Shown one piece after another: positions 1-64,000 of a stretch of 64,000 nucleotides of DNA. The number at the start of each line of letters is the position of its first letter. Within the stretch, counting starts at the first letter, position 1. Below the pieces are notes generated by a model that was given only the letters and a program-made list of their open reading frames with translations, did no database searches and was not told the DNA's origin. Source of the DNA: Treponema sp. (GTDB lineage: Bacteria; Spirochaetota; Spirochaetia; Treponematales; Breznakiellaceae); the NCBI GenBank assembly GCA_009781475.1, contig WQYB01000007.1, positions 1 to 64,000 of the forward strand, in the 5' to 3' direction. Both the position numbers and the translations under genes were made by a program.

Positions 1-1002
1 ACAGCGGCAATTATCGGAATAGAAAAAAATGTTATTAAAAACGAAGGTAATTTAAATTCGGAAACAGGGCTTCCTCTTTCTGTTTTTAATGTAAGAGCTG
101 AACATGAAGTCGGTATTTTTGAATTAGGAATGAATAGACCTAACGAGATTTCAGAAATCACTGATGTGTTAAAACCAAACATCGCTTTGGTAACAAACAT
201 AGGTTCTGCCCATATCGAATATTTCGGCAGCAAAGAGAAAATAGTTAACGAAAAAAAATGTATTTATAATTTTTTAAATAATGATGATATTGCTTTAGTA
301 CCTAAAAATGACGAGTTTGCAGATGAGCTTGCAGACGGCGTAAACGGAAAAATAAAATACTATAGCGCAAACAGCTTTACAGAATTCGGCGGAGCGTTAA
401 GTTTAGGTATCGAAGGAACAGAAATTTTATGGGCTGGCGAAAAAATACATTTTGCGCTTCCCGGTAAACATAATTTGGATGATGCGATGGCAGCTATTGC
501 TATTGCAAAAGAAATTCCTGTAAGCGATAAAGCGATTAAACAGGGGTTGGAATCAGTAAAACCGCTTTTTGGAAGGCTTGAGATTTTAAAGGGACGAGTT
601 ACTGTAATACGAGATTGTTATAATGCAAACCCTGAATCCACAGCAAAAAGCATCGAGTTTTGTGATTCAATCGAATGGTCTGCAAGAAAAGTGTATGTTA
701 TCGCTGATATGCTGGAATTAGGCGGTATGTCAGTTTCCGAACATAAAAAAATCGGTTTTCTTTTATCGGTATCAGCGGCAAAAAAAGTTTTTTTATTCGG
801 CGAAGAAATAAAAAAAGCGGCGGATTGTCTTTGCGATAATGATAAACCGTATTTTTATACAAATGATATAAATGAGCTTTCAAAAGCTCTTGACAGTTTT
901 ATTAAACAAGGCGATCTTGTGCTTTTAAAAGGCTCGCGCGGATGCGCTTTGGAAAGATTAACTGATATGTTAATCGCCCAGGAGGTAAAAAGTGTTTTAT
1001 GA
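1..1002 (+). CDS. murF: UDP-N-acetylmuramoyl-tripeptide--D-alanyl-D-alanine ligase, 5'-truncated by the window edge
   Basis: Frame is open from base 1 (TAAIIGIEKNVIKNEGNLNSETGLPLSVFNVRAEHEVGIFELGMNRPNEIS...); Mur ligase motifs; followed by mraY. Confidence 0.93.
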   Translation, partial: TAAIIGIEKNVIKNEGNLNSETGLPLSVFNVRAEHEVGIFELGMNRPNEISEITDVLKPNIALVTNIGSAHIEYFGSKEKIVNEKKCIYNFLNNDDIALVPKNDEFADELADGVNGKIKYYSANSFTEFGGALSLGIEGTEILWAGEKIHFALPGKHNLDDAMAAIAIAKEIPVSDKAIKQGLESVKPLFGRLEILKGRVTVIRDCYNANPESTAKSIEFCDSIEWSARKVYVIADMLELGGMSVSEHKKIGFLLSVSAAKKVFLFGEEIKKAADCLCDNDKPYFYTNDINELSKALDSFIKQGDLVLLKGSRGCALERLTDMLIAQEVKSVL

Positions 1003-2071
1003 ATTGATTGAGCTTTTATACAGCTTTTTTACTCCGTTCCGTGTTTTCGGTTATCTTACATTCAGAAGCGCTTTTGCCGCTCTTACAACTTTATTAATTT
1101 GTTTTATTTTCGGCGGCAGAATTATCGAATTTTTAAGAACGTTAAAAATAGGACAGTCAATAAGACAGGACGGACCTGCAACACATTTAATAAAATCAGG
1201 AACTCCGACAATGGGCGGAATGTTTATTATAATGTCCGTAATTATTGCCATGTTAATGTGGGGTAATTTGCAAAACAGGCTTATCTGGATAACAATGGGA
1301 GCATTTTTGGCATTCGGCGTAATCGGTTTTATCGATGATTATTTAAAAGTAACAAGAGGTAATTCTGACGGACTTCGTGCGTGGGTTAAACTTGTAATGC
1401 AGTTTGCTGTGGCTATATCAATTGTTTTAATTATTTATTTTACAGGTACTGAAGACACAACAGCATTATACATACCATTTTTTAAAGACCCTGTTTTAGA
1501 TATGGGTTTTTGGTGGATACCTTTTGCAGTATTACTGGTTGTAGGTGAATCAAACGCAGTTAACTTTTCTGACGGGCTCGATGGTTTATTGGCAGGTCTT
1601 TTAATAATAGTTTTTCTTACACTTGCTGTTTTAACATATATTACAGGAAGAATCGATTATTCTGAATATCTTGGTATTCCGTATATTCCGGAAGCGGGCG
1701 AGTTAACAGTTTTTTGTTTAGCCGCAGCAGGTGCTTGTGTGGGTTTCCTTTGGTTTAACGCTCACCCGGCAGAAGTTTTTATGGGTGATACAGGTTCTCT
1801 TTCGTTAGGCGGCGTAATTGCAGTAATTTCACTTATAACTAAAAAAGAATTATTGATTTTAGTTATAGGAGGTGTTTTTGTTCTGGAAATTGCATCTGTA
1901 ATAATTCAAGTGGTATCTTTTAAATTAAGAAAAAAGAGAGTATTTAAGATGGCTCCGCTTCATCATCATTACGAACTGATGGGATGGTCGGAAATAAAAA
2001 CTGTAATCCGTTTTTGGATATTGGGCGGAATATTTGCGGTAATCGCCCTTTCAACTTTAAAAATTCAATAA
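992..2071 (+). CDS. mraY: phospho-N-acetylmuramoyl-pentapeptide transferase
   Basis: GTPTMGG, NAVNFSDGLDGLL, HPAEVFMGDTGSL, APLHHHYE motifs; GTG start. Confidence 0.97.
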   Translation: MFYELIELLYSFFTPFRVFGYLTFRSAFAALTTLLICFIFGGRIIEFLRTLKIGQSIRQDGPATHLIKSGTPTMGGMFIIMSVIIAMLMWGNLQNRLIWITMGAFLAFGVIGFIDDYLKVTRGNSDGLRAWVKLVMQFAVAISIVLIIYFTGTEDTTALYIPFFKDPVLDMGFWWIPFAVLLVVGESNAVNFSDGLDGLLAGLLIIVFLTLAVLTYITGRIDYSEYLGIPYIPEAGELTVFCLAAAGACVGFLWFNAHPAEVFMGDTGSLSLGGVIAVISLITKKELLILVIGGVFVLEIASVIIQVVSFKLRKKRVFKMAPLHHHYELMGWSEIKTVIRFWILGGIFAVIALSTLKIQ

Positions 2072-2080
2072 GGAATTTTA

Positions 2081-3292
2081 ATGTATCAATTTGATGCTGA
2101 AAGAACATTAAATCAAAAAACAACAGTTCATCTGTTTTACTTCTGCGTTATACTGCTTTTGGGCACTGGTCTTGTTACTCTTTATTCAGCATCATATTCA
2201 TTTGCAGAACGTTTTTTCAGAGACGGAAATTATTTTTTTACAAGACAATTAATTTTTGGAGTAATTGGCATAATAGCGTTTTTTATATTTGCGCATATAA
2301 ATATTAATACTTTAAGAAAATGCACTATGCCTTTTGTAATTATCGCAGCTTCGTTATGTGTTTTAACTTTAGTACCCGGTATTGGAATTGAACGTTACGG
2401 CGCTTCCCGGTGGATCGAAGTCGGCTCGCTGTCTTATCAGCCTTCAGAAATGGTTAAATTTGTACTTCCGCTTTATTTGGCTCATATCTTTGATAAAAAA
2501 TTCAATAATTTATCAATTAAAGCAGAAGAAAATTCTCCTTTAAACAATCTTTATTCAAGCATATTACCTCCTGTATTGGTAACAGGGTTATTTTTTGTTC
2601 TAATATATCTTCAAAATAATTTTTCTACAGCAGTTTTTATTTTATTTAATGCTTTAATTATTTTCTTTCTGGTCGGAGTACGTTATCGTTATTTCCTTGC
2701 GGCAATTGTAATGATAATTCCTGTAGCAGCTCTTTTGGTTTTTACAAAAGAACACAGGGTAAGACGTCTTATAAGTTTTATTAAACCCGAATGGGACCCG
2801 CTGGGAGCCGGTTTCCAGGTTAATGCAAGCAAGGATACGATTGTTTCAAGCGGTTTTTGGGGTAAAGGTATCGGCGAAGGAACCCGGAAAATATCAAGTG
2901 TGCCGGAAATTCATTCGGATTTTATATTCAGCGCGTATGTAGAAGAAACAGGGTTTATCGGTATAATTTTATTTTTTGCTTTATTTACAGTTTTTGCTAT
3001 TTTAGGATATAAAGCGGCTTTAAACAGTAAATCGGTATTTGGAAAACTTCTAGCCGCCGGATTAACCACAATTATTGTAACGCAGGCTTTATTAAATATT
3101 GCTGTTGTTTCCGGGGCGCTGCCTGCAACCGGTATTCCTTTACCTTTCTTTTCTGCGGGGGGTTCTTCGCTTTTAACAACACTTGTCTGCGCAGGGTTAA
3201 TAATTAATGTCGCTAAAAATGACAGACAAAATATAAATGAAGATACTGTAAATACAGATTTTAATTATTCGGAGGAAAAAATTGAGTACTGA
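2081..3292 (+). CDS. ftsW: SEDS family peptidoglycan polymerase FtsW
   Basis: Multi-TM SEDS protein, GIPLPFFSAGGSS motif, dcw context. Confidence 0.93.
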   Translation: MYQFDAERTLNQKTTVHLFYFCVILLLGTGLVTLYSASYSFAERFFRDGNYFFTRQLIFGVIGIIAFFIFAHININTLRKCTMPFVIIAASLCVLTLVPGIGIERYGASRWIEVGSLSYQPSEMVKFVLPLYLAHIFDKKFNNLSIKAEENSPLNNLYSSILPPVLVTGLFFVLIYLQNNFSTAVFILFNALIIFFLVGVRYRYFLAAIVMIIPVAALLVFTKEHRVRRLISFIKPEWDPLGAGFQVNASKDTIVSSGFWGKGIGEGTRKISSVPEIHSDFIFSAYVEETGFIGIILFFALFTVFAILGYKAALNSKSVFGKLLAAGLTTIIVTQALLNIAVVSGALPATGIPLPFFSAGGSSLLTTLVCAGLIINVAKNDRQNINEDTVNTDFNYSEEKIEY

Positions 3293-4112
3293 TTATTATT
3301 ATGCCGCCTCAGATGATTATTCTGTTAAAAGAAAATCCGCGGGTAAAATTGAAAAAGGATTAAAAAGACTTATCATTATTGCCGCTGTTATTATAGCTGC
3401 GCATATTATTTGGTTATTCGGCGTAAGTCCGTTTATTCCATTTTCTACAATTGATGTACACGGATTTTCTGATCTGCAGCGTAACAATGTTCTAACCATC
3501 GCAGGTATCGATGAATATTCGTCATTCATATCAACAAATACAAAAATAATACAGGAAAAACTTTCCGCTGTCGCTCTTGTAGAATCGGCAGTTGTAATAA
3601 AACGTTTTCCAGACAGGCTTTCAATTTTCCTTTATCCCCGTGAACCTGCTGCTGTAGCGTTAACAAATGTAAATTCAAAACAGGTTCCCGTATATATTGA
3701 CAGACACGGAGTATTTTTTAAAATAGGCAATAGCGATTCACAGGAATATATGGATCTTCCGGTTCTGTCCGGAATTGATAATCCTCAGATAAATATGCGT
3801 CTTCCAACTGCGCTTGTTTCACTTGTAGAAAGTCTGGCAGTAATTTCTTCTAATTCTCCTGAACTGTTATCTGCAATTTCCGAAATTCGGATTGAAAGAA
3901 AAACATGGGATGGCTTTGATTTGGTTTTGTTTCCTGTTCACAGTTCAATAAGGGTAAGAATTGAAAATAATTTAACAGAACATACGCTTCGGTATATGCT
4001 GCTTATGTTAAATGTTTTCGAAAATGAACCTAAACCGCTTGATTATCAAAAACCGTATGAAATTGATTTTAGATCCGGTATGGGATCATATAAAATAGGG
4101 GAGCAGTCATGA
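3282..4112 (+). CDS. ftsQ: cell division protein FtsQ/DivIB (POTRA domain)
   Basis: N-terminal TM, POTRA-like region (STIDVHGFSDLQRNNVLTIAGI), between ftsW and ftsA; TTG start. Confidence 0.85.
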   Translation: MSTDYYYAASDDYSVKRKSAGKIEKGLKRLIIIAAVIIAAHIIWLFGVSPFIPFSTIDVHGFSDLQRNNVLTIAGIDEYSSFISTNTKIIQEKLSAVALVESAVVIKRFPDRLSIFLYPREPAAVALTNVNSKQVPVYIDRHGVFFKIGNSDSQEYMDLPVLSGIDNPQINMRLPTALVSLVESLAVISSNSPELLSAISEIRIERKTWDGFDLVLFPVHSSIRVRIENNLTEHTLRYMLLMLNVFENEPKPLDYQKPYEIDFRSGMGSYKIGEQS

Positions 4113-5377
4113 ATAATATAATTGTTTCATTAGACATTGGCTCAACATGGATACGAGTAGTTATTTGTGAACGTGAAACTGACGGAAGTTTAAAAGTTAT
4201 TGGAGTTGGAAAACGTCCGTCTACAGGTTTAAGAAAAGGCGTAGTTGTTAATATCGAAGCTACCCTCCGTGCAATTGCAGCGGCGATTGAAGATGCGGAA
4301 ATGATGAGCGGTTTGGAAGTAACCGATTGCTGGACAGGAATAGGCGGAAATCATATAAGCGGGATTAACTCGCGCGGAGTTGTGGGAGTTACAGGGAAGA
4401 GAAAAGATACAAGAGAAAGAGAAATTGATCAGGATGATATTGATCGTGTAATAGAAGCGGCAAAAGCTGTTGTAATTCCGACTGACCGCCAAATTCTGGA
4501 AGTAATTCCGCAGAATTTTAAAGTAGATGATCAAAAAGGAATAAGAAACCCAATCGATATGATCGGGGTGCGTCTTGAATCTGATGTTCATATAATTACA
4601 TGCGCTGTAACAGGCGCACAGAATTTAATAAAATGTGTAAATCGCGCCGGCTTTAGAGTAAATGAACTTATATTGCAAACGCTTGCCGCAGGAAAAGCAG
4701 TTCTTACACAGGAAGAAATTGATCTTGGAGTTTTGTTACTCGATCTTGGCGGCGGAACAACTGATGTTCTAGTTTATGTAGAAGGCACTCCGTATTCGAC
4801 ATATACAATACCGGCAGGCGGAACGCAGGTAACAAGTGATATTTCAATAATTAAAAATATTTCACTTGAAAACGCAGAGAAAATTAAAATTGACGCAGGC
4901 TGCTGCTGGGATGCTCTGTTAGACGACGATGATACTGTAATAGTACCGGGTGTCGGCGGAAGACCTCCGATGTCAATTCCAAGATCGCAGATTTTATCGA
5001 TTATTAAACCCAGAATGGGAGAAATATTTAAACTTGTAAAACAGCAGATAGATACTTTAAACTTAAGCCGTCCATTGGGAGGCGGAGTTGTTTTAACAGG
5101 CGGAACAGCAGAGCTGCCCGGCGTTGTTGAACTTGCAAATCAGGTTTTAAAATTACCTGCAAGACTTGGAACTCCGATACCTACGCAGAATTTAGGAGGG
5201 CTTGTAGAAGAATACCGCACTCCTTCTTACGCTACTGTTATAGGATTAGCGCTTGAAGGAAACAGAAGATCAAATATGGAAAGCGGTGAAAGCGGTTCGG
5301 ATTCACGCCAGAATGACAAAAAAAATATGGCGTTAATAAGTAAATTAAAGTTATGGTTAAAGGAAGAATTTTTTTGA
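4109..5377 (+). CDS. ftsA: cell division protein FtsA
   Basis: Actin-like ATPase (VSLDIGSTWIRVVI, LLLDLGGGTTDVLVY, GGVVLTGGTAELPGV). Confidence 0.96.
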   Translation: MNNIIVSLDIGSTWIRVVICERETDGSLKVIGVGKRPSTGLRKGVVVNIEATLRAIAAAIEDAEMMSGLEVTDCWTGIGGNHISGINSRGVVGVTGKRKDTREREIDQDDIDRVIEAAKAVVIPTDRQILEVIPQNFKVDDQKGIRNPIDMIGVRLESDVHIITCAVTGAQNLIKCVNRAGFRVNELILQTLAAGKAVLTQEEIDLGVLLLDLGGGTTDVLVYVEGTPYSTYTIPAGGTQVTSDISIIKNISLENAEKIKIDAGCCWDALLDDDDTVIVPGVGGRPPMSIPRSQILSIIKPRMGEIFKLVKQQIDTLNLSRPLGGGVVLTGGTAELPGVVELANQVLKLPARLGTPIPTQNLGGLVEEYRTPSYATVIGLALEGNRRSNMESGESGSDSRQNDKKNMALISKLKLWLKEEFF

Positions 5378-5401
5378 TGGAAATGTTCAAGAAGAAAGAA
5401 A

Positions 5402-5484
5402 AACCACAGAGGACACGGAGTTTCACAGAGTCGCGATACGATAGCTCATTCTTCCTCCGTGTTTCTCCGTGTACTCCGTGGTTA
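5402..5484. repeat. Dispersed CACGGAG palindromic element, copy 1 (ftsA-ftsZ intergenic hairpin)
   Basis: Left arm AACCACAGAGGACACGGAGTTTCACAGAG, right arm CTCCGTGTTTCTCCGTGTACTCCGTGGTTAA; near-complementary, T-run follows. Confidence 0.85.
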
Positions 5485-5540
5485 ACTTCTTTTTTTAAGA
5501 CAATCTAATCAATTAAAGATATAAAATTGGGGGGATAGTA

Positions 5541-6869
5541 ATGAATGTTTTAGCGGTATGTGAGCTTGCGGCAAATCAGGTTAAGGGGACGCAGTCACCT
5601 GTAATTCAATTTAGACCTCAGGAGAGGTCTAAACAGACAATGTCCTGCGAGGCTTCAGCTTTAAAGGTAGTTTCGTCTAACGATGAAAATCAAATGTTAA
5701 TGAACTACCAGGATGTACCTGCGGTTATAAAAGTAATTGCAGCAGGCGGCGGCGGAGCGAATGCGTTAAACCGCATGATCGATGCAAAATTAACAGGTGT
5801 TAATTTTATCGCTGTAAATACAGATATTCAAGATCTATATAATAAAAGTAAAGCTGATATTAAGATCCAGATTGGCACAAAAATCACAGGCGGATGGGGA
5901 GCCGGAGGAAACCCTGAAATAGGTGAAAAAGCTGCAATTGAAGATCAGAATTTAATCGCTGATGCTCTTGATGATGCTCACATGGTTTTTATTACAGCCG
6001 GAATGGGAGGCGGAACAGGAACAGGTTCGGCTCCGGTTATCGCTAAAATTGCAAAAGACCTTGGCGCTTTAACAGTAGCAGTTGTTACAACTCCTTTTGA
6101 ATTTGAAGCAGATTTCAGAATGAAACAGGCAGAAGAAGGTATTGCTAAACTGCGTGAAGTTGTAGACACATTGATTATTATTCCAAATCAGCACTTATTT
6201 AAAATTGTTGACAATAAAACTACATTCGATAAAGCGTATCATTTGGCAGACGAAGTTTTATGCCGCGCAGTACAGGGAATATCAGAGCTTATCACAAAAA
6301 CCGGTTTTAAAAATACCGATTTTGCCGATGCCAAAACCATTATGAAAGATAAAGGTGATGCTTTAATGGGAATTGGTTACGGGACAGGTGATAATCGTGC
6401 CATGGACGCTGTTAAAAATGCCGTTGATAATCCTTTACTGGAAGACACCAGTATAAACGGAGCTACAGGTGTTTTAATTAATATCGCAGGACCGGAAGAT
6501 ATCACTCTTGTTGAAATACAAAGTATTATTAAATCCATTAAAGAAAAATGCGATTCAAAAGTAAATCTTATACATGGTATAAGAATTGATCCGGAAATGG
6601 AAAGCGGCATTCAGGTAACTGTTATCGCAACAGGTTTCAGACAAACTCAAATAAATGTAAAACAGACAAGAATTGAAAAAATAGAAAATTCAAATATTGT
6701 CGATTTAAATGAATACGGAATGATGCTGGACAGAAAAAAAGGACCGGATTATTTAAACTATCTGCCTCAGCGTGAATACCATGATGATTTGGATGTTCCG
6801 TCTATTATACGCAAACACCATTATCAACTGGAAGAAAAATCGGCTTTGGATTTAGCGGAGAAGTATTAA
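5541..6869 (+). CDS. ftsZ: cell division protein FtsZ (N-terminally extended; alternative start possible at 5640)
   Basis: [35 protein letters not shown] tubulin signature; C-terminal [10 protein letters not shown]. Confidence 0.95.
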
Positions 6870-6870
6870 T

Positions 6871-7794
6871 TTGGAAAAAAATATTCTTTTAAAAAGATAT
6901 TGTTCCCGGCTTATTGCGATAGAACGTCTGTCTGAACTGACAAAAGAATGCTACCGTTTCGAAATTGCACGTTTTTTAAATTATATGGAAAACGAAAAAA
7001 TGAAACTGGAAAATGCAGATGCGGATTTTTTATCGGTTTATCTTATTAAACGCAGGAATATTGATGATATTGATTCCCGTACAGCCGCAAAAGCGATATC
7101 TGCATTAAGATCATTTTTTAGATTTGCAGTAGATGAAAGGCTTAGAAATGACAATCCTGCAGATCTTCTTGAAGGTCCAAGGCAAAAAGTTAAATTACCC
7201 GAGGTAATGGACAAGGATACCATTGAAGATTTTTTAAACTTGATTGATTTATCAAAACCGCAGGGAGAAAGAGACAAGTGTCTTTTTGAACTGATATATT
7301 CATCGGGATTGCGTGTTTCTGAAGCAGTAAGATTAAATATCATGGATATTGATTTTGATAACAATGGCGGAATAGCGAAAGTAAGGGGAAAGGGAGATAA
7401 AGAGCGTATTGTGATTTTTGGTAAAGAAGCGGCAGCTCAATTAAATCATTACATTAGCTATGTCCGCCCAAAGATGGCAGGTACTGTAAATAAAAGCCGG
7501 GCGCTGTATATTAGTAAGAGCGGAAAAAGGCTTTCCAGAAAAGGTATCTGGAAAAATTACGCAAAATGGGCAAATTTAGCCGGAACTTCATCGCATATAC
7601 ATACATTGCGGCATAGTTTTGCGACTTCGCTTCTTGAAGGCGGAGCAGATTTAAGGACAGTTCAGGAATTATTGGGACATTCTGATCTAAGAACAACTCA
7701 GATTTACACGCACATGGAAAGATCGGTACTTAAAGAAAATCACCGGAAATTCCTTCCTAAATTAAATTCCGGCAAAAGTGTGAGTATAGTATGA
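6871..7794 (+). CDS. xerD: tyrosine recombinase, XerD-like
   Basis: R...HTLRHSFATSLLEGGADLRTVQELLGHSDLRTTQIYTH catalytic region; TTG start. XerC versus XerD assignment is inferred. Confidence 0.8.
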   Translation: MEKNILLKRYCSRLIAIERLSELTKECYRFEIARFLNYMENEKMKLENADADFLSVYLIKRRNIDDIDSRTAAKAISALRSFFRFAVDERLRNDNPADLLEGPRQKVKLPEVMDKDTIEDFLNLIDLSKPQGERDKCLFELIYSSGLRVSEAVRLNIMDIDFDNNGGIAKVRGKGDKERIVIFGKEAAAQLNHYISYVRPKMAGTVNKSRALYISKSGKRLSRKGIWKNYAKWANLAGTSSHIHTLRHSFATSLLEGGADLRTVQELLGHSDLRTTQIYTHMERSVLKENHRKFLPKLNSGKSVSIV

Positions 7795-8540
7795 AAAAAT
7801 TCAGAGATTTTGTTGTAGCGCTGATTATTATTGCCGCTGTTGGTTCATTAATTTATTATATGTATCAAAGAGGAAGTACAAGAACAAATAGGGAACTTGC
7901 AAGGCGCATGCTGGAAATTAGTCCCAAAGGCGGACCGCCTGAAACAATTGACGGACTTCGCCATGCAATTGCGTTATACGAAGATCAGATTGAAAGAAAT
8001 GTAAGGGAAGGAGCGCAGACAGGGGTTTACTGGAAAATACTGGCTACAAGACTTATCGACAGAAAAATGCACAATGATGCGCTGGAGGCTTTAGAAAGAG
8101 CGATTTATTATAATTCTGAAGATCCTGTTCTCTTTTATTTAACAGGAGTTTCTGCCGGGATTGTAGCAAAATCAAGAGTTGGTTTTACAGCTAACGCACC
8201 AATGGAACAGGAACAATATTTCAAACTGGCGGAAAACGCTTATTTAAGAGCTTTACAATTAGACATAACATACACAAGACCTATGTACGGACTTGCGGTT
8301 CTTTACGCATTTGAACTAAATCGTCCGCAGGACGCAATTGTACAGCTTGAACGTTTATTAATGATAACTCCATCTGATATTCCGTCATTGTTTGTACTGG
8401 CAAGATCCTATTATATGCTGGATGATTTTACAAGAGCTATTGAAATATATGACAGTATAGTTGATCGCACCAGGAATAAAGAATTCAGAGAAGAGGCTTT
8501 AAAATTAAAAGATTATATTCAAGGAATGTTATATGAATAA
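7791..8540 (+). CDS. TPR-repeat membrane-anchored protein
   Basis: N-terminal TM helix and TPR-like repeats (NDALEALERAIYYNSEDPVLFYLTG; AIEIYDSIVDRT). Confidence 0.75.
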   Translation: MKKFRDFVVALIIIAAVGSLIYYMYQRGSTRTNRELARRMLEISPKGGPPETIDGLRHAIALYEDQIERNVREGAQTGVYWKILATRLIDRKMHNDALEALERAIYYNSEDPVLFYLTGVSAGIVAKSRVGFTANAPMEQEQYFKLAENAYLRALQLDITYTRPMYGLAVLYAFELNRPQDAIVQLERLLMITPSDIPSLFVLARSYYMLDDFTRAIEIYDSIVDRTRNKEFREEALKLKDYIQGMLYE

Positions 8541-9561
8541 AAAAGGTTTATTGGCGTTAATCATTTCTCTATTACCCGGTTTAAAAATTACGGATAGAAT
8601 AAAAATACTTGAAACATTTGATAATGAAGAAGAATTATTCGTACAGTCAAAAAATGATATAGAAATTATTCTGAATCGCAGATTAAATACATTCTGGGAT
8701 ATAAGCGAAATCTGCGACAGGGCAGGCAGCATTGATACTACTTGCAAAATGAGATCGATTAAATGGGTTTCATGGGATGACTTTGATTATCCTCCGCTTT
8801 TAAGAGAAATGTATGATCCGCCGTGTGTAATTTTTTATAAAGGTGTTCTTCCAAATCCGGAAAAACCTCTATTGGGAATGGTGGGAACAAGAAATCCAAG
8901 TTCGCAGGCTTCTGAGCAGGCATATAAAATAGCGGGTAATCTCGGTAGATGCGGAGTGTCTGTAGTTTCCGGTCTTGCGATTGGAATTGATGCGATGTCT
9001 CACAGGGGTAATTTAATCGGAAACGCTCCCGGTTTCGCTGTATTGGGTTCTGGTTTAGATGAAGTATATCCTTCAGTTAATAGACCTTTAGCAAAAAGGA
9101 TATTGGATTCAGGCGGCGCTTTAATTTCCGAATATCCTCCCGGCACAAAACCTGCAAAATGGACATTTCCTGCAAGAAACAGAATAATCGCCGCTCTTTC
9201 CCGAAGTGTATTGGTAGTAGAAGCTCCGGTTAAATCAGGAGCATTAATAACTGCAGCTTTCGCTTTAGAGCAGGGAAAAGATCTATGGGTTGCAACATCG
9301 GGTATTGATTTGCTTCCTGTTGGTACTGATATAAAAGAGAGCCTGAAGTATGATAAAAGAGGTACAACAAAATTAGCTAATGACGGAGCGGAAATAATTC
9401 ATTCAGCGTGTGATGTGCTTGAAAAATGGGAATTACAAACAGCAAGAAGTTATGTAAATAAAGCCGTTTCGGCTTTTGAATATGGATTAAACGAAGAAGA
9501 ACAGCCGGTAAAAAATAAACTTGTATCTTCAATGGCAGATTTCTTAAAAATCGAAATTTAA
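8533..9561 (+). CDS. dprA: DNA processing protein DprA/Smf
   Basis: GMVGTRNPSSQ, VVSGLAIGIDAMSHRG, AVLGSGLDEVYP, Rossmann-like DprA core. Confidence 0.95.
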   Translation: MNKKGLLALIISLLPGLKITDRIKILETFDNEEELFVQSKNDIEIILNRRLNTFWDISEICDRAGSIDTTCKMRSIKWVSWDDFDYPPLLREMYDPPCVIFYKGVLPNPEKPLLGMVGTRNPSSQASEQAYKIAGNLGRCGVSVVSGLAIGIDAMSHRGNLIGNAPGFAVLGSGLDEVYPSVNRPLAKRILDSGGALISEYPPGTKPAKWTFPARNRIIAALSRSVLVVEAPVKSGALITAAFALEQGKDLWVATSGIDLLPVGTDIKESLKYDKRGTTKLANDGAEIIHSACDVLEKWELQTARSYVNKAVSAFEYGLNEEEQPVKNKLVSSMADFLKIEI

Positions 9562-9571
9562 AGGATGTGGT

Positions 9572-11716
9572 ATGTCAACAGAAAAAACAGTGAAGACGAA
9601 ACCAGTAAAAAAGAAATCAAAACAGGAAAAACAAATTCTTGTAATTGTTGAATCCCCGGGTAAAGTGAAAACAATAGAAAAGTATTTGGGTCCCAGTTAC
9701 AATGTTAAGGCATCGATGGGGCATTTGATTGATTTACCAAAATCCAGAACAGCAATTGATGTTGATCATAACTTTGAACCTGAATATATAACTGTGCGCG
9801 GAAGAGCAAAAATTTTAAAAGAATTGCAGACAGATGCAAAAAAATCAGGCAAAGTGCTGCTTGCATGTGATAATGACCGTGAAGGTGAAGCGATAGCATG
9901 GCATTTACGGAATGCTATTAACGCAAAAACAGCGCAAGTTCCGATAGAGCGTATCAGTTTTAATGAAATAACGCCGCAAGCTGTTAACGAAGCGGTTTTA
10001 AATCCAAGAACAATTGATGAATCAAAAGTATCGGCGCAAAAGGCAAGACGTGTTTTGGACAGGCTTGTTGGATATAACCTGTCGCCGCTTTTGTGGAAAA
10101 AAGTAAAAAACGGTCTTTCGGCTGGGCGTGTTCAATCTGTTGCTTTGCGTCTTATCTGCGACAGGGAAAAAGAAGTTGAAAATTTTATCCCTGATGAATA
10201 CTGGACACTGGAAGCAGATTTTAAATCCGGTAAATCAGTTTATACCTCTCAGCTTATGTTATGGAATAACAGTAAGCCGGAATTAAAAAATGAATCTGAA
10301 GTAAATGCGATTATAGAAAAAATTAAAAATAACGAATGTATTGTTTCTGATATAAGAGAAACAGAAAAAACAATCAGGCCAAAAGCGCCGTTTACAACAT
10401 CACAGCTGCAGCAGACTGCGGCAAACCGCCTTGGTTTCACCTCACGCAAGACAATGCAGGTTGCGCAGCAGCTTTATGAAGGCGTAAGTCTTGGCGCTTC
10501 CAGGGTAGGTTTAATTACATATATGCGTACAGACAGCGTTAGAATTTCCAATACTGCGCTTGAAGATGTAAGGACATGGCTTGGTAAAAATTATCCCGGC
10601 GAGCTGCCTGAAAAAGCTGTTGAGTATACGGTTGGCAAGAATTCGCAGGATGCTCACGAAGCTATAAGACCGACATATACAGAATATACGCCTGATTCAA
10701 TAAAAGAACATCTTTCAAAAGATCAGCTTCGCCTTTATACGATAATTTGGGAACGTTTTGTATCAAGTCAGATGAGCAGCGCTAAAAGTAAAACAGTCAG
10801 CGTAGATATAAAAGTTACTGCCGGCTCTGAAGAAGGGATTTTCCGCGTCAGCGGTACAAAATTAATCGAAAAAGGTTTTTACAAAGTTATTAAACTTCTT
10901 TCATCTAAAGATGAAAACGGCGGCTCTTATCCTTCATTAAAAATCGGTAATGTTGTAAAAGTAGAAAAATTCAGAAGCGAACAGCACTTTACACAGGGAC
11001 CTGCCCGTTATTCGGATGCATCTATCGTAAAAACACTTGAAGAAAAAGGAATAGGACGGCCTTCTACTTACGCTTCAATTATTTCCGTTTTGCTGGATCG
11101 CTATTATGTTACGCGATCAAACAAACAGCTTGTCCCGACAGTTTTGGGAAAGTTGATTTACGAAGTATTGGTAGAACATTTTCCGCTTTATGTTGATGTT
11201 GATTTTACAGCGTCTATGGAAACAAAACTGGACGAAGTAGAAGAAAACAGAGTCAGCTGGCCGGAAATGATTAAAGAGTTCTGGCATCCGTTTAAAAATA
11301 CTGTTGATGAAGTAATTAAAACAGTTGAATCCTACAAAGGTACACTTGATGAAGTTACAGATTTGGTGTGCGAAAAATGTGAAAAACCCATGATGAAAAA
11401 ACTGGGACGTTTTGGATATTTTCTTGCGTGCTCGGGATTTCCCGAATGCAGAAATACAAAATCAGTGCCCCTTGCCAAATGCCCTAAGTGTGAAGGCGAT
11501 ATAATTGCGCGAAAAACAAAAGGCAGGGGAAAAGAATTTTACGGATGTACAAAATATCCTGATTGTGATTTTATCAGTCACTTTAAACCCATAAAGCAGG
11601 ATTGCCCCAAGTGCGGATTTTTTATGGTAGAAAAATACGACAAGAAAAACGGCGCTCACAAGGTTTGTATAAACCCCGATTGTGATTACTTACACAGTGC
11701 GGATGGAGACGAATAG
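9572..11716 (+). CDS. topA: DNA topoisomerase I
   Basis: Toprim (VIVESPGKVKTIEKYLG), YMRTDS active site, C-terminal C4 zinc fingers. Confidence 0.97.
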   Translation: MSTEKTVKTKPVKKKSKQEKQILVIVESPGKVKTIEKYLGPSYNVKASMGHLIDLPKSRTAIDVDHNFEPEYITVRGRAKILKELQTDAKKSGKVLLACDNDREGEAIAWHLRNAINAKTAQVPIERISFNEITPQAVNEAVLNPRTIDESKVSAQKARRVLDRLVGYNLSPLLWKKVKNGLSAGRVQSVALRLICDREKEVENFIPDEYWTLEADFKSGKSVYTSQLMLWNNSKPELKNESEVNAIIEKIKNNECIVSDIRETEKTIRPKAPFTTSQLQQTAANRLGFTSRKTMQVAQQLYEGVSLGASRVGLITYMRTDSVRISNTALEDVRTWLGKNYPGELPEKAVEYTVGKNSQDAHEAIRPTYTEYTPDSIKEHLSKDQLRLYTIIWERFVSSQMSSAKSKTVSVDIKVTAGSEEGIFRVSGTKLIEKGFYKVIKLLSSKDENGGSYPSLKIGNVVKVEKFRSEQHFTQGPARYSDASIVKTLEEKGIGRPSTYASIISVLLDRYYVTRSNKQLVPTVLGKLIYEVLVEHFPLYVDVDFTASMETKLDEVEENRVSWPEMIKEFWHPFKNTVDEVIKTVESYKGTLDEVTDLVCEKCEKPMMKKLGRFGYFLACSGFPECRNTKSVPLAKCPKCEGDIIARKTKGRGKEFYGCTKYPDCDFISHFKPIKQDCPKCGFFMVEKYDKKNGAHKVCINPDCDYLHSADGDE

Positions 11717-12699
11717 TGAATTTATCGAAAATGAATCACACGGAGACACGGAGACACGGAGTCACGGAGTTTAATTTAGTTAATGAATATTTATCGTATC
11801 TGCAGGCAGTGCGCGGATGCTCGGTGCGTACTCTTGAATCTTATGGTAATGATTTATCACGTTATGCAAATTATTGTACCAATCACAATATTGAAATTCA
11901 AAATGCCGCTCCTTATGAAGTTCAAAGTTTTATAGCTGATTTATCAGCGGAAAATATGGCTGCCGCAAGCGTAAACAGATGTCTTTCTTCAATTCGCGGA
12001 TTTTACCGCTGGATGGTTCGCTTTGATAAAAAAAAGGAAAATCCATGTACATCTTTAAAAAATATTAAAACACCTGTTAGAATGCCGAATGTTTTATGGG
12101 AAAATGAAATGGCAGATTTCGCCTCTCTTCCAGAATCATCAGGTATTTTATGGCCCGAAAGGGATAAGGCGTTAATCATGGCAATGTATTCGGCAGGTCT
12201 TCGCATCGGAGAAATAGTTACTTTAACGATGTCTAACATTTCTGCCAAATTTGATGAAGCAAAAATAACAGGAAAAGGCGGTAAACAGCGTTATGTGTTT
12301 TTCTCTGATGAAGCAAAAGAAGCTATTTTAGAGTATCTTCCAAAAAGAGAAACCCGTTTAAAAATGGCTGGAATCGACGGAAAAAAATATGCTTTATTTG
12401 TAAATAGCAAGGGAAAACCAATTTCAATTCCGGGAGTGCGCTGGATAATTTCACGTTATGCTCAGTATTCAGGAATTGGAAAAAATATTCATCCGCATTC
12501 GCTGCGTCACAGTTTTGCAACTCATCTTGTAAACTCAGGCTGTGATGTTCGTGTTGTACAGGAAATGCTCGGACATTCCAGCATATCGACAACACAGCGT
12601 TATACGCATGTTAATATCGAAAAAATGAAAAATGTATATATGAACGCGCATCCACACGCTAAAAATGTGGAAGGAGTAAAACATGAGAGAAAGACCTGA
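11716..12699 (+). CDS. xerC: tyrosine recombinase, XerC-like
   Basis: [40 protein letters not shown]; upstream of hslV as in codV-clpQ-clpY loci. Confidence 0.87.
11736..11770. repeat. Dispersed CACGGAG element, copy 2 (single arm inside the xerC N-terminal coding region)
   Basis: TCACACGGAGACACGGAGACACGGAGTCACGGAG, translated [12 protein letters not shown]. Confidence 0.85.
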
Positions 12700-13228
12700 A
12701 ATTCACTCAACAACAGTGATTGCAGTAAGAAAAGACGGCAAAGTAGCTATGGCAGGAGACGGTCAGGTTACTATGGGTAATACAGTAATGAAAAACAACG
12801 CAAGGAAAGTACGCCGTCTTATGGATGGAAAAGTTTTGTGCGGATTTGCAGGAGCTACAGCCGATGCTTTTACACTCTTTGATCGTTTTGAAGTTAAGTT
12901 AAAAGAATATTCAGGAGACCTTGCAAGAGCTGCTGTTGAATTAGCCAAGGACTGGAGAATGGATCGTATTTTAAGAAGACTGGAAGCATTGCTTTTGGTA
13001 GCTGATCTTTCAAAAACATTATTAATTTCCGGAACCGGTGATGTTATAGAACCAGCCGAAAATGCGCTTGCAATAGGATCAGGAGGAAATTACGCTTATG
13101 CCGCAGCTTTGGCATTTCTGGAAGGCAGTAATTTCAGCGCTGCGCAAATAGCGGAAAAAAGTTTACAGATTGCAGGTAACATCTGTATATATACAAATAT
13201 GCAAATAACATTAGAGGAATTATCATGA
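12683..13228 (+). CDS. hslV: ATP-dependent protease peptidase subunit HslV
   Basis: [24 protein letters not shown]...; overlaps hslU. Confidence 0.95.
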
Positions 13229-14799
13229 GCGAAACAAAACAATTAACAGAAAAGAAAAATGAACTTACCCCGAGGGAAATAGTATCGGAGCTGGATAAAT
13301 ATATTGTAGGTCAGAAAAAAGCAAAAAGAGCAGTCGCTGTAGCGCTGCGTAACCGCATCAGAAGATTAAAACTTGATCCAGAGTTACGTGAAGATATTGC
13401 TCCCAAAAATATTTTAATGATAGGTCCCACCGGAGTTGGAAAAACCGAAATTGCCCGCCGTCTTGCAAAACTTGCCGGCTCTCCTTTTATAAAAGTGGAA
13501 GCAACCAAGTACACCGAAGTAGGTTATGTAGGACGCGATGTTGAATCTATGGTACGCGATTTAATGGCTGCAGGTTTTCAAATGGTAAAACAGGAAATGC
13601 AGGAATCTGTTACAGCAGAAGCTGAAAAACGGGCAGAAGAAGCGTTACTTGATCTATTGCTTCCTACCAATAATAAAAAACAAAAAGAACCTAAACAAAA
13701 GGGCAGTCCTGTAGTGAGACCTATGGGTACTTTTTCGATTAATCCTGAAAATTCCAACTCAAGTATAATCGCTACAACACTGCAATTGGGAATACCTGTT
13801 TTTAATAATAAAAATCAGGATGGAATACAGGATCAGCAAAATACAAATGTTAATCCAGAATTTTTAACCGATGGCGCAGACGGCGCTGAAGAAATTAAAA
13901 ATGAAGCGGATGACAAATTTAAAGCGACAAGAGAAAAACTTAGAGCCATGCTGCGTGACGGTAAAATGGAAGACAGAACCGTAGAACTTATGATAAATCA
14001 AAACCCGCAGTTTCCGGCTATCGAAATGATGGGCGGCAATATGGAGGATTTAGAATCGACTCTTTCAGGTTTTGCAGGTTTCTTTGGCGGCGGAAAAAAG
14101 AAAAAAGTTGTTACGGTTGCAAGAGCACGGGAAATCTTAAAAGCCGAAGAAGCGGAAAAACTTGTAGATCGTGATAAGGTAAGCGACGAAGCGCGCCAAA
14201 GGGTAGAAGAAACAGGAATTATTTTTATTGACGAAATCGATAAAATCGCTGTAAAAGGTGACAGAGGCGGAGGTCCTGATGTAAGCCGTGAAGGCGTTCA
14301 GCGTGATATTCTGCCGATTGTCGAAGGAGCGACAGTTAATACAAAATGGGGACCTGTTAATACCGACCATATTTTATTTATAGCTGCGGGAGCTTTTAAT
14401 GTTAGTAAACCATCGGATTTAATCCCGGAATTACAGGGACGTTTTCCTTTAAGGGTTGAGCTTGATTCATTGGGTAAAGATGATTTTTTACGTATTTTAA
14501 CAGAACCTAAAAACGCGCTTATCAAACAATACACAGAACTGCTTGGAACTGAGGATGTAAAAATAGTATTTACGCCTGATGCAATCGAGCATCTTGCGGC
14601 TCTTGCTGCGGAAGTCAATTCCAAACTGGAAAATATCGGAGCAAGGCGTCTTCATACGATAATGGAAACCTTGCTCGAAGAGCTTTCCTTTGAAGCATCT
14701 GATATAGCGCCGGCAAATATTGACATAACTGTCGATTATGTCAATCAAAAACTGATAGATATCGTTAAGGATCAAGACCTTGGCAGGTATATTTTATAA
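13225..14799 (+). CDS. hslU: ATP-dependent protease ATPase subunit HslU
   Basis: [44 protein letters not shown], ...DLGRYIL C-terminus. Confidence 0.97.
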
Positions 14800-14861
14800 A
14801 GAAGGCTTAAAAATTAGCCGATTATTAATATGGAAGAAGTTTTTATTTTGGAGGAAGGTTT

Positions 14862-15275
14862 GTGAATACATTTGCAAGATCAATTGATTTACTCCATCGC
14901 GCGATGGACGTTAGTACAGTTCGCAGACAGGTAATTGCCAACAATTTGGCTAATGCCGATGTACCCAATTTTAAGAGATCTGTTGTTAATTTTGAAAGCG
15001 AATTAAAACGAGCGTTGGATTCAGAAAATAAAAGACCTCCTCTTGAATTAAACATGACACATGAAAAACATATGCCAGGTTATAAAGCAAGAGATTATAG
15101 AGACGTGCAAATTAGACGGGTTTTAGATTATGTCAGCACTTATGGAAATAACGGAAATAACGTTGACCCCGAACAAGAATTCATGCTTGCCACACAAAAC
15201 CAGATGAGCTACACGCTTTTTGCACAGGCAGCGGCATTTGAGTTCAGTCAAATAAATCAGGTATTAAGAGGTTAG
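14862..15275 (+). CDS. flgB: flagellar basal body rod protein FlgB
   Basis: ANNLANADVPNFKRS motif; GTG start after GGAGGAAGG. Confidence 0.93.
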   Translation: MNTFARSIDLLHRAMDVSTVRRQVIANNLANADVPNFKRSVVNFESELKRALDSENKRPPLELNMTHEKHMPGYKARDYRDVQIRRVLDYVSTYGNNGNNVDPEQEFMLATQNQMSYTLFAQAAAFEFSQINQVLRG

Positions 15276-15285
15276 GAGTAAATCG

Positions 15286-15747
15286 ATGGGTATTTTTAGT
15301 TCAATAAACATTGCATCTACAGGTTTGAGCGCCAACAGATTAAGACTCGATGTTATTGCAGATAACATGGCGAACGTAAATACAACCCGTACTACAGAAG
15401 GCGGCGCTTTTAAAAGAAGCCGTGTTATTATGCGTCCTGTTACAGAAGGTCCGTATTGGAGATCTCCTTTTCTTCCTGATGCCCTGGACAATAATCTTGG
15501 CAAGGGAGTAAGGGTTGTTGAAGTGCAAAAAGATCGTTCTACAGAACCTCGTTATGTATACGATCCTACACATCCCGATGCTATTTTAACCGGCAGATGG
15601 GAAGGTTATGTAGAAATGCCTAATGTTGATGTTGTTACAGAAATGGTAGATATGATTTCTGCTTCACGATCTTATGAAGCGAACGCTGCCATTATTGAAG
15701 GATCAAAAGCTATGTTCCAAAGAGCTTTAGATATTGGAGCAAGATAA
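15286..15747 (+). CDS. flgC: flagellar basal body rod protein FlgC
   Basis: DVIADNMANVNTTRT...YVEMPNVDVVTEMVDMISASRSYEANA. Confidence 0.95.
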   Translation: MGIFSSINIASTGLSANRLRLDVIADNMANVNTTRTTEGGAFKRSRVIMRPVTEGPYWRSPFLPDALDNNLGKGVRVVEVQKDRSTEPRYVYDPTHPDAILTGRWEGYVEMPNVDVVTEMVDMISASRSYEANAAIIEGSKAMFQRALDIGAR

Positions 15748-15773
15748 AATAATTATTTTTTTGGGAGGGTTTC

Positions 15774-16169
15774 ATGACAATTTTTAATAACGAATCTTAT
15801 GTTACAGCTTCAGCTGCGAAAAATTACGGTACTGTTTTAAATCGTACTCATCCGAGCCATATGCTTCCGCCGGACAGTCCTTATTCCGGCAGCGGAAGAA
15901 ATATCCTTTTATTAAGAGATACTGTAGGCGCTAACGGTATAACAGGAGCCGGAACATTTGAAGATGCTATGCTTCAAGCGCTTGATAAAGTTTCGGCAGC
16001 GCAGTTAAACGCCAGTGATTTACAAAAAGAAGCGATTATTAATCCGGGTTCTGTTGATATTCACGACATTACAATCGCACAAGCAGAAGCGAGCATGGCT
16101 TTGGGAATTACACGCAACATTTTAAGCAGACTGGTACAAAGCTGGAGAGATTTAATAAATACAAGATAA
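15774..16169 (+). CDS. fliE: flagellar hook-basal body complex protein FliE
   Basis: FEDAMLQALDKVSAAQLNAS...DIHDITIAQAEASMALGITRNI. Confidence 0.9.
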   Translation: MTIFNNESYVTASAAKNYGTVLNRTHPSHMLPPDSPYSGSGRNILLLRDTVGANGITGAGTFEDAMLQALDKVSAAQLNASDLQKEAIINPGSVDIHDITIAQAEASMALGITRNILSRLVQSWRDLINTR

Positions 16170-16191
16170 TATATTTTTGGGGAGGGGAGAA

Positions 16192-17907
16192 ATGAACGAA
16201 TTTTTCAAAAAGGTTATGACCAAGGCTACAGCTTTGTGGGCAGGATGGTCGATGCAGCAGCGGCTGATTATTAGCGCTATTTTAATCGTAGTACTTATCG
16301 GTATAATAGCGCTATTCAGAGTTTCAGCTACACCTGTTTTAGTTTCTGTTATTGACGCGCCAATAAGGGATCAAGCAGCGCTGGAAAGAATTATGCTTCG
16401 TATTAACGAAGAAAATGTCAGCGTTAGTGCAACACCGACAGGGTTAGTGCAGGTTGCAGATGCCGCTACTGCAAGGCGAATGAGAGCAATTCTTATCAGA
16501 GAAGATTTAATTCCTTCAGGAGTTAATCCCTGGGAAGTTTTCGACAGAGAACGATGGACTACCACCGATTTAGAGCGTAATGTAAATTTACAGCGGGCGC
16601 ATCAGAGAATGCTCATTGAACATATAAGAGCAATTGATGATATTGATGATGTCGGAATTCAAATTGTCTGGCCTCAGGACAGGATGTTCCGTTCAGAGCG
16701 AAATCCGCCGAGCGTAAGTGTTCGTTTAACTCCAAAACCCGGAAGTGATATAACATCATTCCCCCAAAACCGCAGAAAAATTGAAGGTATACAAAAACTA
16801 ATTCAATTGGCGATAGAAGGATTACACCCTGAAAATATTGTAATTACAGATCACAGGGGTGTTATACTTAACGATTTTGAAGGAATGGCTGCAGCCGACA
16901 GGCTTGCTCTTATCGATCAGGAACAAAAGCAAATAAGAAGGCAGGAAGAACATTACAGAGAAGAAATATTATCTTCTTTACAGAGAATATTTACAGCTGA
17001 ACGTGTCAGGGATCTTAACATAAAAATAGAAATGGATATGTCTCAAAAATCAATTGACGCAACTGAATATTCCCCGATTATAATGAAACCAAGAACACCC
17101 GGCCTTGCTTATGATGATGAAGAGCGTATTCAATCTATAACATTGTCTCGATCTTCTTCAGATACGACATTCGAAGGAACAGGGTTTAATCCCGAAGGTC
17201 CAACAGGTGTTGAAGGACATGTAGCTCCGTCTTTTAGAGACATGAGTAATCTTTATGGCAGAATGACATCAAGAACTAATACTCATAATGAAGCTGTTAA
17301 TGTAAAGAAAATTTTAACAGAAAAAAGTCCTTCAATGGATCGTGTAACAGTTTCCGTAAATATAGACGGATCATGGAGATGGAAATTCGATACTAAAGGA
17401 AATCCGATTATTGGAATTGACGGTTCAATAGAAAGAGAATATTTCCCTGTTTCTGAAGAAGATTTACGAAGAGCAGAAGACCTTGTAAAAGGTGCTATCG
17501 GTTTTAGTTCGGCAAGAGGTGATTCTGTTATTGTTACAAATATCCAGATTGACAGAACTTATGAACATCGTGAAGAAGACGCTGCTTACTTCAGAAAGAA
17601 GCAGGTTCAAACAACAGTTATTGTATTTGTTGTCGGTTTGACATTAATATTATTTGGTTTTATGCTGTTTAGAATGATCTCTCGCGAGATTGAAAGACGC
17701 AAAAGGCTTGCAGAAGAAGAAAGAGCAAGACGTGAACAGATGCTGCGTGAGAGTGCAATGGCTGAAGCTGAACAGGAAGGAATGGATGTATCCATTTCGC
17801 TGGAAGAACGTACAAGGATGGAATTGATGGAAAGCGCCATCAATATGGCAAAAGAACATCCGGAAGACGCTGCCCAGCTTATCAGAACCTGGTTATTGGA
17901 GGAATAG
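16192..17907 (+). CDS. fliF: flagellar M-ring protein FliF (start chosen at the ATG after GGGGAGGGGAGAA)
   Basis: FliF-type architecture with N- and C-terminal TMs; between fliE and fliG. Confidence 0.93.
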   Translation: MNEFFKKVMTKATALWAGWSMQQRLIISAILIVVLIGIIALFRVSATPVLVSVIDAPIRDQAALERIMLRINEENVSVSATPTGLVQVADAATARRMRAILIREDLIPSGVNPWEVFDRERWTTTDLERNVNLQRAHQRMLIEHIRAIDDIDDVGIQIVWPQDRMFRSERNPPSVSVRLTPKPGSDITSFPQNRRKIEGIQKLIQLAIEGLHPENIVITDHRGVILNDFEGMAAADRLALIDQEQKQIRRQEEHYREEILSSLQRIFTAERVRDLNIKIEMDMSQKSIDATEYSPIIMKPRTPGLAYDDEERIQSITLSRSSSDTTFEGTGFNPEGPTGVEGHVAPSFRDMSNLYGRMTSRTNTHNEAVNVKKILTEKSPSMDRVTVSVNIDGSWRWKFDTKGNPIIGIDGSIEREYFPVSEEDLRRAEDLVKGAIGFSSARGDSVIVTNIQIDRTYEHREEDAAYFRKKQVQTTVIVFVVGLTLILFGFMLFRMISREIERRKRLAEEERARREQMLRESAMAEAEQEGMDVSISLEERTRMELMESAINMAKEHPEDAAQLIRTWLLEE

Positions 17908-17910
17908 TTT

Positions 17911-18969
17911 ATGTCAAAAACTGGATTACAACCCGGAGCTGCTGTAGGCGGCTCCAAAAAGAAAGGTGTAAAAGAATATACAGGCCGCCAAAAGGCTGCA
18001 ATATTTTTAGTAACAATAGGTTCAGAAATTTCTTCGGAAATTTTCAAGTATCTGCGTGAAGATGAAATTGAAACACTAACATTCGAAATTGCGCGTCTTG
18101 AAACGATAGACGCTGAACAAAAAGATGCTATCCTGCAGGAATTTCAGGAATTAATGATGGCTAATCAATTTATCTCCACCGGCGGTATTGATTACGCAAG
18201 AGAGCTTTTGGAAAAATCACTTGGAAGCCAGAAGGCAATCGATATAATCAATAGGTTAACATCGAGTCTTCAGGTTCGTCCTTTCGACTTTATCCGCCGC
18301 ACAGACCCTGCGCATCTTTTAAACTTTATTCAGCAGGAACATCCGCAGACAATCGCGCTTATTCTTGCATACCTTGAACCGGGAAAGGCTTCTGTAATTT
18401 TACAGAACCTGCCGCATGAAGTTCAAAGTGATGTCGCGCGCCGTATCGCAACAATGGACAGAACAAGTCCTGAAGTTTTACGCGAAGTAGAACGTGTTCT
18501 TGAAAAGAAATTGTCTTCACTATCAAGCGAAGATTACACAGCGGCAGGCGGTGTTGAAAGTATCGTTGAAATTCTTAACCTTGTTGACCGTGCATCTGAA
18601 AAGCAGATTATCGAAGCGCTCGAAGACGAAGATCCCGAACTTGCAGAAGAGATCAAAAAGAGAATGTTCGTATTCGAAGACATTGTTATGCTCGACGATC
18701 GCGCCATTCAGAAAGTTATGCGCGAAGTCGACTCGCAAGAACTTGCAAAAGCGCTTAAGTCTGTTGACTCCGAAGTTCAGGACAAAATATTCAAAAACAT
18801 GTCAAAACGCGCAGCAAGTATGCTTAAGGAAGACATGGAGTACATGGGTCCTGTACGCTTGAAGGACGTAGAAGAAGCGCAGCAGAAAATAGTTTCGATT
18901 ATCAGACACCTTGAAGATACAGGCGAAATTGTTGTAGCACGCGCCGGTGAAGATGAATTGGTTGTGTAA
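17911..18969 (+). CDS. fliG: flagellar motor switch protein FliG
   Basis: GRQKAAIFLVTIGSEISSEIFKYL, EHPQTIALILAYL, VLLD-like C-terminal region. Confidence 0.96.
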   Translation: MSKTGLQPGAAVGGSKKKGVKEYTGRQKAAIFLVTIGSEISSEIFKYLREDEIETLTFEIARLETIDAEQKDAILQEFQELMMANQFISTGGIDYARELLEKSLGSQKAIDIINRLTSSLQVRPFDFIRRTDPAHLLNFIQQEHPQTIALILAYLEPGKASVILQNLPHEVQSDVARRIATMDRTSPEVLREVERVLEKKLSSLSSEDYTAAGGVESIVEILNLVDRASEKQIIEALEDEDPELAEEIKKRMFVFEDIVMLDDRAIQKVMREVDSQELAKALKSVDSEVQDKIFKNMSKRAASMLKEDMEYMGPVRLKDVEEAQQKIVSIIRHLEDTGEIVVARAGEDELVV

Positions 18970-18990
18970 CACTGTGTGTTAAAGAAGATT

Positions 18991-19075
18991 TAACCACGGA
19001 GTACACAGAGTTTCACGGAGGAAGAAAAAACCTTCGTATTAAAACTCCGTGTTCCTCCGTGTCCTCTGTGGTTAA
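18991..19075. repeat. Dispersed CACGGAG palindromic element, copy 3 (fliG-fliH intergenic hairpin)
   Basis: Left TAACCACGGAGTACACAGAGTTTCACGGAG, right CTCCGTGTTCCTCCGTGTCCTCTGTGGTTAA. Confidence 0.88.
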
Positions 19076-19103
19076 TATTCTTAATTTATTATGAGGATAA
19101 ATT

Positions 19104-20303
19104 ATGTTAAAGGCTGTTTTCAGACCAAATGAATTGGTGGCGCTTACTGATAAAATCGTTATTGATTCTCCCACATCTTATTCCGAGCTTTCACATTTTG
19201 CTGCGGTAGAAGAAATAGAAGAAGATATTACCAGTGTAGAAGAATACACAGGTCCTACAGCAGATGACCTTCGCCGTGAAGCGGAAATGTTTAAAGCTCA
19301 GTGGGAAAATGAAAAAGAAAGAATGTTTGAAAGTGCAAGGAATGAAGCTGAAAACATTGTCCAGGAAGCGCAGAGAGCGGCTTTCGCAGAAGTTAAAAGA
19401 CAAACTGACGAAGCGCAGGTAATAAAACAACAGGCACTAGCGGAAGCAGAGCAGATAATTTCTGACGCTCAAACTAGAGCAAATGAACTTGAAAATGAAA
19501 TAAGGCAATCGCTTGAAGGGGAGCGCAAAGAAGCAAGAGAACAGGGAAGAGTAGAAGGAAGAGAAGATGGTTATACCGAAGGAAAAACAGAGGTTGATCA
19601 TTTAATTCAAAGAACTCAGGTTATGCTTGAACGTGCGCAGGATAAAAGAGGAGAGATTTTAAAAGAAACAGAAAAAGAAATAGTTGATCTTGTTCTTTTA
19701 ATATCAAGAAAAGTAATAAAAGTAATTTCTGAAAATCAGCGTGATGTTATTGTTTATAATGTCATCGAAGCACTTCGTAAAGTTAAAGCCAAAGGAAGCG
19801 TAATAATAAGAGTTAATCTTGCTGATTTAAAACTTGTTACAGAACATAAACAGGATTTTATTAAACAAATCGAAAGTGTTGATACAATTCACGTAATGGA
19901 AGACAGTTCTGTTGATTTGGGCGGCTGTATTATTGAAACTGATTTTGGTGAAATTGATGCTCGTATAGCAAGTCAGCTTGCCGAACTGGAAAATAAAATT
20001 TTGGAAATTTCACCTATCAGATCACGTATTAAGGAAAACTTGCCGCCACCAATAGTAAGAACCGCAAATTTAAATGCAGGGCTTGCTGCGGCTTCAAATC
20101 TTATGGGAATGCCGGAAAACAAAACAGATTTTGCTTCAGATGATGAAGATGATGAAAGTGAACTGTCACAGGGTGCAAGCGCCGCTCTTACAGCTTCTGC
20201 TGCATTGGCTGCTTTGGCTACAATGGCTACAAAAGGTAAAAGAGATTCGGACAAAGTTATTACGAGTAAAATGGAAAAACATTTTAAAAGAAAAACAGAT
20301 TAG
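19104..20303 (+). CDS. fliH: flagellar assembly protein FliH
   Basis: Coiled-coil protein with FliH C-terminal pattern, between fliG and fliI. Confidence 0.85.
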
Positions 20304-20325
20304 TCCGTAATACTTGGGGGGGGAC

Positions 20326-21813
20326 ATGACTGATATAGATACAATTTTGTTTAATAAATATCTGGATTCAGCAAATAAAACAGATCCAATAAAGTATGTA
20401 GGCAAAGTTTCCAAAGTACAGGGATTATTAATTGAAAGTAAAGGTCCTCAGGCAATTATCGGAGAGATATGCAGAATTGTTGCTCCTAAAGGAAGAGGGA
20501 TAATAAGAGCGGAAGTTGTCGGATTAAAAGATGAAACTGTTCAATTAATGGCTTATGAAGAAACAGATGGTATTGAAATAGGAGATCGTGTTATAGCTTT
20601 AGGTTCTCGTTTGGAAGTTCCTGTATCAGACAGATTATTGGGAAGAGTTCTAGATGCGCTTGGAAATCCAATAGATGATAAAGGAGAAATAGCGTCTGAA
20701 TTTATGTATCCTGCGTTAACAAGCCCTCCTGATCCGCTGACAAGACGGCGTGTTACAGAACGTATAATAACAGGTGTACGGGCAATAGACGGACTTTTGG
20801 CAGTAGGAAAAGGACAACGCCTTGGAATTTTCGCAGGTTCCGGTGTCGGAAAGTCGACCCTGCTTGGTATGATTGCACGTAACACTACTGCAGATGTTAA
20901 CGTTGTAGCTCTTATAGGAGAGCGCGGAAGAGAAGTAAATGACTTTATAGAAAATGATTTAGGACCCGAAGGATTAGCAAGAAGCGTATTAGTAGTAACT
21001 CCTTCAAATTCTCCGCCGCTTGCACGTCTTAGAGGCGCTTATGTCGCTACTGCCGTTGCCGAATATTTCAGGGATCAGGGAAAAGATGTTATGCTTTTAT
21101 TTGATTCTGTTACGCGTTTTGCCAGAGCTATGAGAGAAATTGGGCTTGCATCCGGAGAGCCTCCTGCACAAAGAGGTTATCCGCCAAGTATGTTTGACTC
21201 GATGCCGAAGTTATTGGAGAGATCGGGTACTTCAGACAAAGGCAGCATTACAGGCTTTTACACAATACTTGTTGATGGTGATGATATGGATGAACCGGTT
21301 GCCGATACAGTGCGAGGAATTCTTGACGGGCATATTGTTCTTTCCCGTGATCTTGCACAAGGTTATCATTATCCTGCAATTGATATTTTAGACAGTATTT
21401 CGCGTCTTGCTCCAAGTGTAACAGGAGAAGCAACCAAAAAAGCGGCAGGTATTATACGCAGAAATATGGCAGCTTATGCAAAAGCAGAAGATTTAATTAA
21501 TGTAGGAGCTTATCATCATGGTTCCAATCCTGAAATAGACGAAGCAATAGCAAAACATGGTTATATCGAGAAATTTTTAATACAGGATGTTGATGAACCT
21601 TCATCACTTGAAGAAACATTGGAAGGTCTTTCAGCTATAACCGGCGTTAATATCCCGCAGGAAGAAATGACAGATAACAATGAAATACAGGCAGTCAAAC
21701 GTCCAAGAGTAAAAGAAACTAAATCAAATGAAATAATAAAACCGGCAAATATAGAAGACAATACTATGGCATTAAACAGCGTAGCTGCTTTATTTTCTTC
21801 CATGACAAATTAA
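20326..21813 (+). CDS. fliI: flagellum-specific ATPase FliI
   Basis: GIFAGSGVGKSTLLGMIARN Walker A; GEPPAQRGYPPSMFDSMPKLLERSG; start after GGGGGGGAC. Confidence 0.96.
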   Translation: MTDIDTILFNKYLDSANKTDPIKYVGKVSKVQGLLIESKGPQAIIGEICRIVAPKGRGIIRAEVVGLKDETVQLMAYEETDGIEIGDRVIALGSRLEVPVSDRLLGRVLDALGNPIDDKGEIASEFMYPALTSPPDPLTRRRVTERIITGVRAIDGLLAVGKGQRLGIFAGSGVGKSTLLGMIARNTTADVNVVALIGERGREVNDFIENDLGPEGLARSVLVVTPSNSPPLARLRGAYVATAVAEYFRDQGKDVMLLFDSVTRFARAMREIGLASGEPPAQRGYPPSMFDSMPKLLERSGTSDKGSITGFYTILVDGDDMDEPVADTVRGILDGHIVLSRDLAQGYHYPAIDILDSISRLAPSVTGEATKKAAGIIRRNMAAYAKAEDLINVGAYHHGSNPEIDEAIAKHGYIEKFLIQDVDEPSSLEETLEGLSAITGVNIPQEEMTDNNEIQAVKRPRVKETKSNEIIKPANIEDNTMALNSVAALFSSMTN

Positions 21814-21817
21814 AATT

Positions 21818-22240
21818 ATGAAAAGATTTAAGTTTCCATTGGAAAAAGTTCTCCAATTAAGAAAATATAAGGAAGAAGAATGTAAGATAGCTTTAGGACA
21901 GGCAATAAGCGTATTAAACATGATCGAAAATAAAATAAAAGAAACTGCCGTAAAACATCATCAGGCAGCTTTCCAGCGGTTTAATGAACCTTTGGATATG
22001 GCTTCCTGGGACTTATATATTTTACGCCTTGAACAGGAAGCTGAAAAATTGGCGGCTCAAGCGGCTCAAGCGCAAATTGTTGTTGATGAAAAACGGGCTT
22101 TATACCTTGAAGCGCAAAAAGATTTAAAAGCGATAGAAAAATTAAAAGAAAAACAGAAAAAAGCATACCGCAAGGAAATGCTGGATAATGAAATGGCAGA
22201 AGTTGATGATATAACCTCGGCAAGGTATATATCAGGATAA
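21818..22240 (+). CDS. fliJ: flagellar export protein FliJ
   Basis: FKFPLEKVLQLRKYKEEECKIALG, coiled-coil, follows fliI. Confidence 0.85.
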   Translation: MKRFKFPLEKVLQLRKYKEEECKIALGQAISVLNMIENKIKETAVKHHQAAFQRFNEPLDMASWDLYILRLEQEAEKLAAQAAQAQIVVDEKRALYLEAQKDLKAIEKLKEKQKKAYRKEMLDNEMAEVDDITSARYISG

Positions 22241-22273
22241 AATGGAAAAAAAGGAGAAGATAGGAGAAGAAAT

Positions 22274-23197
22274 ATGAAGCAAATTTTTATAATTTTTTTA
22301 TCTATCTTATTAATAGGATGCGGAGGATATGTAGAGTTTCAAAAAATTGAACGAGATTATAAACAAGAAAAATATATTTTTTCCAAGGATTTTTCGGAAG
22401 AATATAAAGAGTATATAATATTTGTTTTAGATGCATTTAATGAGGACTACTATTTAAAAAATGAAGTACTATATATTTCACGAGAACTTTGGAATGATAA
22501 AGAAAGACTATGGAATTATTGTAATAAAGCTACTCCTATATGGGTAGAAGATCATAAAAAGATTCGCAGAGGAGAAGATACGGCACATTCAAGATTGTTA
22601 AGAAATGGGTTAACAAATGAAGAAATTAACGGATTATTTGATGAAATAATAAAAGAAAATATAAATCCACGCAGAAGAGAAACAAAATATTTTAGTGATT
22701 CTTTACCTTTTGAATTAACAATAATTGAAGATACAGATTTAAAAATTAATAAAAATGGAACTTTTGAATTTGGTAATAATATATTTAGCTTCATGGATGT
22801 TAGCGAAGATCATCCTTTTTCTGACGATATTGGTTTATTTATTTATCATAAAAATAATTTACTTGGAATTTGCATTAGTATTCAATACTTATCTGGAGGC
22901 AGTGTAGGATATGTTCATGTAATTAATATTAATACAAAAGAAGATATAACATTTGAAAAATATCCTGATGTTTTAAATCGTTTAAGAGAATTCTTCTATA
23001 TTGATAATATTTTTATTACAGCATTTGATGAAAGAGCTTACGCTTTTGATGATTATACTGGTGAATTGTTATGGACTCAGAGATATAATTTGAAAGACGG
23101 TAAACGTGTTATTATGTATGATGATCATTTTATTATAGATGATGAAGATGGTTATAAATATAAAATATATGGAGATGGAAGAAAAGAAATAATGTAA
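22274..23197 (+). CDS. hypothetical lipoprotein
   Basis: Signal peptide with lipobox (LLIGCGG); PQQ-like strand DERAYAFDDYTGELLWTQRYN near the C-terminus; RBS GGAGAAG. Confidence 0.65.
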   Translation: MKQIFIIFLSILLIGCGGYVEFQKIERDYKQEKYIFSKDFSEEYKEYIIFVLDAFNEDYYLKNEVLYISRELWNDKERLWNYCNKATPIWVEDHKKIRRGEDTAHSRLLRNGLTNEEINGLFDEIIKENINPRRRETKYFSDSLPFELTIIEDTDLKINKNGTFEFGNNIFSFMDVSEDHPFSDDIGLFIYHKNNLLGICISIQYLSGGSVGYVHVININTKEDITFEKYPDVLNRLREFFYIDNIFITAFDERAYAFDDYTGELLWTQRYNLKDGKRVIMYDDHFIIDDEDGYKYKIYGDGRKEIM

Positions 23198-23547
23198 TTT
23201 GTTAGAAAAATCATCATAAGGTGAACAGCGAAAAGACTTGACGGCGATATATGGCTGCTTTTCACAATAGATATGTTAGTGTATCCAGCGTTCATTATAA
23301 AATAAATAAAATTATCATTTATATAGGATTTTTAACAATTATCTTTGCGCTGGATGAGCTATAAAGGATTGTCGAGATTTCTGCCATCCTGAGCTGGCAA
23401 GGATTTTTGCAAGTCACCTTTAGGAATTTTAAATAAATTTCATTTTTTCTCATTTTCAGTCATGCGCCACAGCATATTCACGCCATATATAGGTATGAAA
23501 AAGTCAGGCTTTTGTCTGACTTAAAAAAACCTTGTTTGGGGGAAAAT

Positions 23548-24447
23548 ATGAAAAAAATACAATTTATCGAAAAGGACGCAGACCTGCTTCCGCCGTATGA
23601 CGACCGTATATTTAAAGCGCTGCTTACTCATCCTGATGCAAAACAAGTACTAATTGACATCGTATCTACTGTAATTGAACGACCTGTCATAGATGTACAG
23701 ATACGGAATATTGAACTGCCTGTTATGGACATTGAAGAAAAATCAGAACGTTTTGATGTAAACTGTACCGTAGAAAATGGAGATCAAGTAGATGTCGAAA
23801 TGCACTGTGAAGAAAGGGTTAATATTGGAGAAATAAACCGTAGTTTTATAAACAAATACATCTATTATCTGGCTGATTTACATTCATCACAGAAATCAAA
23901 AGGAATAAAATACAAGGATTTGGTAAGAACATATCAAGCTACTTTTTCCGTACACCCTGTTTTTCCATATTGTAATGATTTTATTCACAGATTTTCGTTA
24001 AGAAAGCAAAATGGTGAACAATTAAGCGACCAGATTAACATGGTGATAATTGAGTTAAATAAACTAAATGATTTATTAACAAAACCAGTTAATAATATGA
24101 CATCATTTGAGATGTGGTCAATTTTCTTTAAATTTGCTCCTGATATAGAGCAAAGAAATCTAATAAATGATATAATAAACAGTAAAGAGGAGATAGGTAT
24201 GGCAGCTACATTATTACGAGAAATAAGCAAAGACGAACATGAACGAGCGAGGCTTCGAAGCCGTCGAATGTATGAAACTGATAGAGAGTCTGACAGACTT
24301 ACTTCCGAAGAGATAGGTGAAATTAGAGGTGAAATTAGAGGGATTGAAAAAGGCGAAAAACGAGAGCGTGAAAGGTGGCAGGTTATTGATGCTGAAAATA
24401 AAGCAGAAATTGCACGTTTGAAAGCAGAGTTAGAGAAAAGGCAATAG
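23548..24447 (+). CDS. Rpn / PD-(D/E)XK nuclease family transposase-associated protein
   Basis: LPPYDDRIFKALLTHPDAKQVLIDIVSTVI...ERFDVNCTVENGDQVDVEMH; start at ATG after TTGGGGG. Confidence 0.82.
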   Translation: MKKIQFIEKDADLLPPYDDRIFKALLTHPDAKQVLIDIVSTVIERPVIDVQIRNIELPVMDIEEKSERFDVNCTVENGDQVDVEMHCEERVNIGEINRSFINKYIYYLADLHSSQKSKGIKYKDLVRTYQATFSVHPVFPYCNDFIHRFSLRKQNGEQLSDQINMVIIELNKLNDLLTKPVNNMTSFEMWSIFFKFAPDIEQRNLINDIINSKEEIGMAATLLREISKDEHERARLRSRRMYETDRESDRLTSEEIGEIRGEIRGIEKGEKRERERWQVIDAENKAEIARLKAELEKRQ

Positions 24448-24462
24448 TTAAATAATATTGGG

Positions 24463-24532
24463 GATACAAGATATCGTATGACAAGCGCTTTAAAGCAACC
24501 AAAGTTAAAAACTTCTCGATACCACTTGTATC
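24463..24532. repeat. Imperfect inverted repeat downstream of the Rpn gene
   Basis: GATACAAGATATCG ... CGATACCACTTGTATC, enclosing the palindrome GCTTTAAAGC. Confidence 0.6.
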
Positions 24533-24571
24533 ACAAAAAATTTAAAAGTAATAGGTATACTTTTTAATGAA

Positions 24572-24787
24572 TTAAATATGCCCGATTTCGCCTTCAAAGG
24601 TTTCGGGAACATGATGGAGCATAAAGGAGCCTGGAGAATAGGTTTTTATAGTCTCTTTATAAGCATCTTCAAGGTTGTCGTAGGAAGCAATAACCTGATT
24701 TCCGACAATAACAATATGTTTACCAAGGAATTTTTTGCGTATTTCTGACCTGTTATTTCCGTAGAATTCATATTCATTTTCAAGCAT
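24572..24787 (-). CDS. small DUF5678-like protein
   Basis: MLENEYEFYGNNRSEIRKKFLGKHIVIVGNQVIASYDNLEDAYKETIKTYSPGSFMLHHVPETFEGEIGHI; pattern fits by recall. Confidence 0.55.
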   Translation of the reverse strand: MLENEYEFYGNNRSEIRKKFLGKHIVIVGNQVIASYDNLEDAYKETIKTYSPGSFMLHHVPETFEGEIGHI

Positions 24788-24819
24788 GATTATCCTCTTA
24801 TATTTATATATCATATTTA

Positions 24820-24849
24820 TTGAATAAACACAACCAAATACTATATAAT
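24820..24849 (+). promoter_or_regulatory. Predicted sigma70-like promoter for the M16 gene
   Basis: TTGAAT - 18 bp - TATAAT, 6 nt before ATG at 24856. Confidence 0.55.
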
Positions 24850-24855
24850 ACCTCT

Positions 24856-27693
24856 ATGAAAACCATTAAATTAATTGCCGTTTTTCTGGCTGCCTTTTTT
24901 GTTTTAACTTGTGCTACAAAACCTGCTTTAGATAATAACTATGCCGATGCACAGAAAGTTCCATTAATAAATGAAGCAATAACCGGAACGCTGCCTAATG
25001 GACTGCGCTATTTTATTCTGGAAAACTCGTTTCCGCAAAATAGGGCACATGTTGCGCTTGTTGTTAATGCAGGCTCGGTTTTGGAAAAAAACAATGAACG
25101 TGGTTTTGCGCATTTTGTCGAACACATGGCATTTAAAGGAACTGCAAGGTTTCCGGAAATGGAATTAATCGATTATTTACGTTCGCTTGGAATGCGTTTT
25201 GGACCCGATGCAAATGCATACACATCATATAATGAAACAGTTTATCACTTTGATATACCAATAGAAACCGAAAACGGTATTAAAAGAATTCCGCACAGGG
25301 CTCTTGCGATCCTTGATGACTGGACACATTCTGTTAGTTTTAATCCAGAGGATGTTCATAGCGAAAGTCTTGTTGTTCTAGAAGAAATAAGAGCAAGGTT
25401 AGGACCAATGGACAGAGTTCGTAAAACTGTTTTTCCAATTCTTTTCAGGGGAAGCGATTATGCGAATAGAGATGTAATTGGTCTTGCCAGGAGCATAGAA
25501 AGAGCTACACCGCGGCAATTAAAAGCGTTTTATGACAGATGGTATACAAGCGACAATATGGCGCTTATCTTTGTCGGAGATTTTGACGGTAAAGCGCTGG
25601 AAGCGGAGCTCGCCGGTCATTTTAACATGCCTGCCTCAAGAAGACCTGTAAACCGTCCTATACATGATCTGCCGCCTCCGAAAAACGGTAATTTCAATGT
25701 AGAAATTATGACTGACCCGGAACTTACAGCGACAAGTTTTAATATTTATTACAAACAAAGACAAGGTGCGCCAAGAGGAACAATTCCGTACTTCCGGGAA
25801 AAAATAATACATATATTAATTAATCAAATGCTTTCCATGCGTTTTGAAGAAGTATATGAAAACCCGGAATCTGCATCAAGCGGTTCATGGACAAATATGT
25901 GGCAGTGGGTTAACTCTCAATTTTTTGTTTTAGGAACACAGCCGAAAACAGCAAGCGCAGAACAGGCTTTAATAGAACTTCTTATGGAAAAAGAATCGAT
26001 TAGCCGTTTTGGATTTACAGAAAGTGAACTTCAACGCGCTAAATTAAATCTTGTATCTAATTTAGAAAGATCGTTATCAGAAAAAGACAGAGGAGAATCA
26101 CGCCTTTTTTTAAATAGTTTTGTAAGTCATTTTCTGTACGGAGAAGATTTTGCAGGTATTGAATGGGAATTAAACACGGTAAATGCAATGCTTCCCGGTA
26201 TTGATTTGGAAGAAATAAGCCGAACAGTAAGAAATTATTTTTCCGCTAATGATGTAAATGTATTTTTAATCGCGCCTTTAGCTGAAGCGCATACTCTGCC
26301 GTCTGCAAACAGGATAAGAGCAATTTTCAGAGAAACACAAAACGCTCAGATAAGACCAAGGCAAAATGAAATATTTTCAAGTGAATTACTTGAACAGCTT
26401 CCAACACCTGGAACAATTATTTCTGAAACAAAAGATGAACAGACAGGAGCTGTTACTTTAAGATTATCAAACGGCGCTACAGTAATTTATAAAGAAACAG
26501 AAAACAGGAATAATGAAATAGTATTTTACGCAATGGCAAAGGGAGGGTCTTCAAGCGCAGCAGTTGATAATATTGTTTCTGTAAAACTTCTTGCGGATAT
26601 GCTTAATGCTTCAGGGCTTGGACAATATTCAAGAATGGAATTAATTAATAAATTGGCAGGTAAACAAGTTTCAATTTCATTTTTTGGTTCTGACTATTTC
26701 AGAGGTTTACAAGGTTCGTCTACAACACAGGATTTTAATACATTATTTGAAATGCTTCACCTTTTCTTTACAAACCCGCGATTGGATGAAAGAGCTATAA
26801 CTGCAATGCTCGATCAATATAAAACAAGCCTGATTCATCAAATGGAAAATCCGCAAAATGTTTTTATGTGGGAATTAAACAATATACTTAACAGTCATCC
26901 GTTGTTCCAAAGCCTCGGTTATGACGATATAAACAGAGCTTCCATAATACAGGCTCGGGATTATTTAAATAATTACATTAACCCGGCAGATTATACATTT
27001 ATTTTTACAGGAAATATAAATCCTGATATTATAAGGGAATTGACTGCACTTTATATCGCTTCAATTCCGCCAGCGCGTTCAATGAATACATGGGTAAACC
27101 CCGGTATAACACATCCGCAGCCGGGAAGAAGAATAATTAATAAAGGAATTGATGAAAGATCAATTGTTTATTTAGGATGGTTTGTTCCTGAACATGAAGG
27201 ATTCAACGAACAGAAAAATCAAATTTCTGATGTTTTATCTGAATATTTGCAAATTTTATTGTCAGATGAGATACGTGAAAATCTAAGCGGTGTTTATTCA
27301 ATATCTGCAGGTTCATCTATTTCTGTTATACCTATAGGTACTAAAGGTATTAACGTTTATTTTATGTGCAGTCCAAACAGGGTAGAAGAATTAATAAGCG
27401 CTGTTCGACAAAACATAATGGATATATTCAGGCAGCCTTTGGACATTGATACATTTAATATGGCAAAAGAAGCATTATTAATGGGACATGACAGGTCTAT
27501 GCAGCAAAACATGCATATCGCAAGAAGTTTCGCAAATTCTTCTGTACTTTATAATACGCCGCTTAACAGGCTTAATTTAAGACCGGATGCGATAAGAGCT
27601 GTTACACCGCAGGATGTACAAGAGCTATGCCGCCAAATATTAGATACAAATGCTGTTGAATTAATACTTTTCCCTGAAGGGTGGGGTGAATAA
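24856..27693 (+). CDS. M16 family zinc metallopeptidase, probable lipoprotein
   Basis: HFVEHMAFKGT (HXXEH), two-domain M16 length, N-terminal signal with FFVLTCATKP. Confidence 0.9.
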   Translation: MKTIKLIAVFLAAFFVLTCATKPALDNNYADAQKVPLINEAITGTLPNGLRYFILENSFPQNRAHVALVVNAGSVLEKNNERGFAHFVEHMAFKGTARFPEMELIDYLRSLGMRFGPDANAYTSYNETVYHFDIPIETENGIKRIPHRALAILDDWTHSVSFNPEDVHSESLVVLEEIRARLGPMDRVRKTVFPILFRGSDYANRDVIGLARSIERATPRQLKAFYDRWYTSDNMALIFVGDFDGKALEAELAGHFNMPASRRPVNRPIHDLPPPKNGNFNVEIMTDPELTATSFNIYYKQRQGAPRGTIPYFREKIIHILINQMLSMRFEEVYENPESASSGSWTNMWQWVNSQFFVLGTQPKTASAEQALIELLMEKESISRFGFTESELQRAKLNLVSNLERSLSEKDRGESRLFLNSFVSHFLYGEDFAGIEWELNTVNAMLPGIDLEEISRTVRNYFSANDVNVFLIAPLAEAHTLPSANRIRAIFRETQNAQIRPRQNEIFSSELLEQLPTPGTIISETKDEQTGAVTLRLSNGATVIYKETENRNNEIVFYAMAKGGSSSAAVDNIVSVKLLADMLNASGLGQYSRMELINKLAGKQVSISFFGSDYFRGLQGSSTTQDFNTLFEMLHLFFTNPRLDERAITAMLDQYKTSLIHQMENPQNVFMWELNNILNSHPLFQSLGYDDINRASIIQARDYLNNYINPADYTFIFTGNINPDIIRELTALYIASIPPARSMNTWVNPGITHPQPGRRIINKGIDERSIVYLGWFVPEHEGFNEQKNQISDVLSEYLQILLSDEIRENLSGVYSISAGSSISVIPIGTKGINVYFMCSPNRVEELISAVRQNIMDIFRQPLDIDTFNMAKEALLMGHDRSMQQNMHIARSFANSSVLYNTPLNRLNLRPDAIRAVTPQDVQELCRQILDTNAVELILFPEGWGE

Positions 27694-28713
27694 TCATCTT
27701 GTTACGTTAAAACCAAAATCACCGCAGCTCCAGTAAAGACTGTCCCCGGCTTTTCTTATATAGATGCGCAATATATAACTGCCGCTCTGAAATCTTGGAA
27801 TATTTACACGGTAAGTGTCTGCCAGCTGCGGGTAGGTTCTGCTGATTGTAGTTGTTGTATTTCCGGCTAACCTAATCCACTGATAACCGAATTCATATCC
27901 TTCATTTAAAACAAAATCAATTTCCGGTGTGTCATTAATTTTAATATGACTTACCCTTGGCAGATTTGTCCATGTTTTAACTGACTGAAAAAAAAGCATA
28001 TCAAGAAACGGCAGCGATTCAAATTCGCTAGAAGTTAGCGGAGGATCAAGTAATTGATGAGATCTGTTTAATGGAAGATGATCGTAAATAAAAATTGACG
28101 GGTCTGTAAAAAGATAATCGGTTCTGTACCTTGCATTAAAGGTTCGCCCTTCTATATAACCCGCGTTCCATGTAGAATCAATTAAAAAACGTTTACCGTT
28201 TATGGTTACTATATTCCAGGAATGATTTGAAACATTTACATCTTCTGTTCTGAATAAACTTCTCCCGAATCCGCGGGCGTATCCTTCCACTATTGTACAT
28301 TCAATTTCAAGTAAATCACAAAAATATTTTAATACTTGCGAATAACCTGCGCAAATACCGCTTCCGCGCCTTATAACATCATTAAAACTCTGTGAAGCAT
28401 GCCGCCCTGAAAAATATGACTGCGTATCGTAGCTTATATTTAAAGCTACCCAATCATGTAATTTTTTTACAAGATCAAAATCGCAGGTTGCGTTTTCTTT
28501 AATATATTGAACTAATTGTACGATAAACTCATCTGTATTATTTTGCCTAAGCGATGTTATTTCCCTCGGCAGCTGCCTAATCGCAGGGTCAGGAGTGTTC
28601 ATCTGGAAAGTAAACGTATTTTGACCATTAACTCCTGTAACTGTTACGTTAGTTTGAGCATAAATTAATGTGTAAAATAAAGTGAATAAAAGGACTAATA
28701 AAATTTTTTTCAT
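27694..28713 (-). CDS. secreted transglutaminase-like cysteine protease domain protein
   Basis: GSGICAGYSQVLKYFCDLLEIECTIVEGYARG...NHSWNIVTINGKRFLIDSTWNAG (Cys/His/Asp triad pattern); signal peptide. Confidence 0.8.
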   Translation of the reverse strand: MKKILLVLLFTLFYTLIYAQTNVTVTGVNGQNTFTFQMNTPDPAIRQLPREITSLRQNNTDEFIVQLVQYIKENATCDFDLVKKLHDWVALNISYDTQSYFSGRHASQSFNDVIRRGSGICAGYSQVLKYFCDLLEIECTIVEGYARGFGRSLFRTEDVNVSNHSWNIVTINGKRFLIDSTWNAGYIEGRTFNARYRTDYLFTDPSIFIYDHLPLNRSHQLLDPPLTSSEFESLPFLDMLFFQSVKTWTNLPRVSHIKINDTPEIDFVLNEGYEFGYQWIRLAGNTTTTISRTYPQLADTYRVNIPRFQSGSYILRIYIRKAGDSLYWSCGDFGFNVTR

Positions 28714-28731
28714 ATAAAACCTCGATTCATT

Positions 28732-30327
28732 TTATTCCGAACGTACAAGTCTGATACCTGCAATATTATTTCTTCCATCAGGGCTAAAAGGATATCCGTA
28801 ACTTCGAGATGCTGAACGTCTTTGATCAGCTACTGCCCAGACATCGCTTCCACGCATTACACGAAAAGTTCCGGTTGAAGCTCCAGTTGGATTTGTTTGA
28901 TCTATATTTGGGTAAGCTCCATAAAAGTCCCAGCACCATTCACGAGTGTTACCGTACATATCATATAAACCCCATGGGTTAGGTGCATAAGAACCAACCT
29001 GCTTTTTTCCCCCGCCAAAATTTGCCTGATTTGATAATAATCTGTCTCCTGTATAAAATGGTGTCTTTGTCCCTGCTCGGCAGGCATATTCCCATTCGGC
29101 TTCTGTAGGCAATCTGTATCCGTTTGCGTTTTTATTCCATGTAACTGTTCTGTTATTACCAACACCGTTTATTGTATAAGCAAGAGTAAGCCCGTCTCTT
29201 AAACTGCGTCTGTTACAATATTCTATAGCATCAATCCAGCTTACTTCAACAGCAAAATTAAAATTAAAACGATCAACTTCTGTTCCCATTATTTCACTAT
29301 ATTCGCTATGTGTTACCATGTATGTACTCATATAAAATGAACTTAATGAAACTTGTCTTTGAGGACCTTCGTCCGATATGCGTCCTTCTTCACTTTCAGG
29401 ACTACCCATAGTAAAAGTACCTTCCGGTATGCGGACAAAACCTTCAAATACAGGACGCACACCTAATGTTGATGCAGCGGAAGGTGTAACTTGTACTGAT
29501 GCAGCAGGACGGGAGCCAAGAAACGCTGTTCCAAAATATTGACTGTAAATTGCAGGTATTTGCTGTCTGTTGCTTGCCTGTGATACATCAGCACCCGTTA
29601 AGCGAAATATTTCATTAACGTCAATTTCAGGATTTTCAAGATTATGCAAAAGATGATAAGTAAAAAGACCGTTTCTGCCAGTGCCGTCTGAAGCAACAGA
29701 ACCTGCGCTTGTTGCATAAATAATTATGCTGTCTGCCGGCTGGTTTGATACTGCAATAAGACCGCGGGTTAAAGAGCGGCTCCAGCTAAAAGGATTATCA
29801 CGGCAAGCATCAAGGACTACGACATTTAAAATATTTCCGGCGCTGTTTAATTCATCCAGCATAACCTGGACATTGACAGCGCGCACTCTTAAAAAACTTT
29901 CGCTTTGTATATTTATATCAACAGGTAAAAGATAATTTTCTCCGTTGGATTGAACCCCATGACCTGCGTAAAATAAAAATCCGTATGTGTTTTTATTGGC
30001 ACTAAGTTTATTTTTAAATGAAACAATTGCATTTTCCATTTGATCAAGATTTCCGTTAAGTATTTTATCTACAGTAAAACCAAGTCTTTGTAATGCGGCA
30101 GTTATATCATTTGCGTCATTTAAAGGATTCCTTAATCCGGAAATTGCGGTATAATTCCCGTTACCTATAACAAGAGCATGTTTGATTACATTCGAATCAT
30201 CATATTGAGTAACATTTACTGTGCGCCTTCCCGAAGGATCGATATTTGTACTGTCAACTTGTCTATTACATGAAAATAATGCAAAGAAGATAACAAACAA
30301 ATATAAAAACTTTTTTAAAAACAACAT
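28732..30327 (-). CDS. lipoprotein with caspase (peptidase C14) domain fused to a C-terminal FGE-sulfatase (SUMF1) domain
   Basis: ALVIGNGNYTAISGLRNPLNDANDI, FYAGHG (His), VVLDACRDNPF (Cys); then IPEGTFTMGSPESEEGR...AEWEYACRAGT...GIRLVRSE; start at MLFLKKFLYLFVIFFALFSC. Confidence 0.85.
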   Translation of the reverse strand: MLFLKKFLYLFVIFFALFSCNRQVDSTNIDPSGRRTVNVTQYDDSNVIKHALVIGNGNYTAISGLRNPLNDANDITAALQRLGFTVDKILNGNLDQMENAIVSFKNKLSANKNTYGFLFYAGHGVQSNGENYLLPVDINIQSESFLRVRAVNVQVMLDELNSAGNILNVVVLDACRDNPFSWSRSLTRGLIAVSNQPADSIIIYATSAGSVASDGTGRNGLFTYHLLHNLENPEIDVNEIFRLTGADVSQASNRQQIPAIYSQYFGTAFLGSRPAASVQVTPSAASTLGVRPVFEGFVRIPEGTFTMGSPESEEGRISDEGPQRQVSLSSFYMSTYMVTHSEYSEIMGTEVDRFNFNFAVEVSWIDAIEYCNRRSLRDGLTLAYTINGVGNNRTVTWNKNANGYRLPTEAEWEYACRAGTKTPFYTGDRLLSNQANFGGGKKQVGSYAPNPWGLYDMYGNTREWCWDFYGAYPNIDQTNPTGASTGTFRVMRGSDVWAVADQRRSASRSYGYPFSPDGRNNIAGIRLVRSE

Positions 30328-30333
30328 TTTTAT

Positions 30334-30362
30334 AATATATTGCATGAACTTTTCTAAGTCAA
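30334..30362 (-). promoter_or_regulatory. Predicted promoter of the caspase-FGE gene
   Basis: Minus strand TTGACT - 17 bp - TATATT, 6 nt before the ATG at 30327. Confidence 0.6.
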
Positions 30363-30393
30363 TATAGGAAGTTAAAGTAAAGGTTTGGCTCCC

Positions 30394-30422
30394 TTGTCCC
30401 AAACCTCATTTCAAGGTAAAAT
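30394..30422 (+). promoter_or_regulatory. Predicted promoter of dnaE
   Basis: TTGTCC - 17 bp - TAAAAT, 8 nt before ATG at 30431. Confidence 0.45.
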
Positions 30423-30430
30423 TCAAAAAT

Positions 30431-33400
30431 ATGGCAAATTTTGTCCATCTTCATGTACATTCTGACTATTCACTTGCAGACGCAGCAGTTTCCATTGAAT
30501 CTTTGGTTAAAAAAGCCGGAGAACTGGGTATGTCCCACCTTGCCCTGACTGATCACGGAAATTTATTCGGAGCGATGGAGTTTATTCAAGCGTGTAAAAA
30601 ATTTGATAACAAGGTAAAACCGATTATAGGCTGCGAAGTTTATGTTTCTCCCGGTTCCCGTTTTGATAAAAGCGGAATGGAACACGAAAATAAATATTAT
30701 CATTTAATTCTTTTATCGGTAAACAGAAAGGGTTATCAAAATCTTGTAAAACTGTGTTCGTATGCATATACCGAAGGTTTTTATTATCGCCCTCGTATAG
30801 ATGAAGAATTATTATCAAAATATCACGAAGGAATAATTGCGTTTTCCGCATGTATTTCAGGCGAAATACCGCGCCTTATAATGAACGGCAAGATGGAAGA
30901 TGCGGTTAAAAAAGCTCTTTTTTACCGTGATCTTTTCGGAAAAGATGAAAAAGGCGAACCTAACTTTTATCTGGAAATACAGGATCATGGCATTACATCC
31001 GAATGGCTGCGTGAAAGTGATTTATCTCAAAAAGAGATAAACGAAAAAATTATAGAAATTTCCGCCAAAACCGGCATACCTTTAGTTGCAACTAACGATG
31101 TTCATTATCTTGAAAAAGATGATTATATTGCGCATGATATCCTGCTTTGTATTGGAACTGCAAAAGTACGTACCGAAGAAAAGCGTAAAAAATATTTCGG
31201 CGATCAGTTTTATTTTAAATCAGCAGATGAAATGGTTTTACTTTTTAAGGATTATCCGCAAGCTGTTGAAAACACCGTAAAAATTGCAAATCGCTGTAAT
31301 ACAGATGTTCCGAATATCGAAGTAAAAGAACTGCCGCAGTATCTTCCCGATTTTGAAATCCCGCAAGGGTTTAATAATACCGATGATTATCTGCGCCACC
31401 TTGCAAATGAAGGGCTTAAAAAACGTTACCAAAAAGAAATGGAAAGTGATACTGAAGCATGGAAAGATATAAAAAAGAGATCAGATTTTGAACTTGATAT
31501 ATTAATCAGTATGGGTTTTACAGGTTATTTTTTAATTGTTTGGGATTTTATAAAATATGCAAGAGAACATGAAATCCCTGTAGGACCCGGTAGGGGTTCT
31601 GGAGCGGGTTCCATAGTTGCGTACTCTCTTCGCATAACGGATATTGATCCTATAAAATACGGTCTTTTATTTGAAAGATTTTTAAATCCCGAACGTATAT
31701 CAATGCCTGATTTTGATATTGACTTTGCAAATTACGGCAGAAATGATGTAAAAAATTATGTCACAGAAAAATACGGTAAAGAAAGAGTAGGGCAGATAAT
31801 CACATTTGGAACTTTAGGAGCAAAACAGGTAATAAAAGATGTTGCAAGAACTTTAGGAATTTCAATTCCTGAATCTGATATGATAACAAAACTTATTCAA
31901 AGAACTCCGGGTATGACGCTGGAAGGAGCGTTTAAAAACGAACCGCGTCTTAAAGAACTTGAAAATGATCTGCGTTATACAGAATTATTCGCGCTTGCGC
32001 GTAAACTGGAAGGACTTAACCGCCATTCATCGATTCATGCTGCAGGAGTTGTAATAGGGAAGTATCCTTTAATAGATTTAATTCCGCTTTATCAGGAAAG
32101 AGAAGATTCAAAAACAGGAAAACTGGGCGGTATTGCGACTCAGTACAGTATGGATTATCTGGAATCATGCGGTATTTTAAAAATGGATTTTTTAGGTCTT
32201 AAAACACTTGATGTTATAAAACACACGGAAGAATTAATACGCCAGCGCGGCGGAAAGTATAAAGATTTTTGTGTTAAAGATCAAAATGAAAATGATAAAA
32301 AAACTTTTAAAATGTTAGGCGAAGGAAACAGTTTCGGAGTATTCCAGTTTGAATCAGACGGTATGCAGGATATTCTAAAGCAAACAAAGCCGAATACCAT
32401 AGAAGATTTAATCGCATTAAATGCCATGTACCGCCCGGGACCCATGCAGAATATTCCGCGTTTTGTCGATTCCAAAAACGGAAAGCAGCAGATAACATAT
32501 CCAGATCCAAGCCTGGAAGGAATTCTTAAAGAAACATACGGAGTTATTGTTTACCAGGAACAGGTAATGCAGGTTGCAAGGATTATTGCAGGTTATAGCA
32601 TGGGTAAAGCAGATATTTTGCGCCGTGCAATGGGAAAAAAGAAAAAAGAAATCCTTGATGAAGAAAAAATACCATTTTTGGAAGGAGCTGCAAAACAGGG
32701 ATTTTCACAGGCAAAGGCAAGCACAATTTATGATATGCTGGTTCCATTCGCCGGATATGGTTTTAATAAAAGTCATGCCGCAGCGTATTCTGTAATCGCA
32801 TATCATACAGCATACCTAAAAGCCAATTTTCCTGCTGAGTTTATGGCAGCTAACCTTACAAACGATATACACAGCGCCGACAAAGACAGGCTTTCCAATT
32901 GTATAGACGAAGCAAGAAGGATGGGGATTCCTGTTGACCCGCCTGATGTAAACAGGTCTGACAGGCTTTTTACCGTTGTAGACGGAAGAATTGTATACGG
33001 GTTATTGGGAATTAAAGGGTTAGGTGAAGTTTCTGCTCAGGAAATTGTAAGAGGAAGACAGGAAGAGCCGTATAAAAGTTTTACAGATTTTTTAGACAAA
33101 GTTGATATTAAAACTGCCGGTAAAAAAGTTATAGAGCTTTTGGTGCAGACAGGAGCCTTTGATCAATTCAATGTAACGCGGGAAACCCTGGAAGGCAACT
33201 TGGAAAGAGCAGTTGAATATGCTTTAAGAAAAAAAGAAGATCAGCAGTTTGGGCAAACAAGCCTTTTTGATGATTCAAATGAAACACAAATGCCTGATTA
33301 TAAATTTGAAGAGTTTGCGCCTATTAGCCGCACTGACAGATTAAATTTGGAAAAGCAGCTTATAGGTTTTTATTTTTCAGGGCATCCGATGGATGAATAT

Positions 33401-34417
33401 AAACAAATATGGCAGGATGTTGTAAATGTAAATCTTTCGCAGATAGAAAATTTAAAACCCGGAAACTGTGTTCTTGTTGGTATTATAAAAAATATTAAAT
33501 CTGTAACTACTGCAAAGGGAACCAAAATGGCTTTTGCAGTGCTTGCAGATTATAACGGAGAAATCGAAGTTACTTTTTTTTCAGGTCCCTGGGAAAGAAT
33601 GATGAACCTGATAAAACCTGACACTGTTTCGATATTAAAAGGCAAAATTGATTATCAAAAAGATAAAGACAAGTACAGTTTTATAGCGGAAAATATTGTA
33701 AACAGGTTTGAAGTAGATGCGGTTGTTAAAGAAGTTAAAGAACTGGAAGAAAAAAATAAAATACATAAAACTACATGGGATTACATGGCAGATTTAAAAA
33801 GTTCATATATACAAAATGCAAAAAAAGGCAGTTATACTATTATAGGTTATTTAAAATCGCTGCGTGATTTTAAAGATAAAAACGGCAATGACATGGCTTT
33901 CGGTACTTTACAGGATTTTGAAGGTGAAATTGATCTTGTGTTTTTCTCAAAAGTTTACGCAGAATGCCGACATCTTTTAAATTTGGATGAAATTACTGCG
34001 TTTAAAGGAAGTATAGACCCAGAAAATGAACGTAACCCTGAAAAAATAAGTTTTAAAGTTACAAGTATGGCGGATTTTCCGCAATTAAATAGAAGCGCTG
34101 CGCGTAAAGAAGCGGCAGGAGAAACTCCGGAAAAACCGGAAATTGTTAAAATTACAGAAAAAAAACCGGATGAAGTTCATATTAAATTAAAAGACGGAGC
34201 GTCAGATAATAATATTGAGTTAAATAAATTACGTGATTTTTTGGCGGAAAATTCCGGATCTCATACTGTTTTTATTCATATTCCTGTTGATGACGAAGAA
34301 AATCCTGTAAAAATTATCAGGGCAAGCTGCGGTTTGGATATTACATCAGAAAATTATGAAAATATAATCGATGATTTAAAAAATATTAATTGTGTAGCGG
34401 ATGTTTGGAGGAAATAA
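30431..34417 (+). CDS. dnaE: DNA polymerase III subunit alpha
   Basis: PHP domain FVHLHVHSDYSLADAA; PGRGSGAGSIVAYSLRITDIDP; PDFDIDF; HHH and OB domains. Confidence 0.97.
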   Translation: MANFVHLHVHSDYSLADAAVSIESLVKKAGELGMSHLALTDHGNLFGAMEFIQACKKFDNKVKPIIGCEVYVSPGSRFDKSGMEHENKYYHLILLSVNRKGYQNLVKLCSYAYTEGFYYRPRIDEELLSKYHEGIIAFSACISGEIPRLIMNGKMEDAVKKALFYRDLFGKDEKGEPNFYLEIQDHGITSEWLRESDLSQKEINEKIIEISAKTGIPLVATNDVHYLEKDDYIAHDILLCIGTAKVRTEEKRKKYFGDQFYFKSADEMVLLFKDYPQAVENTVKIANRCNTDVPNIEVKELPQYLPDFEIPQGFNNTDDYLRHLANEGLKKRYQKEMESDTEAWKDIKKRSDFELDILISMGFTGYFLIVWDFIKYAREHEIPVGPGRGSGAGSIVAYSLRITDIDPIKYGLLFERFLNPERISMPDFDIDFANYGRNDVKNYVTEKYGKERVGQIITFGTLGAKQVIKDVARTLGISIPESDMITKLIQRTPGMTLEGAFKNEPRLKELENDLRYTELFALARKLEGLNRHSSIHAAGVVIGKYPLIDLIPLYQEREDSKTGKLGGIATQYSMDYLESCGILKMDFLGLKTLDVIKHTEELIRQRGGKYKDFCVKDQNENDKKTFKMLGEGNSFGVFQFESDGMQDILKQTKPNTIEDLIALNAMYRPGPMQNIPRFVDSKNGKQQITYPDPSLEGILKETYGVIVYQEQVMQVARIIAGYSMGKADILRRAMGKKKKEILDEEKIPFLEGAAKQGFSQAKASTIYDMLVPFAGYGFNKSHAAAYSVIAYHTAYLKANFPAEFMAANLTNDIHSADKDRLSNCIDEARRMGIPVDPPDVNRSDRLFTVVDGRIVYGLLGIKGLGEVSAQEIVRGRQEEPYKSFTDFLDKVDIKTAGKKVIELLVQTGAFDQFNVTRETLEGNLERAVEYALRKKEDQQFGQTSLFDDSNETQMPDYKFEEFAPISRTDRLNLEKQLIGFYFSGHPMDEYKQIWQDVVNVNLSQIENLKPGNCVLVGIIKNIKSVTTAKGTKMAFAVLADYNGEIEVTFFSGPWERMMNLIKPDTVSILKGKIDYQKDKDKYSFIAENIVNRFEVDAVVKEVKELEEKNKIHKTTWDYMADLKSSYIQNAKKGSYTIIGYLKSLRDFKDKNGNDMAFGTLQDFEGEIDLVFFSKVYAECRHLLNLDEITAFKGSIDPENERNPEKISFKVTSMADFPQLNRSAARKEAAGETPEKPEIVKITEKKPDEVHIKLKDGASDNNIELNKLRDFLAENSGSHTVFIHIPVDDEENPVKIIRASCGLDITSENYENIIDDLKNINCVADVWRK

Positions 34418-34998
34418 TGAGTTTAATATTTCAATCTATTGCAATTGTCATTGGAATTTATTCTTTATTGATATTTATCAGTATTATATTTTCCTGGTTT
34501 AGAGGTTTTGTAAGCGGCGCTCCTGTAACCATAATTAATAAAATAACAGATCCATACCTTAACTGGTGGAGACGTTATCTGAATTTAAGAGTAGGTGTAA
34601 TTGATTTTTCTGTTATTGTGGCAATCATGTTTCTTTATCTATTGCAAAATATATTTTTTATGCTTGCAATACCCGAAAGTTTAACTTTAGGCAATGTTTT
34701 AAATATCTTATTATATTCGATATGGTCAGTTATTCAATTTATTGTAATTTTTTGCCTTATTGTAATTATTCTTAGAGCAATTGCTTTTTTTACAAATCGT
34801 AATATTTATAGCCCCTTTTGGAGGATAATAGATTCAATATCAGGACCCATATTATACCGTTTTAATAGATTGTTTTTTGGAAAAAGAATAGGAAATTACA
34901 TGCAAGGTTTAATTTTATCGGTTTTATTATTAATTGCTGTATTGATTGGCGGAAGGTTTATTGTTAGAATACTTGCCGGTTTTCTTTCTGGTTTATAA
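34417..34998 (+). CDS. YggT family membrane protein
   Basis: Two hydrophobic repeats, FSWFRGFVSG...ITDPYLNWWRRYLNLRVGVIDFSVIV; ATG overlaps the dnaE stop. Confidence 0.75.
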   Translation: MSLIFQSIAIVIGIYSLLIFISIIFSWFRGFVSGAPVTIINKITDPYLNWWRRYLNLRVGVIDFSVIVAIMFLYLLQNIFFMLAIPESLTLGNVLNILLYSIWSVIQFIVIFCLIVIILRAIAFFTNRNIYSPFWRIIDSISGPILYRFNRLFFGKRIGNYMQGLILSVLLLIAVLIGGRFIVRILAGFLSGL

Positions 34999-35003
34999 AT
35001 AAA

Positions 35004-37079
35004 ATGTTTTTACGTAATATAACGGAGCCGATTAAGGCAGTCAGCGGAATTAAAGCAGCGTCTGTACAAAATCTTTCAAAACTTGGAATAAACACAGTTT
35101 CAGATATTATTGTACATTATCCTCGTGATTGGGAAAATAGAAAAGTTCTTGTTCCTTTAAAGGATTTTCAAAATAATATTGTTTGTACAATAGTTACAGT
35201 TATTGACAGAACATTTATGGGGTACGGAAATACAAAAGCCATGAAGCTATTTATAGAAGATGAATCTGCTAGAGCTGTATTATTGTGTTTTAACTTAAAA
35301 AGACGAAGTTATATGGAAAAACAATTTGAGGTTGGAACAAAACACATGATTTGGGGGAAATTTAAATATATAAAAGGAGAAATACAATCGAGCTCTTTTA
35401 ATTACGGATCACCTTTATCAAATAAAAACTTTGGAAAGATATTACCTGTTTATCCGCTTACTGCAGGATTAAATCAAAATGATTTTCGGAAATTTACGGA
35501 TATATTTTTAAAAAAATATATTAACAGCGTTGAAGACGAACTGCCTGCCGGTATTATTGAAAAATATGATCTATTGCAGAAAAAAGATGCAATAAATGAA
35601 ATTCATTATCCGTCATCAATGGATTTGCTTGAAAAAGCAAAAAAAACCATTATATATGAAGAGCTTTTTTATCTTGAAGTAATGATCGCCAGACGGACAA
35701 TAGAAAGAAAAAAAAATGTAAAAAATATCTTAAATGTAAATGATAAAATAAATATTTCTCTTACGCCGCTGCAGCAGCATCTTTTAAAAAGGCTTCCTTT
35801 TCAATTAACAAAAGGACAGATGGACGCAGTTTTGGAAATTAATCAGGATATGTCATCAAATATTCCAATGGCTCGCCTTTTACAGGGAGATGTCGGCTCA
35901 GGTAAAACACTGGTTTCATTCATGGCTGCCTTAAAAGCGGTAGAAGAAAAAGGACAAGCTGCGATTATGGCTCCGACAGAATTACTTGCAAGGCAGCATG
36001 CAGAAAATGCGGCTAAACTGCTGGAACCTATGGGAATTAGAATTGCTTTTCTTACAGGAAATGTAAAATCGGCAGGCAGAAAAGAACTTTTGAAAAATTT
36101 AAAAAACGCAATGGTAGATATAGTTATTGGAACCCACGCTCTTTTTTCAAAAGATGTAGAATACAAAAATTTAAAACTTGTTATAATTGACGAACAGCAT
36201 CGTTTTGGCGTAACTCAGCGTTCTTTAATTATGTCAAAAGGAGATTCACCTGCACTTTTAATGATGAGTGCAACACCAATTCCGCGTTCATTGGCGCTGA
36301 CAATTTTTGGTGACATGGATGTATCTATTATTAAAGATAACCCGCCAGGAAGAAAACAAATTATAACTCATCTTGCAAAAGAATCAAATGAAAAAAAAGT
36401 TTATGATTTTGTACGAAAAGAAATAATAAAAGGAAGACAGGCGTATTTTGTTTACCCTCTGATAGCAGACGGGGAAGAAATAAAAGACGCGCAGTCGATG
36501 GCGCAGCGTCTTTCAAAAAAAATATTTCCGGACAGCAAAGTAGCTCTTATTCATTCTAAAATTCCTGATGAAGAAAAAAAACAGACAATGGATAATTTTA
36601 GAAAGGGTGATATTAATATTTTAGCGGCTACTAGCGTAGTAGAAGTTGGAGTTGATGTGCCGAATGCTACTTGTATGGTAATTGAACACGCCGAACGCTT
36701 TGGTTTATCTGCTCTCCATCAATTACGGGGACGTGTAGGAAGAGGGCAGGAGCAGTCATATTGCTTTTTGGTTTATTCCGATGAATATACAGAAGATGCA
36801 AAAAATCGCCTGCTTGTAATGCTTGAAAATTCAGACGGTTTTATTATTGCAGAAGAAGATTTAAAAATAAGAGGTCCGGGACAGATAACAGGTATAGAGC
36901 AATCAGGGTATCTTTCATTAGGACTTGCAAATCCGGTGCGTGATTTTGAAGAATTAAAAAAAGCCCGTGATGATGTTTTTTCGATTTTAGAAAATGATCC
37001 TGATCTTTTACTTGAAAACAACAGAATAATCGCAAGGGTTTTACAGGAAGCTCCGCCATTTAATGAAGTAACACTTTAA
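35004..37079 (+). CDS. recG: ATP-dependent DNA helicase RecG
   Basis: LLQGDVGSGKTLVS, DEQHRFGVTQR, MSATPIPRSLALTIFGDMD, HQLRGRVGRG. Confidence 0.96.
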   Translation: MFLRNITEPIKAVSGIKAASVQNLSKLGINTVSDIIVHYPRDWENRKVLVPLKDFQNNIVCTIVTVIDRTFMGYGNTKAMKLFIEDESARAVLLCFNLKRRSYMEKQFEVGTKHMIWGKFKYIKGEIQSSSFNYGSPLSNKNFGKILPVYPLTAGLNQNDFRKFTDIFLKKYINSVEDELPAGIIEKYDLLQKKDAINEIHYPSSMDLLEKAKKTIIYEELFYLEVMIARRTIERKKNVKNILNVNDKINISLTPLQQHLLKRLPFQLTKGQMDAVLEINQDMSSNIPMARLLQGDVGSGKTLVSFMAALKAVEEKGQAAIMAPTELLARQHAENAAKLLEPMGIRIAFLTGNVKSAGRKELLKNLKNAMVDIVIGTHALFSKDVEYKNLKLVIIDEQHRFGVTQRSLIMSKGDSPALLMMSATPIPRSLALTIFGDMDVSIIKDNPPGRKQIITHLAKESNEKKVYDFVRKEIIKGRQAYFVYPLIADGEEIKDAQSMAQRLSKKIFPDSKVALIHSKIPDEEKKQTMDNFRKGDINILAATSVVEVGVDVPNATCMVIEHAERFGLSALHQLRGRVGRGQEQSYCFLVYSDEYTEDAKNRLLVMLENSDGFIIAEEDLKIRGPGQITGIEQSGYLSLGLANPVRDFEELKKARDDVFSILENDPDLLLENNRIIARVLQEAPPFNEVTL

Positions 37080-37085
37080 AAAATC

Positions 37086-39152
37086 CTAGCCAAGCATTGC
37101 TTTTATTTGAGCAATATATTTTTCAGCTTGATCATCGTCTATTATATCTTTTTCTTTAACATGAGATGTAAGTAAATCCTTTGGTATTTCTTCAAGAAAC
37201 GGGGAAGGATTACATTCTTTTGTATTTTGAAGATGACGGCGGCTGCGGCAGCTTGTTATGTACAATTTTTCACGGGCTCTTGTAATCGCTACATAAAAAA
37301 GCCGTCTTTCTTCTTCGATGTTTCCTGAAATGCTGTCGCCGGATTCTTCCAGACTTTTTTCATGAGGGATTAGTCCCTCTTCTGCGCCGGCAATAAAAAC
37401 AACAGGAAACTCAAGTCCTTTTGCGCTGTGAATTGTCATTAGATTCACCTTGCTTTCGTTGTCTTCTTCTCCATCATCTCGTGTGATAAGGCTTATACGA
37501 TTAAGCCAGGGATAAAGCCCGGCATCAAGATTATCAGGATCAGATTCCCAGTTTTCTATCATCTTTATAAAATATTCTATATTACTGTATTTCCATCTTG
37601 CTTTTTTTTCATCTTTGCCGTGTTCAAGAACAAGATAGCTCCAGTAATCGATTTCATTAATTAATTTTAAAACACATCGTGAAAGTTTCCATGGTTTTCC
37701 GTCTTCTTCCTGACGTTCCAGTAAAAGTGTACGAAAATTTTCTATCATGGCAGCAAATTCTTCTATTTCGGTTGCAGCTCCTTTTTCCTGGAAAAGACCT
37801 TGCTGTCCCTGAGAACGAGCGTAATTTAATCTTGTTATTGAATCCCATATACTGATGGAGTTTTTTTTCGCGGTTTCATTTAATAAAGCAATTGTTGTTT
37901 TTCCAATACCTCTTCTTGGAGTATTAATAATCCTTAAAAGACTTACATCATCATCAGGATTTGCAATAACTCTAAGATATGATGTAATATCTTTAATTTC
38001 TTTACGTTGAAAAAAACTTGTTCCGCCCGATACTCGGTAAGGAATATTTTCCGAAAGGAACGCTTCTTCAATATTGCGGGAAAGGGAATTTGTTCTTGTA
38101 AGAACGCCGAAATCGCGGTATTTAAAGTTTTCGCCGATTATTAATGATCTGATTTGACTTGCGATAAATTCCGCTTCGGCTGTTTCATTTTCAGGATAAT
38201 AAAGCTCTATAGGCTTTCCTCCTTCTTTAGGCGACCAGAGAACTTTATCTTTTCTTCCGGTATTATGTGATATAACCCCGTTAGCTGCGTTTAATATTGC
38301 AGAAGTTGACCTATAATTCTGTTCAAGTTTAATTTCTTTACAAGCTGGAAAGTTTTTTTCGAATAATAAAATATTTTCAAAATTAGCGCCTCGCCAGGAA
38401 TAAATAGACTGGTCATCGTCTCCTACTACACAAATATTGGCGTTTTCATCTTTGGTTAACAATCTTAATAATTTATATTGAAGCAAACTGGTATCCTGAA
38501 ACTCATCTACAAGTATATACTTGTATTTGTTTTTGTATTTTTGTAAAACATCGGCATTAGTCTGTAAAAGTTCCAGTGGAATAGTTAAAAGATCGTCAAA
38601 ATCAACAGCATTATATATTTTTAAAGATTGCTGGTATTCATTATATACATTTTGTAAATCCATTCCAAAAAGATTAGCGCTTTCCTTCCATTGTACTAAC
38701 CCTGTTTTTATTTTGGAAAAAAATTGATTTAATAAATAAATATCTATTTTATGAGAAAACATTTTACATTCACGAAGTGATTCTTTTATTAAAGTCATTT
38801 TGTCGGTTTCATCATATATAGAAAAATTCTTTCTAAAACCTAAAAGTTCGCTGTTATCTTTTATAATGGTCAGTCCAAATGCATGAAATGTGCTTACAGT
38901 AAGGCTTTGCATTTTTTTTGCGGTTAACTCTTTTATCCTATGTTCCATTTCACGAGCGGCTTTATTTGTAAAAGTAAGAGCCAAAATGGAAGATTGAGTA
39001 ATTCCTTTTTCCAGCATATATGCAATTCGGTAAGTTATAACTCTTGTTTTTCCAGAACCCGCACCTGCGATAATTAAAACAGGACCTTCGATACTGGTCA
39101 CTGCCATTTTTTGAGGTTCGTTAAGATCGTTTATTAAATTGATTTTAGCCAT
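37086..39152 (-). CDS. UvrD/PcrA/Rep-type superfamily 1 DNA helicase
   Basis: LNEPQKMAVTSIEGPVLIIAGAGSGKTRVITYRIAYML; VGDDDQSIYSWRGA; TIHSAKGLEFPVVFIAG. Confidence 0.95.
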   Translation of the reverse strand: MAKINLINDLNEPQKMAVTSIEGPVLIIAGAGSGKTRVITYRIAYMLEKGITQSSILALTFTNKAAREMEHRIKELTAKKMQSLTVSTFHAFGLTIIKDNSELLGFRKNFSIYDETDKMTLIKESLRECKMFSHKIDIYLLNQFFSKIKTGLVQWKESANLFGMDLQNVYNEYQQSLKIYNAVDFDDLLTIPLELLQTNADVLQKYKNKYKYILVDEFQDTSLLQYKLLRLLTKDENANICVVGDDDQSIYSWRGANFENILLFEKNFPACKEIKLEQNYRSTSAILNAANGVISHNTGRKDKVLWSPKEGGKPIELYYPENETAEAEFIASQIRSLIIGENFKYRDFGVLTRTNSLSRNIEEAFLSENIPYRVSGGTSFFQRKEIKDITSYLRVIANPDDDVSLLRIINTPRRGIGKTTIALLNETAKKNSISIWDSITRLNYARSQGQQGLFQEKGAATEIEEFAAMIENFRTLLLERQEEDGKPWKLSRCVLKLINEIDYWSYLVLEHGKDEKKARWKYSNIEYFIKMIENWESDPDNLDAGLYPWLNRISLITRDDGEEDNESKVNLMTIHSAKGLEFPVVFIAGAEEGLIPHEKSLEESGDSISGNIEEERRLFYVAITRAREKLYITSCRSRRHLQNTKECNPSPFLEEIPKDLLTSHVKEKDIIDDDQAEKYIAQIKAMLG

Positions 39153-39159
39153 TTTATCA

Positions 39160-39756
39160 TTATGTTACTTTTATTAATAAATCAGCGATTAACTTACCGG
39201 CTTTACCGCGGTGGCTTAATGCATTTTTTTCATCTGCTGATGCTTGTGCCAGAGTACAATTAAGATGCGGAACAAAAAAAATCGGATCATAACCAAAGCC
39301 GCCATCACCTCTCATTTGGCTTTTTTCTACAATTTCGCCTTCAAGTGTTTCCTGCACAATGTAAAAACGATTGTTGTCAAGTAAAAGCGCCATAGAGCAT
39401 ACGAAGCGGGCGGTTCTTACAGAATTATCCCCAAGCTCGTCAAGCAGCATTATATTTTGCTGGAGGCTTGTCAGTTTTTTTCCGTTTTCCATTCCGTAGC
39501 GGGCAGATAAAACACCAGGTCTTCCGTCAAGGCCGTCAACGCAAAGACCTGAATCATCTGCTATAACAACTTCATTTTTTCCAAGTAATTTATATAATTC
39601 CCTCGCTTTAATTAAAGAGTTTTCATAAAAAGTTTGACCTGTTTCTTCAGGGTTAAATGAATACCCTTCATCAGCCGGAATTTTTAAATCTCTGCCAAGA
39701 ATTGCCGCAAGCTCATCTTTTTTGTGCCTATTATTTGTAGCGAACCATATATTCAT
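39160..39756 (-). CDS. rdgB: RdgB/HAM1 family non-canonical purine NTP pyrophosphatase
   Basis: IWFATNNRHKKDELAAIL, ADDSGLCVDGLDGRPGVLSARY, FGYDPIFFVP. Confidence 0.95.
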   Translation of the reverse strand: MNIWFATNNRHKKDELAAILGRDLKIPADEGYSFNPEETGQTFYENSLIKARELYKLLGKNEVVIADDSGLCVDGLDGRPGVLSARYGMENGKKLTSLQQNIMLLDELGDNSVRTARFVCSMALLLDNNRFYIVQETLEGEIVEKSQMRGDGGFGYDPIFFVPHLNCTLAQASADEKNALSHRGKAGKLIADLLIKVT

Positions 39757-39809
39757 AAATATCATTGTAGACTTTTTTTTATATTCAATCTATACTTTAT
39801 ACAATAGAT

Positions 39810-40469
39810 ATGAAAATTAATTTAAGAATAAATAAATATATCCCGGTTGCTTTAGCTGCGTTTGTTATATTAATAATTGTTTCGTGTAAAATGTCCGAAC
39901 CTAAAATTACTTATGGTTTTTTACAGCTTGTGCAGTATCAGGGAGATGCCGGACTGCAGGAATATTTTTCATTTTTTATTCTGCCGGAAGATGATGATGG
40001 AATAGAAAACCTGGATGAATTATTCCTTTATCATGACAGAGAACAGCTTCGCTGGAATATAAAAAGCGATGAATGGCTGCGTTATGTGTATGACGGAAAA
40101 GAATGGATTGGCACTAGAAGTCTTGCTTTGCCTCAAGGCAGTCTTCCGCAGGGAGTTTACAGGGCTGTACTGGTAAATAAAGGCGGAGAAAGTTCACAAA
40201 GAAATTTTACATTTGACGGAGTTGTACGCTATCCGTTTCCTGAATTAAGAATTAGCGGCGGGTCTTACACTGTTATTTCACAATGGCCTGTAAACCGTTT
40301 TGTATGTTATGATAGCTCTGGAAATTATATTTATACCATTACTCTGGATTCCTTGACAGGCAATGTGTCACAGTTAAGGCTGCCGTCAAATACACTTACA
40401 GTAGCTTTATGGGCAGAAGACGAGGATAATTATTGCAGCGCTTTTACGGATGTGGTTCCATTATACTGA
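39810..40469 (+). CDS. hypothetical lipoprotein
   Basis: N-terminal signal peptide with IIVSCK lipobox; no family recognised. Confidence 0.6.
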   Translation: MKINLRINKYIPVALAAFVILIIVSCKMSEPKITYGFLQLVQYQGDAGLQEYFSFFILPEDDDGIENLDELFLYHDREQLRWNIKSDEWLRYVYDGKEWIGTRSLALPQGSLPQGVYRAVLVNKGGESSQRNFTFDGVVRYPFPELRISGGSYTVISQWPVNRFVCYDSSGNYIYTITLDSLTGNVSQLRLPSNTLTVALWAEDEDNYCSAFTDVVPLY

Positions 40470-41134
40470 TGTTTAAAAGTTATGTAATACGTGCGGGACG
40501 TTGTACTGCAGCTCAAAAAAAAGCATACGAAGCTCATTGTGCTGATTTTTTAATTCCTGTCAGTGATGATAAATTAGTATTTTCCGATTTTTTTAAAAAT
40601 GATAATTTAACAGTTGAAATTGGTTTTGGCAGCGGCTTTGCAACTGCCGAAATAGCACAGGCTAACCCTGATAAAAATTATCTTGGTATTGAAGTTCATA
40701 AACCCGGTATTGGGCGGCTGTTATGGGAAATTGAAAACCGTAATCTTTCAAATATCAGAATAATCGAATATGATGCAGTACAAGTTTTTGAAAAAATGAT
40801 TCCTTCAGATTCGCTTGATGCCATTCATATTTTTTTTCCCGATCCCTGGCCTAAAAAAAGACATCGAAAACGCCGATTAATTCAAAGACCATTTACTAAT
40901 ATTCTTGCAAGTTGTCTAAAAGCGGGAGGTTATTTATATATGGTAACTGATTGGGAGGATTATGCTGCTCATGCTTTGGAAGAACTGACATTAACTGATT
41001 CACTTAAAAATATGTATGATGATTTTGCGCCAATTCAATCCTGGAGACCTAAAACAAGATTTGAAAACAAAGGATTAGAAAAGGAGCATAAGATAAATGA
41101 GATTTATTTTACAAGAAGGCTTTTATGCTCTTAA
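40469..41134 (+). CDS. trmB: tRNA (guanine-N7-)-methyltransferase
   Basis: VEIGFGSGFATAEIAQANPDKNYLGIEVH, IHIFFPDPWPKKRHRKRRLIQ; ATG overlaps upstream TGA. Confidence 0.95.
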   Translation: MFKSYVIRAGRCTAAQKKAYEAHCADFLIPVSDDKLVFSDFFKNDNLTVEIGFGSGFATAEIAQANPDKNYLGIEVHKPGIGRLLWEIENRNLSNIRIIEYDAVQVFEKMIPSDSLDAIHIFFPDPWPKKRHRKRRLIQRPFTNILASCLKAGGYLYMVTDWEDYAAHALEELTLTDSLKNMYDDFAPIQSWRPKTRFENKGLEKEHKINEIYFTRRLLCS

Positions 41135-42555
41135 CAATTGATATAGGAACATCAAGTTTTAAATCAGCTCTTTGGAAAATTGACGAAAGCAAAAGTTGTA
41201 TTTTGGCATACGCTTCCTTTCCTCTTAAAATAGATATAAGTAATAATATTAAACACGAAACATCTCCTTTGTTATGGATAAAATCATTTGAAGATTGCTG
41301 TAAAAAATTATTATTAGATGCAAATATTGAAAATCTTAAATTAGTAAAGGCAGTAATAATAAGCGGAAACGGTCCAAGTCTTGTGCCTGTTTTAAATGAG
41401 CCGTCTTTTTGCGGAGGCAGATTAAAAGTACCTGCCGAAAACGCAAGGCTTTGGCTGGATCGCCGCGCTGTAAAATATCAGGATGAAGTTTCATCGGTGA
41501 TGGGTGGTTTTGTAGATGCCAGTTTTTTTCTTCCTAAAATTCTGTATATAAAAAATGATGAAAGTGATATATATAAAAAAACAAAATATTTTATTGGATG
41601 TCCCGAATACCTCGCCTACGCTTTGACAGGACAGGCAAAAACTGTTATTCCATGTGAAGGATTTGATCGGTGGTTTTGGAATAATGAAAAACTTGAAAAG
41701 CTGCATCTTGAAAAGGAGAAATTTCCGGATTTTATAAAACCATCAGATCAATTTGGAATAATTCTGCCGGATATTGCACAACATTTTGGTTTTAATAAAA
41801 ATACTCCGGTTATATCAGGCGGACCTGATTTTTTTGCCGCTATTTTAGGAAGCGGGGTAGTAAAACCCGGACAGGCATGTGACAGAGCAGGCTCTTCTGA
41901 AGGAATTAATCTATGTGTTAAAAATAATGTAAACGATAAAAGGCTTATGTCATACGCTCATCCTGTAAAACCTTATTGGAATTTATCGGGGATTATTAAC
42001 ACTACAGGAAAAGCTATTGAATGGGGATGTAATTTATTTGATATTAGTTTTAATGATTTTATAAAATTATCAGAAAATACACAAAGCGGCAGCTCAGGAA
42101 TAGTTTTTAATCCGTATCTTGCGGGAGAACGCACTCCGCTTTGGGAGCCAAACGCAAGGGCAAACTGGAACGGAATAAACCTGACATCAAAAAAAAGCGA
42201 TTTTGCAAAATCAATACTTGAAAGTATAGGTTTTGCGATAAGAGATGTAATTGGTGTAATGGAAGAAACCGGTGAGAAAACAGAACAGTTGCACGTAACG
42301 GGAAAACTTGCCGGATGTGCGGCTTTAAATCAAATTAAAGCTGATATTACAGGAAAAATTGTATTGGAAGGAATGTACAAAGAATCGGAACTTTTAGGAC
42401 TTGCAGTCATTGGACGATGTTCACTTGGAGATTATTCATCTTATGAAGAAGCGTCTTCAAATATGGTTAAATTTGAAAAGCAGTACGAACCAAATCCAAA
42501 GAACGCGGAGCTTTATAATCAATTATTTAACAATTATAAAAATTACAGAAGATAA
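41125..42555 (+). CDS. FGGY family carbohydrate kinase
   Basis: LLTIDIGTSSFKSALW; GERTPLWEPNARANWNG; LHVTGKLAGCAALNQIKADITGK. Confidence 0.88.
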   Translation: MLLTIDIGTSSFKSALWKIDESKSCILAYASFPLKIDISNNIKHETSPLLWIKSFEDCCKKLLLDANIENLKLVKAVIISGNGPSLVPVLNEPSFCGGRLKVPAENARLWLDRRAVKYQDEVSSVMGGFVDASFFLPKILYIKNDESDIYKKTKYFIGCPEYLAYALTGQAKTVIPCEGFDRWFWNNEKLEKLHLEKEKFPDFIKPSDQFGIILPDIAQHFGFNKNTPVISGGPDFFAAILGSGVVKPGQACDRAGSSEGINLCVKNNVNDKRLMSYAHPVKPYWNLSGIINTTGKAIEWGCNLFDISFNDFIKLSENTQSGSSGIVFNPYLAGERTPLWEPNARANWNGINLTSKKSDFAKSILESIGFAIRDVIGVMEETGEKTEQLHVTGKLAGCAALNQIKADITGKIVLEGMYKESELLGLAVIGRCSLGDYSSYEEASSNMVKFEKQYEPNPKNAELYNQLFNNYKNYRR

Positions 42556-42564
42556 AATCCGCAA

Positions 42565-42593
42565 TTGACATAATTATTATTTTCTTTTATTAT
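42565..42593 (+). promoter_or_regulatory. Predicted promoter of the BMP lipoprotein gene
   Basis: TTGACA - 17 bp - TATTAT, 7 nt before ATG at 42601. Confidence 0.65.
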
Positions 42594-42600
42594 TATATAA

Positions 42601-43599
42601 ATGAGAAAATATACCATAGTCTTTTTAATTTTATTAATTTTATGCACTCAAGGATGTTTTGGCAAGGCAAGATCAAACGAAGATTTATCTGTTTTAGTTT
42701 TTATAACAGGTGTAATTGCAGGAAGTCCTCCGTATGAATTAATGACGCAAGGGGCAATAGAGTTTGAAAAAAATAATCCTGGTGTAACTGTAAAAATATA
42801 TGAAGCAGGAATGAATCAGGCTTTATGGGAAATGCAGTTGGCAGAAATGGTTTCCGGCGGTGAATATGATGTGGTAATTGGTTCCAATCCGTCACTTCCT
42901 GAAATATGCGTAAATGTTGCAAGAATGTTTCCAAATCAGAAATTTATAATTACAGATGCTGATCATGAAGGCAATAATCAAATAAGAACGTATAATTATA
43001 ATCAATATGAACAATCATTATTTTTAGGTTTTCTGGCTGGATTAATTACAACAAGTAACATGCCGAATATTAATAATCAAAGAAAGATTGGTTTTATAGC
43101 AGCGCAGGAATTTCCGCTTTTAACAAGACAAATGGTTCCCGGTTTTTTGGAAGGAGCAAGGCTTGCAGACCCTTCCATTGAACTTGATTTTAGAGTTGTA
43201 GGTTCATGGGCAGATGCAAACAAAGCGGCAGAACTGACTTCTGCAATGATAAACTCAGGTGTTGATGTTTTTACTTCAATAGCAGGAGGCGCTGCTCAGG
43301 GAATGATAAAAGCAGCTTCTGATAGCGGTGTATATATAGTTTGGTATAATACCGATGCCTATAATCTGGCTCCAGGTATTATTGCCGGCTGCGGAATAAT
43401 GAATCAAAAAGAACTTGTAATGGAAATACTTAACGATGTTTTAAAAAATGAAGTTGTTTACGGTATTTCGCAAACTATTGGTGTAAAAGAAGGCTATTTG
43501 GGATTTATTTTTGATCATAGCGGATATCAAAACCTTCCGTTTGATATAAAAAACAGATTCGAATTATTTTTTACAGAATATTTTTATTCCGGTAATTAA
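42601..43599 (+). CDS. BMP/PnrA family substrate-binding lipoprotein (probable nucleoside uptake)
   Basis: Lipobox LCTQGCFG; BMP-family core, upstream of cognate ABC genes. Confidence 0.85.
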   Translation: MRKYTIVFLILLILCTQGCFGKARSNEDLSVLVFITGVIAGSPPYELMTQGAIEFEKNNPGVTVKIYEAGMNQALWEMQLAEMVSGGEYDVVIGSNPSLPEICVNVARMFPNQKFIITDADHEGNNQIRTYNYNQYEQSLFLGFLAGLITTSNMPNINNQRKIGFIAAQEFPLLTRQMVPGFLEGARLADPSIELDFRVVGSWADANKAAELTSAMINSGVDVFTSIAGGAAQGMIKAASDSGVYIVWYNTDAYNLAPGIIAGCGIMNQKELVMEILNDVLKNEVVYGISQTIGVKEGYLGFIFDHSGYQNLPFDIKNRFELFFTEYFYSGN

Positions 43600-43611
43600 T
43601 ATTCTATAATT

Positions 43612-45114
43612 ATGAATATAGCAGAAATAAAAAATATAAATAAACAATACCCTGATAGCGATGTAAAAGCAAATTGTAATATTAATTTTAATTTAAAAAA
43701 GGGAGAAATACTGTGTATTGCCGGTGAAAATGGAGCCGGCAAAACTACTTTAATGAAGATACTCTGTAATCTTGAAAAACAGGATTCAGGACAAGTAAAA
43801 CTAAACGGCAATACAGCAATGGTTCATCAGCATTTTATGCTGTTTCCGGAATATACAGTAGCAGAAAATATTGTACTGGGAAAAGAACCGCGCAAATTCG
43901 GTATTTTCTTTGATTTCAAAAAAGCAAAATATATTTCGGAAAAAATAATAAATAAAAATAATTTTTCAATCATAAATAAAATAAATAATAAAGTAAAAGA
44001 GCTTACGGTAGGAGAGATGCAGCAGGTAGAAATCTGCCGCATACTTTATCAAAATACAGACATTATTATACTGGATGAGCCAACTTCGATACTAACCTTT
44101 GAAGAAACACAAGCGCTTTTTAATACGCTTAAAAAACTAATAATCAATGGAAAATCGATTATTTTTATTACTCATAAACTTCAGGAGATTAAACAGATTG
44201 CAAATCGTGTTTTAATACTTAGACAGGGTAATCTGGTTAAAATAAGTGATATATCAGAAATTGATATAGATGAAATTTCAAGGTTAATGATTAACGGAGA
44301 AATAGAAAATGGTACAGATAAAACAGTTTTCCAGAATAATTTAAATTACATAAAGGATAAAACTCCTATATTAAGTTTTAAAAATGTAACTGTTATGCGC
44401 CACGGTCAAAAACGTCCGTTACTTGATAATGTTTCATTTTCTGTTAATTCAGGAGAAATCCTTGGTTTTACAGGTATCGGAGGAAACGGACTTGGCGTAA
44501 TTGAAGCAGTATTGGGAGGTTTTTTACATCCTGTATCCGGGAAAGTGATGTATAAAGATAAAGATATTTCTCAATTTGATACACACGCTCTTAGAAAACA
44601 AGGACTAGCTTATGTTCCTGCGGACAGAATAAATGTCGCTAGCGCTAAAGAAGCGTCTATTAAGGAGAATATTGATATAAATAGAAAAAATTATAATTTT
44701 AAGGATAATAAGTATTATTCAAAAATTATAGAAAAATATAACATAGACGCTCCAGATTTAAATAAAAAATGCTTAACACTTTCCGGAGGTAATTTACAGA
44801 AAATAATTTTAGGAAGAGAAATTGATAATCTTAAGGATTATATTGTTTTTTCTGAACCTACATGGGGATTGGATGTAAAATCAAGCAGATTTGTTTTAAA
44901 AGAGATAGACACATTGAGAAAAAATGGAGCTGCAGTTATATTAATTTCCACAAATTTGGATGAAATACTGGAGCTTTCAAACCGTATTATTGTAATGTAT
45001 AAAGGGAAGATAAAAGGTGAATATATTAATAAAAACGAAAATAATTTAAAAGAAATAATTAATAAAAATAAACATGGAAAAAGTAATAACATAACAGGTA
45101 TCGAAAATGAATAA
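43612..45114 (+). CDS. ABC transporter, two ATPase domains (BMP/nucleoside or sugar type)
   Basis: GENGAGKTTLMKIL, LDEPTSILTFEETQALF; second domain LSGGNLQKIILGREI. Confidence 0.93.
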   Translation: MNIAEIKNINKQYPDSDVKANCNINFNLKKGEILCIAGENGAGKTTLMKILCNLEKQDSGQVKLNGNTAMVHQHFMLFPEYTVAENIVLGKEPRKFGIFFDFKKAKYISEKIINKNNFSIINKINNKVKELTVGEMQQVEICRILYQNTDIIILDEPTSILTFEETQALFNTLKKLIINGKSIIFITHKLQEIKQIANRVLILRQGNLVKISDISEIDIDEISRLMINGEIENGTDKTVFQNNLNYIKDKTPILSFKNVTVMRHGQKRPLLDNVSFSVNSGEILGFTGIGGNGLGVIEAVLGGFLHPVSGKVMYKDKDISQFDTHALRKQGLAYVPADRINVASAKEASIKENIDINRKNYNFKDNKYYSKIIEKYNIDAPDLNKKCLTLSGGNLQKIILGREIDNLKDYIVFSEPTWGLDVKSSRFVLKEIDTLRKNGAAVILISTNLDEILELSNRIIVMYKGKIKGEYINKNENNLKEIINKNKHGKSNNITGIENE

Positions 45115-46144
45115 ATTTAAAGAAAAATTAAAATTATTTTCGTTAAGCGTGACAGCTATTCCTATTATTTCTGTTATAGTTTTGATTTTACTTATTTTTA
45201 TTTTTAGTGACACGCCTGTAAAGACAATGTACTTCTTTTTTTTAGGTCCATTTAGAAATATATTTAATATTGGCAATTTATTAAATTCCATGGTTCCGCT
45301 TATATTCGGAGCGCTTGGTATAATAATAGCAATGAAAGCGGGAAGTCTTAATCTTGGCGGCGAAGGGCAGATTTATTTTGGTGCTTTTATTACATTAATA
45401 ACAGCACTATCTCTTGTTTCTTTTGGTGTATTTGGAATGATAATTGCATTTTTGGCAGGAGCTCTTGCTTCCGGTTCTGTTGCTGCTATAAGCGGTATAT
45501 GTAAGGCAAAATGGAATACAAACGAATTAATTACAACTTTTTTAATGTCTTGTGCCATAATTCCAATAGTTAATTATTTAATTACAGGACCATTTTTAGA
45601 TCCACAAACCTCGCTTGTATCAACAAAAAAGATTGCGGAAAACATGAGGCTTTCGTTTATTTTAAAACCTTCAAGTTTAAATACCGGTTTTTTTATATCA
45701 TTGGTTTTTGTTTATGGAGTAAATATATTTTTGAATAAAACAAGACCCGGATATGAATTTAGAATGATAGGGTTTAATGATATGTTCGCACGTTACGGAG
45801 GAATAAATGTAAAGTTAAATACTATTTTTTCATTGGCTTTAAGCGGATGTTTATATGGTATAGCAGGAAGTATTGCTGTTTTGGGTACGCATCATGCCGT
45901 AATTAAGGAATTTTCAGCCGGGCTTGGATGGAGCGGTCTTACTGTAGCGTTAATAGCAAACTTTTCTCCCGTTGGAGTAATACCTTGCGCTTTTTTTCTT
46001 GCATGGATTAATACCGGAGCCAGACTTGCGATGCAAAACACTGGATTAACGTATGAAATTGTATATATAGTACAGGCAGTAATATTTTTACTTGCAACAA
46101 GTTTATTTATTAGAAACTTAATGAATAAAAAAAGGAAAATATAA
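45107..46144 (+). CDS. ABC transporter permease (BPD_transp_2 type)
   Basis: Multi-TM, GSLNLGGEGQIYFGAF motif. Confidence 0.9.
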   Translation: MNKFKEKLKLFSLSVTAIPIISVIVLILLIFIFSDTPVKTMYFFFLGPFRNIFNIGNLLNSMVPLIFGALGIIIAMKAGSLNLGGEGQIYFGAFITLITALSLVSFGVFGMIIAFLAGALASGSVAAISGICKAKWNTNELITTFLMSCAIIPIVNYLITGPFLDPQTSLVSTKKIAENMRLSFILKPSSLNTGFFISLVFVYGVNIFLNKTRPGYEFRMIGFNDMFARYGGINVKLNTIFSLALSGCLYGIAGSIAVLGTHHAVIKEFSAGLGWSGLTVALIANFSPVGVIPCAFFLAWINTGARLAMQNTGLTYEIVYIVQAVIFLLATSLFIRNLMNKKRKI

Positions 46145-46146
46145 TT

Positions 46147-46983
46147 ATGGAAAATATTTTTACCTTTTTTAAAAGTACAATTATAATTATGATACCGATA
46201 TTTTACGCCGCCGTCGGAGGTTTGTTTCCAGCACTTGCAGGTTCGTTAAATATCGCATTGGAAGGGTTAATTTTAATCAGCGCTTTTTCATCGTTTGCGG
46301 TATATTATTTTTCAGGCAGTATAATAGCTGCTATAATATCAGCTTGTTTAGCGGCGGTTTTGCTGGCAGTTTTACATTCATTTGCCGCTTTTAAACTAAA
46401 AGCAAATTTATTTATAACCGGTATTGCGATTAATTTGCTTTCAAGCGGTCTTTGTGCAGTTTTGTCTGACAAATTATTTAATACAAAAGGAGTAGTAGCT
46501 TTAACTGAGAAAACTTCCAATTTGATGGAATGGTATATAATACTTGGTTTATTTTTATTATTGGTCACCTGGATAACTATCTATAAAACACCATTTGGTT
46601 ACAGGCTTCGCTCTTGCGATAAAAATTCTCAGTCGCTTATTTCTTTGGGAATTAATCCTAAAAAATATCAGAGCGCAGCAATTATTATTTCTGCGTTTTT
46701 CTGCGGAATAGGAGGTTCATTTTTAAGCCTGAATATTAACGCTTATGTGCCGGAAATGTCCGCCGGCAGAGGCTGGATAGCGTTAGCATTGATTTTCCTT
46801 GGTTTCCGAAAACCTGTTATAGTATTCATTGCGGCATTAATATTCGCTTTAGCCGAAGGATATTCTAATTATGCTCAAGGATTTTTTGATATTCCATCAG
46901 GTTTTGTGCTTGCTTTTCCGTATATTTGTTCATTATTTGCGATAATTGTTGTTTCTATTGTTCCAAAAAAATCAAGTTTATAG
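46147..46983 (+). CDS. ABC transporter permease (BPD_transp_2 type)
   Basis: Multi-TM, GSLNIALEGLILISAF motif, GRGWIALALIFLGFRKP. Confidence 0.9.
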   Translation: MENIFTFFKSTIIIMIPIFYAAVGGLFPALAGSLNIALEGLILISAFSSFAVYYFSGSIIAAIISACLAAVLLAVLHSFAAFKLKANLFITGIAINLLSSGLCAVLSDKLFNTKGVVALTEKTSNLMEWYIILGLFLLLVTWITIYKTPFGYRLRSCDKNSQSLISLGINPKKYQSAAIIISAFFCGIGGSFLSLNINAYVPEMSAGRGWIALALIFLGFRKPVIVFIAALIFALAEGYSNYAQGFFDIPSGFVLAFPYICSLFAIIVVSIVPKKSSL

Positions 46984-46999
46984 TATAATGAATGGAAAT

Positions 47000-48649
47000 A
47001 TGAGTTTTCTATCGAAAATTTTCAAAAAAAGTAAATCTCCCGTTCTTACTGTAAAAGATGATTCCAATATGCCTTCGGAGCAAGACCTTGTAAGAGCAGG
47101 AGCTCTTTTAGCGCGGGAAAAAAACTTTAAAGATCTTGTTAGTTCATTTGTAGAGCACGCTCAGGACATTGTCAGAGCCGATCTTTCTGCATTTTATGTG
47201 CTTAAAGACCCTGATGATAAAAAAAGCGATTTAAAATTATACTATAAAAGAGGAAGATACACGGTTCCGGATATAATAAACGGCGATATTGATCTTATCA
47301 ATTTTTTACGCGATTGCAAAGAAGCCTTAATTTTTAATAATAAATTTGAAAATAAACAAACTGCTTTTGTTCCGGTGTTTTTGAAAGAAACGCTTATCAA
47401 TCCGCAGATGAAAAGCGCAATGGCTCTTCCTATAGTAAGCCCTCCGCGTGAGATAGGCGTTTTATTTGTAGCGTCTCAAAAGCCGCTTTTTTTTAATAAA
47501 CAGCGTTTTCATTTTTTGGATTGTTATACAAAACTTGCCGCAGGCGTAATGCAGACTTCAAAACTGTTTGATGAAACCCGTGAATCGTCGCGTAAAATTG
47601 ACTCGCTGGAAAGATACCAGGAAAATGTTTTTAATTCCATGACAAATATGGTAGTAACAACAGATGCCGCAGGGCATATTTATTATTTTAACGAACCGGC
47701 AGCTCAATCAATGGGGCTTAAACAGGAAGATCTAGGACGTAATCTTGATAATGTATTTAAAAATACTCTTTCTGCAAATATGTTAAAAACAATTAAACAG
47801 AGCCTTAATGACGGCAATGAAGTTTTGGGGATAGAAGGAATTTACCGCGGCAAAGAAAGTGAAATTGATTATTCTCTGAATGTATCTCCTTTAAAAACAC
47901 CGCGGGGAAAAAAAGAGGGTCTTACTCTTCTTTTTACAAACCAAACCCGTGAAAAAGAATTAAAACAAACAGTACAGGCTGTAAGCGATGAAAGACGCAT
48001 TATAAAAGATATGTTTGCCCGTTATATGTCAAGCGAAGTCATGGAAAAATTAATGGAAACTCCTGATAACATTAATTTAGGCGGCGATAAAAGAATAGCT
48101 ACAGTATTTTTTGCTGATATTCGCGGATATACATCTTTTTCTGAAGGGCGTGAACCGGAAGAAATTATTGAAATTTTAAATGAATATTTCAGTGAAGCTG
48201 TAGAACAGGTAGTAAAGTACCGCGGTTATATAGATAAATTCATAGGTGATTGTATAATGGCAGTTTGGGGCGTTCCGATGATGCCGGAAAAAGATGATGC
48301 TTATAACGCTGTTTCATGCGCTCTTGCTATTCAGGAAATTGTTAAATCTGCAAAAAGAAAATTTTTCCGCAAGGGGGCTTCCAATTTACGAATAGGAATT
48401 GGGATAAACTCAGGTCCGTTGGTTGCCGGAAATCTTGGAAGTTTGCAGCGTATGGATTATTCGGTAATAGGAGACACAGTTAACCTTGCTGCCAGGCTTG
48501 AAGGTGTTTCCGGTCCTGAAGAAGTTATAATTTCACATGAAACATATAATCAATTAAACGGTAAGTTTGAAGTAGAAGAAAGACCGGCAGTCCGCGTTAA
48601 AGGTAAAGAAAAGCCGATTAGAATATATAATGTTGTTGGTTTAAAATAA
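47000..48649 (+). CDS. class III adenylate/guanylate cyclase with GAF-like and PAS-like sensory regions (start 46988 or 47000)
   Basis: ATVFFADIRGYTSFSEGREPEEIIEILNEYF...FIGDCIMAVWG...YSVIGDTVNLAARLE. Confidence 0.9.
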   Translation: MSFLSKIFKKSKSPVLTVKDDSNMPSEQDLVRAGALLAREKNFKDLVSSFVEHAQDIVRADLSAFYVLKDPDDKKSDLKLYYKRGRYTVPDIINGDIDLINFLRDCKEALIFNNKFENKQTAFVPVFLKETLINPQMKSAMALPIVSPPREIGVLFVASQKPLFFNKQRFHFLDCYTKLAAGVMQTSKLFDETRESSRKIDSLERYQENVFNSMTNMVVTTDAAGHIYYFNEPAAQSMGLKQEDLGRNLDNVFKNTLSANMLKTIKQSLNDGNEVLGIEGIYRGKESEIDYSLNVSPLKTPRGKKEGLTLLFTNQTREKELKQTVQAVSDERRIIKDMFARYMSSEVMEKLMETPDNINLGGDKRIATVFFADIRGYTSFSEGREPEEIIEILNEYFSEAVEQVVKYRGYIDKFIGDCIMAVWGVPMMPEKDDAYNAVSCALAIQEIVKSAKRKFFRKGASNLRIGIGINSGPLVAGNLGSLQRMDYSVIGDTVNLAARLEGVSGPEEVIISHETYNQLNGKFEVEERPAVRVKGKEKPIRIYNVVGLK

Positions 48650-48672
48650 TTAAGTTAAATTAAAGGAGTTTG

Positions 48673-51285
48673 ATGATGTTAGATTTTATTAATTCTTTTT
48701 TGGAAATAGACATTCCTTTTTGGATGATAGCCGCTGTTCCTGCAGTATTGCTTTTATTAATACTTTTTATTTTATGGTTTGTAAATACCAGATTATTTAA
48801 ATCGCGTTTGAAAAGAATTATAAATGCAAAAGATGAACAGCAGACTTTAATAGCGATTAAGAATTTTGAAAAAAAATATCCGCCGAAAAAACTTATACAT
48901 TATTCAAAGCGTATGGAAAGATATTCGCGCCAAATGGGACCTCAGGTTGTCCGTGAAACAGGTCTAGCGGACAGATGGGTGCAAAAACTTATTTCATCAA
49001 AATTGCCGAGAGCAAAGGATTTAAGGCGAGTTTTACTTTTCTGCCCGCAGTCGTTTTTATTTAAAGCATTTATTACAGCAGGAAAATATGCAAGACTGCA
49101 GAAAGTATTTATTAACTGGATGAAAGGAGAAGGAGAAGAAAAGGTTATTCGTCTTTTGGCAGATACATGCAGGGGCGAAGATTTTGATCCTTCTTTTGGA
49201 AAAATATTTTTAAAAACAAATGTAGAATTATTACGTGAATTAACAGGGGAGCCTGAATGGTTTGCGCGTTACTTTACATATCGTATTTTACTGCAGGATA
49301 TGGAGACCCTGACAGCAAGAAGTATGGAAGACGGTCTAGTTGATCCGCATCCGCTTGTAAGAAAAATCCTTGCTGAAAATGTTTCTTTTAACAGGGAAAA
49401 AACATGGGAAATATTGTGGGATAGACTTATACATGATCCTGTATTCGAAGTGCGCGAAGCCGCCCGCAAACGTATTGGAAAAGAATTTGTCGATTTATAC
49501 AGTCCAAAAGATGCAGCTCTAACTGACGATGAAAAAGCAAGGGTTTTGGAACTTCTAGATCCGTCTTCTCAGGAAGACAGACTGTTTGCAATGGCTTCTT
49601 TGGAGAATGAAAACAAAGCGCTGCGTTACCCTGCCGCAGCCTTTATGGATAAATGCGGAGTTTTATCTTCGATATTGGCTAAAAATACAATGGATGATCC
49701 TGTAACTGTCGAACATACAGTTTCTCTGTTAAAAAAAGCATTGGAAGTAAATGTTTCAGGATTTTTAAAAGAATACAGCTCAGGAGACGGAGCTCCTCTT
49801 TTAGTTGCATCGCGTCTTTTAGCTGTTCCCGGAGTGGTTCAGGAACATGTTTGTTATTTGCAGAAAAAAGTTTTTGCTTTTTTTAATAATAGGAAAATTG
49901 ATCCGTCTGTAAAAGAAATTTATGTAAATACTCTGGAAGCAGTTTCGTATAACGGGAACGTGAAATCTTTCGAAATTTATACTGAAGAACTGTCACGCAG
50001 GGAAAACGATCAAACTTTCATAGAAGTACTTCTCAGCCATATTCCAATACAGGCAGAAGCGATGTTATTCCCTGTTCTTTTCAGATTTTTGGAAAATGAA
50101 AATTTCCCGTTACAGGATAAGATAGCTCGTGTGCTTGGTTTTTTCAAATCAGATATTATTTTACCGAAAGTTTTTCAGATATTAAACGGACCTAGAGCAG
50201 ATCATCCGCATGTTGTTCGTATAACAGCGTTAAAAATACTCGGATACCTGCGCCTGCCGTTCTGTTTACAAAGAATATTGGAAAATCTTCCGACTTTAAA
50301 ACCGCAGGAAATGGAAGAGTTTGGACGTTTATTTATAGATTATCCGCAGGATATATTTGAAGATAAAGTAAAAAATCTGCTTGCATCTCCGGATGCAAAA
50401 ATAAGGGCTGCGTTAATAAGCATTCTTCCTGTAACAAAAAATGATAGTTTCTTAAAAGAAATAAGAGCGGCGTTAAAAGATGTTGATCCTGATGTACGTG
50501 TTGCTGCGATAAAAGCACTTTTGGGATTCGGCGAAATTAAACTTTTAAATCAGGAAACTTCGATGCTCCGTGATCCTGTAGAAAGGGTTCGTCTTGCTAC
50601 AGCGGAAGTTATTGCAATTCACGGCAATACAGCAGCGATGGAAATATTAAAAACAATTACAACAGATCCGAACGAGACAGAAACAGTCAAAATAGGAGTT
50701 ATTGAAGGATTAGGACAGGCAGTAGGAGCTGAAGGAATACCAATACTGGTTTCTGTATTGGATTCTGATGATGATCTAAAAACTCATGCAGAAAAAGCTC
50801 TAACGATGAGAATATCCAAAAAAGATATAACTCAGTTAATCGAAATATTTAAAGATGCAGAACCTCCATTACGTGAAAAACTAATTCCGGTTTTCAAAGT
50901 ACAGGGAAGAAAAGCAGAACCGCAAATTGTCGAAATTTTAAAAGATGAAGTTGCTTCCATTAAACCGTACATTGTAAAAATCCTTGAAGAAACCGGTTTT
51001 ATTAATGAAGCTAAAAGACGGCTTTCAAACAGAAGTGTAGAAAAAAGAAGAGAAGCTGCTTTACTGCTTTCGCTTATGGATACACTGCCTGCGTTTAGAG
51101 GACTTGTCCTTGCCGCAAAAGATCCGGATCAGGAAGTTCGTGTTTGCGTTGTTAAAGCTCTGGAAAAATTAAAAAGCCCGCACAGCCGCGAAATACTGGA
51201 AGGTCTTAAAGCAGACCCTGACAGCCGTATACGCAAATACACCTACTGGGCATTGGAAAGACTTGATTCGCTTGTTATGGAATAA
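48673..51285 (+). CDS. membrane-anchored HEAT-repeat protein
   Basis: N-terminal TM, many HEAT-like repeats (DPDVRVAAIKALLGFGE; DPDQEVRVCVVKALEKL). Confidence 0.8.
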   Translation: MMLDFINSFLEIDIPFWMIAAVPAVLLLLILFILWFVNTRLFKSRLKRIINAKDEQQTLIAIKNFEKKYPPKKLIHYSKRMERYSRQMGPQVVRETGLADRWVQKLISSKLPRAKDLRRVLLFCPQSFLFKAFITAGKYARLQKVFINWMKGEGEEKVIRLLADTCRGEDFDPSFGKIFLKTNVELLRELTGEPEWFARYFTYRILLQDMETLTARSMEDGLVDPHPLVRKILAENVSFNREKTWEILWDRLIHDPVFEVREAARKRIGKEFVDLYSPKDAALTDDEKARVLELLDPSSQEDRLFAMASLENENKALRYPAAAFMDKCGVLSSILAKNTMDDPVTVEHTVSLLKKALEVNVSGFLKEYSSGDGAPLLVASRLLAVPGVVQEHVCYLQKKVFAFFNNRKIDPSVKEIYVNTLEAVSYNGNVKSFEIYTEELSRRENDQTFIEVLLSHIPIQAEAMLFPVLFRFLENENFPLQDKIARVLGFFKSDIILPKVFQILNGPRADHPHVVRITALKILGYLRLPFCLQRILENLPTLKPQEMEEFGRLFIDYPQDIFEDKVKNLLASPDAKIRAALISILPVTKNDSFLKEIRAALKDVDPDVRVAAIKALLGFGEIKLLNQETSMLRDPVERVRLATAEVIAIHGNTAAMEILKTITTDPNETETVKIGVIEGLGQAVGAEGIPILVSVLDSDDDLKTHAEKALTMRISKKDITQLIEIFKDAEPPLREKLIPVFKVQGRKAEPQIVEILKDEVASIKPYIVKILEETGFINEAKRRLSNRSVEKRREAALLLSLMDTLPAFRGLVLAAKDPDQEVRVCVVKALEKLKSPHSREILEGLKADPDSRIRKYTYWALERLDSLVME

Positions 51286-51316
51286 AGGTTAAAAAGTTTT
51301 GCTGTATTTTTTAGTT

Positions 51317-52396
51317 TTATTTTCTCTTTTTCAAAAATAATAAAACAATAAAAGCCAACAGGGGAATGAATAACAGAAAAAGCAGCCATAACTTTGATTT
51401 ACCGGAAGAGCTTTCTGATGTTATTTCTGTATTGTACGGCATTATATTAACAGTTGTATTAGTATTTTCTCTTTGTGTTGTTATTTCTGTTTCTCTTGCA
51501 GGAGAAGTTATTGCGGAATTTTCTTCCGTGATTAATAAATCAAAATTCCAATTCTGCCATGGAATATAATCAAAACCAGAAGCTGAATTAAAATCTCTAA
51601 AAGGAACATAATCATAATAAATATTATTAATGCAGGTATCTGCGTATTTGGTTCCCGGATATACTTCAAGAATTTCAAGTTCCAATACATCATTTTTTCT
51701 TAAGGGGTTTGGTAAATAAACAATTTGATAGTTTGGTGTATCTTCCAAATCAACATCAATGGAAAAATAGTTATCAACATAAAGGCGTATTTTTTTAGGA
51801 CGTGAATTTTCAAGGTATAACTGGGGTGTTGTATACGAAACAAAACCAATTGATATATGTAATGCAAAACATGTATTTGCTTGTATAAATAATTTTTCAT
51901 GTATTCCATGATCACCTGCGCCTTCAATCCAAAGCGGCTGAAATGGCGGTCTGTTAAATTGTGTTGGCTGATAAGAAACTTCTGCTTCAACAAGATAAGA
52001 ACTTGCAGAAATTTTATCGGCAATATGATAAAGAAATGTTTCATGGCTTCCGCGTAAATTCCTTCCTTGTGTTCCGTCAAATAATTGACCTGCTGTTGTG
52101 TATACATTTAAAATATTTTCATTTGATATAATTAAAAACCTTTCTGTTTTATTATCTTCCCATTTAACATTAATAAACGGTATTCCATTTGACATATCAA
52201 CAGTGTATGTACCTGTTTTCATTACTTGTTCAGGTTCATGTAAAAATGTAAATGAAATTATATTATCTGGTAAAAAATAAATAGTATTAGCTGGAGCCAT
52301 CCCATAGCTAGTATTATTTGGAACAAAAGAAAGCGATTGCGCAAAAATAAGAACAGGAAATACCGGTAATATCAGTAAAAATAAATATCCTTTCAT
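51317..52396 (-). CDS. hypothetical exported protein with C-terminal membrane anchor
   Basis: Signal peptide MKGYLFLLILPVFPVLIFAQ; C-terminal TM followed by KKRK; RBS GAGGGTG. Confidence 0.6.
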   Translation of the reverse strand: MKGYLFLLILPVFPVLIFAQSLSFVPNNTSYGMAPANTIYFLPDNIISFTFLHEPEQVMKTGTYTVDMSNGIPFINVKWEDNKTERFLIISNENILNVYTTAGQLFDGTQGRNLRGSHETFLYHIADKISASSYLVEAEVSYQPTQFNRPPFQPLWIEGAGDHGIHEKLFIQANTCFALHISIGFVSYTTPQLYLENSRPKKIRLYVDNYFSIDVDLEDTPNYQIVYLPNPLRKNDVLELEILEVYPGTKYADTCINNIYYDYVPFRDFNSASGFDYIPWQNWNFDLLITEENSAITSPARETEITTQRENTNTTVNIMPYNTEITSESSSGKSKLWLLFLLFIPLLAFIVLLFLKKRK

Positions 52397-52512
52397 TTCA
52401 CCCTCTATAAAATATCAGTAATGTATACTTATTTTCAGTATATTTAATGATATATTATATCGCTATTTACCCAAAAAAACAGATAAAAATGACCGGAAAT
52501 TGCCTTAAATGC

Positions 52513-52541
52513 TTGACATTTTTTTCAAAAAACGGTATCTT
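52513..52541 (+). promoter_or_regulatory. Predicted sigma70-like promoter of rimP-nusA-infB operon
   Basis: TTGACA - 17 bp - TATCTT. Confidence 0.65.
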
Positions 52542-52564
52542 TTTATTAGTTTAGTTTTTCATTT

Positions 52565-52593
52565 AAAAAGGGCTCCAAAAAGCCCTTTTTTTT
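52565..52593 (+). terminator. Intrinsic terminator / putative attenuator in the rimP-nusA leader
   Basis: AAAAAGGGCT CCAAAA AGCCCTTTTT + TTT; perfect 10-bp stem with a U-run. Confidence 0.8.
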
Positions 52594-52620
52594 GTCAAAC
52601 AGTAAAATTGAGCGGGAGAC

Positions 52621-53109
52621 ATGATGCGTTATACAGGCAAAGAGGCTGCGGAATCAGAAAATGATGAATTCGCTTCTTTGCGTGAATCGCTTCAAACTGT
52701 TCTAAAAGGGCTGGAATTAAGCCTTATTGAGCTTGTTATTTCAAGGCATCGGGGAAGTGTTCAGGTAAAAATTGTAATTTACAACGGAACAGCAATCGGT
52801 ACGAATGAATGTTCAAAGGCTCATCGTACAATTTTACCCAGGCTGGAACTTTTCTTTGGCAATCAGGATATTTACCTGGAGGTTTCGTCACCGGGAATAG
52901 ACCGGTTAATCAAAACTGCAGAAGAGTTTACCTATTATATAGGCAGGGGAGTGCGCTGTTATAGTACCGAGATTTCTGACTGGAAAGCGGGTATTTTAGA
53001 ATCCATTGATGAAAATGGAATTATTATAAAGACGAAAGACGGGATCGAAAACGATATTAAGTTTGATGTTATCGCAAAAGCGAAACTCGATCCTTCACAG
53101 GAGGTATAA
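52621..53109 (+). CDS. rimP: ribosome maturation factor RimP
   Basis: RHRGSVQVKIVIYN, NECSKAHRTI, YLEVSSPGIDR; upstream of nusA. Confidence 0.92.
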   Translation: MMRYTGKEAAESENDEFASLRESLQTVLKGLELSLIELVISRHRGSVQVKIVIYNGTAIGTNECSKAHRTILPRLELFFGNQDIYLEVSSPGIDRLIKTAEEFTYYIGRGVRCYSTEISDWKAGILESIDENGIIIKTKDGIENDIKFDVIAKAKLDPSQEV

Positions 53110-53110
53110 G

Positions 53111-54589
53111 TTGGGAACAGATATGTCTGCAGCAATTCGTCAGTTAAATCAGGATAGAGGCATCCCTGAGGAACTGATACTTAGAACCATAGAAGATACA
53201 TTGATAGCCGCTTACAAACACCGCTTTGGCAATGCGGACAATGCTATTGTACAATTTGATGAAGAAAATCTTGAAGTCTCTATTTTTGCGAGAAAAAAAA
53301 TAGTGGAACAGGACGGAGTTTACGATCCTGTAACAGAAATTGATCTTGATGAAGCGAAAGAATTAAATCCGGACGCTGATGTCGGCGATGAAATATTAGT
53401 CGAAATAGACCCAAAACAATTTGATCGCATCGCTGTTCAAAGCGCTAAACAAAAAGCGCATCAAACAATCAGAGATATACAAAAAGACAGTCTTTATTCT
53501 GAATTTAAGGATAAAGAAGGTGAAATAATAATAGGTTATTATCAGCGTGAGCGTAACGGAACGATTTATGTTGATATTGGTAAAATGGAAGGTATTTTAC
53601 CTAAAAAATTCCAATCTCCAAGAGAAATTTACCATGTAAATGACAGAATCAAAGCGCTTATTGCTGAAGTAAAAAAAGATTCATCAGGGCTTCAAATTGT
53701 ACTTTCAAGAACTCATACCGAATTCGTACGTGCGATTTTTGAACTGGAAGTCCCCGAAATTTATGACAAAACTGTCGAAATACACAAAATTGTACGCGAG
53801 CCTGGCTTCCGCACAAAACTTGCCGTTTATTCAAACCGTGAAGATGTTGATCCTGTCGGCGCTTGTGTAGGGTTAAAAGGTGTTCGTATTCAAGCTGTTA
53901 TTAAAGAACTTGAAGGCGAAAAAATTGATATTTTAAAATACGATCCCGATCCAAGACGTTTTATTAAAAACGCTCTTTCTCCCGCTGAAGTGCGTGATGT
54001 AATAATTCTTGACGAAGGTAAACATCAGGCGCTGGCGGTTGTAAGCGATTCAATGCTGTCGCTTGCCATCGGTAAACAGGGGCTTAACGTTCGTCTTGCA
54101 AACAGGCTTGTTGACTGGAACATCGATGTCAAAACAGAATCACAATTTGCCGAAATGGATATTGCAGCAGAATCACGCCGTGCAGTTTCCGAACTCTTTG
54201 GTGATTCTGAAGGTTTTGATGATGAAATATCACGCATCAGCGAACTTCCAGGAGTTGACGCACGCATTGCAAAAACATTACTTGATAACGGTATTGATTT
54301 TATCGAAGACTTCCTGGGTCTAAGTCAGGAAGAATTGGAAGCGAAAGGATTAACATCATCTGACCTTGACGGACTTCGCAAACTTATTGAAGAATATGTT
54401 GAGATTGTTGAAGATGATTCATTTGATGAAAATCAGCAGGAAAAAGCGGCTGATGAAGAACAGGAAGAATCTTCAGAAGCGGAAGAGTATGAATGCCCGG
54501 AATGCGGATCAAAAATTACTGTTGATATGACAACATGCCCAAGCTGCGGAATAGGCTTGAGTTTTGAATACGAAGAGGAGGAGGGATAA
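53111..54589 (+). CDS. nusA: transcription termination/antitermination protein NusA with C-terminal zinc ribbon (TTG start after GGAGG; ATG at 53123 possible)
   Basis: NusA S1/KH core (EPGFRTKLAVYSNREDVDPVGACVGLKGVRIQAVIKELEGEKIDI); C-terminal ECPECGSKITVDMTTCPSCG. Confidence 0.94.
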   Translation: MGTDMSAAIRQLNQDRGIPEELILRTIEDTLIAAYKHRFGNADNAIVQFDEENLEVSIFARKKIVEQDGVYDPVTEIDLDEAKELNPDADVGDEILVEIDPKQFDRIAVQSAKQKAHQTIRDIQKDSLYSEFKDKEGEIIIGYYQRERNGTIYVDIGKMEGILPKKFQSPREIYHVNDRIKALIAEVKKDSSGLQIVLSRTHTEFVRAIFELEVPEIYDKTVEIHKIVREPGFRTKLAVYSNREDVDPVGACVGLKGVRIQAVIKELEGEKIDILKYDPDPRRFIKNALSPAEVRDVIILDEGKHQALAVVSDSMLSLAIGKQGLNVRLANRLVDWNIDVKTESQFAEMDIAAESRRAVSELFGDSEGFDDEISRISELPGVDARIAKTLLDNGIDFIEDFLGLSQEELEAKGLTSSDLDGLRKLIEEYVEIVEDDSFDENQQEKAADEEQEESSEAEEYECPECGSKITVDMTTCPSCGIGLSFEYEEEEG

Positions 54590-54597
54590 TAGGATTT

Positions 54598-57102
54598 ATG
54601 GCAGAAGAAACTGACAAAACGAAAAAACCAAAAGCGCAGCTTATTAAACATTCCCCGAATGAAGAAAATTCATCGGGTAAAAATCCTGCGGAACAGGTAG
54701 AGAAACGTAAAGTTAAGGTGGTGATGAAAAAACCTGTTGCCTCATCCTCCAAAAAAACTTCGCCGAAAGTAATTGTCAGCTCTCCTTCCGGTAAATCCCA
54801 ATCCAAAAAATTTGATTCTCATGGCGATAAAAGATCAGCCAACGAATCAGGTTCAGATTCTCGTGTAAGTTCATTTCCAATGGCACAGCGTCCTGCTGCC
54901 GCAGCAGGCAGAGTAGGCGGTAAATTAGTCAGCGGAGAAAGACATGGCGGTCAACACCGGCATCCGCGCTCGCAGCAGCCTAGAACAAACAGACAAGGCG
55001 GCGATTCGCCTCCGAATAAAGGCGGTTTTGGACAAAATCAAGGTAGAGATACAAGACATGGTCATGGACAAGGTCAAGGACATGGTCATAGCGGAAGACC
55101 GCCGTTTCCTCCAAGACCTGGCGGCGGCGGCGGCAAACCGGGCGGCGGTTTTAATCGTCCGCAAACAGGAAATCGCGGCGGAGGAATGAATGTTGTTCCG
55201 TCAGGACCGATACCTGAAGGAAAAGGACCTGCCAAGAGAAAATTTATTGCTAAAAAACCAGTATACAACCGAAAAGAAAAAGAACTTGAAATGGAGGAAA
55301 AACTCCTTCAAACCAAAAAGAAAATAACCCACGTAGCTAATCCCGTACCAAAATCAATCGATATAATGGAAGTAATTTCAGTTTCTGAATTAGCACGTAA
55401 AATGAATTTAAAAGCATCTGACCTTATTCAAAAATTAATGAGTATGGGGCAGATGGTCACAATAAATCAGCAGATTGATGCCGATACTGCAAGTATTCTG
55501 GCATCAGAGTTTGGAGCTGATGTAAAAATTGTAAGCCTTTACGACAAAACAGTAATTGAAACAACTTCGGATGATGACGCGATTCTGCTTCCGCGCCCGC
55601 CTGTTGTTACCGTTATGGGACATGTTGATCACGGTAAAACAAAACTGTTAGACGCAATCCGCAAAGCAGACGTAGTATCCGGCGAGTTTGGCGGAATTAC
55701 TCAGCATATCGGCGCTTATATGGTAGAAACACCGCACGGCAGCCTTACATTGCTTGATACACCCGGTCATGAGGCTTTCACACGCATGAGAGCCAGAGGC
55801 GCACAGGTAACAGACATTGTTATACTTGTTGTCGCAGCTGACGACGGAGTTATGCCGCAGACAATCGAAGCGATAAATCACGCTAAAGACGCAAAAGTTC
55901 CGATTATTGTCGCTGTAAATAAAATTGACAAACCAGAAGCAAACCCGGACAGAGTAAAAAGTCAGCTTTCCGATTTGGGATTAATGCCTGAGGATTGGGG
56001 AGGACAGACAATATTTGTTGAATTAAGCGCTTTACAGAAAACCGGTATCGATAAATTAATTGAATCGATCTTACTTGAAGCAGAACTTTTGGATTTAAAA
56101 GCAAACTTCCAGTGCAGCGCGGAAGGAAAAATCCTGGAATCAAAAGTTGATCACGGCAGAGGTATTGTAGCAACCGTTATGGTAGAAAGAGGTACTTTCG
56201 CTGTAGGTGATGCATTTGTCGCAGGTATTTGGCCTGGAAAAGTACGCGCTATTTTTAACGACAAAGGTGAAAAAATAAATAAAGCGACTCCTTCGATGCC
56301 TGTAGAAGTACTTGGGTTTGAAGGTATTCCGAACGCAGGAGATCCTCTGCAGGTTGTTACTGATGAAAAAGTAGCAAGAGAATTTTCATCCAAACGTCAG
56401 GAACTGCGCCGTTTTGAAGATGCAAAAATATTAAAGAAAGTTACCATGGATAATCTTCATGACATGATAAGTGATGGAACAATTCAGGAACTTAAAGTAA
56501 TTATTAAAGCAGACGTACAAGGTTCTGCCGAGGCTCTTAAAACCAGTCTTGAAAAATTGAGTACCAAAGAAATCAGGCTGCACGTTATTCAAGCGCTTCC
56601 AGGTCCTGTTAACGAAGGCGATGTCGATCTTGCCATCGCATCAAAGGCGATCATCATCAGCTTTAACGTACGCCCGCTTCCAAAAGCAAAAATACTTGCC
56701 GAACAGGAAAAAGTTGACATCAGAAAATATAATGTTATTTACAAGGCTGTCGAAGAAATCAGAGCCGCAATGGAAGGAATGTTAACGCCTGATACAAAAG
56801 AAGAAATTGTAGCTACTGTAGAAGTACGCGATACATTCAAAGTTCCGAAGATTGGCACTATCGCAGGCTGTTATGTATTATCAGGAACTGTAAAACGAAG
56901 CTGTATCGTAAATGTTATAAGAGAACAGATTGTTATACATTCCGGAAAGATCGCTTCTTTAAAACGTTTTAAAGATGATGCCCGCGAAGTTGCAGCAGGT
57001 TATGAATGCGGCATCGGGCTTGAAGGTTTTGATGATATACGTGTAGGTGATACGCTTGAAATTCTTGAAATTGTCGAAATCGCCCGCAAATTAAGCAGCT
57101 AA
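54598..57102 (+). CDS. infB: translation initiation factor IF-2
   Basis: [42 protein letters not shown]; Gly/Arg/His-rich N-terminus. Confidence 0.97.
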
Positions 57103-57103
57103 T

Positions 57104-57499
57104 ATGCCGCAGTTTCGCACAGAACGTCTTGGCCAGACGATCCAGGAAAAAATAGGCTCTCTTATCCTTGAAGGAAAAATAAAAGATAAAAGAGTTAATT
57201 CTTTTCTTTCCATTACAAAAGTTAAAGTGTCAAATGATTTGTCTTTTGCCGATGTTTATGTTTCTGATATTCGCGGAAAGATAAATGAAAAAGAAGTTGA
57301 AGGTCTTCAAAGCGCCGCAGGATTTATTCAATCGCAGCTCGGCTCTGTTATGCATATTAGAAAAACCCCGCGGCTTCGTTTTCACGCCGACACAAGCATA
57401 GGCGACGCTTTTGATCTGATCAAAAAAATTGAAAATTTGAATGCTTCTGAAAAGAATTCACACGGGGGCACAGAGGACACAAAGGACACGGAGTTATAA
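57104..57499 (+). CDS. rbfA: 30S ribosome-binding factor RbfA
   Basis: FRTERLGQTIQEKIGSLILEGKIKDKRVN...LRFHADTSIGDAFDLIKKIENL; between infB and truB. Confidence 0.9.
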   Translation: MPQFRTERLGQTIQEKIGSLILEGKIKDKRVNSFLSITKVKVSNDLSFADVYVSDIRGKINEKEVEGLQSAAGFIQSQLGSVMHIRKTPRLRFHADTSIGDAFDLIKKIENLNASEKNSHGGTEDTKDTEL

Positions 57500-57548
57500 T
57501 AAAAATTGTCTTACACCGTGCCTCCGTGCTCTCCGTGTCTCCGTGTGA
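57456..57548. repeat. Dispersed CACGGAG palindromic element, copy 4 (rbfA 3' end to truB)
   Basis: Left TTCACACGGGGGCACAGAGGACACAAAGGACACGGAGT; right CACCGTGCCTCCGTGCTCTCCGTGTCTCCGTGTGA; left arm encodes the RbfA tail SHGGTEDTKDTEL. Confidence 0.88.
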
Positions 57549-57569
57549 TAGAATTAGGAAAAATTTTTA

Positions 57570-58511
57570 GTGAATAATGTATTGAGTTCTGGATTAATTT
57601 TATTTAATAAAAAGCCTGGTGTTACTTCTTTTGACGCATTGCGGGATATAAAACGTGTGCTAGGCACTGGCAAGGTAGGGCACACAGGCACTCTTGATAA
57701 ATTCGCTCAAGGGCTTTTAATAGTTCTGACAGGAAAGGCACTAAAACTAAGCCAATGGTTTACAAACTGCGATAAACAGTACATTGGAAAAATTAAATTT
57801 GGTATAGAGACTGACACACTTGATCCCGAAGGACTAGAAGTCGCCAAAGCGGATCTGCCTTCGCAAGAAAAAGTGCAGCAGGTTTTAAAACAGTTTACAG
57901 GAAATATTTTACAGGAGCCGCCTGTCTTTTCTGCCATTCATGTAAACGGAAAACGCGCTTCGGATTTAACACGTTCCGGGTTAACGCCGCAAATGAAAAA
58001 ACGCCCTGTTACAATTTATGAAATTAAATTGCTTAATTGGGAGCCGCCGTTTGCACAAATATTTGTTCATTGTTCAAGCGGTACATACATACGCTCCCTT
58101 GCAAGAGACATAGCCATTGCCGCCGGTACAAGAGCGCATCTTTGCGAACTTACTCGTACACAAGTCGCGGGATTTAAGCTTGATAACAATTTAATTCACA
58201 CGGAGGCACAAAGGCACAAAGAACACGGAGGTAGAGAAAACAAGGGTTTTAATATTCGTATAATTGATAAAAAAGTTATAACATCTTTAGGTATACCCTG
58301 GTTTGATATAAATGCTGATGAAGTAAAACAAGTTATTCACGGAAAGCCACTATATCCCATTTTAAATAAAAAAAATATTATAAACTCCGTGTCTCCGTGT
58401 CCCCGTGTGAACTCTTTTCCCAACCAAGCTGTAGCTATTTTCTGCGATGAAACCCTTATTGCCATTATTGAAAACAAGGACGGAAAATGGAAATACGGCT
58501 GTGTGATGTAG
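57570..58511 (+). CDS. truB: tRNA pseudouridine(55) synthase TruB
   Basis: GLILFNKKPGVTSFDALRDIKRVLGTGKVGHTGTLDKFAQGLLIV; GTG start. Confidence 0.95.
   Translation: MNNVLSSGLILFNKKPGVTSFDALRDIKRVLGTGKVGHTGTLDKFAQGLLIVLTGKALKLSQWFTNCDKQYIGKIKFGIETDTLDPEGLEVAKADLPSQEKVQQVLKQFTGNILQEPPVFSAIHVNGKRASDLTRSGLTPQMKKRPVTIYEIKLLNWEPPFAQIFVHCSSGTYIRSLARDIAIAAGTRAHLCELTRTQVAGFKLDNNLIHTEAQRHKEHGGRENKGFNIRIIDKKVITSLGIPWFDINADEVKQVIHGKPLYPILNKKNIINSVSPCPRVNSFPNQAVAIFCDETLIAIIENKDGKWKYGCVM
58194..58232. repeat. Dispersed CACGGAG element, copy 5 left arm, inside truB
   Basis: ATTCACACGGAGGCACAAAGGCACAAAGAACACGGAGGT, translated IHTEAQRHKEHGG. Confidence 0.85.
58384..58413. repeat. Dispersed CACGGAG element, copy 5 right (inverted) arm, inside truB
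   Basis: ACTCCGTGTCTCCGTGTCCCCGTGTGAACT, inverse complement of the left-arm family, translated NSVSPCPRVNS. Confidence 0.85.
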
Positions 58512-58518
58512 TGAATAA

Positions 58519-58547
58519 TTGACAATATTAAAGATATTAATTATAAT
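58519..58547 (+). promoter_or_regulatory. Predicted consensus promoter of the glucosaminidase-like gene
   Basis: TTGACA - 17 bp - TATAAT; -10 lies inside the perfect palindrome TTATAATTA-AATA-TAATTATAA (58541-58562). Confidence 0.7.
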
Positions 58548-58600
58548 TAAATATAATTATAAAAATATACCAAATTTAGCGAAATTTGATGGAGTTTTGT

Positions 58601-60118
58601 ATGTTTAATGAAAAACAAAAAAGAATAACAATAATACTCATGATTATCATGATGTGTTTTATTTCATATCAGGGCTTTGCAGGCGGAAATAAAGACAGAA
58701 GCAATGAAAGAGATAGGGATAGAGGCAGAAACAGAAATAGAAATGCAGTAGTTCAGCAGGAAGAAATAATCATACCAGATACATTTTTTATGTTTAATGA
58801 ACCGTTTAATATGGATTTATTATTTGAACAGTTAATGGAACCTGCGTATGATGAACAAGAAAATAATCTTACAATAATTGATGCTCCGGCAGCTGATGCA
58901 CCTATTGAACAAGCAGCTCCCCCCGCCGCGGCAGTGACCGCTGTGGCTGCGGAAACTCCTGTGCAAACGGCTCAGGTTACAGGCAGGAGCAGAATGTCTG
59001 TTACAGACGAAATAGTTGAAAGATTAAGCCTAACGGAACTTTTTACTTTAACTTATTTTGTATCCAGATCATTTCCATTTATTGCAGAAGGGCAAAGCGG
59101 ATCTGTAAATTTTGTTACATCCAATGGGCAGTTAATAATCAGTAATGATATAGAATTGCAGAAAACTTTTGTTTTTCAGGAAAATGATACCGGTCAGCTA
59201 AGAGCGAGAAGAAATGATTTTCTGGATATTGTTTTCAGACCTGAAGGAACCGAAGTAATTCTGACATTCAGAAAAGTTTCTCAATTATACATACTTGATT
59301 CTATTAATTTTGATAACAGAAGTCATCCGATAAGCTCAGCAGAAGGAGAACCTATACGTCTTTTAGTATCAGGTCAGGATCAGCGTATTGTAAGAACCGG
59401 TTCTGCACCTTCTAATCAGCAGTCAAATCAACAGCAAAACCAGCAGCTAAATCCTTCGCCTTCATCACAAGCAGCTACAGCTCAACAACAGGCGACTACA
59501 CCGCAGGCAACTCAACAACCTCAGCAGCAGCAGCAGCAGGCTCAACAGCCTGCTCCTAGTCAGCAGCAGCAAAATACCGGCTCTAATATTGAAAGAACAA
59601 CAAATCATGATCGATTATTGATTTTAAGCAGCGGTACGTTAACTGAAAATGATGTTCTAAGATATTTGGGAGGCAGAAATATCAATGAAGCGCAAGTTAG
59701 AAGACTTGTAAGACTTTATATTGAAGAAGCAGCGTTTGAAGGTATAAACCACGACATTGCAATTGCACAGTTGATTTTTGCAACGCAATTTTTAACAAAT
59801 AGAACATTAATGACAGATCATAATTACGCCGGCTTTACAAGAACAGATTCAGTTTGGAACGGTTCGCAGTGGAACGGAAAGTTCGCAGATGAAAGACAGG
59901 GAGTGCGCTCTCATGTTCAGCATTTAAAACATTATTCGGCAGGAAGTTTGGAACGTGTTAACGGTAATGTTAATCCAAGATTTAGTGTTCTAAGAACAAG
60001 AGGTTATCTTGGAAATGTAAAAACACTGGGAGAATTATACCGGCACTGGGTAAACCGAAATTCTGACAGTTACAGAAATTCAATAAATAATATATTAAAC
60101 GGGCTTTATCAGCAGTAG
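58601..60118 (+). CDS. exported glucosaminidase-domain protein with Q-rich linker
   Basis: N-terminal signal; C-terminal region IEEAAFEGINHDIAIAQLIFATQFL...NYAGF...GVRSHVQHLKHY resembles endo-beta-N-acetylglucosaminidase domain. Confidence 0.75.
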   Translation: MFNEKQKRITIILMIIMMCFISYQGFAGGNKDRSNERDRDRGRNRNRNAVVQQEEIIIPDTFFMFNEPFNMDLLFEQLMEPAYDEQENNLTIIDAPAADAPIEQAAPPAAAVTAVAAETPVQTAQVTGRSRMSVTDEIVERLSLTELFTLTYFVSRSFPFIAEGQSGSVNFVTSNGQLIISNDIELQKTFVFQENDTGQLRARRNDFLDIVFRPEGTEVILTFRKVSQLYILDSINFDNRSHPISSAEGEPIRLLVSGQDQRIVRTGSAPSNQQSNQQQNQQLNPSPSSQAATAQQQATTPQATQQPQQQQQQAQQPAPSQQQQNTGSNIERTTNHDRLLILSSGTLTENDVLRYLGGRNINEAQVRRLVRLYIEEAAFEGINHDIAIAQLIFATQFLTNRTLMTDHNYAGFTRTDSVWNGSQWNGKFADERQGVRSHVQHLKHYSAGSLERVNGNVNPRFSVLRTRGYLGNVKTLGELYRHWVNRNSDSYRNSINNILNGLYQQ

Positions 60119-60149
60119 GATAAAACATTACTTTAAGCTAAAATAAGTC

Positions 60150-61961
60150 ATGTACGATTATAAACAACCCTGGAAAGAAAAAATTGCGGCAGTTATAAAT
60201 GTTCTTTTAAACGAAGCCGGTGTCAGCGAACAAATAAATCTGCAGCAGGTAGTTGCAGAAAATCCTCCCAATCCGCAAATGGGTGATATTGGTTTTCCGA
60301 TGTTTGGCTTTTCTAAATTACTGCGTAAAGGACCTCCGCAAATTGCATCAATCGTACAGGATAAAATTAAACAAGTTCTAAAAAATGAAAATTCAAACGC
60401 ATCTGTGGAAGCGCAAGGACCATATCTTAATGTAAGAATAGATAGAGCAGAGACTTCAAAAGCTATACTGAACGAAGTTTTTAAAGACCAAGATTTTTCT
60501 TTTGCAAAACCAAATAATATGAACGGCAGAAAAGTAATGGTAGAGTTTTCAAGCCCTAATACAAATAAACCGCTGCATCTTGGGCACTTAAGAAATGATG
60601 TATTAGGTGAAAGTATTTCACGTATTCTTGCAGCATGCGGCGCTGAAGTGCAAAAAGTTTGTATCATAAACGACAGAGGCATTCATATATGTAAATCCAT
60701 GCTCGCTTATAAAGAAAACGGTCAAAATACAACACCGCAGTCGGAAGGGGTAAAAAGCGACAGGTTTGTAGGTGATTGGTATGTCAGTTTCAGTAAAAAA
60801 CTAAAAACGGAAGTTGATGAACTTGTAAGTTCCGGAATTAAAAAAGAAGAAGCAGAAATACAAGCGCCGTCAATGAAAAAAGCACAGGAAATGCTGCGCA
60901 GCTGGGAAGAAGGAGACAGTGAAACAATTGAGCTTTGGAAAAAGATGAATGGCTGGGCAATAGAGGGAATGAAAAAAACTTATGAACGTACAGGAATCTC
61001 ATTTGATAAATATTATTTTGAAAGTGAAACCTATAAACTTGGCAAGGATGAAGTTTTAAAAGGACTTGAAAGCGGAATATTTTTTAAACAGGATGACGGT
61101 TCAATTGCCGCTGATTTAAACGAAGATAAACTTGATAAAAAAATATTAATGCGAAGTGACGGAACATCGATCTATATTACGCAGGATTTAGGTACGGCAG
61201 TAAGCCGGCATAAAGACTGGCCTTTTGAACAACTGATCTATGTAGTTGGATCTGAACAGCAGTATCATTTTAAGGTACTGTTTGTTCTATTAAAAAAATT
61301 AGGATACCCTTGGGCAGAAAATCTTCATCATCTTTCTTATGGTATGGTAAATCTTCCCGAAGGAAAAATGAAAAGCCGCGAAGGTACTGTTGTAGATGCT
61401 GACGATTTAATTGATTCGCTGAAAGAAATGGCATTAACAGAAATTCAGGAAAAGGGAAGGGAAGAAGCTGTAGGAGAGCCTCAAGCAGTTGCAGAAAATA
61501 TTGCCCTTGGCGCTTTGCATTATTTTTTATTGCAAACAAGCCCTGTAAAAGATATGCTCTTTGATCCGAAAGAATCACTTTCGTTTACAGGTAATACAGG
61601 TCCATATCTTCAGTATATGGGAGCTCGTATTTCATCAATGTTAAGAAAAAAAGAGCAGACAGAAAACGAAGAAATTAATTTTTCATTACTTGTTTCAGAT
61701 ATAGAATGGGAACTAATAAAATTAATTGCGATATATCCCGATACTTTAAGCGAAGCTGCAAATAATTTAGATCCTTCTCATCTTATAGGATATTTATATG
61801 AACTTTCAAAAACATTCAGCAGATTTTACCATGAATGTCCGATTTTAAATTGTGATGATACAAATCTTTCAAGCGTTAGACTAAAACTTTCTTATGCGGT
61901 AATGCTTATTTTAAAAGATGCTTTCCATTTGGTTTGCATACCATTTCTTGATATAATGTGA
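60150..61961 (+). CDS. argS: arginyl-tRNA synthetase
   Basis: VEFSSPNTNKPLHLGHLRNDVLGESISRIL; KMKSREGTVV; C-terminal anticodon-binding region. Confidence 0.96.
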   Translation: MYDYKQPWKEKIAAVINVLLNEAGVSEQINLQQVVAENPPNPQMGDIGFPMFGFSKLLRKGPPQIASIVQDKIKQVLKNENSNASVEAQGPYLNVRIDRAETSKAILNEVFKDQDFSFAKPNNMNGRKVMVEFSSPNTNKPLHLGHLRNDVLGESISRILAACGAEVQKVCIINDRGIHICKSMLAYKENGQNTTPQSEGVKSDRFVGDWYVSFSKKLKTEVDELVSSGIKKEEAEIQAPSMKKAQEMLRSWEEGDSETIELWKKMNGWAIEGMKKTYERTGISFDKYYFESETYKLGKDEVLKGLESGIFFKQDDGSIAADLNEDKLDKKILMRSDGTSIYITQDLGTAVSRHKDWPFEQLIYVVGSEQQYHFKVLFVLLKKLGYPWAENLHHLSYGMVNLPEGKMKSREGTVVDADDLIDSLKEMALTEIQEKGREEAVGEPQAVAENIALGALHYFLLQTSPVKDMLFDPKESLSFTGNTGPYLQYMGARISSMLRKKEQTENEEINFSLLVSDIEWELIKLIAIYPDTLSEAANNLDPSHLIGYLYELSKTFSRFYHECPILNCDDTNLSSVRLKLSYAVMLILKDAFHLVCIPFLDIM

Positions 61962-61988
61962 TGTTACGATTTTAAACCATTTATTAAA

Positions 61989-62020
61989 ATTTCGTGTTGG
62001 TTCGTGTGGTTTGTGGTAAA
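61989..62020. repeat. Single-arm TTCGTGT/GTTTGTGG short repeat
   Basis: ATTTCGTGTTGGTTCGTGTGGTTTGTGGTAAA; resembles CACGGAG family in unit structure. Confidence 0.45.
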
Positions 62021-62031
62021 AAATTCTTTGT

Positions 62032-63032
62032 TTAAGGATTTAAAAAAGCAAGTGAAACCGACCCTTGTGTAAAATATAAAGTTTTATCATCAGTTTTTAT
62101 AATACAGCGCCCGGCTGGATCAATTCCCTGGAATATTCCTCTTGTAAGAATTTTCCCGGGTTTTTCAAATAAATTATCAGCTTTGTTTTCCGGTTCAAAA
62201 ACAATGGCTTTAGCATTTACGCAGTCAGCTAATGAGTTCCATTCGTCTGCTAATGAACGGTTACCTTGGGAGTACGCTGCTGTTGATTTAAAGGTGCGTT
62301 TTACATTTTCAAATTCATTTAATATACCTATTAACACTTCTTTTCTGGAAATATGATGTCCTATAATTTCTGCGCAGCTTGTTGCTTTTCCGGAAGGAAC
62401 AGTATTGTTTATATTTACACCAATTCCTGTTGTCAGCCATGTAATTAAATCACCTTCTCCGAAATTTCTGTAATGATTCCGGCTATTTTTCTATGATTAA
62501 TATAAATGTCATTAGGCCATCTGAGATAAGATTTTTTTCCGCAAATTTTTGAAAGAGTGCGTACAACTGCGATCTGCATTTTAAGGGTAAGCTGTGAATA
62601 ATCAGCAATTGAAAGAGAAGGTCTTTCAAGGATAGAAAAGAAAAGACCGCCCTGACGTGATATCCATGATCTGCCGTATCTGCCTCTGCCTGATGTTTGC
62701 TTTTCTGCTGTAAAAATACTTCCGCTGGCTGCTCCTTTTAAAGCGAAATCTCTGGCTTTATCCATAGTACTATTTATACTTTTATAATGAGTAAAAAATC
62801 TTTCATTTTCCCGAAACTCCCATGGGTATAAAAAATCTTTTTCTTTTTTTGGATCAAGGAGATAACCCGTGCCTTTTGTTTCGATTGAATATCCTGATTC
62901 AACAAGTGATTGAACAGTTTTCCATACAGCAACCCGTGATATACCGATTTCTTTGGCTAACTTTGTACCGCTAGTCGGTTCGCCCTGTTTTTCTCTTAAA
63001 TGTGCAAGTAATTTTACTTTACTTGATACCAT
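62032..63032 (-). pseudogene. birA: biotin--[acetyl-CoA-carboxylase] ligase / repressor BirA, interrupted by one-base frameshift near 62459
   Basis: ORF 63032-62445 has HTH and catalytic SGRGRYGRSW, LRWPNDIYINHRKIAGIITEIS; the next frame continues EGDLITWLTTGIGVNINNTVPSGKATSCAEIIGHHISRKEVLIGILNEFENVK. Confidence 0.85.
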
Positions 63033-63050
63033 ATTAACTCCCTTAATTCA

Positions 63051-64000
63051 TTATATGGCAAAATACAGAATTACACATGCTCCTGCAGCCATTAAAACAC
63101 CTATTGATAATCGCAGCCAATATTGTTTAAAGTTAACTTCTTTAAAAATAAAAATACCTATAATAATAGTCCAAAAAACATTAAGCTGCGTTATACTCCA
63201 TGCAACAGCATTAGGTATCATTCTGTATGAATAAATTGTTAAAAGGGTAGCGCATAAAAACATAGCTCCTGATATAAACGGCAGCCATGTTTTTTTGTTT
63301 ATTCTTATTATATCATTAAACCTTTGTTTAACTGTTGAGGGTTCGCTTGGTTTATTTCCAATTATCAAATAAACAATTACAGAAAAAATTATCAAAGACA
63401 TAGAATGATAAAATAACTGGGCAAAAGTGAATCTATCGCCTGTAATAGAAGGTCTGGAAACTATACTGTTAAAAAAAGCTGAAAAACCGAAACATACACC
63501 GGAAAATAATGCGAGCAAAATACCCAATATTTTATTTTTTCCGGCAGTTATTCCCTGCGGTACTTTAAGCCCGTCTTTTACATTTTGTATTCCAAGCTCT
63601 GCATCCGTCTTAATCTGAAAAAATAAGGCTGAACAAAACATTACTGTCATGCCAATAAACAAAAAAACGACTTTTATTCCTGAAGTCATATCGGCTATTA
63701 TTAACAGAATAAGAAGTGAACCAACAGGACCTTGAATATTTTTCCATTGATTAAAACGTGTAAGACCTATTTTGTCTATTGCCAAATTATAAGCAGCCAT
63801 TCCAAGAACCCAGATAAAACCCCGTAAAACAGTTAAAAGATGCCAGGGTGAAAGCATATTTTCAGGATCTTCAAAACCAAATCCCCAAATAACAGTAATC
63901 AAAACTATAGTTCCGAAAAAGTAGGCGATACCCATCCACATAGTATAAAGAATTACATTCTGTTTTGAAAATTTTCTGGGTACTGCATAAACAGCAAAAA
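63051..64000 (-). CDS. DMT/GRP-type sugar or drug transporter, 5'-truncated by window edge
   Basis: About 10 TM segments; frame stays open past 63941 (FAVYAVPRKFSKQNVILYTMWMG...) to the window end. Confidence 0.75.
   Translation of the reverse strand, partial: FAVYAVPRKFSKQNVILYTMWMGIAYFFGTIVLITVIWGFGFEDPENMLSPWHLLTVLRGFIWVLGMAAYNLAIDKIGLTRFNQWKNIQGPVGSLLILLIIADMTSGIKVVFLFIGMTVMFCSALFFQIKTDAELGIQNVKDGLKVPQGITAGKNKILGILLALFSGVCFGFSAFFNSIVSRPSITGDRFTFAQLFYHSMSLIIFSVIVYLIIGNKPSEPSTVKQRFNDIIRINKKTWLPFISGAMFLCATLLTIYSYRMIPNAVAWSITQLNVFWTIIIGIFIFKEVNFKQYWLRLSIGVLMAAGACVILYFAI

Follow-up and report, generated by a model that had tools for sequence, protein, structure and literature searches.

The gene truB of this Treponema, which encodes tRNA pseudouridine-55 synthase, carries two arms of a short CACGGAG repeat, in frame and in opposite orientation. 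Each of these segments is probably a single-arm insertion of its own in a permissive loop, at a site that stays fixed while the type of repeat occupying it turns over. Dozens of other housekeeping genes in this organism have been entered by the CACGGAG repeat as well. The gene lies in a stretch of 64,000 nt (the window, Table 1), which is part of a fragmented metagenome bin (G000) with an estimated completeness of ~93% and an estimated contamination of ~5%. The genomes compared with it are likewise fragmented metagenome assemblies. The genome is presumably of termite-gut origin, and the genus includes termite-gut Treponema bins.

The truB gene is a single uninterrupted, stop-free frame with both arms inside, and its product matches the Pfam domain TruB_N (E 3e-49). 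Residues 7-206 align to solved TruB; the catalytic domain ends at residue 206, and site 1 follows directly after it. The arm at site 1 consists of four CAC(R)(R)AG units, with the G-rich strand in the direction of truB, and encodes the peptide ..HTEAQRHKEHGG.., and the arm at site 2 consists of three units in the opposite orientation, encoding ..SVSPCPRVN... The predicted insert peptides across the two arms are LDNNLIHTEAQR and VNSFPNQAVAIFCDE. With 4 versus 3 units and unlike unit variants, the arms are not close copies of one another. A preliminary description of the window had claimed opposite-orientation CACGGAG arms in frame in truB. This was borne out, with the frame open and both arms located, and the segments bracketed there were approximately right, the arms proper measuring 37 and 28 nt (Table 1). 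No frameshift was found that would mark truB as a pseudogene.

Table 1. Positions of truB, its two arms and other repeat copies in the window. The names xerC/D-like recombinase, ftsA-like and ftsZ-like come from reading the sequence and are presumed identities, as are other gene names given here without a Pfam or PDB match.
Feature	Positions	Strand	Length	Sequence or context
truB	57570-58511	+	313 aa	tRNA pseudouridine-55 synthase
truB site 1 arm	58195-58231	+	37 nt	TTCACACGGAGGCACAAAGGCACAAAGAACACGGAGG
truB site 2 arm	58384-58411	-	28 nt	ACTCCGTGTCTCCGTGTCCCCGTGTGAA; C-terminal-domain loop
Native TruB block	58263-58352	+	30 residues	IDKKV...HGKPL, between the arms
Hairpin	57457-57548			28-nt loop; across the rbfA 3' end
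Lone arm	11735-11772	+		In frame, ~codons 7-18 of xerC/D-like tyrosine recombinase ORF 11716-12699
Hairpin, AACCAC-ended subtype	5403-5482			Between ftsA- and ftsZ-like genes
Hairpin, AACCAC-ended subtype	18991-19073			Intergenic

The sequence between the arms had been described as reading like native TruB, and comparison within the genus agrees: the IDKKV...HGKPL block measures exactly 90 nt in all 33 aligned genomes, and the stretches on either side of it vary widely in length. In an AlphaFold model of TruB (pLDDT 85, pTM 0.83), the only internal segments with pLDDT <50 are residues 209-224 and 277-284, each of which overlaps an arm; outside those two segments, such values are found at the first four residues only. 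The arms are called insertions because arm-less relatives (~60-66% TruB protein identity) lack them; no target duplication was resolved.

The two arms belong to an abundant family. The window contains 23 copies of CACGGAG where 1.9 would be expected, a count that none of 100 shuffles reached, and the core CACACGGRGNCAC is present in 92 copies in the 3.29-Mb genome, against 0 copies of the reversed control. The catalogue for G000, which covers the stretches around pattern and BLAST hits and misses diverged copies, holds ~94 elements, made up of 49 facing arm pairs and 45 lone arms, some of them near contig ends because repeats break assemblies. Arms typically have 3 or 4 units with a period of 8-9 nt. 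TCA precedes the first CACGGAG in 108 of 140 arms, giving them a common outer end (TTCACACGG); lone arms are without a second end. Close pairs are nearly always ordered + then - (G-arm, then C-arm, with one exception), and their median loop is 26 nt. The AACCAC-ended subtype has a unit spacing of 9-10 nt and is also found inside genes, for example at G000:C5:40790 and C36:8107.

Hairpin copies sit mostly between genes, and within long ORFs lone arms are more frequent than pairs (26 of 42 versus 11 of 46, p=5e-4). When 700 nt on either side of the 45 lone arms were searched for an inverted partner, 11 arms scored better than any shuffle; near several others lies an arm that is weak or of another type, and the remaining ones have none within that distance. 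The arm in the presumed xerC/D-like recombinase ORF has no inverted partner within 700 nt and is conserved in the nearest relative among the genomes available (G017). In-gene arms use all three frames of the G-strand (11, 10 and 7 arms) and the two stop-free frames of the C-strand (9 and 8 arms). By hand count, ~22 in-gene lone arms are G and 10 are C, which is near the 3:2 ratio expected because one C-strand frame in three has a stop, and no orientation bias is claimed.

Hosts of in-frame arms were identified by Pfam or PDB matches as RimO, TrmD, RimM, DHFR, MutL, UvrC, HydF and MazG, as well as Dus, an RluA-type pseudouridine synthase, NeuB, a U32 peptidase and apolipoprotein N-acyltransferase. 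The openness of the host frames is partly built into the search, and the conserved-domain matches provide independent support. Two arms each were found in a Mur ligase and an ABC transporter, also identified by Pfam or PDB. Their order departs from that of truB: it is C-G in the Mur ligase and G-G in the ABC transporter, and an MtaB-like gene likewise has two arms in the order G-G. The inserts of RimO and DHFR align as additional residues relative to solved structures, and in TrmD ~39 residues separate two conserved blocks that are ~6 residues apart in solved TrmD. The rimM and trmD genes are neighbours (L088, G000:C31) with one arm each, and the ~39-residue insert of trmD appears to hold an other-type arm too (SQRRKGAEM...LRASVSPCE).

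Across the genus, copies of the CACGGAG-type core range from the count given above for G000 through 66 in G020, 58 in G026 and 43 in G017 down to 0, and the CGCAAAG-type core is found in 158 copies in G026, 38 in G017 and 6 in G000. A strict 19-base pattern is present in 5 of 120 genomes sampled phylum-wide. No distant spirochaete was seen with the arm residues of TruB, and within the genus related repeats fill the same two sites. In G017 (corresponding contig WQXE01000030.1), TruB is 75-77% identical. By inspection, six genomes have clear arms of this repeat superfamily at both truB sites; a three-genome clade (G023, G028 and G029) has them at site 2 alone and G009 at site 1 alone, and some genomes of the genus have no arm at either site. 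The six both-arm genomes are scattered among arm-less ones in one half of the tree. The truB loops differ in length among members of the genus even without arms, and the peptide VNSFPN in the arm-less G033, like other remnants seen by inspection, suggests former arms that have since decayed.

Several further observations concern the repeats of the genus and the truB region. In G026, G035, G030 and G016 (L068, L069, L060 and L061), truB site 1 holds an in-frame repeat of another type, GGGGACTGGGGACT / GTCCCCAGTCCCC, with peptides like GTGDWGLG and PSPQSPVP, and with a whole hairpin in G035. Arms recur at regular short steps of ~83 nt in G020:C143 and ~35 nt in G026:C54, which suggests that elements or arms form tandem arrays there. 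A duplicate of the last 75 bp of truB, 95% identical, lies upstream of rpsO on another contig of G000 (L120, G000:C5:50832-50915), where the duplicated end adjoins a CTCCGTG remnant. The gene rpsO is absent from the 1.5 kb after the intact truB (58511 onward) and is found within 1.5 kb downstream in most of 33 genomes. A rearrangement may have broken here near the site 2 arm; the alternative is bin contamination.

Orthologous sites of G000 and G017 often carry unlike repeats. In truB as well as in the rbfA hairpin, the two arms are of the CACGGAG type in G000 and of the CGCAAAG/CGCAGAG type in G017, in identical alignment columns. This first set of sites was found via arms in both genomes and is hence biased. 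A second set, free of that bias, was defined by lone arms of G000 only, with 12 sites queried and 10 recovered and aligned. By reading, four of these 10 sites carry the same type in G017. At three sites it is the other type, twice in the same and once in the opposite orientation; one site each has another repeat, unrelated filler or nothing. The empty site, the sole clean one, is in RimO, which is 48 nt shorter in G017, and its flanks are too diverged to show duplication. When sites were pooled, identity at same-type sites (n=8) was 94% in the arms and 91% in the 0-15 nt flanks; at different-type sites (n=7) it was 55% in the arms and 64% in these flanks, compared with ~80-85% at 30-120 nt. 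Such a pattern fits block replacement of the arm with some flank; much the same would be expected if arms had re-inserted independently and caused small deletions. Tentatively, a homing-like or conversion process may swap arms, along with ~30 nt of the sequence to either side, between species of the genus at chromosomal positions that stay fixed, which we regard as possible rather than probable.

The truB arms could alternatively be kept as a matched pair, forming an mRNA stem around a loop of ~150 nt with an effect on translation or stability, so that the pair is the functional unit; this is unlikely. Pairing of the arms in mRNA, raised in the preliminary description, is possible, with a predicted fold of -53.5 kcal/mol (z = -3.04; equalled or undercut by 1 of 200 shuffles), and the duplex between the two sites is strong in all six clear both-arm genomes (z -3.8 to -5.6), most of the other genomes showing a weak one. 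However, duplexes within genomes are not significantly better than those between genomes (515 of 5040 permutations did as well, p ~0.10). Arm covariation was rejected as proof of a truB RNA stem on this result, and there is no significant evidence of selection for truB mRNA pairing. No Rfam match was found in the window. The two sites are co-occupied above independence, in 6 of 7 site-1 genomes (naive hypergeometric p ~5e-4, with shared descent uncorrected), and all detected arms are G-rich at site 1 and C-rich at site 2, the pairing-competent order; both observations weigh against two separate insertions. The matched pair is, on the other hand, difficult to reconcile with the four single-site genomes, with the unlike types found together in G013 (a CACAAAG arm with CGCAGAG-type arms) and with the missing close partner of most other in-gene lone arms. 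Random expectation for 94 elements in 3.29 Mb is ~0.5 element pairs within 200 bp, so that two separate arms in one gene are unremarkable by themselves.

It is also doubtful that one truB arm came first and that the other arose as its inverted copy through replication template switching, a process that would at the same time be the source of the intergenic hairpins and of arm homogenisation. Inverted partner arms are abundant, with the G-arm before the C-arm at short range but for one exception, and G000 and G017 have unlike types in each of the two rbfA hairpin arms. Template switching has also been proposed for the coding palindromes of nematomorph mitochondria (PMC6649704). Against this reading, the truB arms are unlike in unit number and variants, hairpins of mixed type are present in G017, and many lone arms are without an inverted copy. 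Finally, although both loops are length-variable in the genus even without arms and the bin is fragmented and slightly contaminated, it is very improbable that chance or an assembly error has made ordinary variable loops of TruB look like the repeat, given the genome-wide core copies against none in the control, the mid-contig arms in several separate genomes and the related repeats in the same columns of the nearest relative.

A Rickettsia palindromic element (RPE) is a single palindromic stem-loop unit of 105-146 bp that encodes a conserved peptide; RPEs occur as several types per genome, in frame in many unrelated conserved genes as well as between genes, and are seemingly tolerated rather than useful (PMC10969869, PMC2229807). 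The CACGGAG arms are likewise found in frame in unrelated housekeeping genes (RimO, TrmD, RimM, DHFR, MutL, UvrC and HydF) and in intergenic regions, several repeat types are present per genome, and the inserts look tolerated. In contrast to RPEs, truB contains two arms split by native sequence, many in-gene copies are lone, and no one conserved peptide is encoded, three G-strand and two C-strand frames being used. Compared with RPEs by description rather than by sequence, the CACGGAG repeat resembles them in behaviour but fails their definition. Of the RPE likeness that had been proposed for truB, the in-frame entry into many unrelated housekeeping genes is supported, and the single palindromic element is not: the sites are separate, lone arms are common, single-site relatives exist, and the 154-nt loop is native TruB and the longest among the 49 arm pairs. 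One bipartite palindromic element was rejected as the main reading on these grounds.

Other known systems also share some features with the repeat. REP, BIME and REPIN sequences are short high-copy repeats whose opposite-orientation pairs form hairpins, mostly between genes and sometimes within them (PMC3733652). High copy number, inverted pairing and mostly intergenic placement are common to both, but a single CACGGAG-type arm is not itself a palindrome. Among 140 arms with 12-nt flanks, the REP tags GTAG/CTAC were found in 5 and CGTC/GACG in 6, most arms being tagless, and Y1_Tnp (PF01797; RAYT/IS200-type) had no match in the ~93% complete G000, with control genomes positive. A RAYT-driven REP system was rejected, as there is no Y1_Tnp gene and the tags are missing from most arms. 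MITEs such as ERIC/IRU and NEMIS/Correia are small non-autonomous elements with inverted ends, some of which are fused in frame to genes (PMC2229807). Small size and in-frame gene fusions are found here too. The hairpin copies have an outer end in common and the lone arms no second end, CACGGAG arms are tandem octamers able to stand alone, and neither a target-site duplication nor a parent transposase was identified. In nematomorph mitochondria, coding palindromes occupy positions common to species while their sequence changes (PMC6649704). Inverted repeats in protein genes, fixed positions and changing sequence are found in both cases; however, the nematomorph palindromes are perfect hairpins of conserved coding sequence, whereas here a repeat is added in variable loops and the stretch between the truB arms is native protein sequence. 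No paper in the collection searched by full text has the 15-mers of the repeat, and the listed titles and abstracts on termite treponemes and in-frame palindromes gave no earlier description of it.

Under the favoured reading of two separate single-arm insertions, a short repeat of 3-4 CACGGAG-type octamers has spread through this termite-gut Treponema. Intergenic copies are mostly inverted pairs that form hairpins, and in protein genes often a lone arm is present, probably tolerated, rather than beneficial to the protein, as long as the frame is kept and a flexible surface loop is hit. In TruB, one arm falls at the joint that follows the catalytic domain and the other in a C-terminal-domain loop. 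An occupied site would tend to remain so, and the repeat there may be exchanged as a block between CACGGAG and CGCAAAG types, with ~30 nt of flank, so that sister species carry unlike peptides in one loop.

In-frame invasion of conserved proteins by short repeats has been described chiefly in Rickettsia (PMC10969869). Here, an uncultured genus of gut spirochaetes shows it on a comparable scale, and the unit is often one arm. The 40 genomes available for the genus, with occupied, empty and differently occupied sites, make the spread and persistence of repeats in coding genes testable by comparison. If the homing-like or conversion reading is true, site-fixed cassette turnover would be a mode undescribed for bacterial palindromic repeats in the literature searched, and dozens of housekeeping proteins would carry exchangeable peptide cassettes in their loops.
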